From assembly GCA_032164295.1 (NCBI GenBank), contig JAJHTX010000012.1, forward strand, positions 248,001-312,000: 64,000 nucleotides of DNA. The letters are read 5' to 3'. Below the pieces are notes generated by a model. The model was not told the origin of the DNA and made no database searches. It saw nothing but the letters and a program-made list of their open reading frames with translations. A program made the translations under genes and the position numbers. The DNA comes from Inonotus obliquus. Lineage: Eukaryota; Basidiomycota; Agaricomycetes; Hymenochaetales; Hymenochaetaceae. Below, in pieces: positions 1-64,000 of this stretch. Within the stretch, counting starts at the first letter, position 1. Each line of letters opens with the position of its first letter.

Positions 1-1745
1 ATATTTAGATGCCAACGATTCAAGTATAGGAATGCTTTAGTCACTACAGCAACACATCTAATGAGAATGAAACGGAGCTCTTGCATGAATGAACATAGAC
101 CAGTCTACAGTAGCAAGTCGAAGAGACATGCTGATCGCACATTAGTATATTGAAAGTACCTGAAACCCTGAAGACCAGTAGTAGACCAATGTATTGACAA
201 ACAGACAAGATCAACTGCTTTCGGATCTTCCATGATTAGATCTGGTCCTTCGAGATCTACTGGACAGGAATTGTGGCAGTGCAAGACACGAGGAAAAATC
301 CAGTCCTGCCTTTACCAATGCAACCTATTACCGGGAGATGTGTTAGACCGAAGGCAACCGTATCGTGGCATGAGAGACCCTCAATGACAATGGTACCGAT
401 CTGACTTCGTGGCTCAGAGGTTTACTCTCCTGGATTGAGATCTGCACGATAATGCTATAACTTGCACGTTGGGCAGCGCAGATGTGTAAGTAGCACTGTA
501 GATATAGATAGAAATGTTACAGGCGTATTTCAGAGACATTGAATACTGTGTTGATACTGCAACCGAACGGATGATATGAAACGTTATTCGAAAGGTGCGC
601 GGACAACGATTCGCCCATTAGGTTGACCGAGTATACCGAATTTGAAAAACCTTGGTTTTACGGTTGCGAGTGCAAATGCGGTTAGAAGTAGTTCTATTGT
701 ACGAGAATATGATAAAAGGAGTTTCGTTGACTCAGCACAAAGCAAACTCATAAAACCTCCAACGAAAGCACTGATCACATCTGGCAGCAGCATGGGACAT
801 GAATGATGTAGCAACATCCACCATTCTCATTTTCCAGGCCGAAGACAATTGCCAAGAAATATAGATGTACTGCTACAGGAGGTGGCATGCACAATGAAAC
901 GGAATCCGTCACACTGAGAGCAGAACGGGCAGGAACTCTGGTATTTGACTAATTAAGTGATGACATAGAGTATAAGCGAAGGTAATGGTAGGAAGTGTGT
1001 CTAAGTTCAACTGCGATCGAACGAGAAATGGTTTATATACAGTTCTAGGAAAGGAAGTCTATGATCATGGCTGGCAAGTTCTGCACACTCAGAACGCAGC
1101 TGCCGGCAAACTTTTCGATGTTTTCATGTTTGGAAACTCTGGGCGCAAGAGGATAAGTCTCGTTCAAGATGGTTGGATTGATTTGAGAAAGCAAGAAGCT
1201 TTCGCTAAAGCAGGACAAGACTTATGTAATTTTGTGAAATTGCCAAATTTAGAAGCGAATCATTATGTAACGATTACATAACGTGTGGTCAAAAATTTGG
1301 GTCGCAATATGATACAAAGGTTGTTCATTATAAAGTTACTGAGCTCCCCCAAGAGGAATCATGCTCTTGGCGCAATTCAACCTGGTTTTGACTATGTCCG
1401 ACATGGAGGTCGATATGATAAATATCTCCTCATAATAAATATGATGCCAGTCAAGTTACATCAGATACACCAAGGATGAACCCATTGTATTCAAGTGAGG
1501 AAATCGCGATAATAGCGTTTATCGAGCAGTAGGTAGCCATTCGTACAAGGTCACTGTGGAAATGACACCGAGATGATGCGATATTGGATAGATATTAGTG
1601 AAAAAACAAATATATATGTAACAATCAAGAAGTGCACCTTTCTCTGATCAATCTCCGACTCTATATCAATATCAACTCGGCATTCAATTGCCTCAAGGCC
1701 GTGAGACTGCTTGAATAGAGAACATGTTCCAATGCAACAAGCAAT
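1..1745. other. No supported gene
   Basis: I see no recognisable gene in this AT-rich stretch. The longest open frame is on the plus strand at 985-1281, begins with ATG and would encode 98 residues. It resembles nothing I know, has no signal peptide or membrane segment, and could be chance or a gene relic. A minus-strand frame at 584-817 contains a hydrophobic run but lacks credible context. The region lies just 3' of the first DUF6534 gene. Confidence 0.4.
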
Positions 1746-3087
1746 TCAATGAAGAAGGGTGCACACCTTGGTCAAACTGGCTGCGGAGACGTCTGGTATT
1801 GATGTCGAGGCGAAAGAAGAACTTTCAAGTTGGAACATTCCTCCTTGTTCAGAATTGTCCGCAATCACATGAAGATTCGACCGTGCATTTAGCCTACTTA
1901 TGTATCAGTGTAAAGTTGAGCTGTAGGAAATACGCATGACAAACGCAGCAAGCATGCAATTAAAATACACTAGAATGGATAGGTATTAGTTATCACAACC
2001 AGGATGCTGATGATGGTGGACTCACATTTGGGAAGAGTCAGATCGGCAAGTAAGTAAGCAGAGGAATCAGGCACAGTAGTAACACAAATAAGTGCTACTA
2101 TCGCGCAAACAGCGGTTGCAAGGCCCGAGCTAATAATATACATCACAATCCGTCTGATCATTGAATCTGTTCTCTTGACCCCGGATTGAGCCCTCAGGAG
2201 TAACCAAATCACAATAACAGAAAGAGCCGTGTCAGAGAAAGCCGACATGCAATTGATAACCAACGCCAATTGGTAAACGTTAAGGAGATCAGTAATTTGG
2301 CGGAACTTGTAGATTGTTCCATAGTAGACCAGCTTTGAGACGAGTTGTGGCATCACAGAGATGCATGCAAGTGTCGTTACAATGTAACTCCTGTTGCTCA
2401 CTTCATTGCATTGAGCGCAGACCCTCAAAGAGCTGATGATCCCACTCACCATGCCAGGCGCGCTGAATATAGAGGCATTGTACCAGTATGGTCGTGAGAA
2501 TGGAAAGGAGGGCGAGGTGCACTGCAGAACTGTAATGCATGCGATTAAAGTGGAAACATCTTTCACAGAGAAAAGGACTTGCTCTGGTAATCGAAGCAAG
2601 ACAAGGGGGTTTCCGATTCCTCTCACGAACATCTTGTACGTTACTTCCATTATGATGACCTGCTGCGCTGTGTCAAGTATCCACGGCAATAGTACGTAGA
2701 TCTTAAGCCAGAGTTTATCGGTCTTCCAGTATTTCTAGATGGTGAAAATTTTCGTGAGCATCTTCCGAGTTGAATCATATTGTAGACTAGATAAGTACAC
2801 TACCTCGTAATATATGTATAGTTGCAGACAACCGATGCCCCATAAGCTGAAAACATGTTGAATGATGATGGACTTCTGTCAATGAAATAGCGTGGCATAC
2901 ACTGAAGTAATACTAGGATATATATCTGTAGTTAGCGAAAGGTATGCAATGGAACTGACGAAGCACTCACAAAGTGGTAAGGAAAAGGCAGCCAAACTAG
3001 GATTTTAGTCAGTGCGCATACGGAAGTTCGGGTTACTGTAAATCGTACTATTTTGTCTAGCTGCGATGCTGGAATGAGACTTGCCAT
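1746..3087 (-). CDS. DUF6534-family multi-pass membrane protein (copy 1)
   Basis: This is a complete gene with several short introns. The first exon reads MASLIPASQLDKI and is spliced to FGCLFLTT, then WGIGCLQLYIYYE and KYWKTDKLWLKIYVLLP, the N-terminal pattern of the Agaricomycete DUF6534 membrane proteins. The middle exon (about 1970-2689) encodes several hydrophobic helices and the hallmark segment KRTDSMIRRIVMYIISSGL. A tiny exon encoding LYFNCMLAA near 1950-1975 joins the last exon, LNARSNLHVIADN, which ends at the TGA at 1746-1748. Function is unknown. The family is predicted to have about seven helices and is usually present in many copies. A paralogue follows upstream on the same strand. 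There is no sign of disruption. Confidence 0.8.
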
Positions 3088-4239
3088 GGTAAACTAATAA
3101 TAGTGGGCCGGGGACCCGGGAGATATACCAGCGATACTACTAGAAAGGAGAGAAAGGGTGTGTTGAGATCGAGGATGACCTATGCGTTGTCCTAAATACT
3201 AGCCAGACTGATAACGCTACTTGGAGGGAACACATAAGAGTAGCTGAAACCCACAGAATGTCAGAGACCATCAGAATCTGTTGAACAGGTATCAGAGAAG
3301 TCCGTAGGGCCTCTTTCGACCCTCCACCGTGCGGTTCCGACTGATCTTAAGATGGCGATGGAGTCTAGCTTGAAGCGCCGGTATGTTTGCGGCCCCTTCT
3401 GGTACCTCAGTTTACTCTGGAGTGCGCATATTCGGATCCTAGAATGATTTTGATTGCGTATCTTGATGTTCCATCGTGTTTGAATGATTTGGAACTGAAG
3501 CAGATATGAATCAAATCATGATGACAGTAAGAGCACACATTGGATGCAGAGCTTCTGGGTGGTCGCGTTGGCCATGTACTCTTTCATAATTCCCGCGAGA
3601 TGCCTGGATGAATGGAAGCCAGTGGCGTGATTTGGGGTGCAGAGAAAGGAGTTCAGAACAACCAGCTCGGCGAGGTCGCGGTTCCGCATCTACCAGGGCT
3701 TGCCAGGGCCCACGATATACTGTGATTGCCGATCGGCACGTCGTATCGAAGTTTCCGTTCTATCCGCTCTTCCGCTCTTCCGCTCTTCTTTGAAACGAGA
3801 AGTCTCTCCTCCCACCTCCATATCCGCAACTTGCCTGTCTGACAACACAGACATCGACCTGTATGAGCTCGATGTGTGCTGCATGACGTTTCCTGAAATG
3901 ATAGAATTCAGTGTTTACTCGGTCATCAACTTCACAAAGAAGCGGTATCTAGGACAGCTTAGATATGATTCCGACTGGTCATTACCGTTGCTTTGCTCAT
4001 GTTGCGTAAACCCCCTTCAAATATCACGCCAGTACATTTCTATATCCTAAAGTCAGAATGGCAGGACTACACAAATACAATACGAATACAGAAGCACCCA
4101 GCATGCAGACAAGCACCAAGGTGGACACTGAGCAATCAGACAGCCGAAGAATTAGCTCTTGTTTGATATTCTTCTGGAACTTCAACGACTATCTCGGGTT
4201 TCTGGAAAGTAAATAGTGACGTTAGTGCCCCTCAGAAAC
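3088..4239. other. Intergenic spacer between DUF6534 copies
   Basis: About 1.15 kb lies between the start of copy 1 and the end of copy 2. A plus-strand frame at 3637-4050 is open but shows no domain, splice pattern or sensible composition, and I treat it as chance. Near 3765-3790 there is a short tandem run of the unit CTCTTCCG. Confidence 0.4.
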
Positions 4240-5694
4240 TCAGATGAGTCGAGGACGAACGTCATCCTGATACATCTTAGAGGCGGTAGTAATATCTACT
4301 CGACACTCAATAGCTCTCGGACTTGGAGACTGAACCGCATCATAAGCTTTCAACCGAGCAGAGACATTAAGATAGCCGCATACCTTTTGGGAGGTCTCCG
4401 GGGAGCTTTCAGAAACTTTGATGGAGTTTGTGGGAATGTTTTCGAAACGAATGCTCACACCGTCAGCGCCATAGGCAAGAGCATCACGGAGATTCGAACG
4501 AGCATTCAGGCTGGCTTTGTATGTCAGCGTAGGAAGTAAATTAGAGGGTAAGTCCTACGAACGAAGCGAGCATGCAATTGAAGTACACTGAAGGAAAGAT
4601 GTTAGCACTGAACTCGGGCATACAGGGAAAACGCACATTTCGGGAAAATCAGAGCAACGAGTAGATATATGAAAGAGTTGGGTATCGCGTTGGCACCTAT
4701 CAGTCCAACAGTCGTCCAGACCGCAATCACAAGCCCAGATCCAATAGTATAAGCGACCAGGCGATTAACTATCGAATCTGTTCTACCCGATCCAGATCGT
4801 GCCTTCCATAACAAGCATATAATCGAGACAGCAATGAGCAAATCCGTAAACGTGATGATAACGTTCAGAATGAGCTCCGTATGAAGAACCTCGATGAACT
4901 GGTTCAATGTGTGGAAATGAAAGATCTGTCCATAGTAAGTTATTGTGATCACGAATTGCGCTAGAACTGCAGTGCCCAGTACTGCTGCTAGAATCCGATT
5001 CCTATCGCTTACTTCGATAGATTAAGTCCAGTTGAGCATAAAATGAGTTTATATCGTACTTACAATACCAAGCACGCCGGACGAAGATGAACTGGATCAT
5101 AGCGTCAATGATGGCTGCAAGGAGTGCAGTACTAACCCCCGTCCTGTATCAAACTCGTGGATATAGGCGACATCTAGAGTAGGATATGTGCCTACTTTGA
5201 TACTAGGAACAAGAACCTTTGGTCCGCGATTCCTCTAACGAAGTTCAAGTATGTGAAGTGAACTAGGAGTGTCTGGTGCGCTGTGTCCAATAGCCATATC
5301 ACAGTTATATATGACTTGAGCCAGGGCTGATCGGTCTTCCAGTATTTCTAATTGGATGCCACTGGGTGAGTATCAGATGAATAATATAATGGAACGTGAC
5401 CTATCCCTTACCTCGTAGTAGAAGTACAACTGAAGGCTCCCAGCCCCCCACAAACTAGAAAGATGATAAGAACGGACTGGTCCGTACATAACTGCAATAG
5501 ATGCCCACATAGATGAAAATCTGAAATGTATCGAGTCAATTACAAGAACTTGTCGTAAATGTTACATTCGTGAACTTACACCACTGCAAGAAATAGGCAG
5601 CCAAACTGAGGCAGTGGTCAGTCGGGTAGAAACTGAGTAATATTAGGCTCACCGTGCTATCTACCATTGATACGGACAGGGGTAACGAGGCCAT
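4240..5694 (-). CDS. DUF6534-family multi-pass membrane protein (copy 2)
   Basis: This paralogue of the 1746-3087 gene has the same orientation and exon design. It starts MASLPLSVSMVDST, followed by a GTGAGC donor. A large exon at about 4630-4952 carries hydrophobic helices and the signature GRTDSIVNRLVAYTIGSGL. A micro-exon encodes LYFNCMLAS (about 4567-4591), preceded by a CCTTCAG acceptor. The last exon begins LNARSNLRDALAYGADGVSI and ends in RPRLI before the stop at 4240. The tails after LNARSNL differ completely from copy 1, so the membrane core is conserved while the cytosolic tail diverged. Function is unknown. Exons between 5000 and 5660 are supported only by splice signals and family expectation. 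Confidence 0.75.
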
Positions 5695-6344
5695 GTCGAA
5701 GTAAGACACTCAACGTCAAGCACCAGGATATAGCAGATGAGAGGTTTAGGGAGTAAACTGCGGCTGCAAGATGGTTTAAAGACCCCTTTCTACGCGCCCA
5801 TATTCATGAACGGACATCAGATAGACGCCTTAACAGAGACATCAGTTAGACACGCTTGATAGGTACTGTGATGAACCAATCCCCATCCCGGTCAGCCCTT
5901 GTTGTATGTGTAGCCGTTTTGATGGTCATTGCATCTCTTGGAAGGATGAGATACAATCCAAGGACGTGGCTTGGGGAAACAACGCCCCGCATGACCCCGC
6001 AAAGGTGTTTGAAGTACAGAACGCGTGGGAAAGTTGTATTCCAAGTGCTTTGGCCCAACCGTCCCTCTCTATTGTACTATTGTACCAAGAGTACCAAGAA
6101 GCACTCTCGGATAACTCATGATGTGGCGTATCAGGACCTTTCCACGGATCACTGGCGATGTGCATAGCCCCCCCCTGGAAGACACTCAGTTTCGGTTTTC
6201 TTTGACAACCCGATGTACAAGCAATACCAACTTCGTGGTAATGTAGCCTGGCTATTTTGCAGAACCTTGAATCATCAAACGCACCAGTGCACAGGCAATC
6301 TACTGAGTTCTTCATTTCTGTTCCCCCTGCACAATAGCCGAAAC
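5695..6344. other. Intergenic, no supported gene
   Basis: Long frames run on both strands (5856-6167 plus, 5926-6315 minus). They overlap each other and neither shows a domain or splice signals. The minus-strand frame is rather cysteine-rich but lacks a signal peptide. I do not call a gene. Confidence 0.4.
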
Positions 6345-7052
6345 TTAAACCATCTGAGCTTCGATCATTTCATGCTGCAAGCGAGCCGCAAAATTATCAA
6401 AGAGAATGACCGAGAATCTCGCGTCGCGGTCAAGTCTTTCCCGAAGACTCACACGGACAGAACCATCAATGCTACTACCAGGGAGAGGATGGTATGACTG
6501 ACGAGGCCAGCAGGCAGTTGAAGTACACTGTGGTGGAGTTGGTGTTGGAAGTTGACGTGTTTGGTTGGTGATCGACGGACGCAATGCCGGTCAGCCCGTG
6601 TGATATTACCTTTTTAGTACAGTATATAAGTTCATTTCCGTAGTCCGTGCCACCTCCGTCTCTTGCCCGCGACTGAGTTGAGCCCTTCCGCAGTTGCACA
6701 CACACACTATTCTCATTCCCCCTATCTTTCCGTATCATTCTCAACAGATACCGTACATAAAATATAGAGTCTCTTACCCGTGACTGAGCAACGGTTAGGC
6801 TACCAGTTTCCATGAAAACTGAGATTACTTACGGTTCGGAATAATGATGCCAGACAGCAGATAAAAATCACTCACACTGTAGAAAACATACGAGAGTATT
6901 CGATGATAGAAGAGGGGTTGATTTTAATGTTACTTACACGACAGTGAGGAACATACATTATGCGATTCAGTTAGATTGAATTATCAAAGCACACAAGTAG
7001 ATACGGTACTCACCGTACTATCTAGAGCTAGAATAGCGTGGACTGTGGTCAT
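6345..7052 (-). pseudogene. Decayed third DUF6534 copy, core deleted
   Basis: Both ends of a DUF6534 gene survive here but the middle does not. At 7052 a first exon reads MTTVHAILALDST followed by a GTGAGT donor, matching the first exon of copy 2 (VSMVDST). Near 6505-6535 the family micro-exon reappears as VYFNCLLAS, and a final exon reading SLRERLDRDARFSV runs to a stop at 6345. Only about 700 bp separates the ends, against about 1.35-1.45 kb in the intact neighbours. The exons carrying most of the helices and the TDS..NR signature are absent. I infer an internally deleted pseudogene. A heavily rearranged short gene is possible but less likely. Confidence 0.6.
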
Positions 7053-8111
7053 GGGGACTCGAAGTCAGGGTTTTCAGCTCAGGAATTGATAAGTGTAAGT
7101 GTTGGTGGTCAAAGGTTCTGCGAACGAGTGGGCAAGGAAATGACGCCCGGGGGAGGGGAGAAGGGTTCTTCTTCTTCGTACTCTGTCGAGGATCCAGTTG
7201 TGTGTCGCTTGGTGACTAGTCACAGCACGATCCTGATGCCATGCCTGAGACGAAAAGAAAGTTTTCGCTCCACTGCCATGAATAACTGTGGCATAAATAG
7301 TACCGCAGCCAGCTTCGCGGATTGTCATGATGCCCGGAACGAAGGGTGCAATGCTAGTCGAATGGAAAGCTGACTGCTTTCGAAGAAGTCAAATATGCAG
7401 GGCAATCAAGTTCCGAGCAGTTTCACGCGCGCCTGCCTCAACTACTGCACATGGAACGGCTGTGGAGCACGGCGGCAGGAATAATTAGTCGGATAACGGG
7501 AGAGATAATTTAAACAGTCGACTCACGAGTAGCTCCATTCTGAAGAAAAGGCTCAAACGGCCACTCAAAGGATACGATTCGTGATCTTTCCATTCCATAG
7601 TTCTTCTCTTTGGGGTCTGAATCAAATATGAGCCGGTTTAAATAGCAAGTGTCCGTGAAATTTCAACTGACACTCAGACAACGCAAAAAGAGAAACTGAG
7701 ATTCCAGATAATACTACACCTTGCGAGTAATCTGACGAGGCATGATGATCGATCGGGACAAATGGTGTCTAACTCTGAGTCTGATGTGCGACGCTATAAA
7801 TAATGAGCTCAGATCCCAGTTCACGTTTCAGCCCAGCCATTCCAGCAGTGACTGAATATTCATACTCAGCTTGATGGTCCACCCGGATCGAGTCCTTCAC
7901 CACAAATAGATTGATCGAGTCCATAGCCATAATAAGTTTACATATACATATATCGTACAATCGCGAACCTGGGAGTATGTAATATTATCTCACGTTATAA
8001 TTTGACAACAGACTCTGCGCGAAACACAAGAATTGCATCAGTATAACTTCAACAGATTTTCGCGGCGGAGCACCTACGCGGACGTCAAAACACTGCCCGT
8101 TCCCACGCACA
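7053..8111. other. Intergenic, no supported gene
   Basis: About 1.06 kb separates the decayed DUF6534 copy from the P450 stop codon. Frames at 7038-7373 (plus) and 7769-7960 (minus) have no domain or splice support. Nothing else was recognised. Confidence 0.4.
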
Positions 8112-10393
8112 TTACCATGCCCAACTACCTAACTTGCTATGTGCGGTGTCGTATTCGCTCCTGATTGTCTGAGCCACTTTTTCGCTACGTGGGATGAAGC
8201 GGCAATTAAAGCTGACGGGTTTTGAATTGAACCCATCTGTGTAGTTCATTGAGTCGGGAATAATCCCATTTCCTTTCTCATCAAGGGCAGGAAGGATGTT
8301 AAAAGCCCAGAGTAGACGAGATACGTTGATGAATAGTGAATTGCGAGCGAGATGCATGCCTGGGCAGATGCGTCGACCAAATCCTGTTTATCATGTCATC
8401 AAGCCGTCGCAATTCCGCAACTCGGGGCATGCGTACCGAAAGGAAGCTCAAAATTGGCGATGCGGGGGTCCTTCGCGTTAATAAAGCGCTCGGGTATGAA
8501 TTTCTCTGGGTCTGGGAACATTGTCGGATCATTCATAATTCCCCTGGTAGATGAAAGTCAGCAGCAAATCTCAGAGGGGAAAGTATAATTACCGTACGCG
8601 AGATTCGCGAAAACGGTGGACCCTTTTGGAATCAACATATCGTTATATATGTCGTCAGCAGTGCTCGCATGGGGTGTGCCGCCAAGCACTGCGATTGGTC
8701 GCCAGCGTAGCGTCTCATTCACTACTGCGACGACATATGGCAAAGTGTCGTGGTCCTCGTAGTCGGGCATACGGTCAGCACTTAGTACGGAGTCGATCTC
8801 GGCTTGAGCCTTCTTCATCACTTCAGGAAAGTGTAACATGGCAACTTATGAAGAGAAGTGAGCCATAAGCCTAAGTGGAACCAGATGTCACGCACGAACG
8901 AAGCTCATAATGGTACCGGCAGTCTGAGATTGATGTCAGAGTTCGCGGCATTCTAATTGTGTATGCTGCAAAATGTACATACTGTTTCAATGCCCGCTCC
9001 GAACGGTGTAGACATAGAATATGCTAAGAAAGTATCATTCATGCCTATTTTCTGCTGGCTCTGCAGTGCCTCTACTGTGAGACAATCTGGGACAGTTCCT
9101 TCTGTCATACGTTGCTTAACATCCGCAACAAGGTGATTGAGAAGCTTTATATCGCGCTCCTTCTGCATCTCTGGTTCACGGCGAAACCATTGAAGGCATT
9201 TCTAATGTAATATTCTTTAATCGACTAACGGTTGAAGCGGAAATCTGGCTTACGGGCAAATTAAGCAGCCAGGGCCAAGACTCGACGATGTACTTTCCCG
9301 GGATGCTAAATCGGCACGATCAATAAAGTAAAGGAGAGGACAAGTCGATGCTGACTTTACACTGTTTCCGAGTATGGACTCTGGCTCAGTCATCTATGAA
9401 AGGGGACGACTATGCAGCCATACCTTGTAAGATCTGCGAGACGAGTGTCAGTGGGCTAAACCGTCATGAAAGCCGATTGCTACGCACAGTCCATTGAAGC
9501 CGCATTTTCTGCGACGATCCATTCGTCTATACTTTCGACGCGTCTCCCATACGTCACCGATGTGACGACGGACGCAGCATATCTTCTCCCATAAGATGAG
9601 TTACACCTTGAGAGGATTTTACATACCTCTGAATATGCCTCTCGTAATCCTTCGGATTCTCGACTATCTGTTGCATGGTTATTTTCGACTCGAGATCCTG
9701 GATTGTTCTATATTTCTGCGCTTGCTTCAGATGAAATCCGACATGAAGAATCTACAGGCGGGAATAAATACGATGGTGTAGACGCATAAAGAAGAGATCG
9801 TTTCCCTACCTTTCGCCATTTCCTCCACTCTTCGTTGTTTGGAAGCATCAGGCCTCGCATATTGTCGGATAGGATTTCCCCCCTGAGATAGAATGTAATT
9901 GTTTAGAAGATATCACCAGTGAAAACACTCACGACATGACGAAACGCGGTCTACTCGAGTACTTGTCAGAACGCTTTTCTAATAGATCCCACGCCGCTTG
10001 CGCAGTTCCGAGCACTGATCGAGGTCATGAGAGACGATGGCGCACAATGGACGCGTCTCTCCTAACTCACCGATTATGGGCGTGGTGCCAAAGAAGAGGG
10101 AAACGACCGGACCTAACATAGTGGATATTTGAATGGCGTGAGATAAGAATGCAGTCGATATAGGAAGTACCATAGGTTTTGTTGAGCTGTTCAAATTTGC
10201 GCCATGGCTTTCTGGCCGGCATTTGGTGACGGTTGCCAATCAAGGGCAGTCCAAACGGGCCTGGTGGCATTTTCCGGCGCAGCGAATAACTCTTCAGAAC
10301 ATATGTACCGACGAAGGCGATAAGACAGCACAGAGATAGGATGCTAATTTCATTGTCGAGTATCCAAGGCCGCGGAAGGTCGCTCGGAGCCAT
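8112..10393 (-). CDS. Cytochrome P450 monooxygenase, intron-rich
   Basis: A complete fungal class II microsomal P450 of about 510 residues in roughly a dozen exons. The ATG at 10393 gives MAPSDLPRPW followed by a membrane anchor (ISILSLCCLIAFVGTYVL) and the proline hinge PPGPFGLPLIGN. Exons then encode AAWDLLEKRSDKYSSRP and MLPNNEEWRKW (C-helix region), then YAASVVTSVTYGRR. The I-helix region is FGAGIETV (about 9000). The K-helix ExxR lies in NETLRWRPIA. The heme loop FGFGRRICPG is formed by splicing across an intron near 8380-8440, with the thiolate Cys intact. The protein ends in LGSWAW at 8112. It resembles the basidiomycete P450s often labelled O-methylsterigmatocystin-oxidoreductase-like. 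The substrate cannot be inferred. It is divergently arranged with the ATPase gene at 10784. Confidence 0.88.
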
Positions 10394-10783
10394 GCGGGCG
10401 ACAAAGAGAAAGTTAGGGTGCGTCACTACCTGGTAGAACTGGAGCTATTTATCTCGAAGCAGTAACGGTTCAACTTTTCAAGCGCAGCCATAGGATAGTT
10501 ATGGACCAGTGCCCGTGATCAGTTAGATGTCTTCGCCAATTCTCTAAGAAGTCAAGCGCAGGAACATTTCTTTGATCATCTGTTCCCGCCAATCAGCGAA
10601 GTTGAATAAGTGGGGCGTTATGAGAGTGCTGGTGCATGATAATGATTTGGGACTTCGTTGTTGGACTGGACATGGGAAACTATTAGTCAGCATTGATCTA
10701 GCATCACGTGCACGAGACGCGTCCAACGCGATGCCACCCAGTGCCGCGTCAGCTCAAACAACAGTTCTCAGCAGTGAATATCC
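10394..10783. promoter_or_regulatory. Divergent promoter region, P450 / DUF3684 gene
   Basis: This 390-bp gap lies between the P450 start codon (minus) and the HSP90-like ATPase start codon (plus), so both upstream regions share it. I see no clear TATA box or regulator motif. The arrangement alone is the support. Confidence 0.4.
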
Positions 10784-13700
10784 ATGACCGTCTCCAGAGA
10801 AAGCCTTGTACGTGGCTCTAACGGGGAATGAGGGAGATGGAATCTGACATGATCGTTATAGTGGAGTAGCGGCCGTGACGAGTCTGTAGAAGTCAATCAG
10901 AGGGCGCTTATTGACAAGGTCCTTGCTCGATATTCTGGAGAGTTTACTGGTGCATTTCTGTTTCTTAACTATCTATATACTATGACTAATAGTGTTGCTA
11001 GTCTTCCGTGAGCTACTTCAAAACTCAGATGATGCTGCGTCGAAGTCGGTTGAAATACACTTCGAGACTCAGGAATACATCGATTCCAAACGGACTTCAG
11101 AAGCTACGAACAGCGTGTCAAATCAGAACAAGTTCCCCGACCTGAAGACACAGCCGGTAATCCTTAAGCATTAACATCCATCTAGTGACCTCACAGCGTT
11201 TCAGGTCGCTCAATGGACGTTCAAGAATAACGGTATTGTCTTTCGCGATGAAGATTGGAATCGTCTTAAGAAAATCGGTCAGACATAACTATTGGACAAA
11301 TACTTGAGTGTAGCTAACGAATTTTCTAGCCGAGGGGAATCCTGATGAAGAAAAGATTGGTGCATTTGGTGTTGGTGCGTATTGAATATGACTCTTGTGA
11401 GGCTTATAGTGATAGCGAGCAGGCTTCTACAGCCTATTCTCCGTTACCGAGGAGCCTTTCGTGAAGTCGGGAGGTGAGGGATCTGTCTGATGAAACTCGA
11501 TACACCCTGCTTACTGGGGAAAAGATCAGTGGATGGGCTTCTACTGGAAGGACAAGAAGGACCAGTTGTTTGCTCGACGCGGTACGCTTCCGGAACCGTC
11601 GCAGTGGACAACTTTCGAGATGGGGCTGCGTGACGCTGCACCAATGCCAACTGCCTTTGATCTCGCTCGGTTTTTGGCGTCCTCGATAACATTTATGGTT
11701 CACCTCCGCGATATTAGCATACACTTTGACGGACGCAAGTTAGCTCAACTCACAAAGGATCCGGGAAGTGCCGTTCCTATACCCATTCCCCGTGGGATGA
11801 AGACCGCAAGCCCGTTTGGAACTATGCATGTCAAAGGCATGTCATCCACTCGTAGGTGATATACGTGCTCCTCGAAAAGTCTCCCTTACTAAGTTAATGA
11901 CCCCTCCAAAGCGTTGTATATCGAAGCTGAAGTAGCCCGTTGCGTTTATGCCTCGGGATCATCAAGTCCGCCGCTCGTTTCACAAGCGGCTCGAGCATTC
12001 AAACCCGCTGCTGCTGTGACTTCTGGTTTCTTCTCTACCCTGCTCTCATTCGCTGGTACCACACAGTACTCCAACTCAGAGCGAAGTGACACTCCGAAAC
12101 CTCAGCCGCTACCAGTAAAGGAGAAGGATCCTATGGAGCTAACAAAATCGAGCGTCGTATTGCACATCTTTTCTGCGGAAGTTGGCATACGGTTGGACAA
12201 GAAGACGATTACAGAGCTACAGCGCGCGACAAAGAAAAACCCACCAAGTAGCCTGCGTTTAGACTTGATATATGTAAGAATCCTTCGTGATATTCGAGTG
12301 CTTGTCTGAATGTGCACCTGATAGACGGGCAAAGCCGAGTATGACGCGAGCAAGAAGGAGGACGAGAGATTGGATGCGACTACAGGAAGTGTCTTCCAAG
12401 GACTCAGAGCGGACTTGGATGGGTAAGGCCTGGCGTTTGCTAAAATAAGGTATCGCGATTGATGTTTGTCTAGGTCTGGTTCTGCGCGAGTCTTCATCGT
12501 AAGATAGCCTATCCTTTCTTGTTCCAAGCAGTCTTAACAGGGCTTTAGGGTCATGCCACAGGTCAGACCACCGGAATCGGAGGCCATTTAGCTGCACGTT
12601 TTATTCCTACTGTAGAACGCGAGTCTATAGACTTAGTGTACGTCTCCTTTTTGAACATTGCTGCTGTGATCTCACAGTTACCCTAGTGACCGAAGTGTTT
12701 CTCGTAAGCAACGTTTCTGCCTAATAGTGGGTTGAGGCTAACGTTATCAGAATGGAACAAGGAGCTACTATATGTCGGAGGGTTCCTTGCTCGAGCAGCC
12801 TACGAGACAGAGTTGGCGAATATCAGCGAGCTTTGGTTGGCATCGGCTGAAGGAGGATCTAACAGAGTTGATACCCAAATTCAAGAATGGTTGACTAACC
12901 GATGCCTGCATGCTCTCAAGTTTTTCACCTTCCACCCTTCGACACCTTCAGGTGTCGTCTCTAATTTGCTTGAAGCTGCATTCTTCTCTTCCGCAACATC
13001 TCAGCCTTTCTCGATTATGTCAACTGTGGGAGTGAAGAACGCAGCAAATGTGCGCATTCCGGACCCGACGTTTTCAGCGTTCTTGACGCAGCTTCCCGTT
13101 CTTCCCAGCGAAATCGCTGACGGTGCGCAGAACGCGATCAACGCTCTCCGGACACGTGGACTCATCAAAGAAATCACCTTCGCTGATGTTCTTGGTGAAC
13201 TTCGCACTCGTCCCCTTTCCGAGAACGAACTAGTAGCCTGTATGCGCTGGTGGATCTCAGTCTGGTCATCCGGAGAAAACAGTCACTCAAATCTTCCGCA
13301 TGTTCGCCAGCAGCTCATCGATTGTACACTTCTGACGTCGGGGGCAAGCACGTCGCACGAGAAGATTGTCCCGCTCGCTCAGGTACGCTCGTTCTTGAAC
13401 CTGCGTTCCATGGGCTTTCTGCCTCTGGAGCCTCTGCCGGATAACGTTATCCCGGTCGAAATCAGCAAGCATTTCCAAGCCAGCGATCTCATAGTTGCCT
13501 TTGGCTGGCAGGAACTTACCGTCCTCGAGTGGGCGAGGTTCATCATAAGTTCTGCCGGAAACTCTGAAGGACCAGAATACGACATCACGACTTCGGCAGT
13601 TTGGGCGGAAAGGGTTCTGAATGTCCTTGCCAAAACTTGGCCATCCCTGTCAAAAATCAATCAGACAGAGCTCGTGAGCCTGTTCAAGGATAAGCCGTGC

Positions 13701-16700
13701 GTTCCGACTCGTTCGGGAATGAAGCGGCCGGAAGAAGCGTATTTCCCGACTGCACATGTGTTTCCCGACTTGCCCGTTGTGACAATGCCAAAAGGTAGTC
13801 ACGTCAGAGGCAATCTTGAGCGAGTGCTTGAAGCGCTTGGCGTAAGGAAGCACGTGGATCTGCAGGTCGTTTTTAATAGGTACGAAGGGATTCTATTCGT
13901 ATGGACAATGGGCTGATGTCCTCTGGAGAATGATAAAGACAGGAGATTGGACCATTGCTGACCTGATCAAATATCTCGTCGCAGTCCAATCGACGTTGGC
14001 TCCGTTGGAGGTGGATCGCTTGCGTCAAACGTCAGCATTTATGAGAGAGGATCTCGTCGATCGAACCAGCGATCAATCACTCAAACCAAGGTTCAAAGCC
14101 AGCGAACTTTATGAACCTCTCGATGTTTTTCGACAACTGAAACTCCCTGTTATCGATTGGGGTTCTCATACGAAATGGCGTCCATACTCAGATGAAGGTG
14201 TGTGTTTAGTGCATGTGAGTTATGAGTGTCCTGACTCCTATAAAGCCAAATTCTTGTTTTCTTTGGGTTTACGGAGATATCCACTGCTACCAGTAATCCT
14301 GACACTGGCGTCGGACGAGGATGAATCAGTTCGTTCAAGAGCACTGCAATATTTCTTTGATAACACTTCGAAATATCAAGATTACGATCCGGCCAACTTT
14401 AGCCAGCTTGCGTTTGTGCCCGCGCTGCGACCTGACGGCGAGTCTGTTATGGGAACACCGGGCCAAGTCTTCATAGATACAGAAGCGGCATTATTCGGTT
14501 TCTTGGTTGTGCAGCCGAGTATACGAAACGATGCTCGTGACAAGCTGAAACTCAAACAATACCCACCGCCTTCCTTCATTCTCCCTGTCCTTGAGAAGAC
14601 GTCGCCTTATGAACCATCTGAAGCGAGAAAATGGTTTGAATCCCTTGCTGGGCACATAACAGGTGATCAGATCGACGTGAAACGCTATTTCTTGTGCTGA
14701 CCTCCAGCGAATAGATTTTTCTCCCTCACAATTAAAGACATTGTCTGAGCTTCCTATTGTCCCGTCTAGACAGTCATCGACCGCTGGAGTGTCTGAGAAG
14801 AACCCAATTCGTATGCTTCCCCCAAAGGACTGTTACTTCAAACGTGAAGGTAGCGAGAATCTGCATTCAAAACTCTTCGTCTTTATCGACTTCGGTGCGA
14901 AGGCAAACACGTTCTTGAGCGCATGCGGGACGAAACATGAGCCTTCAGTTGAAGAAATTGCCCAGATTCTATTGGCGGATCCGAAGCGGTTCTATCACTT
15001 GTCGGGCGGAAAGGACAAGTACGTACATCCCCTTTCAACTTCGTAAACAGTCGCTCTTACACCAGGATTGTCGTTCAGCTATCTCATGGAGCTTCGAAAT
15101 ATCGCTGTGAATCGGCGTCTCATTTCTTCCGGCACAGCTTCACGAATGAAGAGGTCTGCGATCTTGTTAGGAACTCGACGTGTAAGAAGAGAGAAGGCGA
15201 ACCTCAAGAAAGAGCCTGTGGATGACGCACTGGACGAAGACGAGTGGGATTCCCAGTACGACCTCCTCCGCCCCAACCAGATCGTAATAGCAGATGATAC
15301 TAATGCATATCAGTCCTTTGGTGATTCTGTTTTCTCAGCTCCACAGGAGGATATACTAGAAGGTAAGACATCTTTGTTGTATCGTGTTTGCTTGTTATTG
15401 ATGCCCTAAGTAGGCTTGTACGCTGACCTCGGTTCTCCACGATTGACTGCATTGATAAGGGAGGACTACAAAACGACTGCGGAGATAAGGGACTCAAAGT
15501 TAGCCAAAGAGATCCGCTTGTTAGTTTTAGAACGCCTCCCTCTCTTCTTGCACGAACATACGCATGCACGACCGAAAATACAGTACAGTTGGCTCAACAA
15601 CGAGAAGAATTTTGTTGTCCGGACGTTCGGCAAGTTGACTGTTACGAAACACCTCAACTTCGGGTCAATTAGGATCTCTCGAAGTCAAGATGCATCAGCC
15701 ACAGCAAAAAGGGGCGCCTTCGGCCCAATCGAGCTTTGGATGGCGGGCAATGCGCAAGTGGATATGTACGAGTGAGTATCTCGTCACCTTGTCGTTAACG
15801 CTGTGTACTAAGTTGACGGAGGGTGGCGATCTCCTTATGTCGTGTGCTCTTTGACGTACCCAAGGCGAATGATGCCCTGCTGTTCATGACAATCCTGTCA
15901 ACAGACTTGCGAGCCTTGAGGCGTCGTGGATACAATGGTATGATATCATTCCATTTCTTACTGAATTCAGCTTACAAAGGTCTGCTCAGTGGATCGGATA
16001 CTCAAGAAACAGCGTGCTGAGCGCGAAGCCGCAGAACAAGCCAGACGAGAGCAGGCACAAGAGAAAGAGAAGCTCGTATCTGACTTGTCTCCAACCATGC
16101 CACAGCACCCGCCTCCAGTAATTGCAGGAGCCAAAGTCGAACCGATGACCAACCTTCCGGGTCCCTCGCATGAGAATAAACCATTACCTCCTACCAAAGA
16201 GTTGAATGAATCGAATCATCGACCGGTGTCGGGTATTATTGATCAGTTTCAGAACTGGAGGCGCAAGATTGCTGCGCCTGGTAAAGAATCTTCCATTGGC
16301 TCCGAAGGTCCTCAACCGCCAGTTTCGTCGCCGGGTCGCCCTCAATCTCCGCTCATTCCAGGTGGTTTTCCGGGTACGAGTGGTACTCATCAGAGGCCAC
16401 AGAGTATAGTGACGCCTCTGAGCAACATTGGTGACGCATTCCCAATATTTTCTATGCGTAGCTCTGATGTTGTATCATTCAGAATCGAACATCAGGCAGG
16501 CCATTACAGCTTGTAGAGAGGAGAAGGGCAATGTTCTTGAGAATCGAGAGAGCATGCAGATGGTTAAAGAGACTCTGGGTGAAGGTTATTGTGACGTCTC
16601 GGGTCGAATTAGTGATCTGGTGAACGCTGGTATGTGTTGTGTTTGTATGGTTTGATGAGCCATCGCTGACTGATTCTCTGCATCTCCAGGTTCCATGTCT

Positions 16701-17280
16701 GACATCAAAGTTTTCGTAGCAAAAGGTACAATTTATCTTACCCTGTATCTATCTGCTAATTGACTGGTCAATCTCACACCCCTTGCAGACGTACCCGATG
16801 GCAAAAACATTATCTCAGCAAGACACGATGCTATTGCACGATTCATACATGTCATACGGCCTCTGCGCACACTATACCAGCTACCACCGACAAGTGTCAA
16901 TATATTCTATGATATGGAGGGCGACTCGATAGCTTTTAATCGTAACGCGAGCATCTTTGTGAACTTGCGATATTATGAAGCATGGCGTAAGTACGATTGG
17001 AGGACAATTGTGAGTTTTTGCTGAATTCCGTTTCCTTAGACGACCGCGATGTACAAAGTGGAGACCTATCAAAGGCATTTATTTCCTGGTAAGTGCTTGA
17101 TATTCACGGTTGACTACTTCTTGTTGTTGATTCATCGCGTCTAGGTTCTTTACGCTTGCTCATGAAATCGCGCACAACTTGGTGCAACCGCATAATTCTG
17201 AGCATGAATTCTACTTCTCATCTATTTGCGAAGCGCATATCATGCAGCTCAGTCGGCTCATCTCAAACCCTTCCACATGA
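10784..17280 (+). CDS. DUF3684-type protein: HSP90-like ATPase with C-terminal HExxH
   Basis: A very large gene with well over a dozen short introns, coding for roughly 1,700 residues. The start MTVSRESL is spliced to WSSGRDESVEVNQRALIDKV. Next come the GHKL ATPase N-box ELLQNSDDAASK (about 11010-11045), the segment WTFKNNGIVFRDEDW and the glycine box IGAFGVGFYSLFSV, as in HSP90, sacsin and fungal DUF3684 proteins. Long exons at 12750-13880 and 13928-14660 give the central DUF3684 body, including a winged stretch ending DLQVVFNRMIKTGDW. After a charged coiled coil (RILKKQRAEREAAEQ, about 16000) and a Pro-rich linker, the C-terminus has AHEIAHNLVQPHNSEHEF (about 17160-17210), a zinc-metallopeptidase-like HExxH motif. 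It ends at 17278-17280. Cellular role is unknown; chaperone-like or proteolytic activity is inference. Confidence 0.82.
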
Positions 17281-17446
17281 TGTTCCATAGACAGCCGGCT
17301 GAATAATTCTCCAGACCTCAGTATATTGCTCTGTGTAGCTTATTGCATTGCTGTAACGTAGACCGTCACTGTAGAACAATAATACAACGGCTTCATCTAT
17401 CGATCATATTCCATTCTGCTTCTGATACATATTAGCCACGGAAGCG

Positions 17447-20400
17447 TTAGGCACCTGTCGTATCCTCTCCAACTCCTTCGTGAGTAACGGCCTTTACCAC
17501 GTCAGGTGGCCGGATCAACGTCGACTCCTCATCGCGCAACGCGACCACAGCGAACGCAGTATCACTATCGTCCTGGCCAATCGCATCAAAGGGCACCTTC
17601 CACTGCCAGATCGATCCATCCGGGTAACCCATACATGCAGTGAAAGTGAGGATATCCGGATCCCATGCTACACAATGTGCGAGTGGGCGCCCTCTGTGCA
17701 AAATCATACCAGAATCGTGCCCGTAGTCATCTGCGGATAGACTCTTGCGATTGTTCTGGGAGTTGTTGGTCGTGACGTGACGTAAGGGTTGACCCGTGTC
17801 CGATGCGAATACGAACATGTCACCATCTTTTATAGAAAACCAATGTACATGTATGAGTCGATGGAGGTCCTGAATGTAGGAATGTTGAGGACTGACCTTC
17901 CCCAAGAGAAAGAACTAGTTTATCATCCGCACTGCCAAAGATACCATACCCAGCAAATTGTCCTGACGGCGCTTTGAAACTCATTGCACGCTTAAATGAG
18001 AGGAAAGTCGCCGAGGTACGACGGTCGGACGAATCGGTGTTCTGTTTATATCGCCAAATTTGCGGTGGAGTCTGAACAGGGGATGAATAAGGACGAGATC
18101 AGTACTATTCCAGATGTAATATATATATAATCCATGATGCTCTCACCGTGCCGGCGAAGTTAACCAATATAATGTCTGGCGAAACCGTGGGTCTCACAAT
18201 CGATTGAGCATCACGACCGACGGGTGCAATCCTTAGGGACTGTCTCAGCATATGCGTTACTTCGACCCACCAGTTCAGAAATCACTCACTGTTCGACCGT
18301 CTTATGTTCCAGGTTATACACTGATAGGGATAAGTACGGATTTGACCATATGGCACGGACTCGTGCTTACCTATGAGCTTCTGAGAACCAGAACCCGTTC
18401 TTCCGGACCGTGATGAGACAATGCTAGATACAAGGCAAATAATTCTCTGCCCATCCTGGGTGACGGCGAAGTCCTGAATGGAGGTGGCTGGTATTTGGAA
18501 CACCCCCGTCGGCTGGTTTCGTGGATTAGCTTTTTATGCTACACCTGTGATACGAACGTGCTTACTGTTCCGTCAGCGTGCTTTTAACTCTAGCTATCAG
18601 CACATTGCATATCAGGATAAACAGTAGAACCCACAAAGCTCGTCAAGATATCCTTCTTGCTCGACAGGAAGGCTAGAAATAGACAAAACGGTTACTTCTG
18701 CGATGCGGCCATTCAAGGAGTGAGATGAACCTACAGTCCACATTCACAAACCACTTTACATTATCCGAGTCTTGATGAATGATTATAACTGGCCGTCTCG
18801 TGCCCGACGACGGCTTCAAGCCAATCAGCCAAGGCGGCAAACTCTCAAAAAAGACGCATACCATGGCGTTCCAGACATAGATCGTATGGCTGAGTCTCAG
18901 GAGTATGTTCTCTCCATCCGAGGACCTAGGAAAATGCCGAAACTGAAAGAATAGGGAAAGTGCAAGACCGGGAAGTACATACCACTCAATTTGAAGCGCA
19001 ACATCCGTGAGTTTGAGCTCCCCGAGTATAATAGCTGGCGACTAAGCGAGTATTGGTGATCAGTCATTCCTCCAAGTCGGGATAAGGCAGACTTACATCA
19101 GTGCTGAAAATAGTACATCGTTCCTGGGGACTTGATACTTTCGTAAGAATGATGGCACATTAAATAGTTCACGGCCATGAACGGCAGCGCACCTGGCATT
19201 TCCAATACATAGAAACATCCCATTTGGACTATATGCCATGCACCTTGCGATTTGCACATCAGGGGGCAGGGCAGGCAACGAGCGACTCGAGTCGCTCGAG
19301 ACACGCTGTGCAGGAGGGACAGTGAGATTTGTGTGCGTCTGAGTGAAGGAGAGTGAGGTGAGATCCGATCTGTGTGTCGATTCAGAGTCTCCTTCCGAGT
19401 CTTGATCATCGCGGTTGGCCTTGGAGGTAGGTCCATGAACCCAAGTTGATGGACGATTGACGTCTGCCAAAGATTGATTATCTGTGTGTCTGTTCCTCAG
19501 ACTACTCGCTGTAGATACTGCCTGTTCTTGATCCGTATCCGTTATGCGTATGATCGGCGGAGCAGACCGCCGGTACGATGTAACCCTGGAATGTAAACCC
19601 GTTTCGACATCTTTCATCCCTGATACTCCGAAACCGCCTGACCTCGGCCTGGCTGCGGACGAGTGTATGGATATATGTGCCAACTCGCGTATCGAGGGCC
19701 ACAACCTGCGCGGATTTTGACGGCCATCGGAGGGTGTTTTTTCGTTCTGATCGGAGCGAAGAAACCAGAGGAAGAGCGCAAAGAGACCCAAGAAGTGCAA
19801 GGATGTGAATACGATGATGATGACGCGAGCAGCAATTGCCTGCGGGAACGTTAGTCGCTTATACGGTATGAAGTTTCCCTTTAAGCACCTGAACTGATGA
19901 GAACGCGAAGATACAGAGGCCGATAGAGAAAAGTGCAGCAGCTAAGAGAAAAAGCATCTCAGCCCCCTTCGCCAACCACTTCGATACTTTCCTGGATGAC
20001 TGCCACTGCGATTGTGATGACCTGCGTCAAACCCTGACAGTGAGATAGAAATGAAGTCCCAAATAACAACCACCTTACGATTCTTCGGAGAAAAATATCC
20101 CGATCGTCCCTGTAATTCCAGCTGCAACTCCGCTCGCTAATGAGATGAGCCATACACCACTAGCTGCCAACCCCAAGGTCGACGAGTCCCGGTCTACTGA
20201 CACTGAAAGCATCATGGTTGTGACGACGGCGAAAAGCACGGAAATGCCGGTTCGGAGTATGTGTCTTTGGACGTCTTGTTCTTTCCGTTGCCTAAGGACG
20301 TGTAGACCTGATCGAAAGTTGTAATTATAATGCATGGGAGTCAAAGCTGTCTTTACCTGACTTCATTGCCTCGGATAGGCAAAAAGCGACTTCCTCACAG

Positions 20401-21721
20401 AGGCTTGCAAGCTGTGCGTTAAGCTCCACAGAGTGTTGACGGAAGTGTATTCCGGACATGCGTTTGAGGGACTCGTCCGCCTTGTTATCTATTTCCACCA
20501 CGTAATCGATGAGAGAATTTGGAGAATTAATTATTGGTTACTCACCTTTTAGAGACCGAGCCTCCGACTATCCTCTCGTTCGCCTTCAGCTTTTGCAATT
20601 CGGTTGGAAGCGCTGCTTTGGAAAGACACGTACCTCGGCTAGCAGAGCGAGGTCCTCTAATGCCTCAAAGCTATCCACGCTGGCCAGCAGCGCATCAAAC
20701 TGGAGCTGGTTGAACCCGCGCGACAGGGTTCGGGTCGAGTTAGCAAAACTTGAAAGGGCTGAGGTGAGATTGTGTGCATGAACTTCCCAACAAAGAGTGG
20801 CACTGTCAACAGTCATTTCGACGTATCAGGTCGTGTCTCACCTTCGTTCGGTGGGCCTGCATCTGCTCGCGCAAGAATGTCGATCTGCTGCTTCATGTAA
20901 TTCGTGACGTTCTCCAGGTGAATGGACATCTTTGATGCTGCTTTCGCCAGAAAGTCTCCCCTATCTGTAGGTCTTAGAACTGACTGTATTCGAGCGAGCT
21001 AGTTTACCGTTAGATACACCTCCTTGAGGTTTTGGGGGGAACTCTACCTCACCCTTGTGCGCAGCCTTTTCGAGCTCCTGGAAGCGAGTCTCAAAGTAAG
21101 TATGAAGGTGCGGACCGCCAAAGTGGAAGGACTACCTCTCGAACCCCTTAAAGGACTCCAGAAGTTCGGGTTTTGGCGGTCGTGTTACACGCAAAGGGGC
21201 TAGGAGACAATCTAAGTATAAGACCGCAGAAAATGCGGATTCCGGGATAGCTACCTGTGTCGGCAAGTCTTAGAATTGAGCGAGATTGGTTGAGATGCGG
21301 AACGCTCGTTGTGTCTCCTTCTGACTTCGCTAAGAAATCAACAATAACCAATCATTACTCGTGGGTGGCATAGACGGATCAATCTCACATCTATGAAAAG
21401 TATGTACGGCGCTTGAAGAAGGCTGTCGCCGTGCGTCTGCAGTGTAGAAATCCGCTCATTGGTTACGACTATTCGGAGAACACGATAGATTCAAGTGTAC
21501 CCTGCGCAAACAGCTCGTCCTCTTCAGATTTTGAAAGGAGCCGAATGAGCCGCCTTAGGATTTCGTGATCTTCCACAACGACTTCATTTTGCACGGCTGC
21601 ATCTGGAGGTAGTGGTGCAGTTCTGCCAGACTGAACTAGGAACAGTGGAATGGAAAAATCACGAATAATCAGAACGAGTACAAACAGACTGAAGGCATTA
21701 CTCACCAGCTCCTGGATCCAT
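17447..21721 (-). CDS. Membrane protein with C-terminal WD40-like propeller
   Basis: One multi-exon gene read from the ATG at 21721 (MDPGA, then a GTGAGT donor) to the stop at 17447. The N-terminal exons are helical and charged (HEILRRLIRLLSKSEEDELF, THGDSLLQAPYILFID, LENVTNYMKQQIDILAREQM). Two or three hydrophobic segments follow at about 20300-20080 (GISVLFAVVTTMMLSV and LAASGVWLISLASGVAAGI) and near 19790 (LGLFALFLWFL). A Ser/Asp-rich linker leads into propeller-like blades: IARCMAYSPNGMFLCIG, IQDFAVTQDGQRIICLV, GYGIFGSADDKLVLSLGE and GDMFVFASDTGQPLRHVT. The blades are degenerate, so WD40 is a structural inference. Splitting into two genes near 19.1 kb is the main alternative. It is divergent from OPI10. 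Confidence 0.6.
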
Positions 21722-22266
21722 TCTCACGGGATTGCAGAAATAACAAAGCAGTAGAAAGATCCAGCAAGACAGAACAAGAACAGAGCATGAAGGACCAGGC
21801 TACTGACGAATAGAACCTGTGACAAAACTCGACGGAGAGGAGCACTTTGCCTTGAGGACCGCGCATTGCAAGAGCTTCCTAGCTACAAATGTGAAGAGAC
21901 GATAACGGATAGCACGTTTGATTCATCTAACGCCTGCTTCTGGCTTCGATGCTTGATGAGCCGGCAAAATACCAGAACAAGCTTTGACTCCCAACTTCTC
22001 TTTCCCTATTATATAAAATCATACTGAGATTATCCCATGATAGGTATTCTCATTGAGTGGTATTGAATCAAATGGAGAAAGTTGACGATGGGACGATGGT
22101 GGTAAGTTCGAGAGGTTTCTGCGCGTCGCCTTCGCTCAACTCACTATGACCACGACGCGCTCTGAGGCTGTCGCATTTAAACGCGCACTTCGCCTTCACG
22201 TTCTAGTTCAACACTCTCGAATCGCACTCCTAGCGAAGAAAGGAAGAGGCGAAAAAGTTGACAAGG
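21722..22266. promoter_or_regulatory. Divergent promoter region, membrane-WD40 gene / OPI10
   Basis: About 545 bp between two divergent start codons. A TATA-like TATTATATAAAA run occurs near 22008-22019, about 250 bp upstream of the OPI10 ATG and so far for a core promoter. No other element is evident. Confidence 0.4.
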
Positions 22267-22999
22267 ATGTTTGGGTGTGTCATCGCGGGCCGCCTCGTCC
22301 AAACCAACCTCAAGCAGATTGACGAGACGCACGCGATTTTCGAGCTCCCGAACGCGTCGACCATCAATCATATTTGCGTTTTCCTCTTGGGAACCGGTAC
22401 GTGTCGTTCTCTATAGTGGCGACGTTGAAAATGAGGCTCATGGATTGTGCGTGCCCACAGTGCCGTTCCCGGATGGTTACGGTGCGACGGTACATTTCCA
22501 TTGGCCTGGCAAGGGATTCCAATTACTCGGAGCGTACGTCGTGTCGATATCTACTTTGATTCTTTCGCTCTCAACGCTCCTTGATGAAATCAGCTTATCA
22601 AATGAAAAACCATCTGCCATCTTCCGTCTACGCGGTACCTTCAGCTCAACCTCCACTCTCACGCATGCTGCATTCCAAGACCCGTCTAATCCTTCCAATG
22701 TCGCAGATGCAATAGCTATCCTGGGCATCTCCGTCGAGCCGCTTTCTGCAATCCAAGCCTCACTTTCCTCGTTGCCATCAGCCATTGCCAGTCGCCCAAC
22801 GTTGAGCGACCCGACGGTCCTCGCTGAGAAAATTGTGAAGCATTTGTTCAACTACCTTTCTAGTTTTACTGAGGGTACAGGGGGCGGCTTGAGTCCGGAT
22901 ACATTCGTCCCAATGACCACGATTACGCGATGGTATGAGAGTTTCTTATCAAAGATTCGGGCGGGAGGCGTTGGATTCTTAGACAGAGGGGAATGGTAA
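22267..22999 (+). CDS. OPI10: OPI10/Hikeshi family HSP70 nuclear import carrier
   Basis: Three exons (about 22267-22396, 22461-22533 and 22594-22999) give a 202-residue protein, close to the roughly 200 of the family. It begins MFGCVIAGRLVQTNLKQID, continues FELPNASTINHICVFLLGT and splices into VPFPDGYGATVHFHWPG, GFQLLG and LSNEKPSAIFRLRG, the conserved Hikeshi N-terminal domain in order. The C-terminal part ends TTITRWYESFLSKIRAGGVGFLDR, also family-typical. Hikeshi carries HSP70 into the nucleus during heat stress; yeast OPI10 was named for an inositol-related phenotype. The gene looks intact. The stop lies about 170 bp from the convergent gene's stop. Confidence 0.92.
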
Positions 23000-23167
23000 G
23001 AATTAATGCGTGGACTCGGTTTCTTTTGTTCTCATGGGTTATGATTGACAGAAAGACATCGGGAGCAATCAATAACATATGTAGCGTGATGTCTTTTTTG
23101 ATTCATCTGGAATTGTAGTCGCGATTGAACAATGACATATCTAACCAACTCGGCTACACAATGCAAC

Positions 23168-24252
23168 TCAGTCGTCGTGGTACTTTGGAGCATTTTTCTC
23201 GAGCTTGAAGTTCCCCCGCAAAGAGACTAATTCTGGGTCAGACGTAGACCTTATCCGGGATCCAGAGGCGGTTCCCTGCGCAGAATTCGCGGAATGTAAC
23301 GAAGATGCAGCTGTCACCTTCTTCCCGAGGTGATAAGCACCCTTTCCTATCCCGTACATCAACGCCGTAGACCCGTACACGATTGCACCAGAGACCACAA
23401 GGGGCAGGAAGATAATACGGACAGTGCCTTTCGTGATGTATGACATCCCCTTGTCCTTGTCGGCCTTCTCATGCAGCTGTCTTGCACGCTTGGAGAATTT
23501 CGAGCCACCGTCCCCACGTCGGTGTTGATCCTTGTCGACGTCGATTTCATCGTTGCTAACTCTGGCCGGATCAATGTGAGGCTCTCCGTTTGAGTCTACA
23601 TCGCAGCTATCGATGCGAAAAGAGGAAGAAGATTCGACTGGTTGGAAAGAGCTCATGGTTCGCTCGAAGGAATCTGCACGGGCCTGCCACTCAACCTGCA
23701 CGCGTGGGTCAGGATGAATCAACGCGAGTCTGCGCATGTTCCCCGAGACAATCTTCTCAAGTATGCGGACCTCGCGAGCCGTCTCTTCCGCGTCAATCTG
23801 CTCCGGTTGCGCAGCGCGACTCCGTGCGTCCTGAAGTGACACCATACTCTGCTCGAGTTCCCGCAGGATCTGGCCCCAATCAGCTTCAACTTCGGGCGAC
23901 TTGAGATACATCTGGTTGGTGGTTGCTGTAACCGTCGACGAGGTAGTGAGAGACCACTTTTCTGATGCTCCGGATGCTGAAGGGGTGGACAGCGACTCGG
24001 AAAGGTTCATCGGACTTGGGATGTAATTCATGTCGTCATATCGCGGTGGGGATTCGCCTCTGTTTGATGCCTCGTTGCCCGACGCATTGGGAGCGATCAC
24101 TCCCTGTGCGGGTGAACCATACTGCCTCTGCTCTGATCAACGACAGCACGGCCATGGGTGAGGAAGACGTACGGAAGATAGGATGATAGTTGGAACGTAC
24201 CAAGGTCCCGTTCAAGTGATTCACGACCAGAACGCTCGTCCTTTGTGATCAT
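23168..24252 (-). CDS. Hypothetical membrane-anchored protein
   Basis: Two exons: a short one starting MITKDERSGRESLERDL at 24252, spliced through an AG at about 24132 to EQRQYGSPAQGVIAP, then one long open frame to 23168. The total is about 350 residues. The N-terminal third is Ser/Pro-rich. The middle is helical (WGQILRELEQSMVSLQDA, ETAREVRILEKIVSGNMRRL), suggesting a coiled coil. A hydrophobic stretch near the C-terminus (VRIIFLPLVVSGAIVYGSTAL) is a plausible membrane segment, followed by basic residues and the end KYHDD. I do not recognise the family; it is probably restricted to basidiomycetes. The long uninterrupted frame with a clean splice makes the gene itself credible. Confidence 0.7.
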
Positions 24253-24766
24253 TGCGAATCTTAGAGATGGTCGTGGTGTGGGTACATGACTTCCCCGCAG
24301 ACATAAGGACGAGAAACAGAAGTACTATGTGAAGCGACAATTCAATATATCAGACTGCAGAACTGCGGAACAGCTGCGCACTTCTACAAGTAGAACCCAA
24401 TAACGCTCATCATCATGCGCTCCCTTTTTAGCAACCGAAAGGAATCAAAGCCATTAATATTGGTAAACCCCTGGGATTATAGTGTTCTGATTTTTATCTC
24501 TGGAGTCTGGCCTGTTGTGCTTGAAGTCTGAGTGACAATGCAATTGAAAAACCGCGCCATACCAGCCCTGGTTCACGATCTTTGGTATATTAATAAAGAA
24601 AAATCGAGACATAACAGCAGACAAAAGAAACGAAGTGGAGGTTGCGCGTGAATATTCATCGGCCAGAAAGTCACCGGTCGTGGCTTTGTTTATGGATACA
24701 TATGATTCTCCGAGCCAGATAACACGCACCTACTCGGAGTAGGCGTCGAGGATCAGCTCGACGACC
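24253..24766. promoter_or_regulatory. Divergent promoter region, 24252 gene / alpha-beta hydrolase
   Basis: About 510 bp between divergent start codons. A minus-strand frame at 24454-24729 lies inside it without domain support. No definite elements were seen. Confidence 0.35.
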
Positions 24767-26800
24767 ATGCCATCGACGCGTAACGTTTACCTCCCTCCCT
24801 CCTCACGCACGCATTTCGACTCGATCAATCCGCGCCAACTCTATCCTCTTCGTGAACCACCAGAGCATCTTCTCCTCTACCCACCCATCCTTCCCATAGA
24901 AGCACAAGCCAGAATCAAAGGAGAGGATGAAACGCACACGAGCTCAATTTCGGACGACTATGCACCGTCAATGCACATCATACCCGCCTCATACCCGCGA
25001 ATAACACCCTTCGTTACTTCACATCCTTTTGTCCAAGCGGATATCGACGCTATACACTCCGATACCGGTGGTAGTACGTTGAGCAAGGATGAAAGAAAGA
25101 AGAAAGCGAAGAGTATCGCGCAGGCGATACTTGAATTGAAAGCACGACAGATAAAGAATAAGGAGTTTTTGCCAGATGAGCGGGAGGATAGGCTCTTGTG
25201 GAATTGTGTTACGCGATATTATCGCCGCAATAGAGAGCTTGGGGTAGGGAAGGGAAGGAAAAGCATCACACTTTTACTTTTACATGCCAATGGGCTTCAC
25301 AAGGAAGTGAGTACTAGTGCTCCTCGTCTGCATGTTCAAACCAGGTTTGACGAATCGAAATAGACTTGGGAACCATTTATGCGTCACCTCATTTCATCTA
25401 TAGAATCCCCCAATAACAGTTCGGTATCCGTAGACGAGATATGGGCTCTGGAAGCAACACAACACGGCGATGCAGCACTCATTAATCAAGACAAGCTTGG
25501 TGTAATCTGTGCGTCGACCTTCCTATCTTTTAATCCTGCTCTAAGCAAGTAGCTTACCACTTTCACCCATTTATCTACCCAGACGATTGGCAAGACTATT
25601 CACGCGACATAATCAATTTTCTCACTCGTTATCTCCCTATACGCGAACAAGCCTTCTCGGACTTACCAGTACACCTTCATCGCGTACCGTACGAAATCGA
25701 GAACACACGTTCACAGAATGGATTCACCGGTTCAGATGAGCGCGCATTAGTAGCGATTGGACATTCTTTAGGTGGTGCCACGGTGTGCGCGTCTTACGTC
25801 TACTGCCGACGATTCCAAAGTTCCATGTGGATGGATAACTGACTTCACCTTATTTGTGATTGCAGCACTCTCGCAGCTATTACCCGCCCACGTTTATTTT
25901 CCTCTCTTATCCTCGCTGACCCAGTCATAACCCCTCCATACATTGATCGCACCCCTAACATTGACGGACTTGTGCTGGGAGCAGTCCAGAGGCGGCATAC
26001 ATGGTCAAGCAGGTTAGGTTCTTCTCCATCTTAAATGAGATCTTAAATGAGTTTACCGTCTCTGTGTCCGATACGATCTTTGCGTGGTTTACCGAATATA
26101 GGGAGGAAGCACGTAAACAATTCGTGTCTTCTCCTTTCTTCGCAGCATGGGACCCAGAGGTATTGGATGCTTACGTCCAGTATGGCCTCACCGAGATGCC
26201 GTCGGGAGGTGTCAAGTTGAAGATGCTAGGTATCCAGGTCCGTGCGTTCAGTCCTCGATATTTCACGTGGATCATAACGATTTTTATGGGGCTGATTTTT
26301 TTTTTGTTTACGCTGCAGGAAGGAGTCGTGTTCGCGGAAACTCGTTCAGCATATGAGATATTCGAGCTCCTGAAAGACCTCGATCCGAGAGTTCATCTAC
26401 ATTGGATCATGGCAGGGAAGGGGTCTTGGATGTACGCCTTCCTCCTTTCTCTTCTACTCCGACTTGTATGTGAATACGAAAGCTGATGGTGTTCCTAATA
26501 GAACAGGAAGTGAAGAAGCAACACGAGACGTCGTATGGCGCCGCCCAGTGAACTCCTCAAATACTCAGCTCCCTTCAGAACATCTCGTAAGTATTCCATG
26601 TTTGCCTCTGCGCATGGAGGCTTTCTTATTGTCCATACCTTAGATTGTGCAACAAGCTCCTAAGGAACTTGGTCAGTACCCAATTCCGACTTGCTCCTGG
26701 GAAGTCACCTATATCTGACGTTATTTGCTTTGTAGCTCGTGAGGTCCAAGCATATCTAGAACGACTCTTTTCAAGCACCGGGATTAAATCAAGGCTATGA
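24767..26800 (+). CDS. Peroxisomal alpha/beta hydrolase, Lpx1/AKT2-like
   Basis: A multi-exon gene starting MPSTRNVYLPPSSRTHFD. The first exon ends SITLLLLHANGLHKE and splices to TWEPFMRHLISSIES, the oxyanion-hole strand typical of the fungal Lpx1 and AKT2/TOXG-like hydrolases. Later exons read YDWQDYSRDIINFLTRYLP and then VAIGHSLGGAT (about 25745-25780), where the Ser of GHSLGG is the nucleophile. TLAAITRPRLFSSLILADP follows. Near the end HLHWIMAGKGSW may hold the catalytic His region. The protein closes with FSSTGIKSRL at 26798-26800. SRL is a canonical PTS1 peroxisomal signal, as in yeast Lpx1 lipase and AKT2-like enzymes. The substrate is unknown; lipid or acyl-ester hydrolysis in peroxisomes is inferred. 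Confidence 0.8.
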
Positions 26801-27459
26801 AATACGTGTTGTGCTATGCGTAGATTTCTCTCTGCATGGTTGTCCCAAGACAGTTACAGTAAGGGTTGTACACCCATGATCCCAGCTGGTATCATACCTT
26901 CACAGAGCACCGTGTAACCATCGAAGTCGCCACCGTTATGTCCTCGCTGCCCAAAGAGTATATAGCCTAACACCTATGTAGTTAGTCCTGGCTACCGCTA
27001 ATTCGTGTGATAGATTATTTAAAAGAGCATTGTTAAAGAACATTAATGAAATTACATTGATCTATATGTAATCGTGGGAAAATGTGAGTCACCAATGCGA
27101 TAATTTCATTCCTCAAACCTAGTTTCATGCACGCATATACTTTGGTGAGTCGTATAGATTCACAGTGCAGACGTTCATCGATAAATTCGTTACTTATTGA
27201 ATCCTTTGAATAGGTTGCCACGTCGTCAATTCTACTAGATTTCTCCGCTAGCCGTACAGCACGATTCACACTTTCTATATCAACCCTAGACAACCATCTA
27301 CAACTTTGACGTGTCTCTCTCCCCTTCCTCCCGACCGTCTGTAATCTTAAGATTGGTGTACCTCGTATAAAGGTCCCCAGCCATCGCTTTCCGGCTCTTG
27401 ATTTCTGGCTTCTGGATCCCAATACGAGTTTGTGTTTGTAACGAAGATCAAAAGGCACG
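26801..27459. other. Intergenic, no supported gene
   Basis: About 660 bp between the hydrolase stop and the SerRS start. It should contain the hydrolase terminator and the SES1 promoter. A minus-strand frame at 27033-27485 lacks an identifiable product. Confidence 0.35.
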
Positions 27460-29433
27460 ATGACACTCGACGTTCTCCATTTCATTGATTCGAAAGGTGG
27501 AAATGCCGAAGAGATCCGCGAGTCGCAAAGGAAACGAGGGTTGTCAGTTGAGATTGTCGACGAAGTGATTGAGATGTATACTGAATGGGTGAAACGTAAG
27601 TGGTGCAGATTGCACTTTCAGGAGAATTTCGGATTCTAACATGTTGCTCTCGATATGGCCCCGCCTTTGTCGTGGCGGTAATGGAATATCTTGATATCCG
27701 GCGGGTATGTACGGTCTGATGATGCGTGTGTGCTGGTATGGCGTGGATGGTTTTTGGTGGTGATAGTGTCTTTCGAAGTCAATCAGACGAGCAAGGAGAT
27801 CAACGCGGTGCAGAAGAATATCGCCGCGAAGAAAAAGGTTCGTCTCCTACATCTATCTCTTTCCATGCCCGAATCTTAGCGGTGAGAATCCAATCGTACT
27901 GACCCACATCATGCTTTACGCATTCACTCCCACCATTCACTACGATGTCTATGAACTATGCTAGGCAAAAGAAAGCGCTGATGACCTCGTGGCTCAAAAG
28001 AAAGAACTCGACTTGCTGAAGGAGAAGAAACTGAAAGAGGCAAAAGAGCATGAAACGGCGATGCGTGCCAAGGCGTCCACGGTTGGGAATATCGTAGGAA
28101 AGGATGTTCCTGTTAGTTTGACTGAGGTCAGTTTATCAGATCACTACGACTCATTCTGAAATACTCTTCTGATTGAGTAAGCTCGCGTTTGCCTAGGACG
28201 ATAACGCGACACTTCGGACGTGGCATCCGGAAGGGCCAAATGAGCAAGTGAAGCAAAGGACAGATATCATGCCTCATCATGAGGTCCTCCTACGGCTAGA
28301 TGCAATGGATTTGGAGCGAGGTGCGTAGCCGAAAATCCCGAGCCTTACACGTCCTGGTAAATGACACTACATATGCTTCTCCCCTCATCAGGCTCAAAGA
28401 TAGCAGGCCACCGTGGATTCTTCCTCACGAACGACGGCGTCGACCTTAATCAAGCCCTCATCTCCTATGGACTAGACTTCCTTCGTAGCAAGAAGGGGTA
28501 CAAGAAAATCCAGCCGCCCTTCTTCATGAACAAGGACCAAATGGCTAAAACTGCTCAACTGGATCAATTCGATGAAGAACTATACAAGGTCACTGCCTCG
28601 GAAGATGATAAATACCTTATAGCGACGTCAGAACAACCAATATCCGCAATGTACTCTGACGAGTGGTTCGAAGACCCAAAGAACCAATTACCCATCCGAT
28701 ACGCCGGTTACTCAACCTGTTTTCGAAAAGAAGCAGGAGCAGCAGGTCGGGACATGTGGGGAATCTTTCGTGTTCATCAATTCGAGAAGGTCGAACAATT
28801 CTGTATTACTGAACCTGAGAAGAGTTGGGAGATGTTGGAGAGTATGGTCGAAACTTCGGAAGAGTTTTATCAAAGCCTTGGGTTACCGTATAGAGTTGTT
28901 GCGATTGTTTCTGGTGCTCTGAATTTAGCGGCGGCGAAGAAGTATGATTTGGAGGCTTGGTTTCCATTCCAAGGGGCGTATAAAGAATTGGTTTCTTGTT
29001 CGAATTGTACAGATTATCGTAAGTCACAGTCCTCTTTTATCCTCTTCGAGAGAGTAATCGATGACGGTAAACACTCTTTCAACAGAGAGCAGACGTCTCG
29101 AAGTCCGATGCGGTCTCAAAAAGCAAGACCAAACACGTAAAATCTACGTTCACATGTTAAACGGGACATTGTGCGCTACCGAACGAGCATTATGTTGTCT
29201 TGCAGAGAATTATCAGACTCCAAATGTACGTCTCTATCACTTACATCCACCTTTCTCTCCTTCCCAAATACCATATCCTACACCCCATAACCAAACACTA
29301 ACCTACTTTTCCTACGTCTCCATGAATACAGGGCCTGCAAATCCCGGAAGTCCTCCGTCCGTACATGGGTGGACGTGATTTCCTACCCTGGGTTAAAGAA
29401 TTACCGAAGGGACTGCAAAGGAAGAAACTATAG
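27460..29433 (+). CDS. SES1: Cytosolic seryl-tRNA synthetase
   Basis: Class II aminoacyl-tRNA synthetase charging tRNA-Ser. Start [15 protein letters not shown] at 27460, with EMYTEWVK spliced over a 172-bp intron to [17 protein letters not shown]. The antiparallel coiled-coil arm follows ([17 protein letters not shown]). The catalytic core shows [20 protein letters not shown], the TSEQP segment, motif 2 [21 protein letters not shown] (about 28720-28790, split here as two recognisable halves), [19 protein letters not shown], and motif 3 [19 protein letters not shown] across 29165-29220. The last exon ([17 protein letters not shown]) ends KGLQRKKL, basic as in eukaryotic SerRS. No mitochondrial leader is visible. 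The gene appears intact and about 460 residues long. Confidence 0.93.
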
Positions 29434-30352
29434 AACATCATATTACGCATTTCCACCGAAACAAACCTTCCCACCATTGAACCAGTACTCCATTAGTGAC
29501 AATTGGTTCAGCGGTTGACGATCAACGAGTTGTACGGTTGTGATTGTAATTGTAATTGAATCGCTCCTGTCATGTATCTTGCTTTTGCCGCTGCCCCTGC
29601 GAAGTAGAGAGTAGAATGTATTTCTTTCCTCATCATCCCGTCGTCTGTATCCAATCATGGGGAGATTGAAAGTAGTCCAAGAGGTGGAATCAACTCAGAG
29701 TACCCGACTATCATTTCGATCATTCACGAGACAAGCCGAATTTGCTTCCAGCGTGGCGATAACATACATATCCGCCTCACGTGTTGGCGACATAGACTCA
29801 TCTGAATCAGATCAAGATGAGAAATACTGATTGATAACAATACATCAACAAAAGAAATTGATTGCTTGAGCACACACAGGAAATGAAAGAAACCGAGAGC
29901 CTTTATGCAAATGCAGACTTGCAGATCGACGACAGGATAAGAAAAAATGACAACCAAAGAACAAAAAAGGCAACAGTTGAGTGAAGAGACGAAGAAAAGA
30001 AAGCGACAACAGGGAAGAGAGGTGGAAGAGAAGTGACAGAAGAGCAAGATGAGTGAGGAAGAAAAGTACGAATTGAACAGGGAAAAATATCGTAAATGTA
30101 GAAGTCGAAGGAAGTGAAGGGAATAAAGAGAAAAAAGTCGTGAACCAAAGAGCTACTGGAAATAAAATACGAGTGAGGTGCACATCTGCGTGAGCGTATA
30201 AAAATATCCATCCAGGAGTGCAGACCAGAGACTTGAGGCGAGATGAAGGAGAGGGGCGTGAAGCGGAAGAGGGGCAAGGATACGAGAGTGAGAAAATTCG
30301 AAAGCAAGTTCGCGCTTAAAGGAGACGAAGAGAGGCAGCGAGTGAGATAGGA
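29434..30352. other. Convergent intergenic region, purine-rich
   Basis: About 0.9 kb between the convergent ends of SES1 and SET1. From about 29960 to 30340 the plus strand is strongly purine-rich (GA/GAA runs), so the minus strand shows long Ser/Phe/Leu-rich frames. I read those as composition artefacts. It probably holds both 3' UTRs. Confidence 0.4.
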
Positions 30353-33300
30353 TCAATTGAGGAAACCACGACACTTGGCCGAACCACAAAGACACGGAAT
30401 CTTGTCTTGTTCAATAGGGAAGTGGTAATCTATACATGCAATCCGGATTTCGAGATTAGTTCATGAGGATATCATTATCGAGAAATTATGAGCACTGACC
30501 GTAAGTGATCTCATCCCCCAGTTCGATATCCTGCTTCGCATAGATGACGATCTTCTTCTCCCCATTGATAGTAATGATCTTAGCGGTACAGTTAGGGTCA
30601 CACGAATGATTGATAAGTCGCCTATCATGAGAACACCGGTCAGCATCGTCCAAAATAGTATCAATCCAAGAACAGATAGACCCACCCAAGGTTGCCCTTC
30701 TTCGTGGCATCCACCACAAGATCCTCATCAATCCTGAACAAATAGCTACTCCCGATCCCCTGCCTCTCATACGCCTTCTCCCTCTTATCCGCAACAGCAG
30801 CCCTGATGACCTCTCCGACATATTCAATGACCATCTCCCCACGACTAATCCTCTCCATCGCGTACAGGCCCCAGTCATGAATCGGCGAACGTGCGAACCG
30901 CAAATGTTTCTTACGTGTCTGGAGTTGATTGAACTTCATCACCTCAGTAGCAGCATTCTCGCCCTTTGACAACGCCACAGCGAGTTGAAGCTGGTTCATC
31001 TCTTCCAATCCTTGCGCTCTCCTTCGAGCATTAGCGCGATTCGAACGAGAAGATACGATGGGCTCCTGAGGAGTGACGGATTCCTTCTCCGCAGGTACGC
31101 CATTCCCGGCCCCGCGAAGTGCATACTGCGCAACATAGGCCGACTTCTCCGCATGGGAGATCTTGTAATAACCCTCCGACCTCGCAGATCCCGTGACGTG
31201 CTTACGAAACGGCGGGGGTGCAGTCGGATCTGAGGGTGCTGTAGTCTCTTCTTGGACACTGAAGTTGGGACTATCAACGTCCAAAGAAAGCGCAAGCTTT
31301 GCAAGATACAAGTCTTCATCGTCCTCGACAAGTTCAAAAAGAACGGATTCTGGTAGAGGAGGATGACGCTTCGGAGAAGGCTGCCGCTTTCCAGGCACTT
31401 CAGACCATAGCGGCTCCGGGGTTGGTGCAGATGCCACCCAGGCAGGTGCTGGCGAAGGCGAAACACGCACTTCGGCAATAGAAGGCGCTTCGACCTCCAT
31501 TTGCGGTGGAATAACCAGAGTCTCTAGTACCGTACGATCACGACCAGCCTTTGCCTTCTTCGAACGCTTACCAGTCGGCTTCTTCTCCTTCTCCATTTTC
31601 TCTGCTCTCTCCGCTTTCTCGGTAGCCTTCTTCGTTGTCTTCCTGCTGCTCTTAACCTGCGCTGGAGCAGGCGCGTGGTTCAGCCCGATGGGAGGAATGA
31701 CAGAGGTAGAAATATCGACGTCCACCAACTGGTCCTTAAGGACATGATTATCTACAGTCTTGGTGACCTTGGAACGTTTGGAGGGCGGCTCTTCAACAGG
31801 GGTAGTGGAGAGTGACCTCTTGCGCTGTACAGGAGAAGTATTAGGATCGGGCTCAGTAATCTCGGCATCGAGAGGTAGTGCAGCCTCTGCTTCGGGTAAG
31901 ATATCCTCGACAACCGCGGAAAAGGAAACAGATGCAGGAGCAGGGGCGACAGACGAGGCGGGGATGACCTCTGATCCCATCCTAACATCGAGCTCATCCT
32001 CGGACTCCACGTCCCTCTCACTCTCGACCTCGCGCACAACGCGAATCTCAGTCTTCTTCCTCCGTTTCCGGGGTCGTTCTTCCTCCTCGGGTTTCGCTCG
32101 AGTCGAATCATCTTCATCATCGTTCCCATCATCGATCCCCAGCTCGGTTTCATACTCCTCACGATCTCGGCTGCGTTCGCGATCATCGGCTAATGGCGCA
32201 GCAACAAGCGAATCCTCTTCATCTGGTCTCGTAACCACCGGTCCAGCATCCTCTGCCTCGTGTTCATCCTCATGGTCCCGTTCTTTATCCTGGTTGTGCT
32301 CAGAAACGGCCTTCTGTTTTCGCTTCTTGAATGACAGGCCCTTAAAGCGCTGTCTCTCTCGGTCGCGATCGCGATCGAAGTCAATAGCGTCGTCCTTATC
32401 AACTCGGGCTTCCTCTGCATGCCCCGAACGGACCTCACCACTGGCACCCTCCTTATCTCTCCTCCTTTCCGTGACCATCTTGCGAATTTGCGCGCTCACG
32501 ATTCTTTCCATTACGTCCTTCTCCAACAACACACGCAATTCCGCCAAGACGATCTTACCCGCCTCTTCAACCATCTCCTGCGGCTTCCACACACGCTGCT
32601 CATTTACAAGCCTCTTCTCGAGGTTTATTGATGATAAGGAAGAAGTCTTGACATCGCTGGGCCTTGCTGCAGGTTGCATGGAGACTGTCACGCTACGGTT
32701 TGCCAACGTATGAGTCCCGATGGCGAGCACACGCGCTGCTCGACTAGCTGCATCTGGTTTACGAAATGTGACATACCAGCCAAGGTGGTCGTGCAGTACC
32801 TTCACAAAGGTGAAGATATCAGTAGGAGAATCAAAGACAAGAAACGAGCTGAAACGGCTCGAATCATGCAATAGAAGAAGGATTGACACACACCTCGTCA
32901 ACTGGAAACCCTTTGAAAAACTCTCTCACATCCTCCTCTCTCGCAGCACCTCCACTCAACTGCGCCTCATCAATTCTCGCGTAGTCATACCCATTCTTCA
33001 CAAGTGTCTGAACAACACTCCGATGCTTCGCGTCTCGCTCTGCTTGCGTCTCTTCATGCCTCTTCTTTGAGTCTGATCCTCTCTGAGCGGGAGAAGGCGA
33101 GCGAGAGCCACGTGGTGTACTCGTGGATGTATGTGTTGGGGTATGGGCATGCGAATGAGAATGCAAGTGTCCCGGTACGAGTCCCCTCCCTCGACCACGC
33201 ATAGAATGTAAACGCACAGGTGTGACGGGTCTCGAAGAATCAGTCTCATTCGTCGGCGTTTGCAATCCAACTCCGGCATGACGTGTATTGTTCAAAGGTG

Positions 33301-35686
33301 GTATGCTCTGTGGGACGATCGACCTGGCAGCATTCAATGCGCGGGCACGAACTAGCGAGAGTGGGGGTTGTCTTCGCATTGCGTTTTGATTCTGTAGACC
33401 TGAACCGCTGTGTCCTCCTGGTACTGATCCACCCGCAGGCATGCCGTAACGACTATTGGGATGTTGGAACCCAGGCCCACGAGTAAGATGGGAAGGACCA
33501 ACGCGAGGTGGGAGGTTAGGCGCAAGATGAGAGGGGGGGCGAACATGATTAGGATATGATTGAGACTGTGAACCGTGAGGGCGTTGACCGGGATGTTGAG
33601 GTAGTGGGTGGGCAAATGGTGCTCGGGGAGGTAAGGAGCCAGAAGGTTTTTGACCCAACGGTGTTTGACCATTCGGTGTAGACATTGTGCCACTTCCACT
33701 CACACCACTAGCAGTTACACCACCGTTCTTCTCCCTCCTTCTCTTCTCCTCATACAAACTCAGTACAAGTTTCAATAGCTTCCCCTCGCCATCAAAGACC
33801 ACCTTCACGCTATCCTTCTCCGCACCGGTAGCGCCCTTCGCAAAGCTTACAGTTGGGAGACCACCACCGATTGCTGCAAGCGTGAAGTTCTTCCCTTCCT
33901 CGCCAATAATGGCTTTCTTCGCCTCCTCATGGGCTGCAAACGTGATAGACGCGACGCCCATCTGCCCGCCTGTCACTCTGTCGAGCTCCCGCTCGAACGA
34001 GATAATAGACCCATACTTCTGAAAATGCTGCCGGATCTTTGCGGTTGGTGTTAGCTCGGAGAATCCGAAGACAAGGATGTTTGTTGGTGGTGGTGGTCCA
34101 GGAGTGTTGGAGTCATGCTATCATATCATCAAGCAAGAGTTGATAAAGGCGAGGCAATAACATGAAACATAACAACGCACCTCATACGAGGTCATATGCA
34201 TCTCGTTTTTAGCCTTCCCTACCTTATACCCAGCCTCCTTCCTAGGATCACTCGATCTCGCCTCCTTCTCACCTTTAACCGTCTCACCATCAAATCGTAC
34301 CAGTACTTTCCCCCCGTTCTTGATCCTATCCTCCCTACCAGCAGCTCGTACTGTATCCATAAGGCTCTTCATCTCCCCATACCTATCCTTATCACTAGAC
34401 GAGTCGAAAAGGAGACGGTAATCGCGATGACCTTCGGGAAGGTATGACGAACGTGGGGGTATAGGAGGAGGAGGATCCAATGAGTACAGTTTTTGCGACC
34501 GTTGGTGCCCATCAATATGTTTGTAAGTCACTGTAACACCTTCCGGTACGGGCGTTGGCGGACGCGGCGGGGAAGGAGAACGCCTTGATGTTCGGGTATG
34601 ATTAGGAGGCTCCCGATTCGACGGAGAGGGAGACCGAGGCTTTTTGTATGAAGCCAGGCGTCGGGGCAGCGCTGCAGTAAGCCGTGGATCCGGAGGTGGT
34701 AGAGGAGGAGGTGCAATCGACGGAGGTCTGGGTTCTAAGTGTTCCTCTCGCCCTCGTTCTGGAGCCTGATCCGGTTCATTTCTCGATGCCTTTGGCTCAA
34801 GAGGTGAATGTGGTAATGGTGGAGGCGCAAGCTTTGGCTCAAGAGGTGTGATAGGTGGTAGCTTGATACTGATAGGTGATCGGTCGCTTGGGACTTCGGC
34901 AGGTGGTGGAGGGGGAGGACTTCGAAGTGGCGGGGGACCTGATGGTGGAGGCGGCGTTGAAGGTGGTAATGGATAGTGATCACCATTTAGTAAATGAGGA
35001 GGGGTCGTAGAGGGAGGAGGCGGCGGTGGTGAAGATGATGGAGGTCGAGGACGCTCGGAGGGTGGAATATACGATGGCGGTTGACCTGGCGGAGGTGGTG
35101 GTGGTGGTGGTGGTGGTGGCTGTTTAGGAGGAGGCGGATTCGATGAACTTGTGCTTGCATTTGGAAGAGAGAATGATATCGGAGGCCGTGTAGGCACAGT
35201 CGGACTCCCGCTCATAGATCCGCTCGTACTCGTTCCTAACCCAGAACCATTAACACTAATCGTTACCTTGTTCAGCGCACTCGGTCCAGTCGGAGGCGGA
35301 CGTCCGTTCGGCCACTGGGAAGCAAGCGTCGCAGGTAGTGTAGGAGTAGACAACGGAGGTGTAGCTGCAAGTCCCTTCCCTTTAGGTCCCGAAGGTGGCA
35401 CCCGACCTACAGCAAACCCATTCACATATCCCTTTGCTGACGGCCCTGAAGGCGGCGGCCCACGTACACCCGAGATACCATTGACCAAGCTACGCGGCCC
35501 TGTCGGAGGAGGCGCGCCCGTACCAGCTGAGGTTGAGGATGAAGGAAGCCTGCTGCTCGATGCTGCGGGTTGGTAAGGGGGATGATGAGGGTGATGCTGA
35601 TGTGACGGCCCTGGTGCTCCTGGCCCTCCAAATCCTCCTGGAACGCGCAATGCTCGCGGTCCTTTCGGTGGCTCCTTCCCGGACAT
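30353..35686 (-). CDS. SET1: SET1 histone H3-K4 methyltransferase (COMPASS)
   Basis: A protein of roughly 1,600 residues in about five large exons. Exon 1 ([19 protein letters not shown]) is disordered and very Pro-rich, with an 11-Pro run near residue 195. Next is an RRM-like fold ([32 protein letters not shown]) and a SET-associated region ([18 protein letters not shown]) with an acidic, Lys-rich linker. The n-SET part ([17 protein letters not shown]) precedes the SET domain: [41 protein letters not shown] and EITYDYHF. It ends in the post-SET motif [13 protein letters not shown] with three Cys. All catalytic elements are present. It acts in the nucleus as the COMPASS catalytic subunit, methylating H3K4. 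Long plus-strand frames inside it are shadows. Confidence 0.93.
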
Positions 35687-37181
35687 CTAAAGTAGCGTTG
35701 AAAAATAGCTTGAAGAATAGCCGGTGTTATTTAAGGTTTTTATGTTGTATGTGATGCGTGAGCTCTGGTCGCCACGGCCCGTGCCTTTTCTTCGGAAAGC
35801 TCTACAGTAGCTTCACGCCTTGAGCCCTCAAGCCTTTGTGCTACGTTGCGCACGATGATTGACTATATTCGGACTTGAAGCACGTTAGAACAAAAGTGAT
35901 TGAAGAAGGGATATTTTGTGAAACTTCGCCGTCGTCGTTTACAACCACGACGTGACACTGGTACGTTATGCGAGAGACACTCACCCGTATCACAAACAAC
36001 TCCAGGATAGCCTTTGGTACACTTTACTGGACCAAAGCGAGAAGAGCTATGGCTGGATAGATAAAGAGTTGATGGAAAATTTGTCGTCGCGTTGTTGGTC
36101 GTCGTGGGTGGGCGTTGGTCAAGGCGTGACACGAACAAGGAGGACAATGAAACCACAACTTTGCGACCAGCTATCTTTTCGTAGTCCCAGTACCTCTTCT
36201 TCGTCAACACGGGGGTAATAACGAATGCAATGAAAAAGAGTAGGAGAGGATGGGATGTAGCCTTCTCGTCGTCGATGGGACGTGCAGTTGGACGTGACAC
36301 GCGGCACGGTTTTCGTCGCACAGACACGATTGCTCAACAGACAACAACAAAAGACAATTTTCTTCAGCCGTTATCCTCGTAGACGCACGACGAGCAAGGG
36401 GAGTAAGGCGAAGGAGGAAGGAAGATGATGATGGTTAAAGAGAGGATGGGCGCCTGAGGATGAGAGAAAAGAAAGGGCGTGCCACTCCGTCTCACTCAAT
36501 GTCCAGCAAACGACGACAAACAACATTCATTTCTGTCCTCCAACTCGTCGTTCTCCTTCTTGCTCTCTCACTCACCGCAGAACATTGGTATTTTATTCTC
36601 AGCGAAATACATACAACCTTATTTCTTCCTATTATCCTCTGTTACTCCTTCCCTTCTCTTTCTACCCCTATCTTCCCTCACTTCTTCTTCTCAAAAGTAA
36701 CATCTCCCACGGATGGTCAGTACTATCCATACATATGACCGGTGAACCTAAAGAAAGTCAGATGTGATGAATGTTACAATACTACGGTAATATCAACAGA
36801 AGAACCACAGAAAACTTACCTCACGGACACCATGCGTTCAGGAGGCAGTACTGGTACTTCTCTCTGATCGGATACCTTTGCGTTGCAGTGCACTGGCACG
36901 GTATTGCTTTGAGAGAAACCCGCCTTGTTCAACGCGTAAGTAAGTAAAAGGAATATATGGTGGAGAGTAGTGACTCAATCGGAAGTGACACTTGGGTCAC
37001 ATCTCTAGAACGTAATCAGCGACACAATATCACGTAATACCAGTCACGTGGTCTGACCGCGTCCACGACACGTACACGGGCGGAACTTGGATTTACCATC
37101 AGTGGCAGTGTTTGGTTCTACGGCACTTGCTCGTGCTCGCTTCTCTTCTTCCTCTTGGACTTCTACCACCACCATCTAGAA
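35687..37181. other. Intergenic, possible small membrane ORF
   Basis: About 1.5 kb between the divergent starts of SET1 and ALDH7. One minus-strand frame (35863-36327) starts MSVRRKPCRVSRPTARPID and contains a plausible membrane helix, LLLFFIAFVITPVL, followed by KKRYWDYEKIAG. This could be an exon of a small one-helix protein, but I found no convincing continuation. From 36480 to 36720 the plus strand is pyrimidine-rich and its frames look like composition artefacts. Confidence 0.3.
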
Positions 37182-39386
37182 ATGCTGTCGCGCATTCCAT
37201 CGCGTCGCTCCGTGTTTGCGGGTTGTCAATTTGCTCTTTCGCGACGCCTTTCGACGAGAGCGAGTTCTATTCTTGGTGTACTCGATTTTCCGAAATCGGA
37301 TGGTCCCGAGCTACCGGGTGTATATGACGGAGTTTGGAGTGGGAGTGGAGAGATAATTGAGAGTGTTTGTCCCGCGACGGGGGAAGTCCTTGCTCGTGTT
37401 CGCTCGGTGCGGTGTCAGCGTGGCCCTTACAAAAAATTTGTTTCTGAGAATTGTACAGGCAAGTCCGAAAGAAACGGATTTGGCCCTTGCAAAAACTCGA
37501 GAAGCATTTCTGATGTTTCGTGACGTCCCCGCACCCAAAAGGGGCGACATCCTCCGCCAAATTCGCGAAGCCTTAGCGTATAAGGTTAGTTTCGCCGATA
37601 CGCATTTCAGCTTCACCTAAACAAGAGCAAAGTAGAGAGATGAACTTGGTGCGCTTGTTTCCCTTGAAATGGGCAAGATCAGAACGGAGGGTGAAGGTGA
37701 AATACAGGAGTTCGTTGATATTGTGAGTCTTTCGTTTGCCGAACAATTAGTATAAAAGCTGAGTAGCAGTACTCCGCCAGTGCGACTATGCAGTTGGACT
37801 ATCCAGGATGATGAACGGGAATGTCGTTAACTCCGAAAGGCCAGGTCACACAATTTTGGAAGGTACCCTCCGTGTGTCTTCCTTTCCGGCTTCTCTATTA
37901 ATTGTATTATCAAGTGCCCAACCCGCTTGGAGTCGTCGGCGTACTCTCCGCCTTCAATTTTCCCGTCGCAGTCTACGGCTGGTGCGATTCCGATTTATTC
38001 GCATTGCATTTCAAACTCTGATATCGTACACAGGAACCTAGCATTATCCCTCGCAGCAGGTAACGCTACTCTGTGGAAGCCGTCTCCAACAACACCGCTT
38101 TGCTCAATTGCAGTCACGAAAATCATTGCGGACGTCCTTGAACGAAATGATGTGCCCGGTGCTGTTGCAGGACTTATTATAGGCGGGAAAGACGTTGGTG
38201 AGGTCATTACAGGGAGCAGAGAAATTGATATGGGTTAGTGCTTCCTCTTCCGCAGCTTCTGATCCGATCATTCCTAATTATCCTTTTTTGTCCAATCTTC
38301 CATCTTTATGCTTTGGATAGTTTCGTTCACGGGGAGCGAAGCTACAGGCAAGAAAGTTGCTCAAACTGTCCAATCACGTTTTGGAAAGGTATTACTAGAA
38401 CTAGGCGGGAACAACGGTTCGTCTTTTCATCTTTTCGAACTTCATCTCGTTCTTTCCTATTTCACATCTAATTTGTTTTCATCTTACTTTCCTTGTGCCT
38501 CTGGTCCTTGAAGCCGCAATTATAATGCCCGACGCAGACCTCACACTCGCCATCCCCTCCATCTTCTTTGGCGCCATCGGCACAGCAGGCCAACGCTGTA
38601 CATCAACCCGTCGCCTCTACCTCCACCGTTCCATCTCATCCCCATTCCTCCAAAAACTCCTCTACCTTTATTCTACCCTCAAGCCAGGCGACCCGCTTGA
38701 TAGGAGAACAGTCTTGGGTCCGCTACATACGAAAGGAAGTGTGGAAATGTTCGAGAATGCTGTTAAGAGGCTAAGGGAGAGTGGTGCGGAGATTACGACT
38801 GGGGGGAGTAGTTTTGAGTTTTCGAATTTGGAAGAAGTAATTTCAAAGGGGTTTTATGTTCAACCGACGATTGCTCGACCACTCTCCGCCTCCCTTTCAT
38901 CCTCTTCAGATAACCAAACAACCCTATCCAAACAACTCTGGCACACAGAAACCTTCGCACCAATCCTCCAAGTCGGTATCTTCGACGACATAGAAGAAGC
39001 CATCGAATGGAACAACGCGGTCCCTCAAGGTCTTTCAAGCAGTTTATGGACTCGAGACATACGAAATGTAGGAAAGTGGATCGGACCCAGAGGATCAGAT
39101 TGTGGAATTGTTAACGTACGCTTCTACTTGATTCTCTCCCCTCCATATTCCCTATTGACAGAAAATTGCTTTATAGGTTAACGTAGGAACATCCGGAGCA
39201 GAGATCGGTGCGGCCTTCGGCGGTAATAAATCTACGGGATGGGGTCGTGAATCAGGTGGAGATGCATGGAAGCAATACGTTCGTTGGAGCGCATGTACCA
39301 TCAACTTCTCAGATGCTGCTCCTCTCGCTCAAGGTGTTAGCTTTGATATTGGGGACTCAACTTCGAGTTCGACTGCTCAAGTGTAG
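37182..39386 (+). CDS. ALDH7: Aldehyde dehydrogenase, ALDH7 (antiquitin) family
   Basis: About ten exons. [20 protein letters not shown] is Arg/Ser-rich without acidic residues, as in mitochondrial presequences. The mature part begins [20 protein letters not shown], an antiquitin-like start, then [54 protein letters not shown] and [17 protein letters not shown]. The catalytic Glu lies in LLELGGNN and the nucleophile Cys in [16 protein letters not shown]. Then come [50 protein letters not shown] and [19 protein letters not shown]7 oxidises alpha-aminoadipic semialdehyde in lysine breakdown and also betaine and lipid aldehydes. An in-frame ATG at 37155 (MDFYHHHLE) is an alternative start. The gene seems intact. 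Confidence 0.9.
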
Positions 39387-40130
39387 TTAGGAGGTGGAGG
39401 AGGTGGGTCCGAGTCGTGATTTGAGCGCTTCGAATAGTATCACGTACCTGTGTGCTATGCATCGAGTCGCTGAATTGCACAACTCAAACCATGTATATGT
39501 ACCTCTATACATTACAGAGTTACATATAAAACATCTAGAGAGAAACTTGAGGGCCCAATTGCCGACTGAGTCGGAGAATAATCCATCTAAGGTTTATATT
39601 TTATCGCGACTTTCTTCCGGTTATCAGGAAAGACTGCTTCCATAATGTTGGAGGTTCATTGCCGAATTACATTATTATCCGTGTGTCGGGACGTTCTTTC
39701 TACGCGCGTCTGGAGCGCACACCTCGACAGAGCTGCGGGTTCTGATTACACAAAATATTGGCTTGACCTTGACTTATAGAGTTTTCAACTTGTTGTGATC
39801 GATGTGGCAGAACACTGGCAGAACATAAGGAAACTGCGATTCGAATCGAAGACTCAGACTTGATCACGTGTATACAGATACCAAGTGAAATCGTTTGTTT
39901 TTTATCAATATCCTCAGTGCCAAGTCTTGCAAAATGTTCCGTACCACATGGATCATGTCCTTCTCGCTGTCTATAACCACCTTTTTAATTCATGCCCAGG
40001 GGTATAGAGGTGTATTATAGAACTATTACCCATAATTGCTCTGATGCCGAGCCTTTCGTCTTGATGTGCAGTATAAGAAGCGGTCTATGAGGAGTTGCCT
40101 TGCTGTGCGGTCTCAACTCTGCTGCATGCT
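39387..40130. other. Intergenic, no supported gene
   Basis: About 740 bp of AT-rich DNA between ALDH7 and the first metallophosphoesterase gene. Nothing recognised apart from short chance frames. Confidence 0.4.
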
Positions 40131-42699
40131 ATGCGGATGCTCTTCCTCCTAGGCATAGCAATTCTTGCTCTGTCGAGTTCTGCGGCTTTTGTACCCGTAA
40201 AACGCACCTCGTCGCCCGCGTCTGGATCCAGCTCCGGATGGACCATCACGCCACCAGCCCGCCCGCTTGAATGGGGTGATCTCAATGTCCTCCATACAAC
40301 AGACACGCACGGATGGCTTCTTGGTCACCAGAAACCCTCTGTTCCCGAGCCGAACTACTCTGGGACGTTTGGAGACTTTTATGATTTTGTCAAGCACCTG
40401 AAAGAGATTGCTGATGAGAAGGGTGTGGATTTGTTGGTCATTGATACTGGAGATGTACGTGATGGGACTGGTTTGACAGACGGACATCCTCCTGGTGGCA
40501 TTAATGCTCACGACGTAAGTAGAGCCAGTTACATTCTTATTTCGTTTACAGGTTTGAGTTACTTTATTTTCGTGTAGTCCAATCAATTCTTCAAACAAAT
40601 TCCCTTCGACCTCCTCACAATTGGGAATCATGAACTATACATCTACGAAAACACGCTTGACACTCACACCGACTTTGCGCCTCAATTCAACGGTCGCTAT
40701 CTCTCCTCGAACGTAAATATATCCATTCCCGATCCTTCCAACCCTTTGCAAAACATCAGCGTACCGGTGGGTGAGAGATTTGCTAAGTTTACGACGAAGT
40801 TCGGGAAGAGAGTGACTAGTTTGGGTGTACTGTACGATTTTACGAGTAATGCTGAGGGTACGACGGTCCAATTCTCGGAGGATTTGGTTAAGGAGCAGTG
40901 GGCAAGTTGTTTTCTTCTAGTATCTATACGTTTTCCGTTTGCTGAAGATAGTTGCTTGCTTAGTTTGCCGAAGCAATCTCGGAAGAACCGGACGTCTTTC
41001 TAATCTTGGGACACATACCCTTACAGTGGGACACGTGGCAACTTTTATTCGACGCCATTCGCTCTGTTCATCCAACTACGCCTATTCTCTTGTTCGGCGG
41101 GCATTCGCATGTCCGGGATTGCGGTTAGTTGAATTGAATATGACAAGGCTGAGGAGTGCAAGACTAAGGTCGTCATACCTTTAGTTCAATTCGACAACCG
41201 TTCAATGGCTCTCCAGAGTGGCCGATATATGGAATCTGCTGGTGAGTATCTCCGAGACCATCCTTGATGGCTTCTGTTACTCCTACCTCTTTCTGACGAT
41301 TCAACACTTCCCAGGCTGGCTGAGTAAGTGGTGGATGTCAGCAAATCGGTTGGTAAAACTACTAACATCTGCAATTGATTGCTCCCAGGTGTCAACTTCG
41401 ACAAGAATAGCTCTTCCTCTGATGAAAACCTCACATTCTCTCGTCGCTACCTTAATCCTAACAAGCTTACCTACCAGGTACTTGCTTATGTTACCCTCCA
41501 AGTTTAAATTTTAACCGTGCTCATTTCATCGTTCTAGTATCATACGGGGACGAACAACGATACCTTCAGCACTCCCGAAGGTCTCTCGATCACCCACGGC
41601 TTGGAAGACCTCGCGAAGAGATTTAATTTGGACCTCACGTATGGGACTTCACCGAGGGATTATTCGATATCTCGGTGAGTCTTCTCCCCTTCTTACCAGC
41701 AACCTTATGTCTGAATATGTCTTAGGGATCCCTATCCGAGCAACGGTTCTTTGCTCTCACTGGTCATTGAGCAGGTTTGTAATCCTGCATCGTTCCAACC
41801 CAACCTCTATCTAATGTATCCTTGTTCCTTCATTCTCTCAGGCATTCCCGACAGCCCTTGCGATCAATAACACTCGCGGCTCCCAGAGTAACCCTGCACT
41901 TTACCTAACAAACTCCGGCTCCCTCCGCTTTGATGTCTTCGAAGGACCCTTCACTAAAAACGACCAATTGACGGCCTCGCCGTTTTCAAATGAAATTCTC
42001 TTTGTTGAAGTGTCGTTTGGGGTCGCGAGGAGGGTTGTAGGGAGGCTGAACGAGGTTGGCTCGGAGGTCCCGAGAAGGAGGAAGAGGGATCTGAGTAAGG
42101 GAGGAAGTTTTCACGGATGGGAAGGTGTACAATGGAGGAAAGGAGGGAGGGACGAGAAAGCGGTTGAGGTGGAGTGGTTATATCAGGAATGGCTGAGAGA
42201 GATGCATGACCGCGCGACTGAACAAAATAAAGGGCTGGAAAGTAGAGATGTCGATGGAAGTGGTTTGACGATTGGTTATGTCACTTCAGACGTATGTCTC
42301 TTTTATCCTTTTTCCACAATCTGATGCATATCATAATATGTTCTTTAGTCCTGTCCTGGAATAGGCGATGACACGCCACACATTCCCCTCCCTTTCTTCT
42401 CTTTCCCGCCGTACATCTCTTCGATCGACTCTATTACACTAAACCCCTCTCAATCTTCTCCTGAAAATAATACCATTCCCAACCTGATTCCCGACGCAAC
42501 TCCAGAAGACACGCTCGTCGATCTCGTCTTTGTCGACTTCATCGCTTCAGATGTCCTGTCCGTGCTAAACGAGCTCGAATCTGATTCTGATATTGGAAGC
42601 GGAAGTGGGAGGGCCTTCGGAGTAGAAGACGTGGGGAAGTACAGTGAACTCTTGGCGAACGAGTTATTGAGTGTTTTCACGCAAGCAGCTTGGAATTGA
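40131..42699 (+). CDS. Secreted metallophosphoesterase / 5'-nucleotidase-like (copy 1)
   Basis: A multi-exon gene. [20 protein letters not shown] is a signal peptide. The calcineurin-like fold shows its metal ligands in order: LHTTDTHGW (DxH), [14 protein letters not shown] (GDxxD), [10 protein letters not shown] (GNHE), [10 protein letters not shown] and [10 protein letters not shown] (GHxH). The C-terminal half ([38 protein letters not shown]) matches the secreted fungal 5'-nucleotidase-like group related to yeast YHR202W. A late exon has [15 protein letters not shown] and [14 protein letters not shown], and the end is TQAAWN. A charged segment, [15 protein letters not shown], separates the domains. 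The substrate may be an extracellular nucleotide or another phosphoester. The next gene is a tandem paralogue. All ligands are present. Confidence 0.85.
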
Positions 42700-44057
42700 A
42701 TGCGGTCTGGATTGATGGGATAGGTGGTTGTGGTGGTGTGAAGGTGGGGATCCTTATTCAGCATTGCTTGCTAAAAGCTGCCCCGATTCCAGCAATAGTT
42801 GCGTGATATAGTTGGCTTGTTCGTTAATTTTATCGTACCCTGCCGATCGTATAGTTTACTTTGTATCAACCCATCACCCAATTGATGCGATCACTCCCTC
42901 TTCCGGGCAGACTTCAGAATCCGAAACATAGGCATAAGTTGTCGGAGTGCTGCTGGTGATCTTCAAGACTGAACGTCGTACCCAGCTATGGGCGTGGGAT
43001 GAGTACACAAGGCGTTCAAGAGAACCTGAACCTATCAAAGTTCTGTTCAAATTTATCTCTGATGAAGACATGAAGTACGTATATCCCCATTTACGGCTTC
43101 ACTTACGCTGAAGGGCTTCGTACTAGTGGGACTGTGAAGTTCTTCTCGGTCTGAATCCTGAGCGCGGTCGGGCAGAAAAGTACATCTGGTAGTCTGTTCC
43201 CCCCGTTTGCATGACAACCCGTCGTAGACGGTCACGGCGCTTCAACTGGAGGCCCTACGCAACACTTTATGGGGCATTGGCTTCAAGAAGTTTCTAAAAT
43301 CCGAGGATCGCAATGCAATGCCAGACGAGTTGCGAATTGAGGATGGCATTGGGTGCCATACTGTTGATTATTTATTCAACCGACAGTCTGGTCTGCATCG
43401 TACAGGCACCCTTGCATCACGGATCAGCTTTGGTGACAGTTGACTATGAATATCATACCAGGAACTGGTAGTATGGCTCGTGTTTCAGCAGGCTCACGTT
43501 AGAGGATGTGGATAAGTGAATCTCTTCGTGAGTGGTCAGGTTTTTCAATTCAATTTCGTCGTTGTGTGCCATCGGCAATCGGCATGAGGATATGGGTGCC
43601 AACATGTACAAACAACTCATAAACAAGCCGTGCGCGTTGCCGACCTTTTCCAACTTTAATATTAGACTAGTCAAACGACTTCCCACTCAACGACGGGTTT
43701 CTCATGGGTCAACTGGACGGCTGCCGTCGCATCACATATGAATGCCTAAGGTCCTGACAAATACTTCCGTTCTGTCGCAGAACACACGCGCAGGGACGAA
43801 GTGTGCTCCTTGATAGGCGCGGCCGTTGTTATTTTGGCGCTTTGTGGTGATTATACGGAAGAGTATCGATCCATCTGGCGTAGGAGTGTACCTACCTTTT
43901 GATGTCGGCTCAGGCGCAGGGTTGACGTGGGATCAAACGTACCTATCCATGTGGGACGGTGCCGGCAAGTAAAACTTATATAAAGGATGTGCAACGGAGC
44001 AATGAAAGTTGGTTGGAGCTGCGGCGAACGTCACTCTAGTGCTGAAGACTAACCGCA
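42700..44057. other. Spacer between tandem phosphoesterase genes, with coding-like fragments
   Basis: This 1.36-kb spacer contains pieces that look like decayed coding sequence. On the plus strand 42950-43075 reads VIFKTERRTQLWAWDEYTRR, and in another frame 43230-43440 reads TVTALQLEALRNTLWGIGFK onwards for about 70 residues without a stop. No splice joins them cleanly and both lack a start codon. They could be relics of an older gene separating the paralogues. A minus-strand reading of 42874-43071 is also open. Confidence 0.35.
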
Positions 44058-46691
44058 ATGTTCGCCAGTCGCGTGGGCCTTTTTCAGGTTATCCTCCTAG
44101 TCCGTCTTGTCTCCTTTGCTTTTGCTTGCGGGGACGACCACAACCATGCCGCACACAACAGCCGCCGCTCTACGCCCTTCTCAACATGGTCCCTCACACC
44201 GCCCTCACGGCCACTCGAATGGGGTGACCTCAATGTACTCCACACAACGGATACGCACGGCTGGCTTCTCGGTCATCAAAAGCCCTCTTCTCCGCCTGAA
44301 CCCAATTATTCCGGAACTCTGGGGGACTTTGCAGACTTCGTCCAACATATGAAGGCGATAGCTGATGAGAAGGGGGTGGACTTGTTACTTGTAGATAGTG
44401 GGGATATACATGACGGGACGGGTTTATCGGATGGATTCCCGAGCGGAGGTGTTGATGCTCACGATGTGAGTATTCGATGTGTTTCTCTAGAATTTGAACT
44501 GATGGCTTTGTAGTCCAACCAATTCCTCAAACAACTCCCCTACGACCTCCTCGCGATCGGGAACCACGAACTCTATATCTACAACAACGCCCTTGATACT
44601 CATACCGACTTCGCTCCACATTGGCAAGGTCGATACCTCTCTTCCAATGTAAATATAACCATCCCCGATCCCTCCAACCCATCACAAAATGTCAGCATAC
44701 CGGTGGGGGAGAGATACGTGAAGTTTCAAACGAAGTTTGGAAGAAGAATCACTAGTTTGGGTGTACTCTACGATTTCACGGGGAATGACAAGGGGACGAC
44801 AGTGCAAAAGGTAGAAGATATGGTTAGGGAGCAATGGGTGCGTATCCGATCATAGCTACGATTTACGCTTCGTGACTGATTTTCTTTTACTGATGATGAT
44901 GTTCAAATAGTTCGCCGAGGCAATCGCAGAAGAACCGGACGTCTTTCTCCTTGTTGGACATATGCCCCTACAAGAGGACAACTGGCCTACCGTCTTCGAT
45001 GCTATCCGCGCAGTTCACCCTACGACACCTATCTTGATCTTTGGTGGACATACACATGTCAGAGACTCCGGTATGTTACCGAAGCATTTTCCTGATGGGT
45101 AAGACGGGGTTGAGTAATCCCGCGTTTAGTCCAGTTTGACAGCCGCTCTATGGCCCTTGAAAGTGGAAGGTACATGGAAACTGTCGGTAAGTGAATCTAC
45201 CGAATCTCCGTGCCTGTTTCTCTAACGACCGGCGCTCTTTTAAGGATGGATGAGTGAGCTAAACTATTTGTGAAGCATTCTTCCGAGGCATGGAATTGAT
45301 GACTTCTTCAGGCGTGAATCTTGATAACAAAACTTCTTCCGATGTTTCTCCTGGTAACTTAACGTTCTCGCGTCGATATCTCGACGCTAATCGGCTCACA
45401 TATGAGGTACGGATACTTTCCCGTCCTCTCAGACCTCAAATTGATTACTAATCTTACTTGACTCCTGTTCATATTCCTATCATTCTCGCGCCAGTTCCAT
45501 GCGGGTAGAAACAATAATACATTTGACACTTCATATGGCCAGTTAATAACTCGTGGACTTGAAGACCTTGCGGTAAGGTTTGATTTGAACTTTACGTACG
45601 GGATTGCCCCAAGAGATTATTCGATTTCGCGGTAAGTATTTTGCTTGACGAGGTGGACCCAGGTAAACTGATGGTGATGATGATAATGATATATAGGGAT
45701 CCGTATCCGAGCAATGGCTCCTCCCTCACACTTTTCATCGAGCAGGTACAACGCCGGATCATTGCACCTTCTATCTAAGCCTTGAATTATAATCGACTTA
45801 CGCACCTCCCTATTCTCCTTCACAGGCCGTCCCTATAGCACTTGCTCTCAACAACACTTTATCCGCCTCAAACACAAACCCAGCGCTCTTCCTAACGAAT
45901 TCCGGCTCTCAACGCTTCGACATCTTCAAAGGTCCCTTCACAAAGAACGACCAACTCACGGCTTCTCCCTTCGCAGATACGTTCTTGTTCGTGAGGGATG
46001 TTGAGCTTGGTGTTGCGAAGCAGGTACTGAGTGTATTGAATGAGGAAGGTGGAGAGGTGTCTACTGTTGCGAGTAAGAGGGAGTTGGAGTTGAATGTGAG
46101 TGCGAAGAGGAGTGTGAGAAGAAATGCACGGTGGGTGGAGGAGCTGTATAGGAGGGGTGATGTTGAAATGAGGTACCGTGCGTGGCTTCAGGAGATGTAC
46201 GCTCGAGCAAAAGAGCTTAACCTAGAGAGACGAGAGGATTCAGATACGGAGGACGTGAAAACTTTAGGATACGTCACCTCAGATGTACGTACCCCTCCCT
46301 TATCTTCACCTAATCCGGGAACTTGACACGTTTTGTTCAGAGTTGTCCGGGAATAGGCGACGACACACCCCACACCCCACTCCCATTCTTCCCTTCCCCA
46401 GCATACATCTCATCCATCGACTCTAGCTCCAATAACAACTCACTGGCACTCTCTTCCTCTTCACCATCGCCATCCCAACTTACGAACATAACCGACTCGA
46501 CACTCATCGACCTCGTCTTCGTCGACTTTATCGCTTCGGACGTTCTTTCCATCCTAAACCAGCTTGAAACTGAGGCGCAGAGTAATGGGAGTGGGAGTGA
46601 GAGAACGTTTAGTGAGGATGATGTTGAGACGTATAGTGAGCTTTTGACGAGTGAGGTGTTGGGTGTTTTTGCTAGTCAGGCTTGGAATTAG
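44058..46691 (+). CDS. Secreted metallophosphoesterase / 5'-nucleotidase-like (copy 2)
   Basis: A tandem paralogue of the 40131-42699 gene, same strand and same exon-intron plan. The signal peptide is [20 protein letters not shown]. The shared core reads [53 protein letters not shown] and [10 protein letters not shown], so every metal ligand matches copy 1. The mature N-terminus differs: copy 2 has a His-rich stretch, [14 protein letters not shown], that copy 1 lacks. The C-terminal part retains [14 protein letters not shown] and [18 protein letters not shown] and ends SQAWN. The linker between domains has diverged ([16 protein letters not shown]). Divergence at many synonymous and coding sites implies the duplication is not very recent. 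Both copies appear functional. Confidence 0.87.
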
Positions 46692-47076
46692 TTTATTGTG
46701 GTGTTTATTTGTAGTGTGTGGGGAAGGGGAAATTGGATGAAGTCTGATGGTTCGATTAAGTTTTTTCTTTTCTTGGATTGAATATAACGTGTGCGTCCGT
46801 AAAAGGTATCTAATGTAGCCCTGGAAGAATATGAACGAAAGACGAAAATCGGAAAAGAGAAAGAAGCAAACAGCACATCTATATGGTTACTGATGAGGTA
46901 ATAAAGAATGTAGGTATCAGCACGATACTGCAAGAAAGCAAACAAACCAATGCACGATATATAATGCACGATGCACGATGAAACGAGACACAAGACACAA
47001 TTCGCAATGCAAGAAAACTAGAAAAAAACTACATATAATCAGGATACTGCACTGGTCCAGAGTTGTAAGTCTAAGT
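46692..47076. other. Convergent intergenic region
   Basis: About 385 bp between the stop of the second phosphoesterase gene and the stop of the fourth DUF6534 gene. A short tandem ATGCACGAT repeat (three degenerate units) lies near 46951-46980. Confidence 0.35.
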
Positions 47077-50005
47077 CTAGGTCGAGGGCTGGGAGTAAAT
47101 ACTCGACGGACTCGACGGACTCCTCCGACTCTGATTCTGACTCTGACTCGTCTCTTCCTCCTTACTAGCTGTACTTGCGGTACTAGTAGTACTAGCGGCT
47201 CCCATCCCCTTCTCCATATCAATATCCATATCAATATCCATACCCGTACCCATCCCCTTACCTATATCCATCCCCATCCCCATATCCATATCCGTACTCG
47301 AGTACGTATATGATTTCAACTCCGATGTTTTGACTGATATCATCGTGCTCAGCATCGTCTTCGTATTGGTATTGGTGTTGGTGTTGGTGTTGGTGTTGGT
47401 GTTGGTGTTGGTGACGTTGTTCGGGTTAGGCGAGAACGACATCGGTAAGATCGTCGTATTCTGTAAAGTAAAGTAAGTAAGTAAGTAAGTATGTATGTAT
47501 GTATTGATTGTAAGAAAGTAAGTAGTTAATTGAATGAGTGAGTGAGTGAGTGAATGATATGTCGTCGTGTCAAGGACTCGGAATAATTATAACGAAAACC
47601 GAAACCGGAACACCGAAAACCGAATACATACCCCTAACCGCGAACGCATATTATCACCCCACGCAAAAGACCTCCGCCGCGGCATAGCAGAAGCCGAAGC
47701 CGAAGCCGGATCGGTAACGTTCACAACTGTCGTAGGTACGTTTTCGCTCTTGCGCGAGTTTAACCTGTAATATAATATAATGATACGAAAGCGGAAGTGA
47801 GAGTGGATCAGTTTCTGACTTCAGAACGAGAGAAAGAGAAAGATACTGACGACGCTAAGACAGAATTGACGTAGACTATAATCCGAGAATCCGAGTTATG
47901 ATCGAAAATCGAAAATCGAAAATCAATTAGTATACCAGTCAGATGAGTCAACGCCGAAGTCGAAGTCGACGAGAAGAGAAGAGAAGAGGTTTGGAGAGGG
48001 GACGTGCGTTTCCCTACTGCTTGTTGAAACGGGAGCCAGTAGAGTCTTCCGGGGATCGCAGCGTCCTAAAGTAAAAAAGCAAGCAACGAGTAAACAGACC
48101 TTAACATGTCTATGAGTCTATGAGTCTATGACTGGAATTTATGCGTACCAGAGATACGAAAACCAATTGAGTGACTCTGTAGCGATTAGGGCAGTCAGTG
48201 AAGCAAAAAAAAGTAGTCTCAGATAGAATGGTCCAAGGCCAAGAAAATGGAATACGCACACAGTAAGAATACCCCGACTAACGGCGTATAGAATCAAATT
48301 ATCCACGAGTTTTTCGGTTCTATATCATAACGGAACGGCGATTAGCCCAAAGAACGAAGGTTGAAGGTCCAACGTCCCGCACTGGCACGTCACTGGCACC
48401 CCAAGATGCCTAAGATAAGACGAAAACAATCTCATGCTCATACTCACGGTTTGACCCCATTCTTAAAAGACCGCAAATAATAAATAAAACTCGCAGTGAT
48501 GATAATATCACACAGAGCATCGATTCCTTGAACTGTCGTCCCCGCAATCTACCAAAACACGAAACGTAATCAATAATGCATAATCAGTAATACATACCTA
48601 ACGATATCGAAAGAGGAAAGAGTTGTTTCTGATTCTGATTGATAGAGCGTACAGCTTACCAAAACGACTGGGTTTGCTAATGTAAGTCCTGAGTTGTCTC
48701 GAAACCTAGATGAGAGGAATGAGTAGTTGTTCGTTTGTTTAAAGGAAAGGATGGATGTACATGTACGTACATGCTAACAACGACTTCTACTCTCGGGAAT
48801 ATCCTCAGCGAAAAAGCAAGAGGGGAAGGGGGAGCTGAAAATGGCAATGGCAATGGAAGAAACTGACCGATATCCAATGCTATCAGCGGGCAACAAAACC
48901 AGTCAGACACAATATTACAATCATAAAAAAGGTTTCGCGACTCGCGACTCACCCCAAGCAGAGATAGACAACCCGACCTACAAAACGAAGATTATCCTTC
49001 AGTCAACTCACTCTAATTTCACAAAAAGAAAACCGCCTTTTCCCACTCACTATGACGCACGAAACAACAGCATTCTTCCCCACTTTCCAAATTTGCCATG
49101 CAAAGAAACTAGTGAAACCCACTCGTTAGTTTTGGCCGATGTGGGAGAGTGGGAGTGGGAGTGGGTGTGGGTGTGCTTGCTGGTTGCTGGTTGCTGATAG
49201 GATGATAGGATACGTACCATTGAGTGATAAGAGTGATTATATCCTGGTAAAAAAATGGCTCGATACGTAAGGCAAGAAACACAAAGACAAGCATGTAAGA
49301 TTAAAAGACTCGCCACCGTCTCAGATTGAACCTGATGATGCCAGTGCAGAGGCAGAGATGGGAATTGGGTAGTATTCAGTCAGAATGATCTATGATCTTC
49401 GGAAGCTGGAACATGGATCCCCACATACCGCATAGCTCCTGATATATTGAATAACATAAACCGTAAATCGTAAGCTCTAGTCGACAAACAGAGTAGCACG
49501 TACCAAGGAATAACGCAAGCAACATCCTGCACCCCGATATCCGGAATCAAATACGAATACAACGTATGCGCTATGAATATCGTCCCGAGTGTATCAAGGA
49601 TCCTATAGTGTTCGAGAATCAGAATCGTCAACCCAGGGGCTATGTACCGCGGTGATTATAAACGGTTCGCGTTGTTACTTACCATAACGTGAACACCTAG
49701 AATCACACATCAAAAAGAAACAAAAGAAACAGGTGAGATGAGATATTTGAATTATGGGATAAAGAGACGTACGATTAACTTGATATATACAAAATCCTTC
49801 GAGTAGTTGCGATAGTACAAGTATACTTGCATGCACGTGATTCCATACAACCTGCCAGTGAGATTCCAAAAGTAACGGTTAGACTATCGTCACGTAGGTA
49901 GATAGTAGATAGTAAGCCATGTCAGACTCACGTAGTACCAATTCCAAACCCAACCAACGTAGATCCCAGCGCAACCTGCAGAATTTCCTTAATCTCCGGG
50001 TCCAT
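47077..50005 (-). CDS. DUF6534-family membrane protein with low-complexity tail (copy 4)
   Basis: Exons run from MDPEIKEILQVALGSTLVGF (50005) through YGITCMQVYLYYRNYSKDF, ILDTLGTIFIAHTLYSYLI and a hydrophobic exon near 49250. They continue with GTTVQGIDALCDIIITASFI and KLVDNLILYAVSRGILTV, which correspond to DUF6534 helices and the TxxLVNxLIxYxxxxGxLT signature. The cytosolic tail begins LNSRKSENVPTTVVNVTDPA. It ends in an exon (47442-47077) encoding alternating Asn-Thr repeats, then Met/Asp/Gly repeats and a Ser-rich end. The intergenic-like gaps between exons are long (several hundred bp near 47.7-48.4 kb) for this genome, so some exon edges are uncertain. It is about 24 kb further into the assembly than the first cluster is long, and clearly diverged from copies 1 and 2. 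Confidence 0.65.
47366..47412. repeat. GGTGTT hexanucleotide microsatellite in coding exon
   Basis: About seven to eight units of GGTGTT/TTGGTG (with two GGTATT variants) encode alternating Asn-Thr on the minus strand in the tail of the fourth DUF6534 gene. The unit is six bases, so length changes stay in frame. A second imperfect repeat of ATATCCAT-type units follows at 47213-47300, encoding Met/Asp/Gly. Confidence 0.9.
47471..47505. repeat. AAGT / ATGT tetranucleotide tract
   Basis: A tandem AAGT run passes directly into ATGT units, beside the acceptor side of the last intron of the fourth DUF6534 gene. A GAGT run follows at about 47534-47556. Confidence 0.85.
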
Positions 50006-52090
50006 GACTGACTTGGACAGTCAGAGATATTCCAAAAGTCTAAGGCTCCGAGTCCGAGTCCAATCGCCAGCGGTTAGGAGAGAGACGTCTTTTGTCTTTC
50101 GCTTGCCACGACGAAGATACATATATAACGTGCATTATAATAGACGCTTCCATGCTACTAATCATGTGGATCCACTCAACCCATCATGACAAAGAACTAA
50201 AAACTTGCAGACTAAAATTAATCGTACATGTCTGCCGTCGTTCCCATTCCTGACTTCGCCGGGGGGGGGGAAGCGGGAAGACATGAGGCGAGAGGCGAGT
50301 AAGAAGTTTCCAATCTCGTTTCTTGTTTGTAATCATCGCGTTATCGACTCGGATGGAAGCCGTCCGGCGGTTATATCGTGCGTAGTCCCGCCGGGTATAA
50401 ACTTGGCCATGGCTATGCAAAATGATGAAAATTTGTTTCGGATGCAGTGGTTAGAAACAGACCCTTACCGAAGTCAATCTCTAAGGTTCGAGCACAGCAG
50501 AACGGCAAAGCATATGATATCAGAAAAGAAATTTTCTTCGAATCAAGAACGTGTAGACCAGCAATGCCAACATCACAGTAAAGAGAAGAGAACTGAGACG
50601 TCTAGTATCTGAAAGTGGCGTGGCGTAGCACATTTATGTTCAAATTCAGAGACAGCTCAGAACAATTTCATAACGTCGCAACAGCCAACAGCCAACAGCC
50701 AACAATAATGGGTGGATATGTCAACAAGCTCAGCGTTCAGCGTTCAGCCAAAAACGCTCAATTCCCGACCGAGGGAGGACCCGAGGTTAGATAATAGAGA
50801 TCAACTCGTAAGCTGGGAGCCGAGATGTACCACCACCACCACCAGATCGAATTCCTGACATTGGAGCACCTCAGTAGAAGCTTCAACTTCTATGGATGGT
50901 ATGCTGTTCGTGAAGATTTGGCTTAAAGTATGATGGCTGTAATAGGCCGGCACAGTTTTATAGAATACATCTGACGACGAAAATAGCGAGTCGCGCCGAG
51001 ATGCCGTCATGGTTAGTACGTGATCGTGTGAACCAGCTTACACTCCGCTTTTGCTTGCCGGGGCCGCCGGGAACTTTTTTGAAATGAAACTTGTATTCCT
51101 TATTCTTCCTATGGATTACCTCCACTTCCATCCCATGGTTCCGCTTCACGCTTCAACATCTGCATCTACCATTTACCATCTGCCATCTACCACCCGCCTA
51201 GCCGCAGCCTGTGCCGTATAGAACTTAGAAGGTCCCATCCCCATTCCCATTCAGGTGCACGTCCAGGATTTCAGGATTTCTCCAAAGTCCAAAGTCCAAA
51301 GTCCAAAGTGCCTCACTGCTCACTGCTCGGCCGAGCCGTGTTCTCCAACGCAGGAAATCAGGAAATAATCAAATAATTAAATAACTCTTCTAGTGGGGCA
51401 CGTCGGTGATGGCGATGGCGATGGTGTTGGCGATGCATACATCGAGACCTTCCGACCTTCCGACCTTAGACTTCGACCTTCGACCTCCCGACCTTCAGAC
51501 TTCCTTAAGCTTGTCGGCCATCGGCCATTACTATTTCTTCTATTTCTATATCATATCAGACTCGATTAATATTGCTTTATGGACCGTGGTCCGAGTCCGA
51601 GATATTGGTTCAGACTCCAGCGCTCTCATTCTCATTCTTATACTCATTCGTGTACTGCGTTGTACTCCAGCCGGACGGACGGACGGACGGACGGACGGAC
51701 ACACTCAGCGAGTCAGCGAGTTCAAGATGCATGTCTGGATACATACGATTGAGTTGCTTGTGGCTTTCCAAGTGTCCTAGTGTCCGAGTGTCGTAGAGTC
51801 CCGAGTGTTCAAGTACTTTGTCCGAGTGTCCATGTGTCACGGTCGTTTGGGTTTGCACTTTGCTCTTTGCTCTTTGCACTTTGCACGGCACGGATCGAGA
51901 TGATACTGTAGACTGTAGCGACTATAGTACTGTCGATGAACACTGAACTTTGAATGTCGATTGTTCAATATTAAATATTGGATATTGGATATTGAATGAC
52001 TGGCAGATGGTAGACAGCAGACTACTACTGCTATCTTCGTAGTAAGTACAAACTTGCAAACTCGCATACTTGCATATTGTACAGAGTTCA
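50006..52090. other. 2.1-kb intergenic region rich in short tandem duplications
   Basis: No gene is supported here. The sequence is packed with short tandem repeats: AACAGCC units at 50684-50704, CCAAAGT units at 51281-51310, CTTCGACC/CCTTCCGA units at 51445-51495, GGAC units at 51672-51700, and TTTGCTC units at 51855-51890. There is also a 10-G homopolymer near 50263. Plus-strand frames at 50205-50612 and 51406-51780 lack domain support. The region lies between the promoter side of the fourth DUF6534 gene and the 3' end of the MFS gene. Confidence 0.5.
51672..51700. repeat. GGAC microsatellite
   Basis: About seven perfect units of GGAC in tandem, intergenic. Confidence 0.9.
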
Positions 52091-55000
52091 CTAGACGACT
52101 ACTGTTTCAATCCCAATCTCAATCTTATCTCCTTCCTTTTCCCGACTCTTAACTTCTATCTCTCCATTCCCAACCCCTCCATCCTCTTCTTCCTCCTTGA
52201 ACTCCTCTTCCACCTCTCCAGGCCCAGACCGCTGCCGCTGCCGTCTAAGCGAACCCACAACCCTCCGCGCCTCTCTACTAAACCTCGATTTTTCCCTCAG
52301 AGCCGGGCCGTACCGGATGAATATCAGCGGGATGGGGAGGAGGAGGAGGGAGAGGAAGGCGAATAGGGATACTGTACGTGTTGTATGTGTGTTGTGAGTG
52401 TGAGGTAGGTATCTCAGAAGAAAGAAGAACGAAAAACGACTCGGAACTTGGAATAAGAATTGGAACAAGAATTGGAACAGAAATTGGACCAGAAATTGGA
52501 ATCGGAGTCTCAAAGTCAAAAATCAAACAAACGTACCTCCCCACGTAGTCCCCAACCCATCCAAAATCGGATGAGCGATAATCGGGAAAATGGACGCTAC
52601 GACGGACCGGAATAGCGTATTCGACGCTGATGAACTCGATGCGTATATAGTGTATATTTGGGTTGAGCTTTTAATTGTTCGTGGTTCGTGATTCGTGAAT
52701 GGTTTGTGATTTGTGGGTCGTGATTAAAGATAAATCGAACGTCAGGTACGAGTAAAGCAAAGCAAAGCAAGGTCAGTTGTTAGCAGTCTGATTGTCGAGG
52801 ATACGGATATGAAGATGAAGATTGAAGATGAAGACGGCGGAGACGGTAGGGAAGGGGGAAGGGCCACTCACTAAGCGCTAAACGAGTAGAACTAAATAAA
52901 AAATTTCAAATTTCAAAAGGATTGGTTAGATTCTCTTTGAGATATACGGAAAGTTTCGAATGTCGAATGTCGGATGTTGGATGGTGGATGATAGACGTAC
53001 CGTTCCCAACATCGAATAACCAAAAAGTACACCAGCGAGAGCGGGTGATATCCAATGCACGTTTCCGGTGCTCGTCCTATCAATAAGAATCACAAGCACC
53101 ACCATCATCAGTAAATCACAATCGATAAATCAGTAAATCAATCTCCCAAATCCCAAATCCCAAGTCAAGAAATATACATACCAAGCGAACCAGAATAACG
53201 ATACCGGAGTAAGCAAACTGTCCAACGCAATCCATCCAACGCAACGCAATGCAATAAAAAATTTCGTTATCAGAGACATCAACGCCATCGTTTCGTATAA
53301 CTTCAGAGAGGCAAACTTACCAAGCAAGAAGAACGACTTTCAGACTCGCTTCTGGCCCTCCATCTTCTCCTCCTCCATCTCCTCCTCCATCGCTGCTTCC
53401 AGCCTCTCCTCCTCCCGTTATAACTCCTCCTCCACCCTCTCCTCCAACCCCCGTCATACCTTCACCTCCAACCCCCGGCAAAACCCCCGGAGCGGGAGAC
53501 GGACGCTCAACAAAAGGCACCCTCACACCCCTCAACACACCCGTCAACCAATCCGTCGTACACACACACCCAACCATCCCCAACGTAATTCCCAAAAACG
53601 GTAGTCCGCCATATTGGAATTGGAAGTTGTTCTAGTTTGTGGGGAGGGGAGTGATGAGTTATGAGTTATGAGTTATGAGTTATGACTTTTTTTTGGGTTG
53701 GTTGGTGGAGGGGGGAGGAGGCCCGGGGACAAAGAAAGGGAATGAGATTCACCTGTTCGACGAAAACGATAGGGTAAGCTTCAAAGAAGAAACTGCACAT
53801 ATACACAAGCGTTAGCGTTAGCCTCGTCTCCATACGCCAAAAGTGAACGAGCTTACTATATTATACTATACGAAAGTGCAACCCAAACAGCCGCACCCAT
53901 TACGATGGGTTCGACAAGCAGCATAGCTATCAGATAAAACGAAAAAGGTAAGCGTAAAGGCAAAGGGGACAAGGGCTTCGTTAGTGATGATGATAATAAC
54001 ACACGAACACAGGCATAAAGCAAGAAAAAACATGACATACCAAAAGGTCTCCCAATATTCCTCCTCACGACCTCACCCGTCACACAATGCTCAAGCTCAT
54101 GCGCAGCAAACACATTCCCATTTCCCTTTTTCCTCAACTTTTTCGCTCGGCTCGTCAAAACAGCGGGCCCATACGTCTCAGGAAGCATAAACACAAACGG
54201 CCAAAGCGCGAGAGTCATGAACCAGTGGATTCGTATCACCCAGAGTCTTTTGAAGTATTTCCGAATTGATGTTGGTGTTGATGTTGGTTTTTTTTGCGTT
54301 TTCGGAGGAGGTTAGGTGCCAGTGATCGTGTGGTTAGGAGAATAGGTGGTTAGGTGGTTAGGTAGTATGAAATGGAGTGGGAGGACATACCCGTTTGGTA
54401 AATGAGCTGCGATGAAGAAACCAGCTAGCGAGCCGAATACGGGACCGGATAGTGCTGTAAACGCACTTCGAAGTACGTGTCAACATCAAGGATCATAATT
54501 CACTGGCAAGAAACATACTATAGTCCTACAGCTATAAAGAAGAGTTGAGAGTTGGGTCCCGCGACATAGGACAACACGACAAACCTTTCTGCAACTTTCT
54601 AGGATCCGAAGCGTATATACTAATGTTCATGTTAGAGCTCGTAAGCAGTCGACGAAACAATCCCCTACTCTGATATAATTCCTGATCCACTGTGAAGAAC
54701 GAAACAATGAGTGAGAAAGACAACCTAACCAACAACACATACTTGTTGAGAGGACAACCCGCAAAGCACCCCGTAAAGAACCTGACTAAATTGATGATCA
54801 ATTTCAATATGAGTTATAACATGTAGTCGACGCACATAACAAAATCACAGGCAAGTTCTCCACCCAAGCCGACAAGGCCGTAGACGCTACGAGGAGTGAG
54901 TGAGTGGTTGACTGATTGGATGGATATAGTTACCGATGAGTAAAGGCCATGAAATCATATAAGGTAATCTTCGACCATACATTTCGCTCATCGGACCTGT

Positions 55001-55476
55001 CACGTCCGTCGATCAACACGTCAGACTATCCAATAGAACTTACCCCCTATTTACGATTGATGAGTCAGAACGCCAGTCAATACGATCGACGCACATAGTA
55101 AAGGACCAAAAGCAAATCCGAGGACGTAGACTGTTAGACCGAGACTGGCTACTTCGGCACTGGCCTTGAACATCTCTCTCACTTGCACTTCTCCAGGTGC
55201 CTGCGTACAAAGTCAGTACAGTAAGTCGGAGAGAAAATAAAGGAAGACTTGCATACGACGCTGATCCAAAAGCCCTGATGAACAATCAACAACAGGAAGA
55301 TAAAAGATAGGACAGACATACGCAACAAAAGACAAGATACAAAGAATAACCACAACACCACGTTTCTTCCACTCGGTCCAATTCCTCGCGTCTTCAGCAT
55401 CGTCCTCAGCAAACACAACAAGTTCGTACTCCTTGTTGAGAGAACTAGTAGTACGCATATGCAAGTCGAGACCCAT
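52091..55476 (-). CDS. MFS transporter, DHA1 drug/polyamine-type
   Basis: A 12-helix proton antiporter spread over many exons. MGLDLHMRTTSSLNKEYELV starts the cytosolic N-terminus, with EDARNWTEWKKRGVVVILCI matching the DHA1 pre-helix NWxxxxKW motif. Then FKASAEVASLGLTVYVLGFA and FGPLLCA (helix 2), RFFTGCFAGCPLN, ALSGPVFGSLAGFFIAAHLP (motif C) and a central loop with FMLPETYGPAVLTSRAKKLR. RRNIGRPFGMLLVEPIVM follows, then SPVSLFWFAW and YASSSSASNTLFRSVVASIF, and a final IPLIFIRYGPALREKSRFSR. These match fungal polyamine/multidrug exporters. The loop between helices 8 and 9 carries an unusual Gly-rich insert (53317-53480). The tail is acidic and repetitive. The substrate is unknown. Confidence 0.82.
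53653..53684. repeat. TTATGAG heptanucleotide repeat in MFS intron
   Basis: Four to five near-perfect units of TTATGAG lie in an intron of the MFS gene, followed by a T homopolymer. Confidence 0.85.
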
Positions 55477-55928
55477 GGCCAGTTTAGTGCAGGTACTTCA
55501 GGCTTCAGAGGATCAAAGAACGGGGTAGTGAGAGAGAGTTCACTTGATATGGCAGGAGGCGATATGAGTATGACACTGGCATCATATACGTAGATACAGG
55601 CCGAACGCCGAGTGAATCACTGAGCATGTCATACAGTGATCAGCAATCAGCAGAAATGAGATCTGCATTAGGTGCCCATAACGCCGACCTCCGGGATCGA
55701 CAACCCCGATCGGATAGACGCAAATCTATATCTGTCCAGTAAGCAATGCCTCGGTCATAGGGGTTCATCCCCGAGGTGATTACAGAGTATAGTAAATAGA
55801 AGAGTGTACTGTAGTCCATCGAAGAGGAAGAAATAGTTCCCACCAAGCACGTGAATCTAATCTTATCATGTGCGCATGCGCTTTGCCGCCAGCAGCAAGA
55901 TTTAAATCTTCTGCGTAGAGCGATATCA

Positions 55929-56076
55929 GCAATGAATGGAAGGTGTGTTTTATTCCGACGTATGCTATCACTCACCATCAAGGCTCATCAATAGACTTGC
56001 GGATGTGTCGATGACTGGGTAGGAGTATCGTGCGGTGCTATCAGCACAGACGATCAGCCCCAGAAGGCTACGTTCA
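55929..56076. repeat. Direct repeat, copy A (pairs with 56304-56456)
   Basis: Begins CAATGGAAGGTGTG-like and ends GGCTACGTTCA. It shares most positions with copy B, including the blocks TTGCGGATGTGT, GATGA-C-GGGTAGGAG, TATCAGCACAGACGA and AAGGCTACGTTCA. Several indels and substitutions show the duplication is old. It lies about 0.6 kb upstream of the dehydrogenase ATG. Confidence 0.75.
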
Positions 56077-56303
56077 GTGAGAATAAAGCCAATGCGGGGC
56101 ATTGTGCACAGATTGCTTACCTTTCTTGCTTCCCAGATGATGCAATCCTCTCAATGGCAATGGAAAATGCGCACAACGCACAACGTGACCTACCGCCTGC
56201 GTCAATAAGATATGAGAGAAGAGCCAAGAGCCCCTGAGGCACACAGATGGAAATTCAGCAGTCATCTTCCTCATCACTAAGTACCAGGCGTGTGGAATAA
56301 TCT

Positions 56304-56456
56304 CAACAATGGAAGGTGTGAGGTGCATTTATTCCAAAGTATACTACAACTCACCTTTTAAGATCATCAATAATGAATTGCGGATGTGTTGATGACCGGG
56401 TAGGAGCATAGCGGCGTTATCAGCACAGACGACCAGACCCCTTAAGGCTACGTTCA
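56304..56456. repeat. Direct repeat, copy B (pairs with 55929-56076)
   Basis: The second copy of the same segment, in the same orientation, offset by about 375-380 bp. It lies about 200 bp upstream of the dehydrogenase start codon, so it may include promoter sequence. Confidence 0.75.
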
Positions 56457-57074
56457 TACTTTACAAGAGAGTGAGCGCGGTGCCAGTGCGACGTGTCGTG
56501 CGGGATTGTCAACACATATACTATATGGCTGCACTCGTACCATCGTACTGTACGATACACTGCGGGTCTAAGTCTCTGAACTTTCACCATAAGTACCATA
56601 TCTAAAAGCATTATATTGTTACTGGGTTGCACTTCACCATCAAGCCCCTGCTATGCTTATGCCTACTTCCAACGTAACAGTGCCCGTCGGTGTGGAGGCT
56701 GCCCTTCACGCCGCATCAGACCCTTCAGTCACTCCGAGACCAACTCTTTTTCATAACGAGTTCTCTCTCGAGGGACGTGTCGCTGTCATCACCGGCGGCG
56801 GTCGCGGACTCGGACTTGAGATGGCCGAAGCACTAGCTGAGGCAGGTGCTACCGTCTACTGTATCTCGCGAAGTGCAACTCCAAACGACACTTGGAAAGC
56901 CACCCAAGCGTATGTGGCCGGACTTGGACTCGCTGAAGGTGTCCGGCTGGAGTACAAGAGCGCTGATATCTCGAACCATATTGCGATCGGAGCTGCAATA
57001 GAAGAAATAGCCGACAAGGAAGGTCGTCTCGATATCTGCATCGCCAACGCCGGGCTGCTGGAAGCAACTCCCGC

Positions 57075-57082
57075 GTTGGAGC
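57075..57082. repeat. Left target-site duplication, GTTGGAGC
   Basis: An eight-base direct repeat immediately outside the left end of the hAT element. It is identical to 59162-59169. Eight bases is the length made by hAT transposases. Confidence 0.95.
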
Positions 57083-57099
57083 TAGGGTTCCGCAGCGTA
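57083..57099 (+). repeat. hAT left terminal inverted repeat
   Basis: TAGGGTTCCGCAGCGTA, 17 of 17 bases complementary to the right end at 59145-59161. Beyond this the two ends diverge. Confidence 0.95.
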
Positions 57100-57685
57100 G
57101 CGTAAAGTACGGAAATGGGCCGTACGTATACGTAACGCTCTGTAATCGTATGGAGGAATAGGACTGACTTTACGGACCTGTATTGCACGGTCCGTGTTCC
57201 GCATCAAGAAATCCAAGTTTGGGCGTAAACGACCGCATACGGCCTATACGACATACGGTCCTCCTCGTTCTCTCCCACATACCCCTATCTTCTCGTTGGC
57301 GTGTCCGCAAGGCTGGGGTCACTGTGAATGCTCTCAACAGGTAAGTAGTAGCTTGTTTATTGAACAGAATGGACGTTGTTTTACTGATATCACTCCCCAT
57401 TGAAGATCAGGTATCCATCATGCCGTGTTCACATCATTATCTTCTGGTCATCCTGATTGCACGTTGCAGACCCAGTCTTTGGTAGTAAGGGGTATTGATA
57501 TATGTAGCTGGGAGGTGCGTACTCACATCACACAGTCCACATGCACTGGATGCTCATAACATATTGCATTGCAGAACATGAGTCTTGGAGAGACAGTGCA
57601 CGTCGCATTGCAGAACACGAGCCTCAGTCAAAAAACACTATTTTTAGGTACTTATACGGTATTAGTGTAGGTATTCAAGGACATA

Positions 57686-58964
57686 TTGGAATCGAATAGT
57701 TCGACACTTCTCATCACTTGCCGCTCGGTCAACGATGGACTTCAACTTGTCTCTCACGCAAAACGTAGAAACTGCGATGAGGTTGATGAAAGTAACATCG
57801 TCTCTGGAAAACGTCCTCGTATTCTCTCATTTAAGCTTCGAGGAGTCGACCAACCTACTGGACCGAGCAAGATACAAACTTCGAACCGCTTCGATGTTCT
57901 ATCTTATGTGGAGGACGGCGCTGATGAATTTCGGAACAGTGACTGTGACACAGAGTTCAACCCAGATGTGGTCTCCTGTGATGTTAGCGAGGACGGTGAA
58001 GAACCAGATGACACTTCACAGGAGTGTACTTTTTGTTTCCTTCTAATTCTCTATTTAATTGTAATTTTTTTAGGCTAGTCTCGATTTACCAAGAATGACA
58101 GTCGTCTCAAGAAAGGTCAAGAGGATACAGAAAGTAAGTACTCGATTAATCGACCTATGTGTCCTACACCATCTTAAGGAACTACCATCCGACTCACCTT
58201 CCTTTCTTCGAAAAGGTCTTACTGCTGCACACCGCAAACTCTCAGACTACTTCACTCTTTTCAATACCTCGCCATTCTTTATGTGGGCTGCCCGTGAGTC
58301 TAACTGACCCTTCTGCTCGCTCAACTTGATACTAATCATAATAATCAGTCCTACATCCACGTATTTCATATACAAAGCTTCGGGATGATGCAGAAGGAGA
58401 CCCCACCTTGCTTCAACTTATTGAAGACTCAAGGTCGTCACTTGGACATCGCTTTGCAGCTTGGTATCCTTCAAGTACTTCAGCAAAGGACCAGAGCCAT
58501 CGAAACGTTGTAATCACTAAGGGTGCAAATATGGATCCTGTCCAAAACGATGATGCTCTGTCCCCGTCCAAGAGCATGATATTTGCTTTCATGGCAGGTT
58601 ATGGCAATGAGGAGGATACCAGTCCATTACGAACTCGTCACTTACTTCAGTATGAAACGCGAAAAGTCTTGGGATGTTGGAGAACCAATTCCATGGTGGT
58701 CCGCACACCATGCTCAGTTTCCTCACTTGTCAAAGTTTGCGTGTGAGATCCATGCCATTCCAGGTGAGTCGAAAACTTTCTTCTTGACATAATAATATGT
58801 AATTGATGATCTTTGCAGGCTCCTCAGTCACCCGTAGAACGTGTATTCTCAGGAGGCAGAGATACTATTGCACTCCGTCGTGCCGTCTGGGGTCAGAGAC
58901 CATCACAACCCTTATTCTGGTGAAACAATGGCTACGTTCGAAAGACAGATCACACTCTTCTTAA
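57686..58964 (+). pseudogene. hAT transposase remnant, C-terminal part, frameshifted
   Basis: A first frame (57686-58078) encodes a basic and acidic low-similarity region (KRRNCDEVDESN, SGKRPRILSFKL). From about 58190 the hAT catalytic tail is visible: FLRKGLTAAHRKLSDYFTLF, then after an intron LHPRISYTKLRDDAEGDP and SLGHRFAAWYPSS. The frame then shifts near 58600-58625 into VTYFSMKREKSWDVGEPIPW, WWSAHHAQFPHLSKFACEI and IPG, the hAT C-terminal dimerisation domain. After the last intron the frame changes again between GSSV and PVERVFSGGRDTIALRRAVW. No BED zinc finger and no N-terminal catalytic Asp region were found. It is therefore truncated and carries at least two frame disruptions; an unannotated intron could explain the first. 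Confidence 0.8.
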
Positions 58965-59144
58965 AGCATCTCTCTTATTTATTGTTATTATATTGTGTAC
59001 TTCCTTCTTGGTGTCGTATATACGGCGTATTGCCGTATACTCCCGACGCGTTTCCGTAGCTCACCCCGAAATAAAAAATACGGAGCGTAAAGCACGGATC
59101 GTAATCCGTACTGTGTCTTGTCTTTACGCGCGTACCTGTATACG

Positions 59145-59161
59145 TACGCTGCGGAACCCTA
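59145..59161 (-). repeat. hAT right terminal inverted repeat
   Basis: TACGCTGCGGAACCCTA, the perfect complement of the left end. Confidence 0.95.
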
Positions 59162-59169
59162 GTTGGAGC
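59162..59169. repeat. Right target-site duplication, GTTGGAGC
   Basis: Identical to 57075-57082. The frame of the interrupted dehydrogenase resumes in it. Confidence 0.95.
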
Positions 59170-59743
59170 TTTCGGCTGAGCAGTTTGGAGAAATCCTAGA
59201 CGTGAACGTGAATGGGACCTTCTATACCGCACATGCCGCAGCCAAGCAGATGCAGAAGCACGGGAATCATGGAAGCATTGTGATCGTTTCGTCCATCGCG
59301 GGGCATGGCACTTTGCGGGGTCTTACATCTCTTCCTTATTGCACGAGCAAGGCGGCGGGAATACAAATGGCGCGATCTCTAGCGGCCGAACTCGCCCCTC
59401 ACGGGATCAGGGTCAACTCCCTTTCCCCCGGTTATTGCGTTACGGAGTAAGTCATTTCCCAGACTTTTCTCGATGGATCGTAACTTTGTGTAGTATGATT
59501 AAACCTACCGTCATTGACGCGTCGCTTGGGTCTATGGTTGCGAGTCAGAACCCCCTAGGACGAATGGGCAAACCTTCCGAGGTGAGAGGCGCTGCTGTCT
59601 GGCTCGCGTCGGATGCTTCGTCTTTCTGTACGGGTAGCGAGTAAGTGGCGTGACGTAGTACACGACGTCTTGTGCTGAGCTTTACTGAAACGTTTACGTT
59701 GTTATATAGTGTTGTCGTAGACGGTGGACATTGTTCGTGGTAA

Positions 59744-61220
59744 TTGGTAATGGTAGTTCTGTGAAGCGGCGGCGCGAATAATAGATCGACGCATATGTTA
59801 CTTTCGCCCTCCCTGTCAATCGGCAATCGACGCGATTCACCCATTCACCCATTCACCCATTCACGTTTTAAATGTATAATCTGATAGATGTGAATGTAAA
59901 TACAAGTACCGGTACGGATTGGATGAGTCGAGTCGATAAGCGGGACTGAATGAATAAAGGACTAAAGGACCGAATGAAAAATAGACAAAGTTAAGTAAGT
60001 AAGTAAGTAGGGAAGGAAGGAAGTGAAAGGCGAAAGATGAAAGAAAGGTGTATGTATGTAAATGCTATATAACGGAGATGGATGGAGGTTGAGGTTGGTG
60101 TATGAAGTATGGAGGATGGGATTCGACGATTCGACGATTCGAGCGCATGAGGATTCGGGGAAGATGTTCGTCGCACGTCGAAATATCCACAAACTCAAAC
60201 GTAATCGCAAACTCAAACTCGAAACTCGAAACGCAAACGAAAAAAAAAGAAGAAAGATGATGAAAGGAAGAATGAAAATTTCCAATTTCCAATTTCCAAT
60301 ATACCGACACGGAGACAGGTAAGAGACAGGTAAGAGACAGGTAAGAGACGGAGACGGAGGGAGAGACAGGGACAGAGACAGGTAAGAGACAGAGACAGAG
60401 ACAGGGACGGACGGAGACGAGAACAGACAGGAAAGAGAAAGAGAAAGAGACAGAGACGAAAACGGAGACAGAGACAAAAAAAAACAGAGAAGGTGTTCCT
60501 GAGAAGGTGAGAAGGTGTTCTTGAGAAGGTGAGAAGGTGAGATAGCACGAACCACGAACCACGAACCACGAAAATGGAAAACGGAAAAAGAAAAAGAAAT
60601 GTACAGACAAAAACAAAATAGTTCGACAGATAGTTTGCTAGATAGAGGAAGACAGATGCATGAACAACCGGATACGTAAATGTGAAGTTGTGAAGTTGTG
60701 AGTAGAAATTGCAGTTGTCGTCGAGTACTAAGTCGAGTAGGTGAGGAGAGGAGAGAGGAGAGAGGAGAGAGGAGAGGAAAATGAAGGTGAGCGAGATGCA
60801 TTTGTCAATGACCGGGAGATGGAACGAGAAAGGAAGAGATACACAGATCTAGAGGGACGGGGTAAAGAGTAAAGAAGGGAGGTGACAGAAGTCAGGAATT
60901 CAGGAATCCAGGAATCCAGGAGGAATCATGTACAGTTGAAAGAAAGACGATAAAGGCCAAAGACAAAAGACATAGCTCACACTATACCGATACTCTTGTC
61001 TTCATCTCTCCAGAGAACTCTAAACGTGTACAACATAGCTAGCAAGGGAAGGGAGAGCGAAAGCGCCATGATACCATAAGAAAATATAAATATGTATACA
61101 ACATTTTCTTTCTCTCGAATGAAGACTCGAAGGGTAGGTCAAACAATTCCAAGTCCCAGATAAACAGACCCCAGGTTCACCTTCTCATTCGTTACGTTAC
61201 CCCCCTACTCTTCTCTTCTC
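59744..61220. other. Intergenic region with polypurine tracts and tandem repeats
   Basis: About 1.5 kb between the dehydrogenase stop and the stop of the convergent membrane-protein gene. Tandem units include CCATTCAC at 59836-59864, GACAGGTAA at 60312-60350, GAGACA-rich runs to 60480, GAGAAGGT units at 60487-60540 and GAGAGGA units at 60739-60778. The plus strand is mostly purine from 60230 to 60600, so the very long minus-strand Ser/Leu/Phe frames here are artefacts of composition. Part is probably the 3' UTR of the convergent gene. Confidence 0.5.
60230..60600. repeat. Polypurine tract with nested short tandem repeats
   Basis: Dominated by GA, GAGACA, GACAGGTAA and GAGAAGGTGA units on the plus strand. 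It is low complexity and non-coding. Confidence 0.75.
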
Positions 61221-63800
61221 TTACAAGAACAAAGGAAGAAGTACGCGGGCTTCCCTCACAGGTACGTTCTCCACACTCCGATCACGCGTGTGCGTCTGTG
61301 TGTGCGTGTGAGAGGGTTCGGACGTGGACGTAGGCGTTGTTGTCGACCCGCTACTACCGCTACTGGTTTGGAAATGGGAAGGGAGAGCGTCAGGATCGTC
61401 ATTCGTTTCGTCCCTATCCTCGTTTCTTCGTTCTCCTTCTCCTTCTCGTTCCCGCCGCACGTTATCACCAAGATTAGAACCACCTGAATCCCCATCCCCA
61501 TCGTTCCCATTATCAATTTCTTCTCGTCTCCTCTCATCCCTCTCTTCGCCAGTCTCATCACCTTCAAACACCACACTCGGAGGCGGTTCCTCACCAAGCT
61601 CCAACCTACTGCTCCTAGCAAACTCAACAGCACTCTCCCCATACGGAACCGCAAACCTTCCCAAACCCTCTCTCGAACTTAACAACTTCAATTGTTCCGG
61701 TGTAGGTCCACCAGCTGGGTAACGGATCTCTGTGCGGACGAGTGTATGTGGGAGTGGTGATGAGATGGCTGTTTGTCCTGCCATGATAGACTGAGCAAGA
61801 GAAAGAGTCGATGGGGACGTTAGTATTGTCGAATTTGTGTTGCCTGGGATTGTTGCATTAGCGTTAGGAACGGAATTGCTAGGACTATGACCAAGTGAAT
61901 TCAAATTGAGATTGGATCGTGAACCAAAAGCGGAAGAAAGCGTGTTAGATGAACGTTGTCGTGAAATCGTACGTAAAGGTGAATGGAACGCCGATGTCGA
62001 GGTCGAACTATTCGAATGTCGATGGCTCTGTTGTTGATGTGGTATTCGTTGTCCCAAGCCTTGACCTTGACTCTGTTGCGTGGATGGTGAGGACGAGTCG
62101 GAAGGCAACTCATTAAGCGAGATCACATTCGACGCCCGTGAATCCATTCTTGATCCTGACGCACGCGGTAACCCTGGACCCCTTCCCAGTTCCACACCGT
62201 CTGGCGACCGTCCCTCTCCGTTTTCGCCCTCGTTCACGGCGTTCGCGGAGTTGACGTTAGCGACATTACGCAGATTCAAAAACTGCGAGACGCGAGATGC
62301 GAGTCGAGATCGACGATCTCCTACTCCAACAAGACGTGATGATCGGGGTGAGGGTAGTGACGGGAATGAAATTGAAGGAGAGGCTGGAGAGGAAGAAGAC
62401 GGTGGATACGATTCGTTTGAACTAGGTCCTGTTGGAGACGAGGATTGCAAAGAGAGACCAGGAGGATCTATACCGTGTGTGGTAGTAGATACCGAATCCC
62501 GCCCTCTCGTCGAATCACCACCACTTGCATTATGCAACGAGTTTTCAGCAGCGGCAGAGGACGACTCGTAATCTGGTGGAGCCTCAGACGGAGTGATGCT
62601 CGCCCTTCGTTGCATCAACGCAGACCCTTCATCAGCTATATTACTCGAAGCCCTCGAATCTCGACGCTCCTGCAGACCATGCAACGGCGACGAAACAGAG
62701 AAACGTTGAGGGAGAAGTTGAACAGTTGACGTGTCCGCATCATGTTCTCGTTCTGCACCAACACCGACTTCGCTCAACCCAAGGCTCATCGCGCTTTGAT
62801 CCGGTCTCGGTCCGGGACCTAACGGCTCTCCTCCACTCGCCTCTCTCACTCTCGCCACTGGATTAGACACAACTGCACTATCCCTCGACACCTCTCTCCT
62901 CAACGATTCAGAATCTCTTCCGTCTTCCCTTTCCTCCGCTTCTCTCGCTTCCGCAATACTCACATCCACATCGACAGCCTCTGGACCCGTGAAAATCACC
63001 AACTCCTGATCGCCCGGTTCCTTCATGTAAACAGGCAAGGAATGAGTGCTCATTTGGCTGGGGGTGCGTCGATTCCGTCGACCAGTGCGCGGATTCGTCC
63101 GCCCCGCTCCACCGTTCCCATTATTCGTCCTGGTGTTGGTGTTGGCATTGGCACTAGCGGTGTTCCGTCCGACACCGGTGAGTTGCTGAGCGGTCACTTC
63201 CCTTGTACCGGTTCCGGCGAAATTTCCCGAAGGCGTGGTAGTATTTGAGGACTGCATGGCACGTACGGCAGCCTGACGAAAACGGGAAAGTACCGACGTG
63301 CGTGTGTAGACGAAGAAAAAGGCACCCATAAGGACGAGACAGACTACCATCGCAGGGACCTAGTAATTTCATGAGTGCCATTGCTAAATGATAAGAGTAG
63401 CAAACAAAGATGGGGCTTCAGGCTCGATTGTGTTGCAAGCCGGAGAGCTAACTTGAGACGCGAGTGGATCAATGTCAGCAACGAACTCATATGCCCACGT
63501 CATTCCTCCATTGCCCCCGGTCCAGCAGATCCCGGAGCCATGCAAACCATTTCACAATCAAGCAAAATAAAACAGGAAAACAAGAGACTGAAGACTCACC
63601 CATACTTGCGGAGCGATATCATTACTCAACTCCTGTGAATCATTCCTACGAGTTGTACTATCGCTATCCTGCGTATGCCCACTTTGTCTCCGTCCGAGAG
63701 CTAAAGGTAAGGGAGAAGCATCTACGAGACTTGTAGTGATTGCCAGTTGTGTCCCCAAGGATGTCCAAAACCATTGTCGGAACCAAAGTCGTCGTCTCAT
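61221..63800 (-). CDS. Single-pass membrane protein with long Ser/Asn-rich tail
   Basis: Exon 1 starts MRRRLWFRQWFWTSLGTQLA at 63800, a plausible signal peptide cut near VDASPLPLALGRRQ. A short extracellular segment (SDSTTRRNDSQELSNDIAPQ) follows. A splice joins it to VPAMVVCLVLMGAFFFVYTR, a clear transmembrane helix, then SRFRQAAVRAM. The remaining roughly 680 residues are one open frame of low complexity, rich in Ser, Asn, Thr and Pro, with an acidic stretch (EGDETGEERDERRREEID) near the C-terminus and the end REARVLLPLFL. The layout resembles fungal surface sensor or receptor-like proteins (type I, disordered cytoplasmic tail), but no known domain is visible. A start at an upstream ATG near 63956 is possible. 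The gene call itself is good; the function is unknown. Confidence 0.7.
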
Positions 63801-64000
63801 AGCCAGGTGAAGGAATGGAGGAGAGGGCACGCGAGAGGATAGACGTCGTACGATAGAGGAGAGAGAGAGGGGTAGATAGATAAGAAGACTGAAGATTGCG
63901 TGCGAGAGAAGAAGTAAGAGGTAAAGACCCCTTTCGGAGGAAGGGAGAATAGTCAAACAATGATAGATAGTGCGGTGCGCGGAACCTCTGAGGATACCTT
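63801..64000. other. Upstream region of the 63800 gene
   Basis: Probably promoter and 5' UTR of the membrane-protein gene. Purine-rich (GAGAGAG near 63855-63870). No other feature is seen before the window ends. Confidence 0.3.

Follow-up and report, generated by a model that had tools for sequence, protein, structure and literature searches.

A non-autonomous hAT element within an SDR gene of Inonotus obliquus

The closest precedent for the locus described here is a group of hAT elements in the mushroom Marasmius oreades, MarorhAT-10 and MarorhAT-4, -11 and -12, as presented in excerpts of PMC9674265. The group includes a 3,396-bp hAT that carries a transposase domain and non-autonomous relatives, of 597–631 bp, that are without that domain; one copy of MarorhAT-10 is given for nucleotype A and four for nucleotype B. 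New insertions are reported from monokaryotic protoclones and single-spore isolates, and excisions were observed too (excerpts of PMC9674265). In maize, the Ds-del elements are described as simple internal deletions of the 4.6-kb autonomous Ac that are moved in trans and are mutagenic (PMC3260210, in the part consulted).

Here, we analyze an insertion in a 64,000-nucleotide stretch of the Inonotus obliquus assembly GCA_032164295.1 (contig JAJHTX010000012.1; hereafter the window). As in the excerpted account of M. oreades (PMC9674265), a mushroom hAT of a few kilobases occurs together with shorter relatives that have similar inverted repeats and are missing an internal section. Unlike the short M. 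oreades elements, the element in the window is 2.1 kb long, retains transposase remnants and is active only by deduction, and the likeness is one of architecture rather than of compared inverted-repeat sequences. With Ds-del it shares the status of an internal deletion derivative and 8-bp duplications; this likeness is structural, not drawn from sequence comparison, and the repeats are 11 bp long in Ac/Ds versus 17 bp here (PMC3260210, same part).

Our main reading, to which we assign a probability of about 0.93, is that a 2.1-kb non-autonomous hAT element, a deletion derivative of a 4.4-kb family, was moved in trans into the first exon of a short-chain dehydrogenase (SDR) gene, leaving a null allele. 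An SDR gene split by a defective hAT is an ordinary, well-understood type of mutation, and the locus adds one more case to a kind already described. It shows cleanly how a metabolic gene of a mushroom can be disrupted by a non-autonomous hAT, and the insertion is a ready marker for typing filled versus empty sites.

Element, target site and interrupted gene

A first-pass annotation of the window had proposed a recent hAT insertion in an otherwise intact gene at 56653–59743. That span is exact, and the insertion itself is borne out by a relative carrying PF05699, by bounded copies elsewhere in the genome and by two lesion-free gene halves. The element and its target site are as follows.

57075..57082, + strand: 8-bp target-site duplication GTTGGAGC, left copy
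57083..59161, + strand: hAT element, non-autonomous, 2,079 bp
57083..57099, + strand: left terminal inverted repeat, 17 bp
59145..59161, + strand: right terminal inverted repeat, 17 bp
59162..59169, + strand: 8-bp target-site duplication GTTGGAGC, right copy

Both the duplication and the inverted repeats are perfect, as annotated. The repeats (TAGGGTTCCGCAGCGTA) match at 17 of 17 positions, and an apparent 18-bp match arises because bases of both target copies next to the repeats happen to be complementary. These boundaries are not due to chance, given that the same repeats delimit 20 further family loci in the genome (exactly at both ends in 12 of them, with one to three changes in all in the other 8) and that each has its own, different, perfect 8-bp duplication. 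In the hAT superfamily the terminal inverted repeats are short and begin with YA(G)GG; the repeats here fit that start, and the duplication has the 8-bp length of hAT.

The gene is arranged around the element in four pieces.

56653..57082, + strand: SDR gene exon 1, 5' part (PF00106, 6e-15), with the left target-site copy at its end
57103..57105, + strand: TAA closing the interrupted SDR frame within the element
59170..59446, + strand: SDR gene exon 1, remainder past the insertion (PF00106, 1.2e-23 for 59163–59447)
59494..59640, + strand: SDR gene, second exon when counted without the insertion
59710..59743, + strand: SDR gene exon 3, the last, with stop TAA

Joined over the empty site, the pieces form three exons and an 888-nt open frame with no internal stop, so the annotated claim of an exact frame holds. 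The two introns are GT..AG, of 47 and 69 nt, and both of the gene's donors, like both donors of the paralogue described below, are GTAAGT or GTAAGC. Further inactivating mutations in the halves, which the annotation had named as evidence that would count against it, were looked for in the 888-nt frame, and there are none.

Both flanks of the insertion hit PF00106 in Pfam, and the gene contains the motifs TGGGRGLG, DVNVNG, VSS and YCTSK. Classical SDRs are marked by TGxxxGxG and by a catalytic Asn-Ser-Tyr-Lys set, which in this gene lies in 59170–59446. The domain matches in both halves, together with the motifs, identify the gene as a classical SDR. Among the matches listed, the closest relatives with a name belong to Sanghuangporus and Fomitiporia, in keeping with a host in or near the Hymenochaetaceae. 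Fungal SDRs from these genera and from Phellopilus, entered as ‘NAD-binding protein’ or ‘hypothetical protein’, likewise carry PF00106; in the rows compared they are 51–65% identical and, unlike the gene here, uninterrupted. The label ‘sorbose reductase’ is attached to remoter matches. The paralogue and 10 database homologues align across the site without an insertion, although the homologues are predicted proteins, in which an insertion called as an intron would be invisible.

The 2.1-kb element inserted into exon 1 and produced the 8-bp duplication, presumably by cut-and-paste movement because it belongs to a hAT family. As the sequence stands, the interrupted frame crosses the inverted repeat into TAA at 57103–57105 and encodes 150 amino acids. 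With a stop within 23 bases of the element's left end, the product would be a fragment holding the nucleotide-binding half only, and hence the allele in this nucleus is probably null.

Upstream of the gene lies a direct duplication of about 110 bp (55949–56061 and 56328–56440, 380 bp apart, 78–89% identical by pieces). No dispersed repeat was found in the 1 kb upstream of the gene (55600–56640), which has a single match in the genome.

The hAT family and its internal deletion

A nucleotide search across the assembly yielded at least 82 matches, which were merged by hand into 37 loci including that of the window. The family thus comprises at least about 37 loci that fall into several size classes, and its youngest copies are nearly identical. 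The other 36 loci were retrieved, two of which (L058 and L059) are distant relatives at 71–72% identity. A boundary scan that allowed up to five mismatches in each repeat and up to two in the 8-bp duplication delimited 21 of the 36 in addition to the window copy, with zero mismatches in every duplication. Of the 21, L053 proved to be an adjacent element whose repeats are variant, which leaves 20 family copies plus that of the window; 15 of the 36 were unbounded. Among these, L054 is flanked by identical 8-base copies but escaped the scan because its terminal bases deviate from the pattern.

Two copies, L031 and L032, are 4,443 bp each and 99.6% identical. One of seven frame pieces of L031 contains PF05699, the hAT dimerisation domain (4.3e-06, 26.9 bits versus a cut-off of 21.4). 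Pfam matches to the seven pieces, taken as continuous frames, did not include the BED zinc finger and RNase-H-like catalytic core of hAT transposases, and one L031 transposase piece gave no match in the PDB. The PF05699 relative and the 20 copies with perfect 8-bp duplications together assign the element to hAT. Two further features of the window copy concern its coding capacity.

58165..58166, + strand: junction where 2,259 bp of the 4,443-bp L031 and L032 are missing, also present in L025–L030
58408..58743, + strand: transposase-exon remnant, no longer in frame; in L031 this exon carries PF05699

The deletion junction, taken from BLAST because MAFFT misplaced about 65 bases there, is blunt and common to six of the 36 retrieved loci (L025–L030). 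Most simply, a single deletion event would have produced a shortened form that spread afterwards. Within the dimerisation-exon remnant, the window copy also has a 2-bp deletion after 58628 that is absent from L025, L026, L028 and L029, and its four frame pieces have no hAT match in Pfam. With the same ends as the longer copy, an internal deletion and a junction repeated across loci, the element is non-autonomous. Its own transposase region lacks more than 2 kb and is frameshifted, and we therefore infer that the transposase of another copy moved it. No near-identical source copy was found in the assembly; the nearest relatives are 97.0–97.6% identical over aligned bases. Neither the deletion-derivative status of the element nor the intact SDR paralogue had been part of the first-pass annotation.

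Other family copies also lie beside recognizable frames. A reverse-transcriptase frame (PF00078; L031:2-1000) adjoins the 4.4-kb copy, which apparently sits inside or beside a retroelement, and a WD40 open frame (PF00400; L050:2444-2887) adjoins another copy, so a second gene may be interrupted. These were the only matches when ten flanking frames from eight loci were searched against Pfam; the other eight frames gave none. A preference for inserting into coding DNA was considered and rejected because open frames at the sites resemble those at random points. Their median length was 336 nt at 22 sites versus 363 nt at random window points; frames of at least 300 nt occurred at 15 of 22 sites versus a random fraction of 0.62, and of at least 450 nt at 8 of 22 versus 0.37. 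The 22 sites include the neighbouring element L053, and the random control comes from this window only.

Age of the insertion

Private divergence was scored at columns with an agreeing base in four or all five of the closest relatives (L025–L029). The window copy has 26 private changes in 2,009 columns (1.3%), with a tree branch of 1.5%. If this divergence is neutral, the insertion would be no older than 1.3–1.5% private divergence, as an upper bound. The bound counts any time spent at an earlier site, and the insertion itself may therefore be much younger. The youngest copies have private divergences of 0.05–0.25% (1 of 2,009 columns in L028, 4 of 2,009 in L029 and 5 of 1,978 in L026), whereas L025 (24 of 2,000) and the partial L027 (14 of 1,757) are closer to the window copy. 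The far lower divergence of L028, L029 and L026 indicates that the family moved later than the upper bound for the window copy. L028 and L029, both of the 2.1-kb form, occupy different sites with their own perfect duplications and are 99.8% identical over aligned bases, a sign of such later movement. The annotated term ‘recent’ applies only in a loose sense, as an upper bound, and the copy is not among the youngest in the genome.

The annotation had also taken the intact halves to mean that too little time has passed for decay. The gene has accumulated no other lesion since the insertion, which is compatible with that view but weak evidence for it. Were the gene neutral over the whole branch (1.3–1.5%), the probability of finding no lesion would be 0.09–0.41 depending on the indel rate: 0.36–0.41 with the rate of this copy and 0.09–0.22 with an assumed 0.10–0.15 indels per substitution. 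Intactness of the gene therefore fits a recent event without proving it. The perfect 8-bp duplication was set aside as a route to an age; it has little dating power because every copy bounded by the scan has a perfect one, clearly diverged copies included. CpG or RIP-type decay was considered and rejected; of the 26 private changes, 5 are CpG transitions.

Gene function, paralogue and other readings

The best match of the SDR gene elsewhere in the assembly is an uninterrupted paralogue on the minus strand of contig C4 (about L061:310-1307), with 80% protein identity and the same exon borders, within 1.4 kb of the contig end. Between the two, dN is 0.108 and dS 0.565, giving a dN/dS of about 0.19, with little difference between the halves (0.21 and 0.18). 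Up to 20 of the best homologues define 116 columns with conservation of at least 90%; the SDR gene deviates from 10 of these and the paralogue from 9, of which 6 are shared. The private departures, 4 in the gene and 3 in the paralogue (one of them merely a missing start residue, leaving 2 substitutions), are too few to be informative. The paralogue has Asp in place of Asn (N154D), with AAG replacing the NAG motif, and the SDR gene keeps the Asn. We take N154 to be the catalytic Asn of classical SDRs, and hence the paralogue may not be a full substitute. Of 120 listed database proteins, the top one reaches 76% identity with the paralogue, and the list therefore includes neither gene of this species.

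The loss might be tolerated through the paralogue and further SDR relatives or, alternatively, because another nucleus or strain retains an intact gene. Each of these has a version that is compatible with the main reading. The presence of an uninterrupted 80%-identical paralogue and of further relatives in the genome would suit a gene that was already dispensable when the element arrived, making the insertion near neutral. However, earlier lesions are absent and the dN/dS of about 0.19 suggests that the gene was under constraint through most of its past, and we rate prior dispensability a little short of an even chance. We are more tentative, at clearly less than even odds, about an intact allele in the other nucleus of a dikaryon that shelters the null. 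Such an arrangement is plausible for a basidiomycete. The assembly, which shows one haplotype at three probed places, speaks neither for nor against it, and the strain that was sequenced is possibly a monokaryon. Probes 34100–36400, 59170–59900 and 55600–56640 each matched their own locus a single time in the assembly of 36.07 Mb, the second additionally matching the paralogue at 80%. Nucleotypes of one strain do differ in hAT copy number in M. oreades (excerpts of PMC9674265).

A reading that would instead replace the null allele is that splicing removes the element like an intron, from a donor in the left inverted repeat (57097) to an acceptor at or just past the right end, so that the gene still works. 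Eight GT-AG combinations keep the frame free of stops, all from this donor (acceptors include 59162, 59168, 59180 and 59183), and that with 59183 changes the length by 0 nt; maize Ds1 offers a precedent for intron-like removal (titles in the reference list of PMC3260210). On the other hand, 360 bases of acceptor space were searched, and chance frame-keeping pairs are expected, as judged by reasoning rather than from a shuffled control. Fungal donors have a consensus G at +5. The donor AGC|GTAGCG lacks it, unlike the GTAAGT and GTAAGC of the gene and its paralogue, and the intron would be about 2.07 kb, whereas those native to the gene measure 47 and 69 nt. Because of the weak donor and the 2-kb length we consider splicing very improbable; if true, it would mean a fungal DNA transposon acting as an intron in a working SDR gene.

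Elsewhere in the genome, at C3:181001-191000 (L062), four more SDR relatives with 55–59% identity to the N-terminal half are grouped within some 6 kb, apparently as an array.
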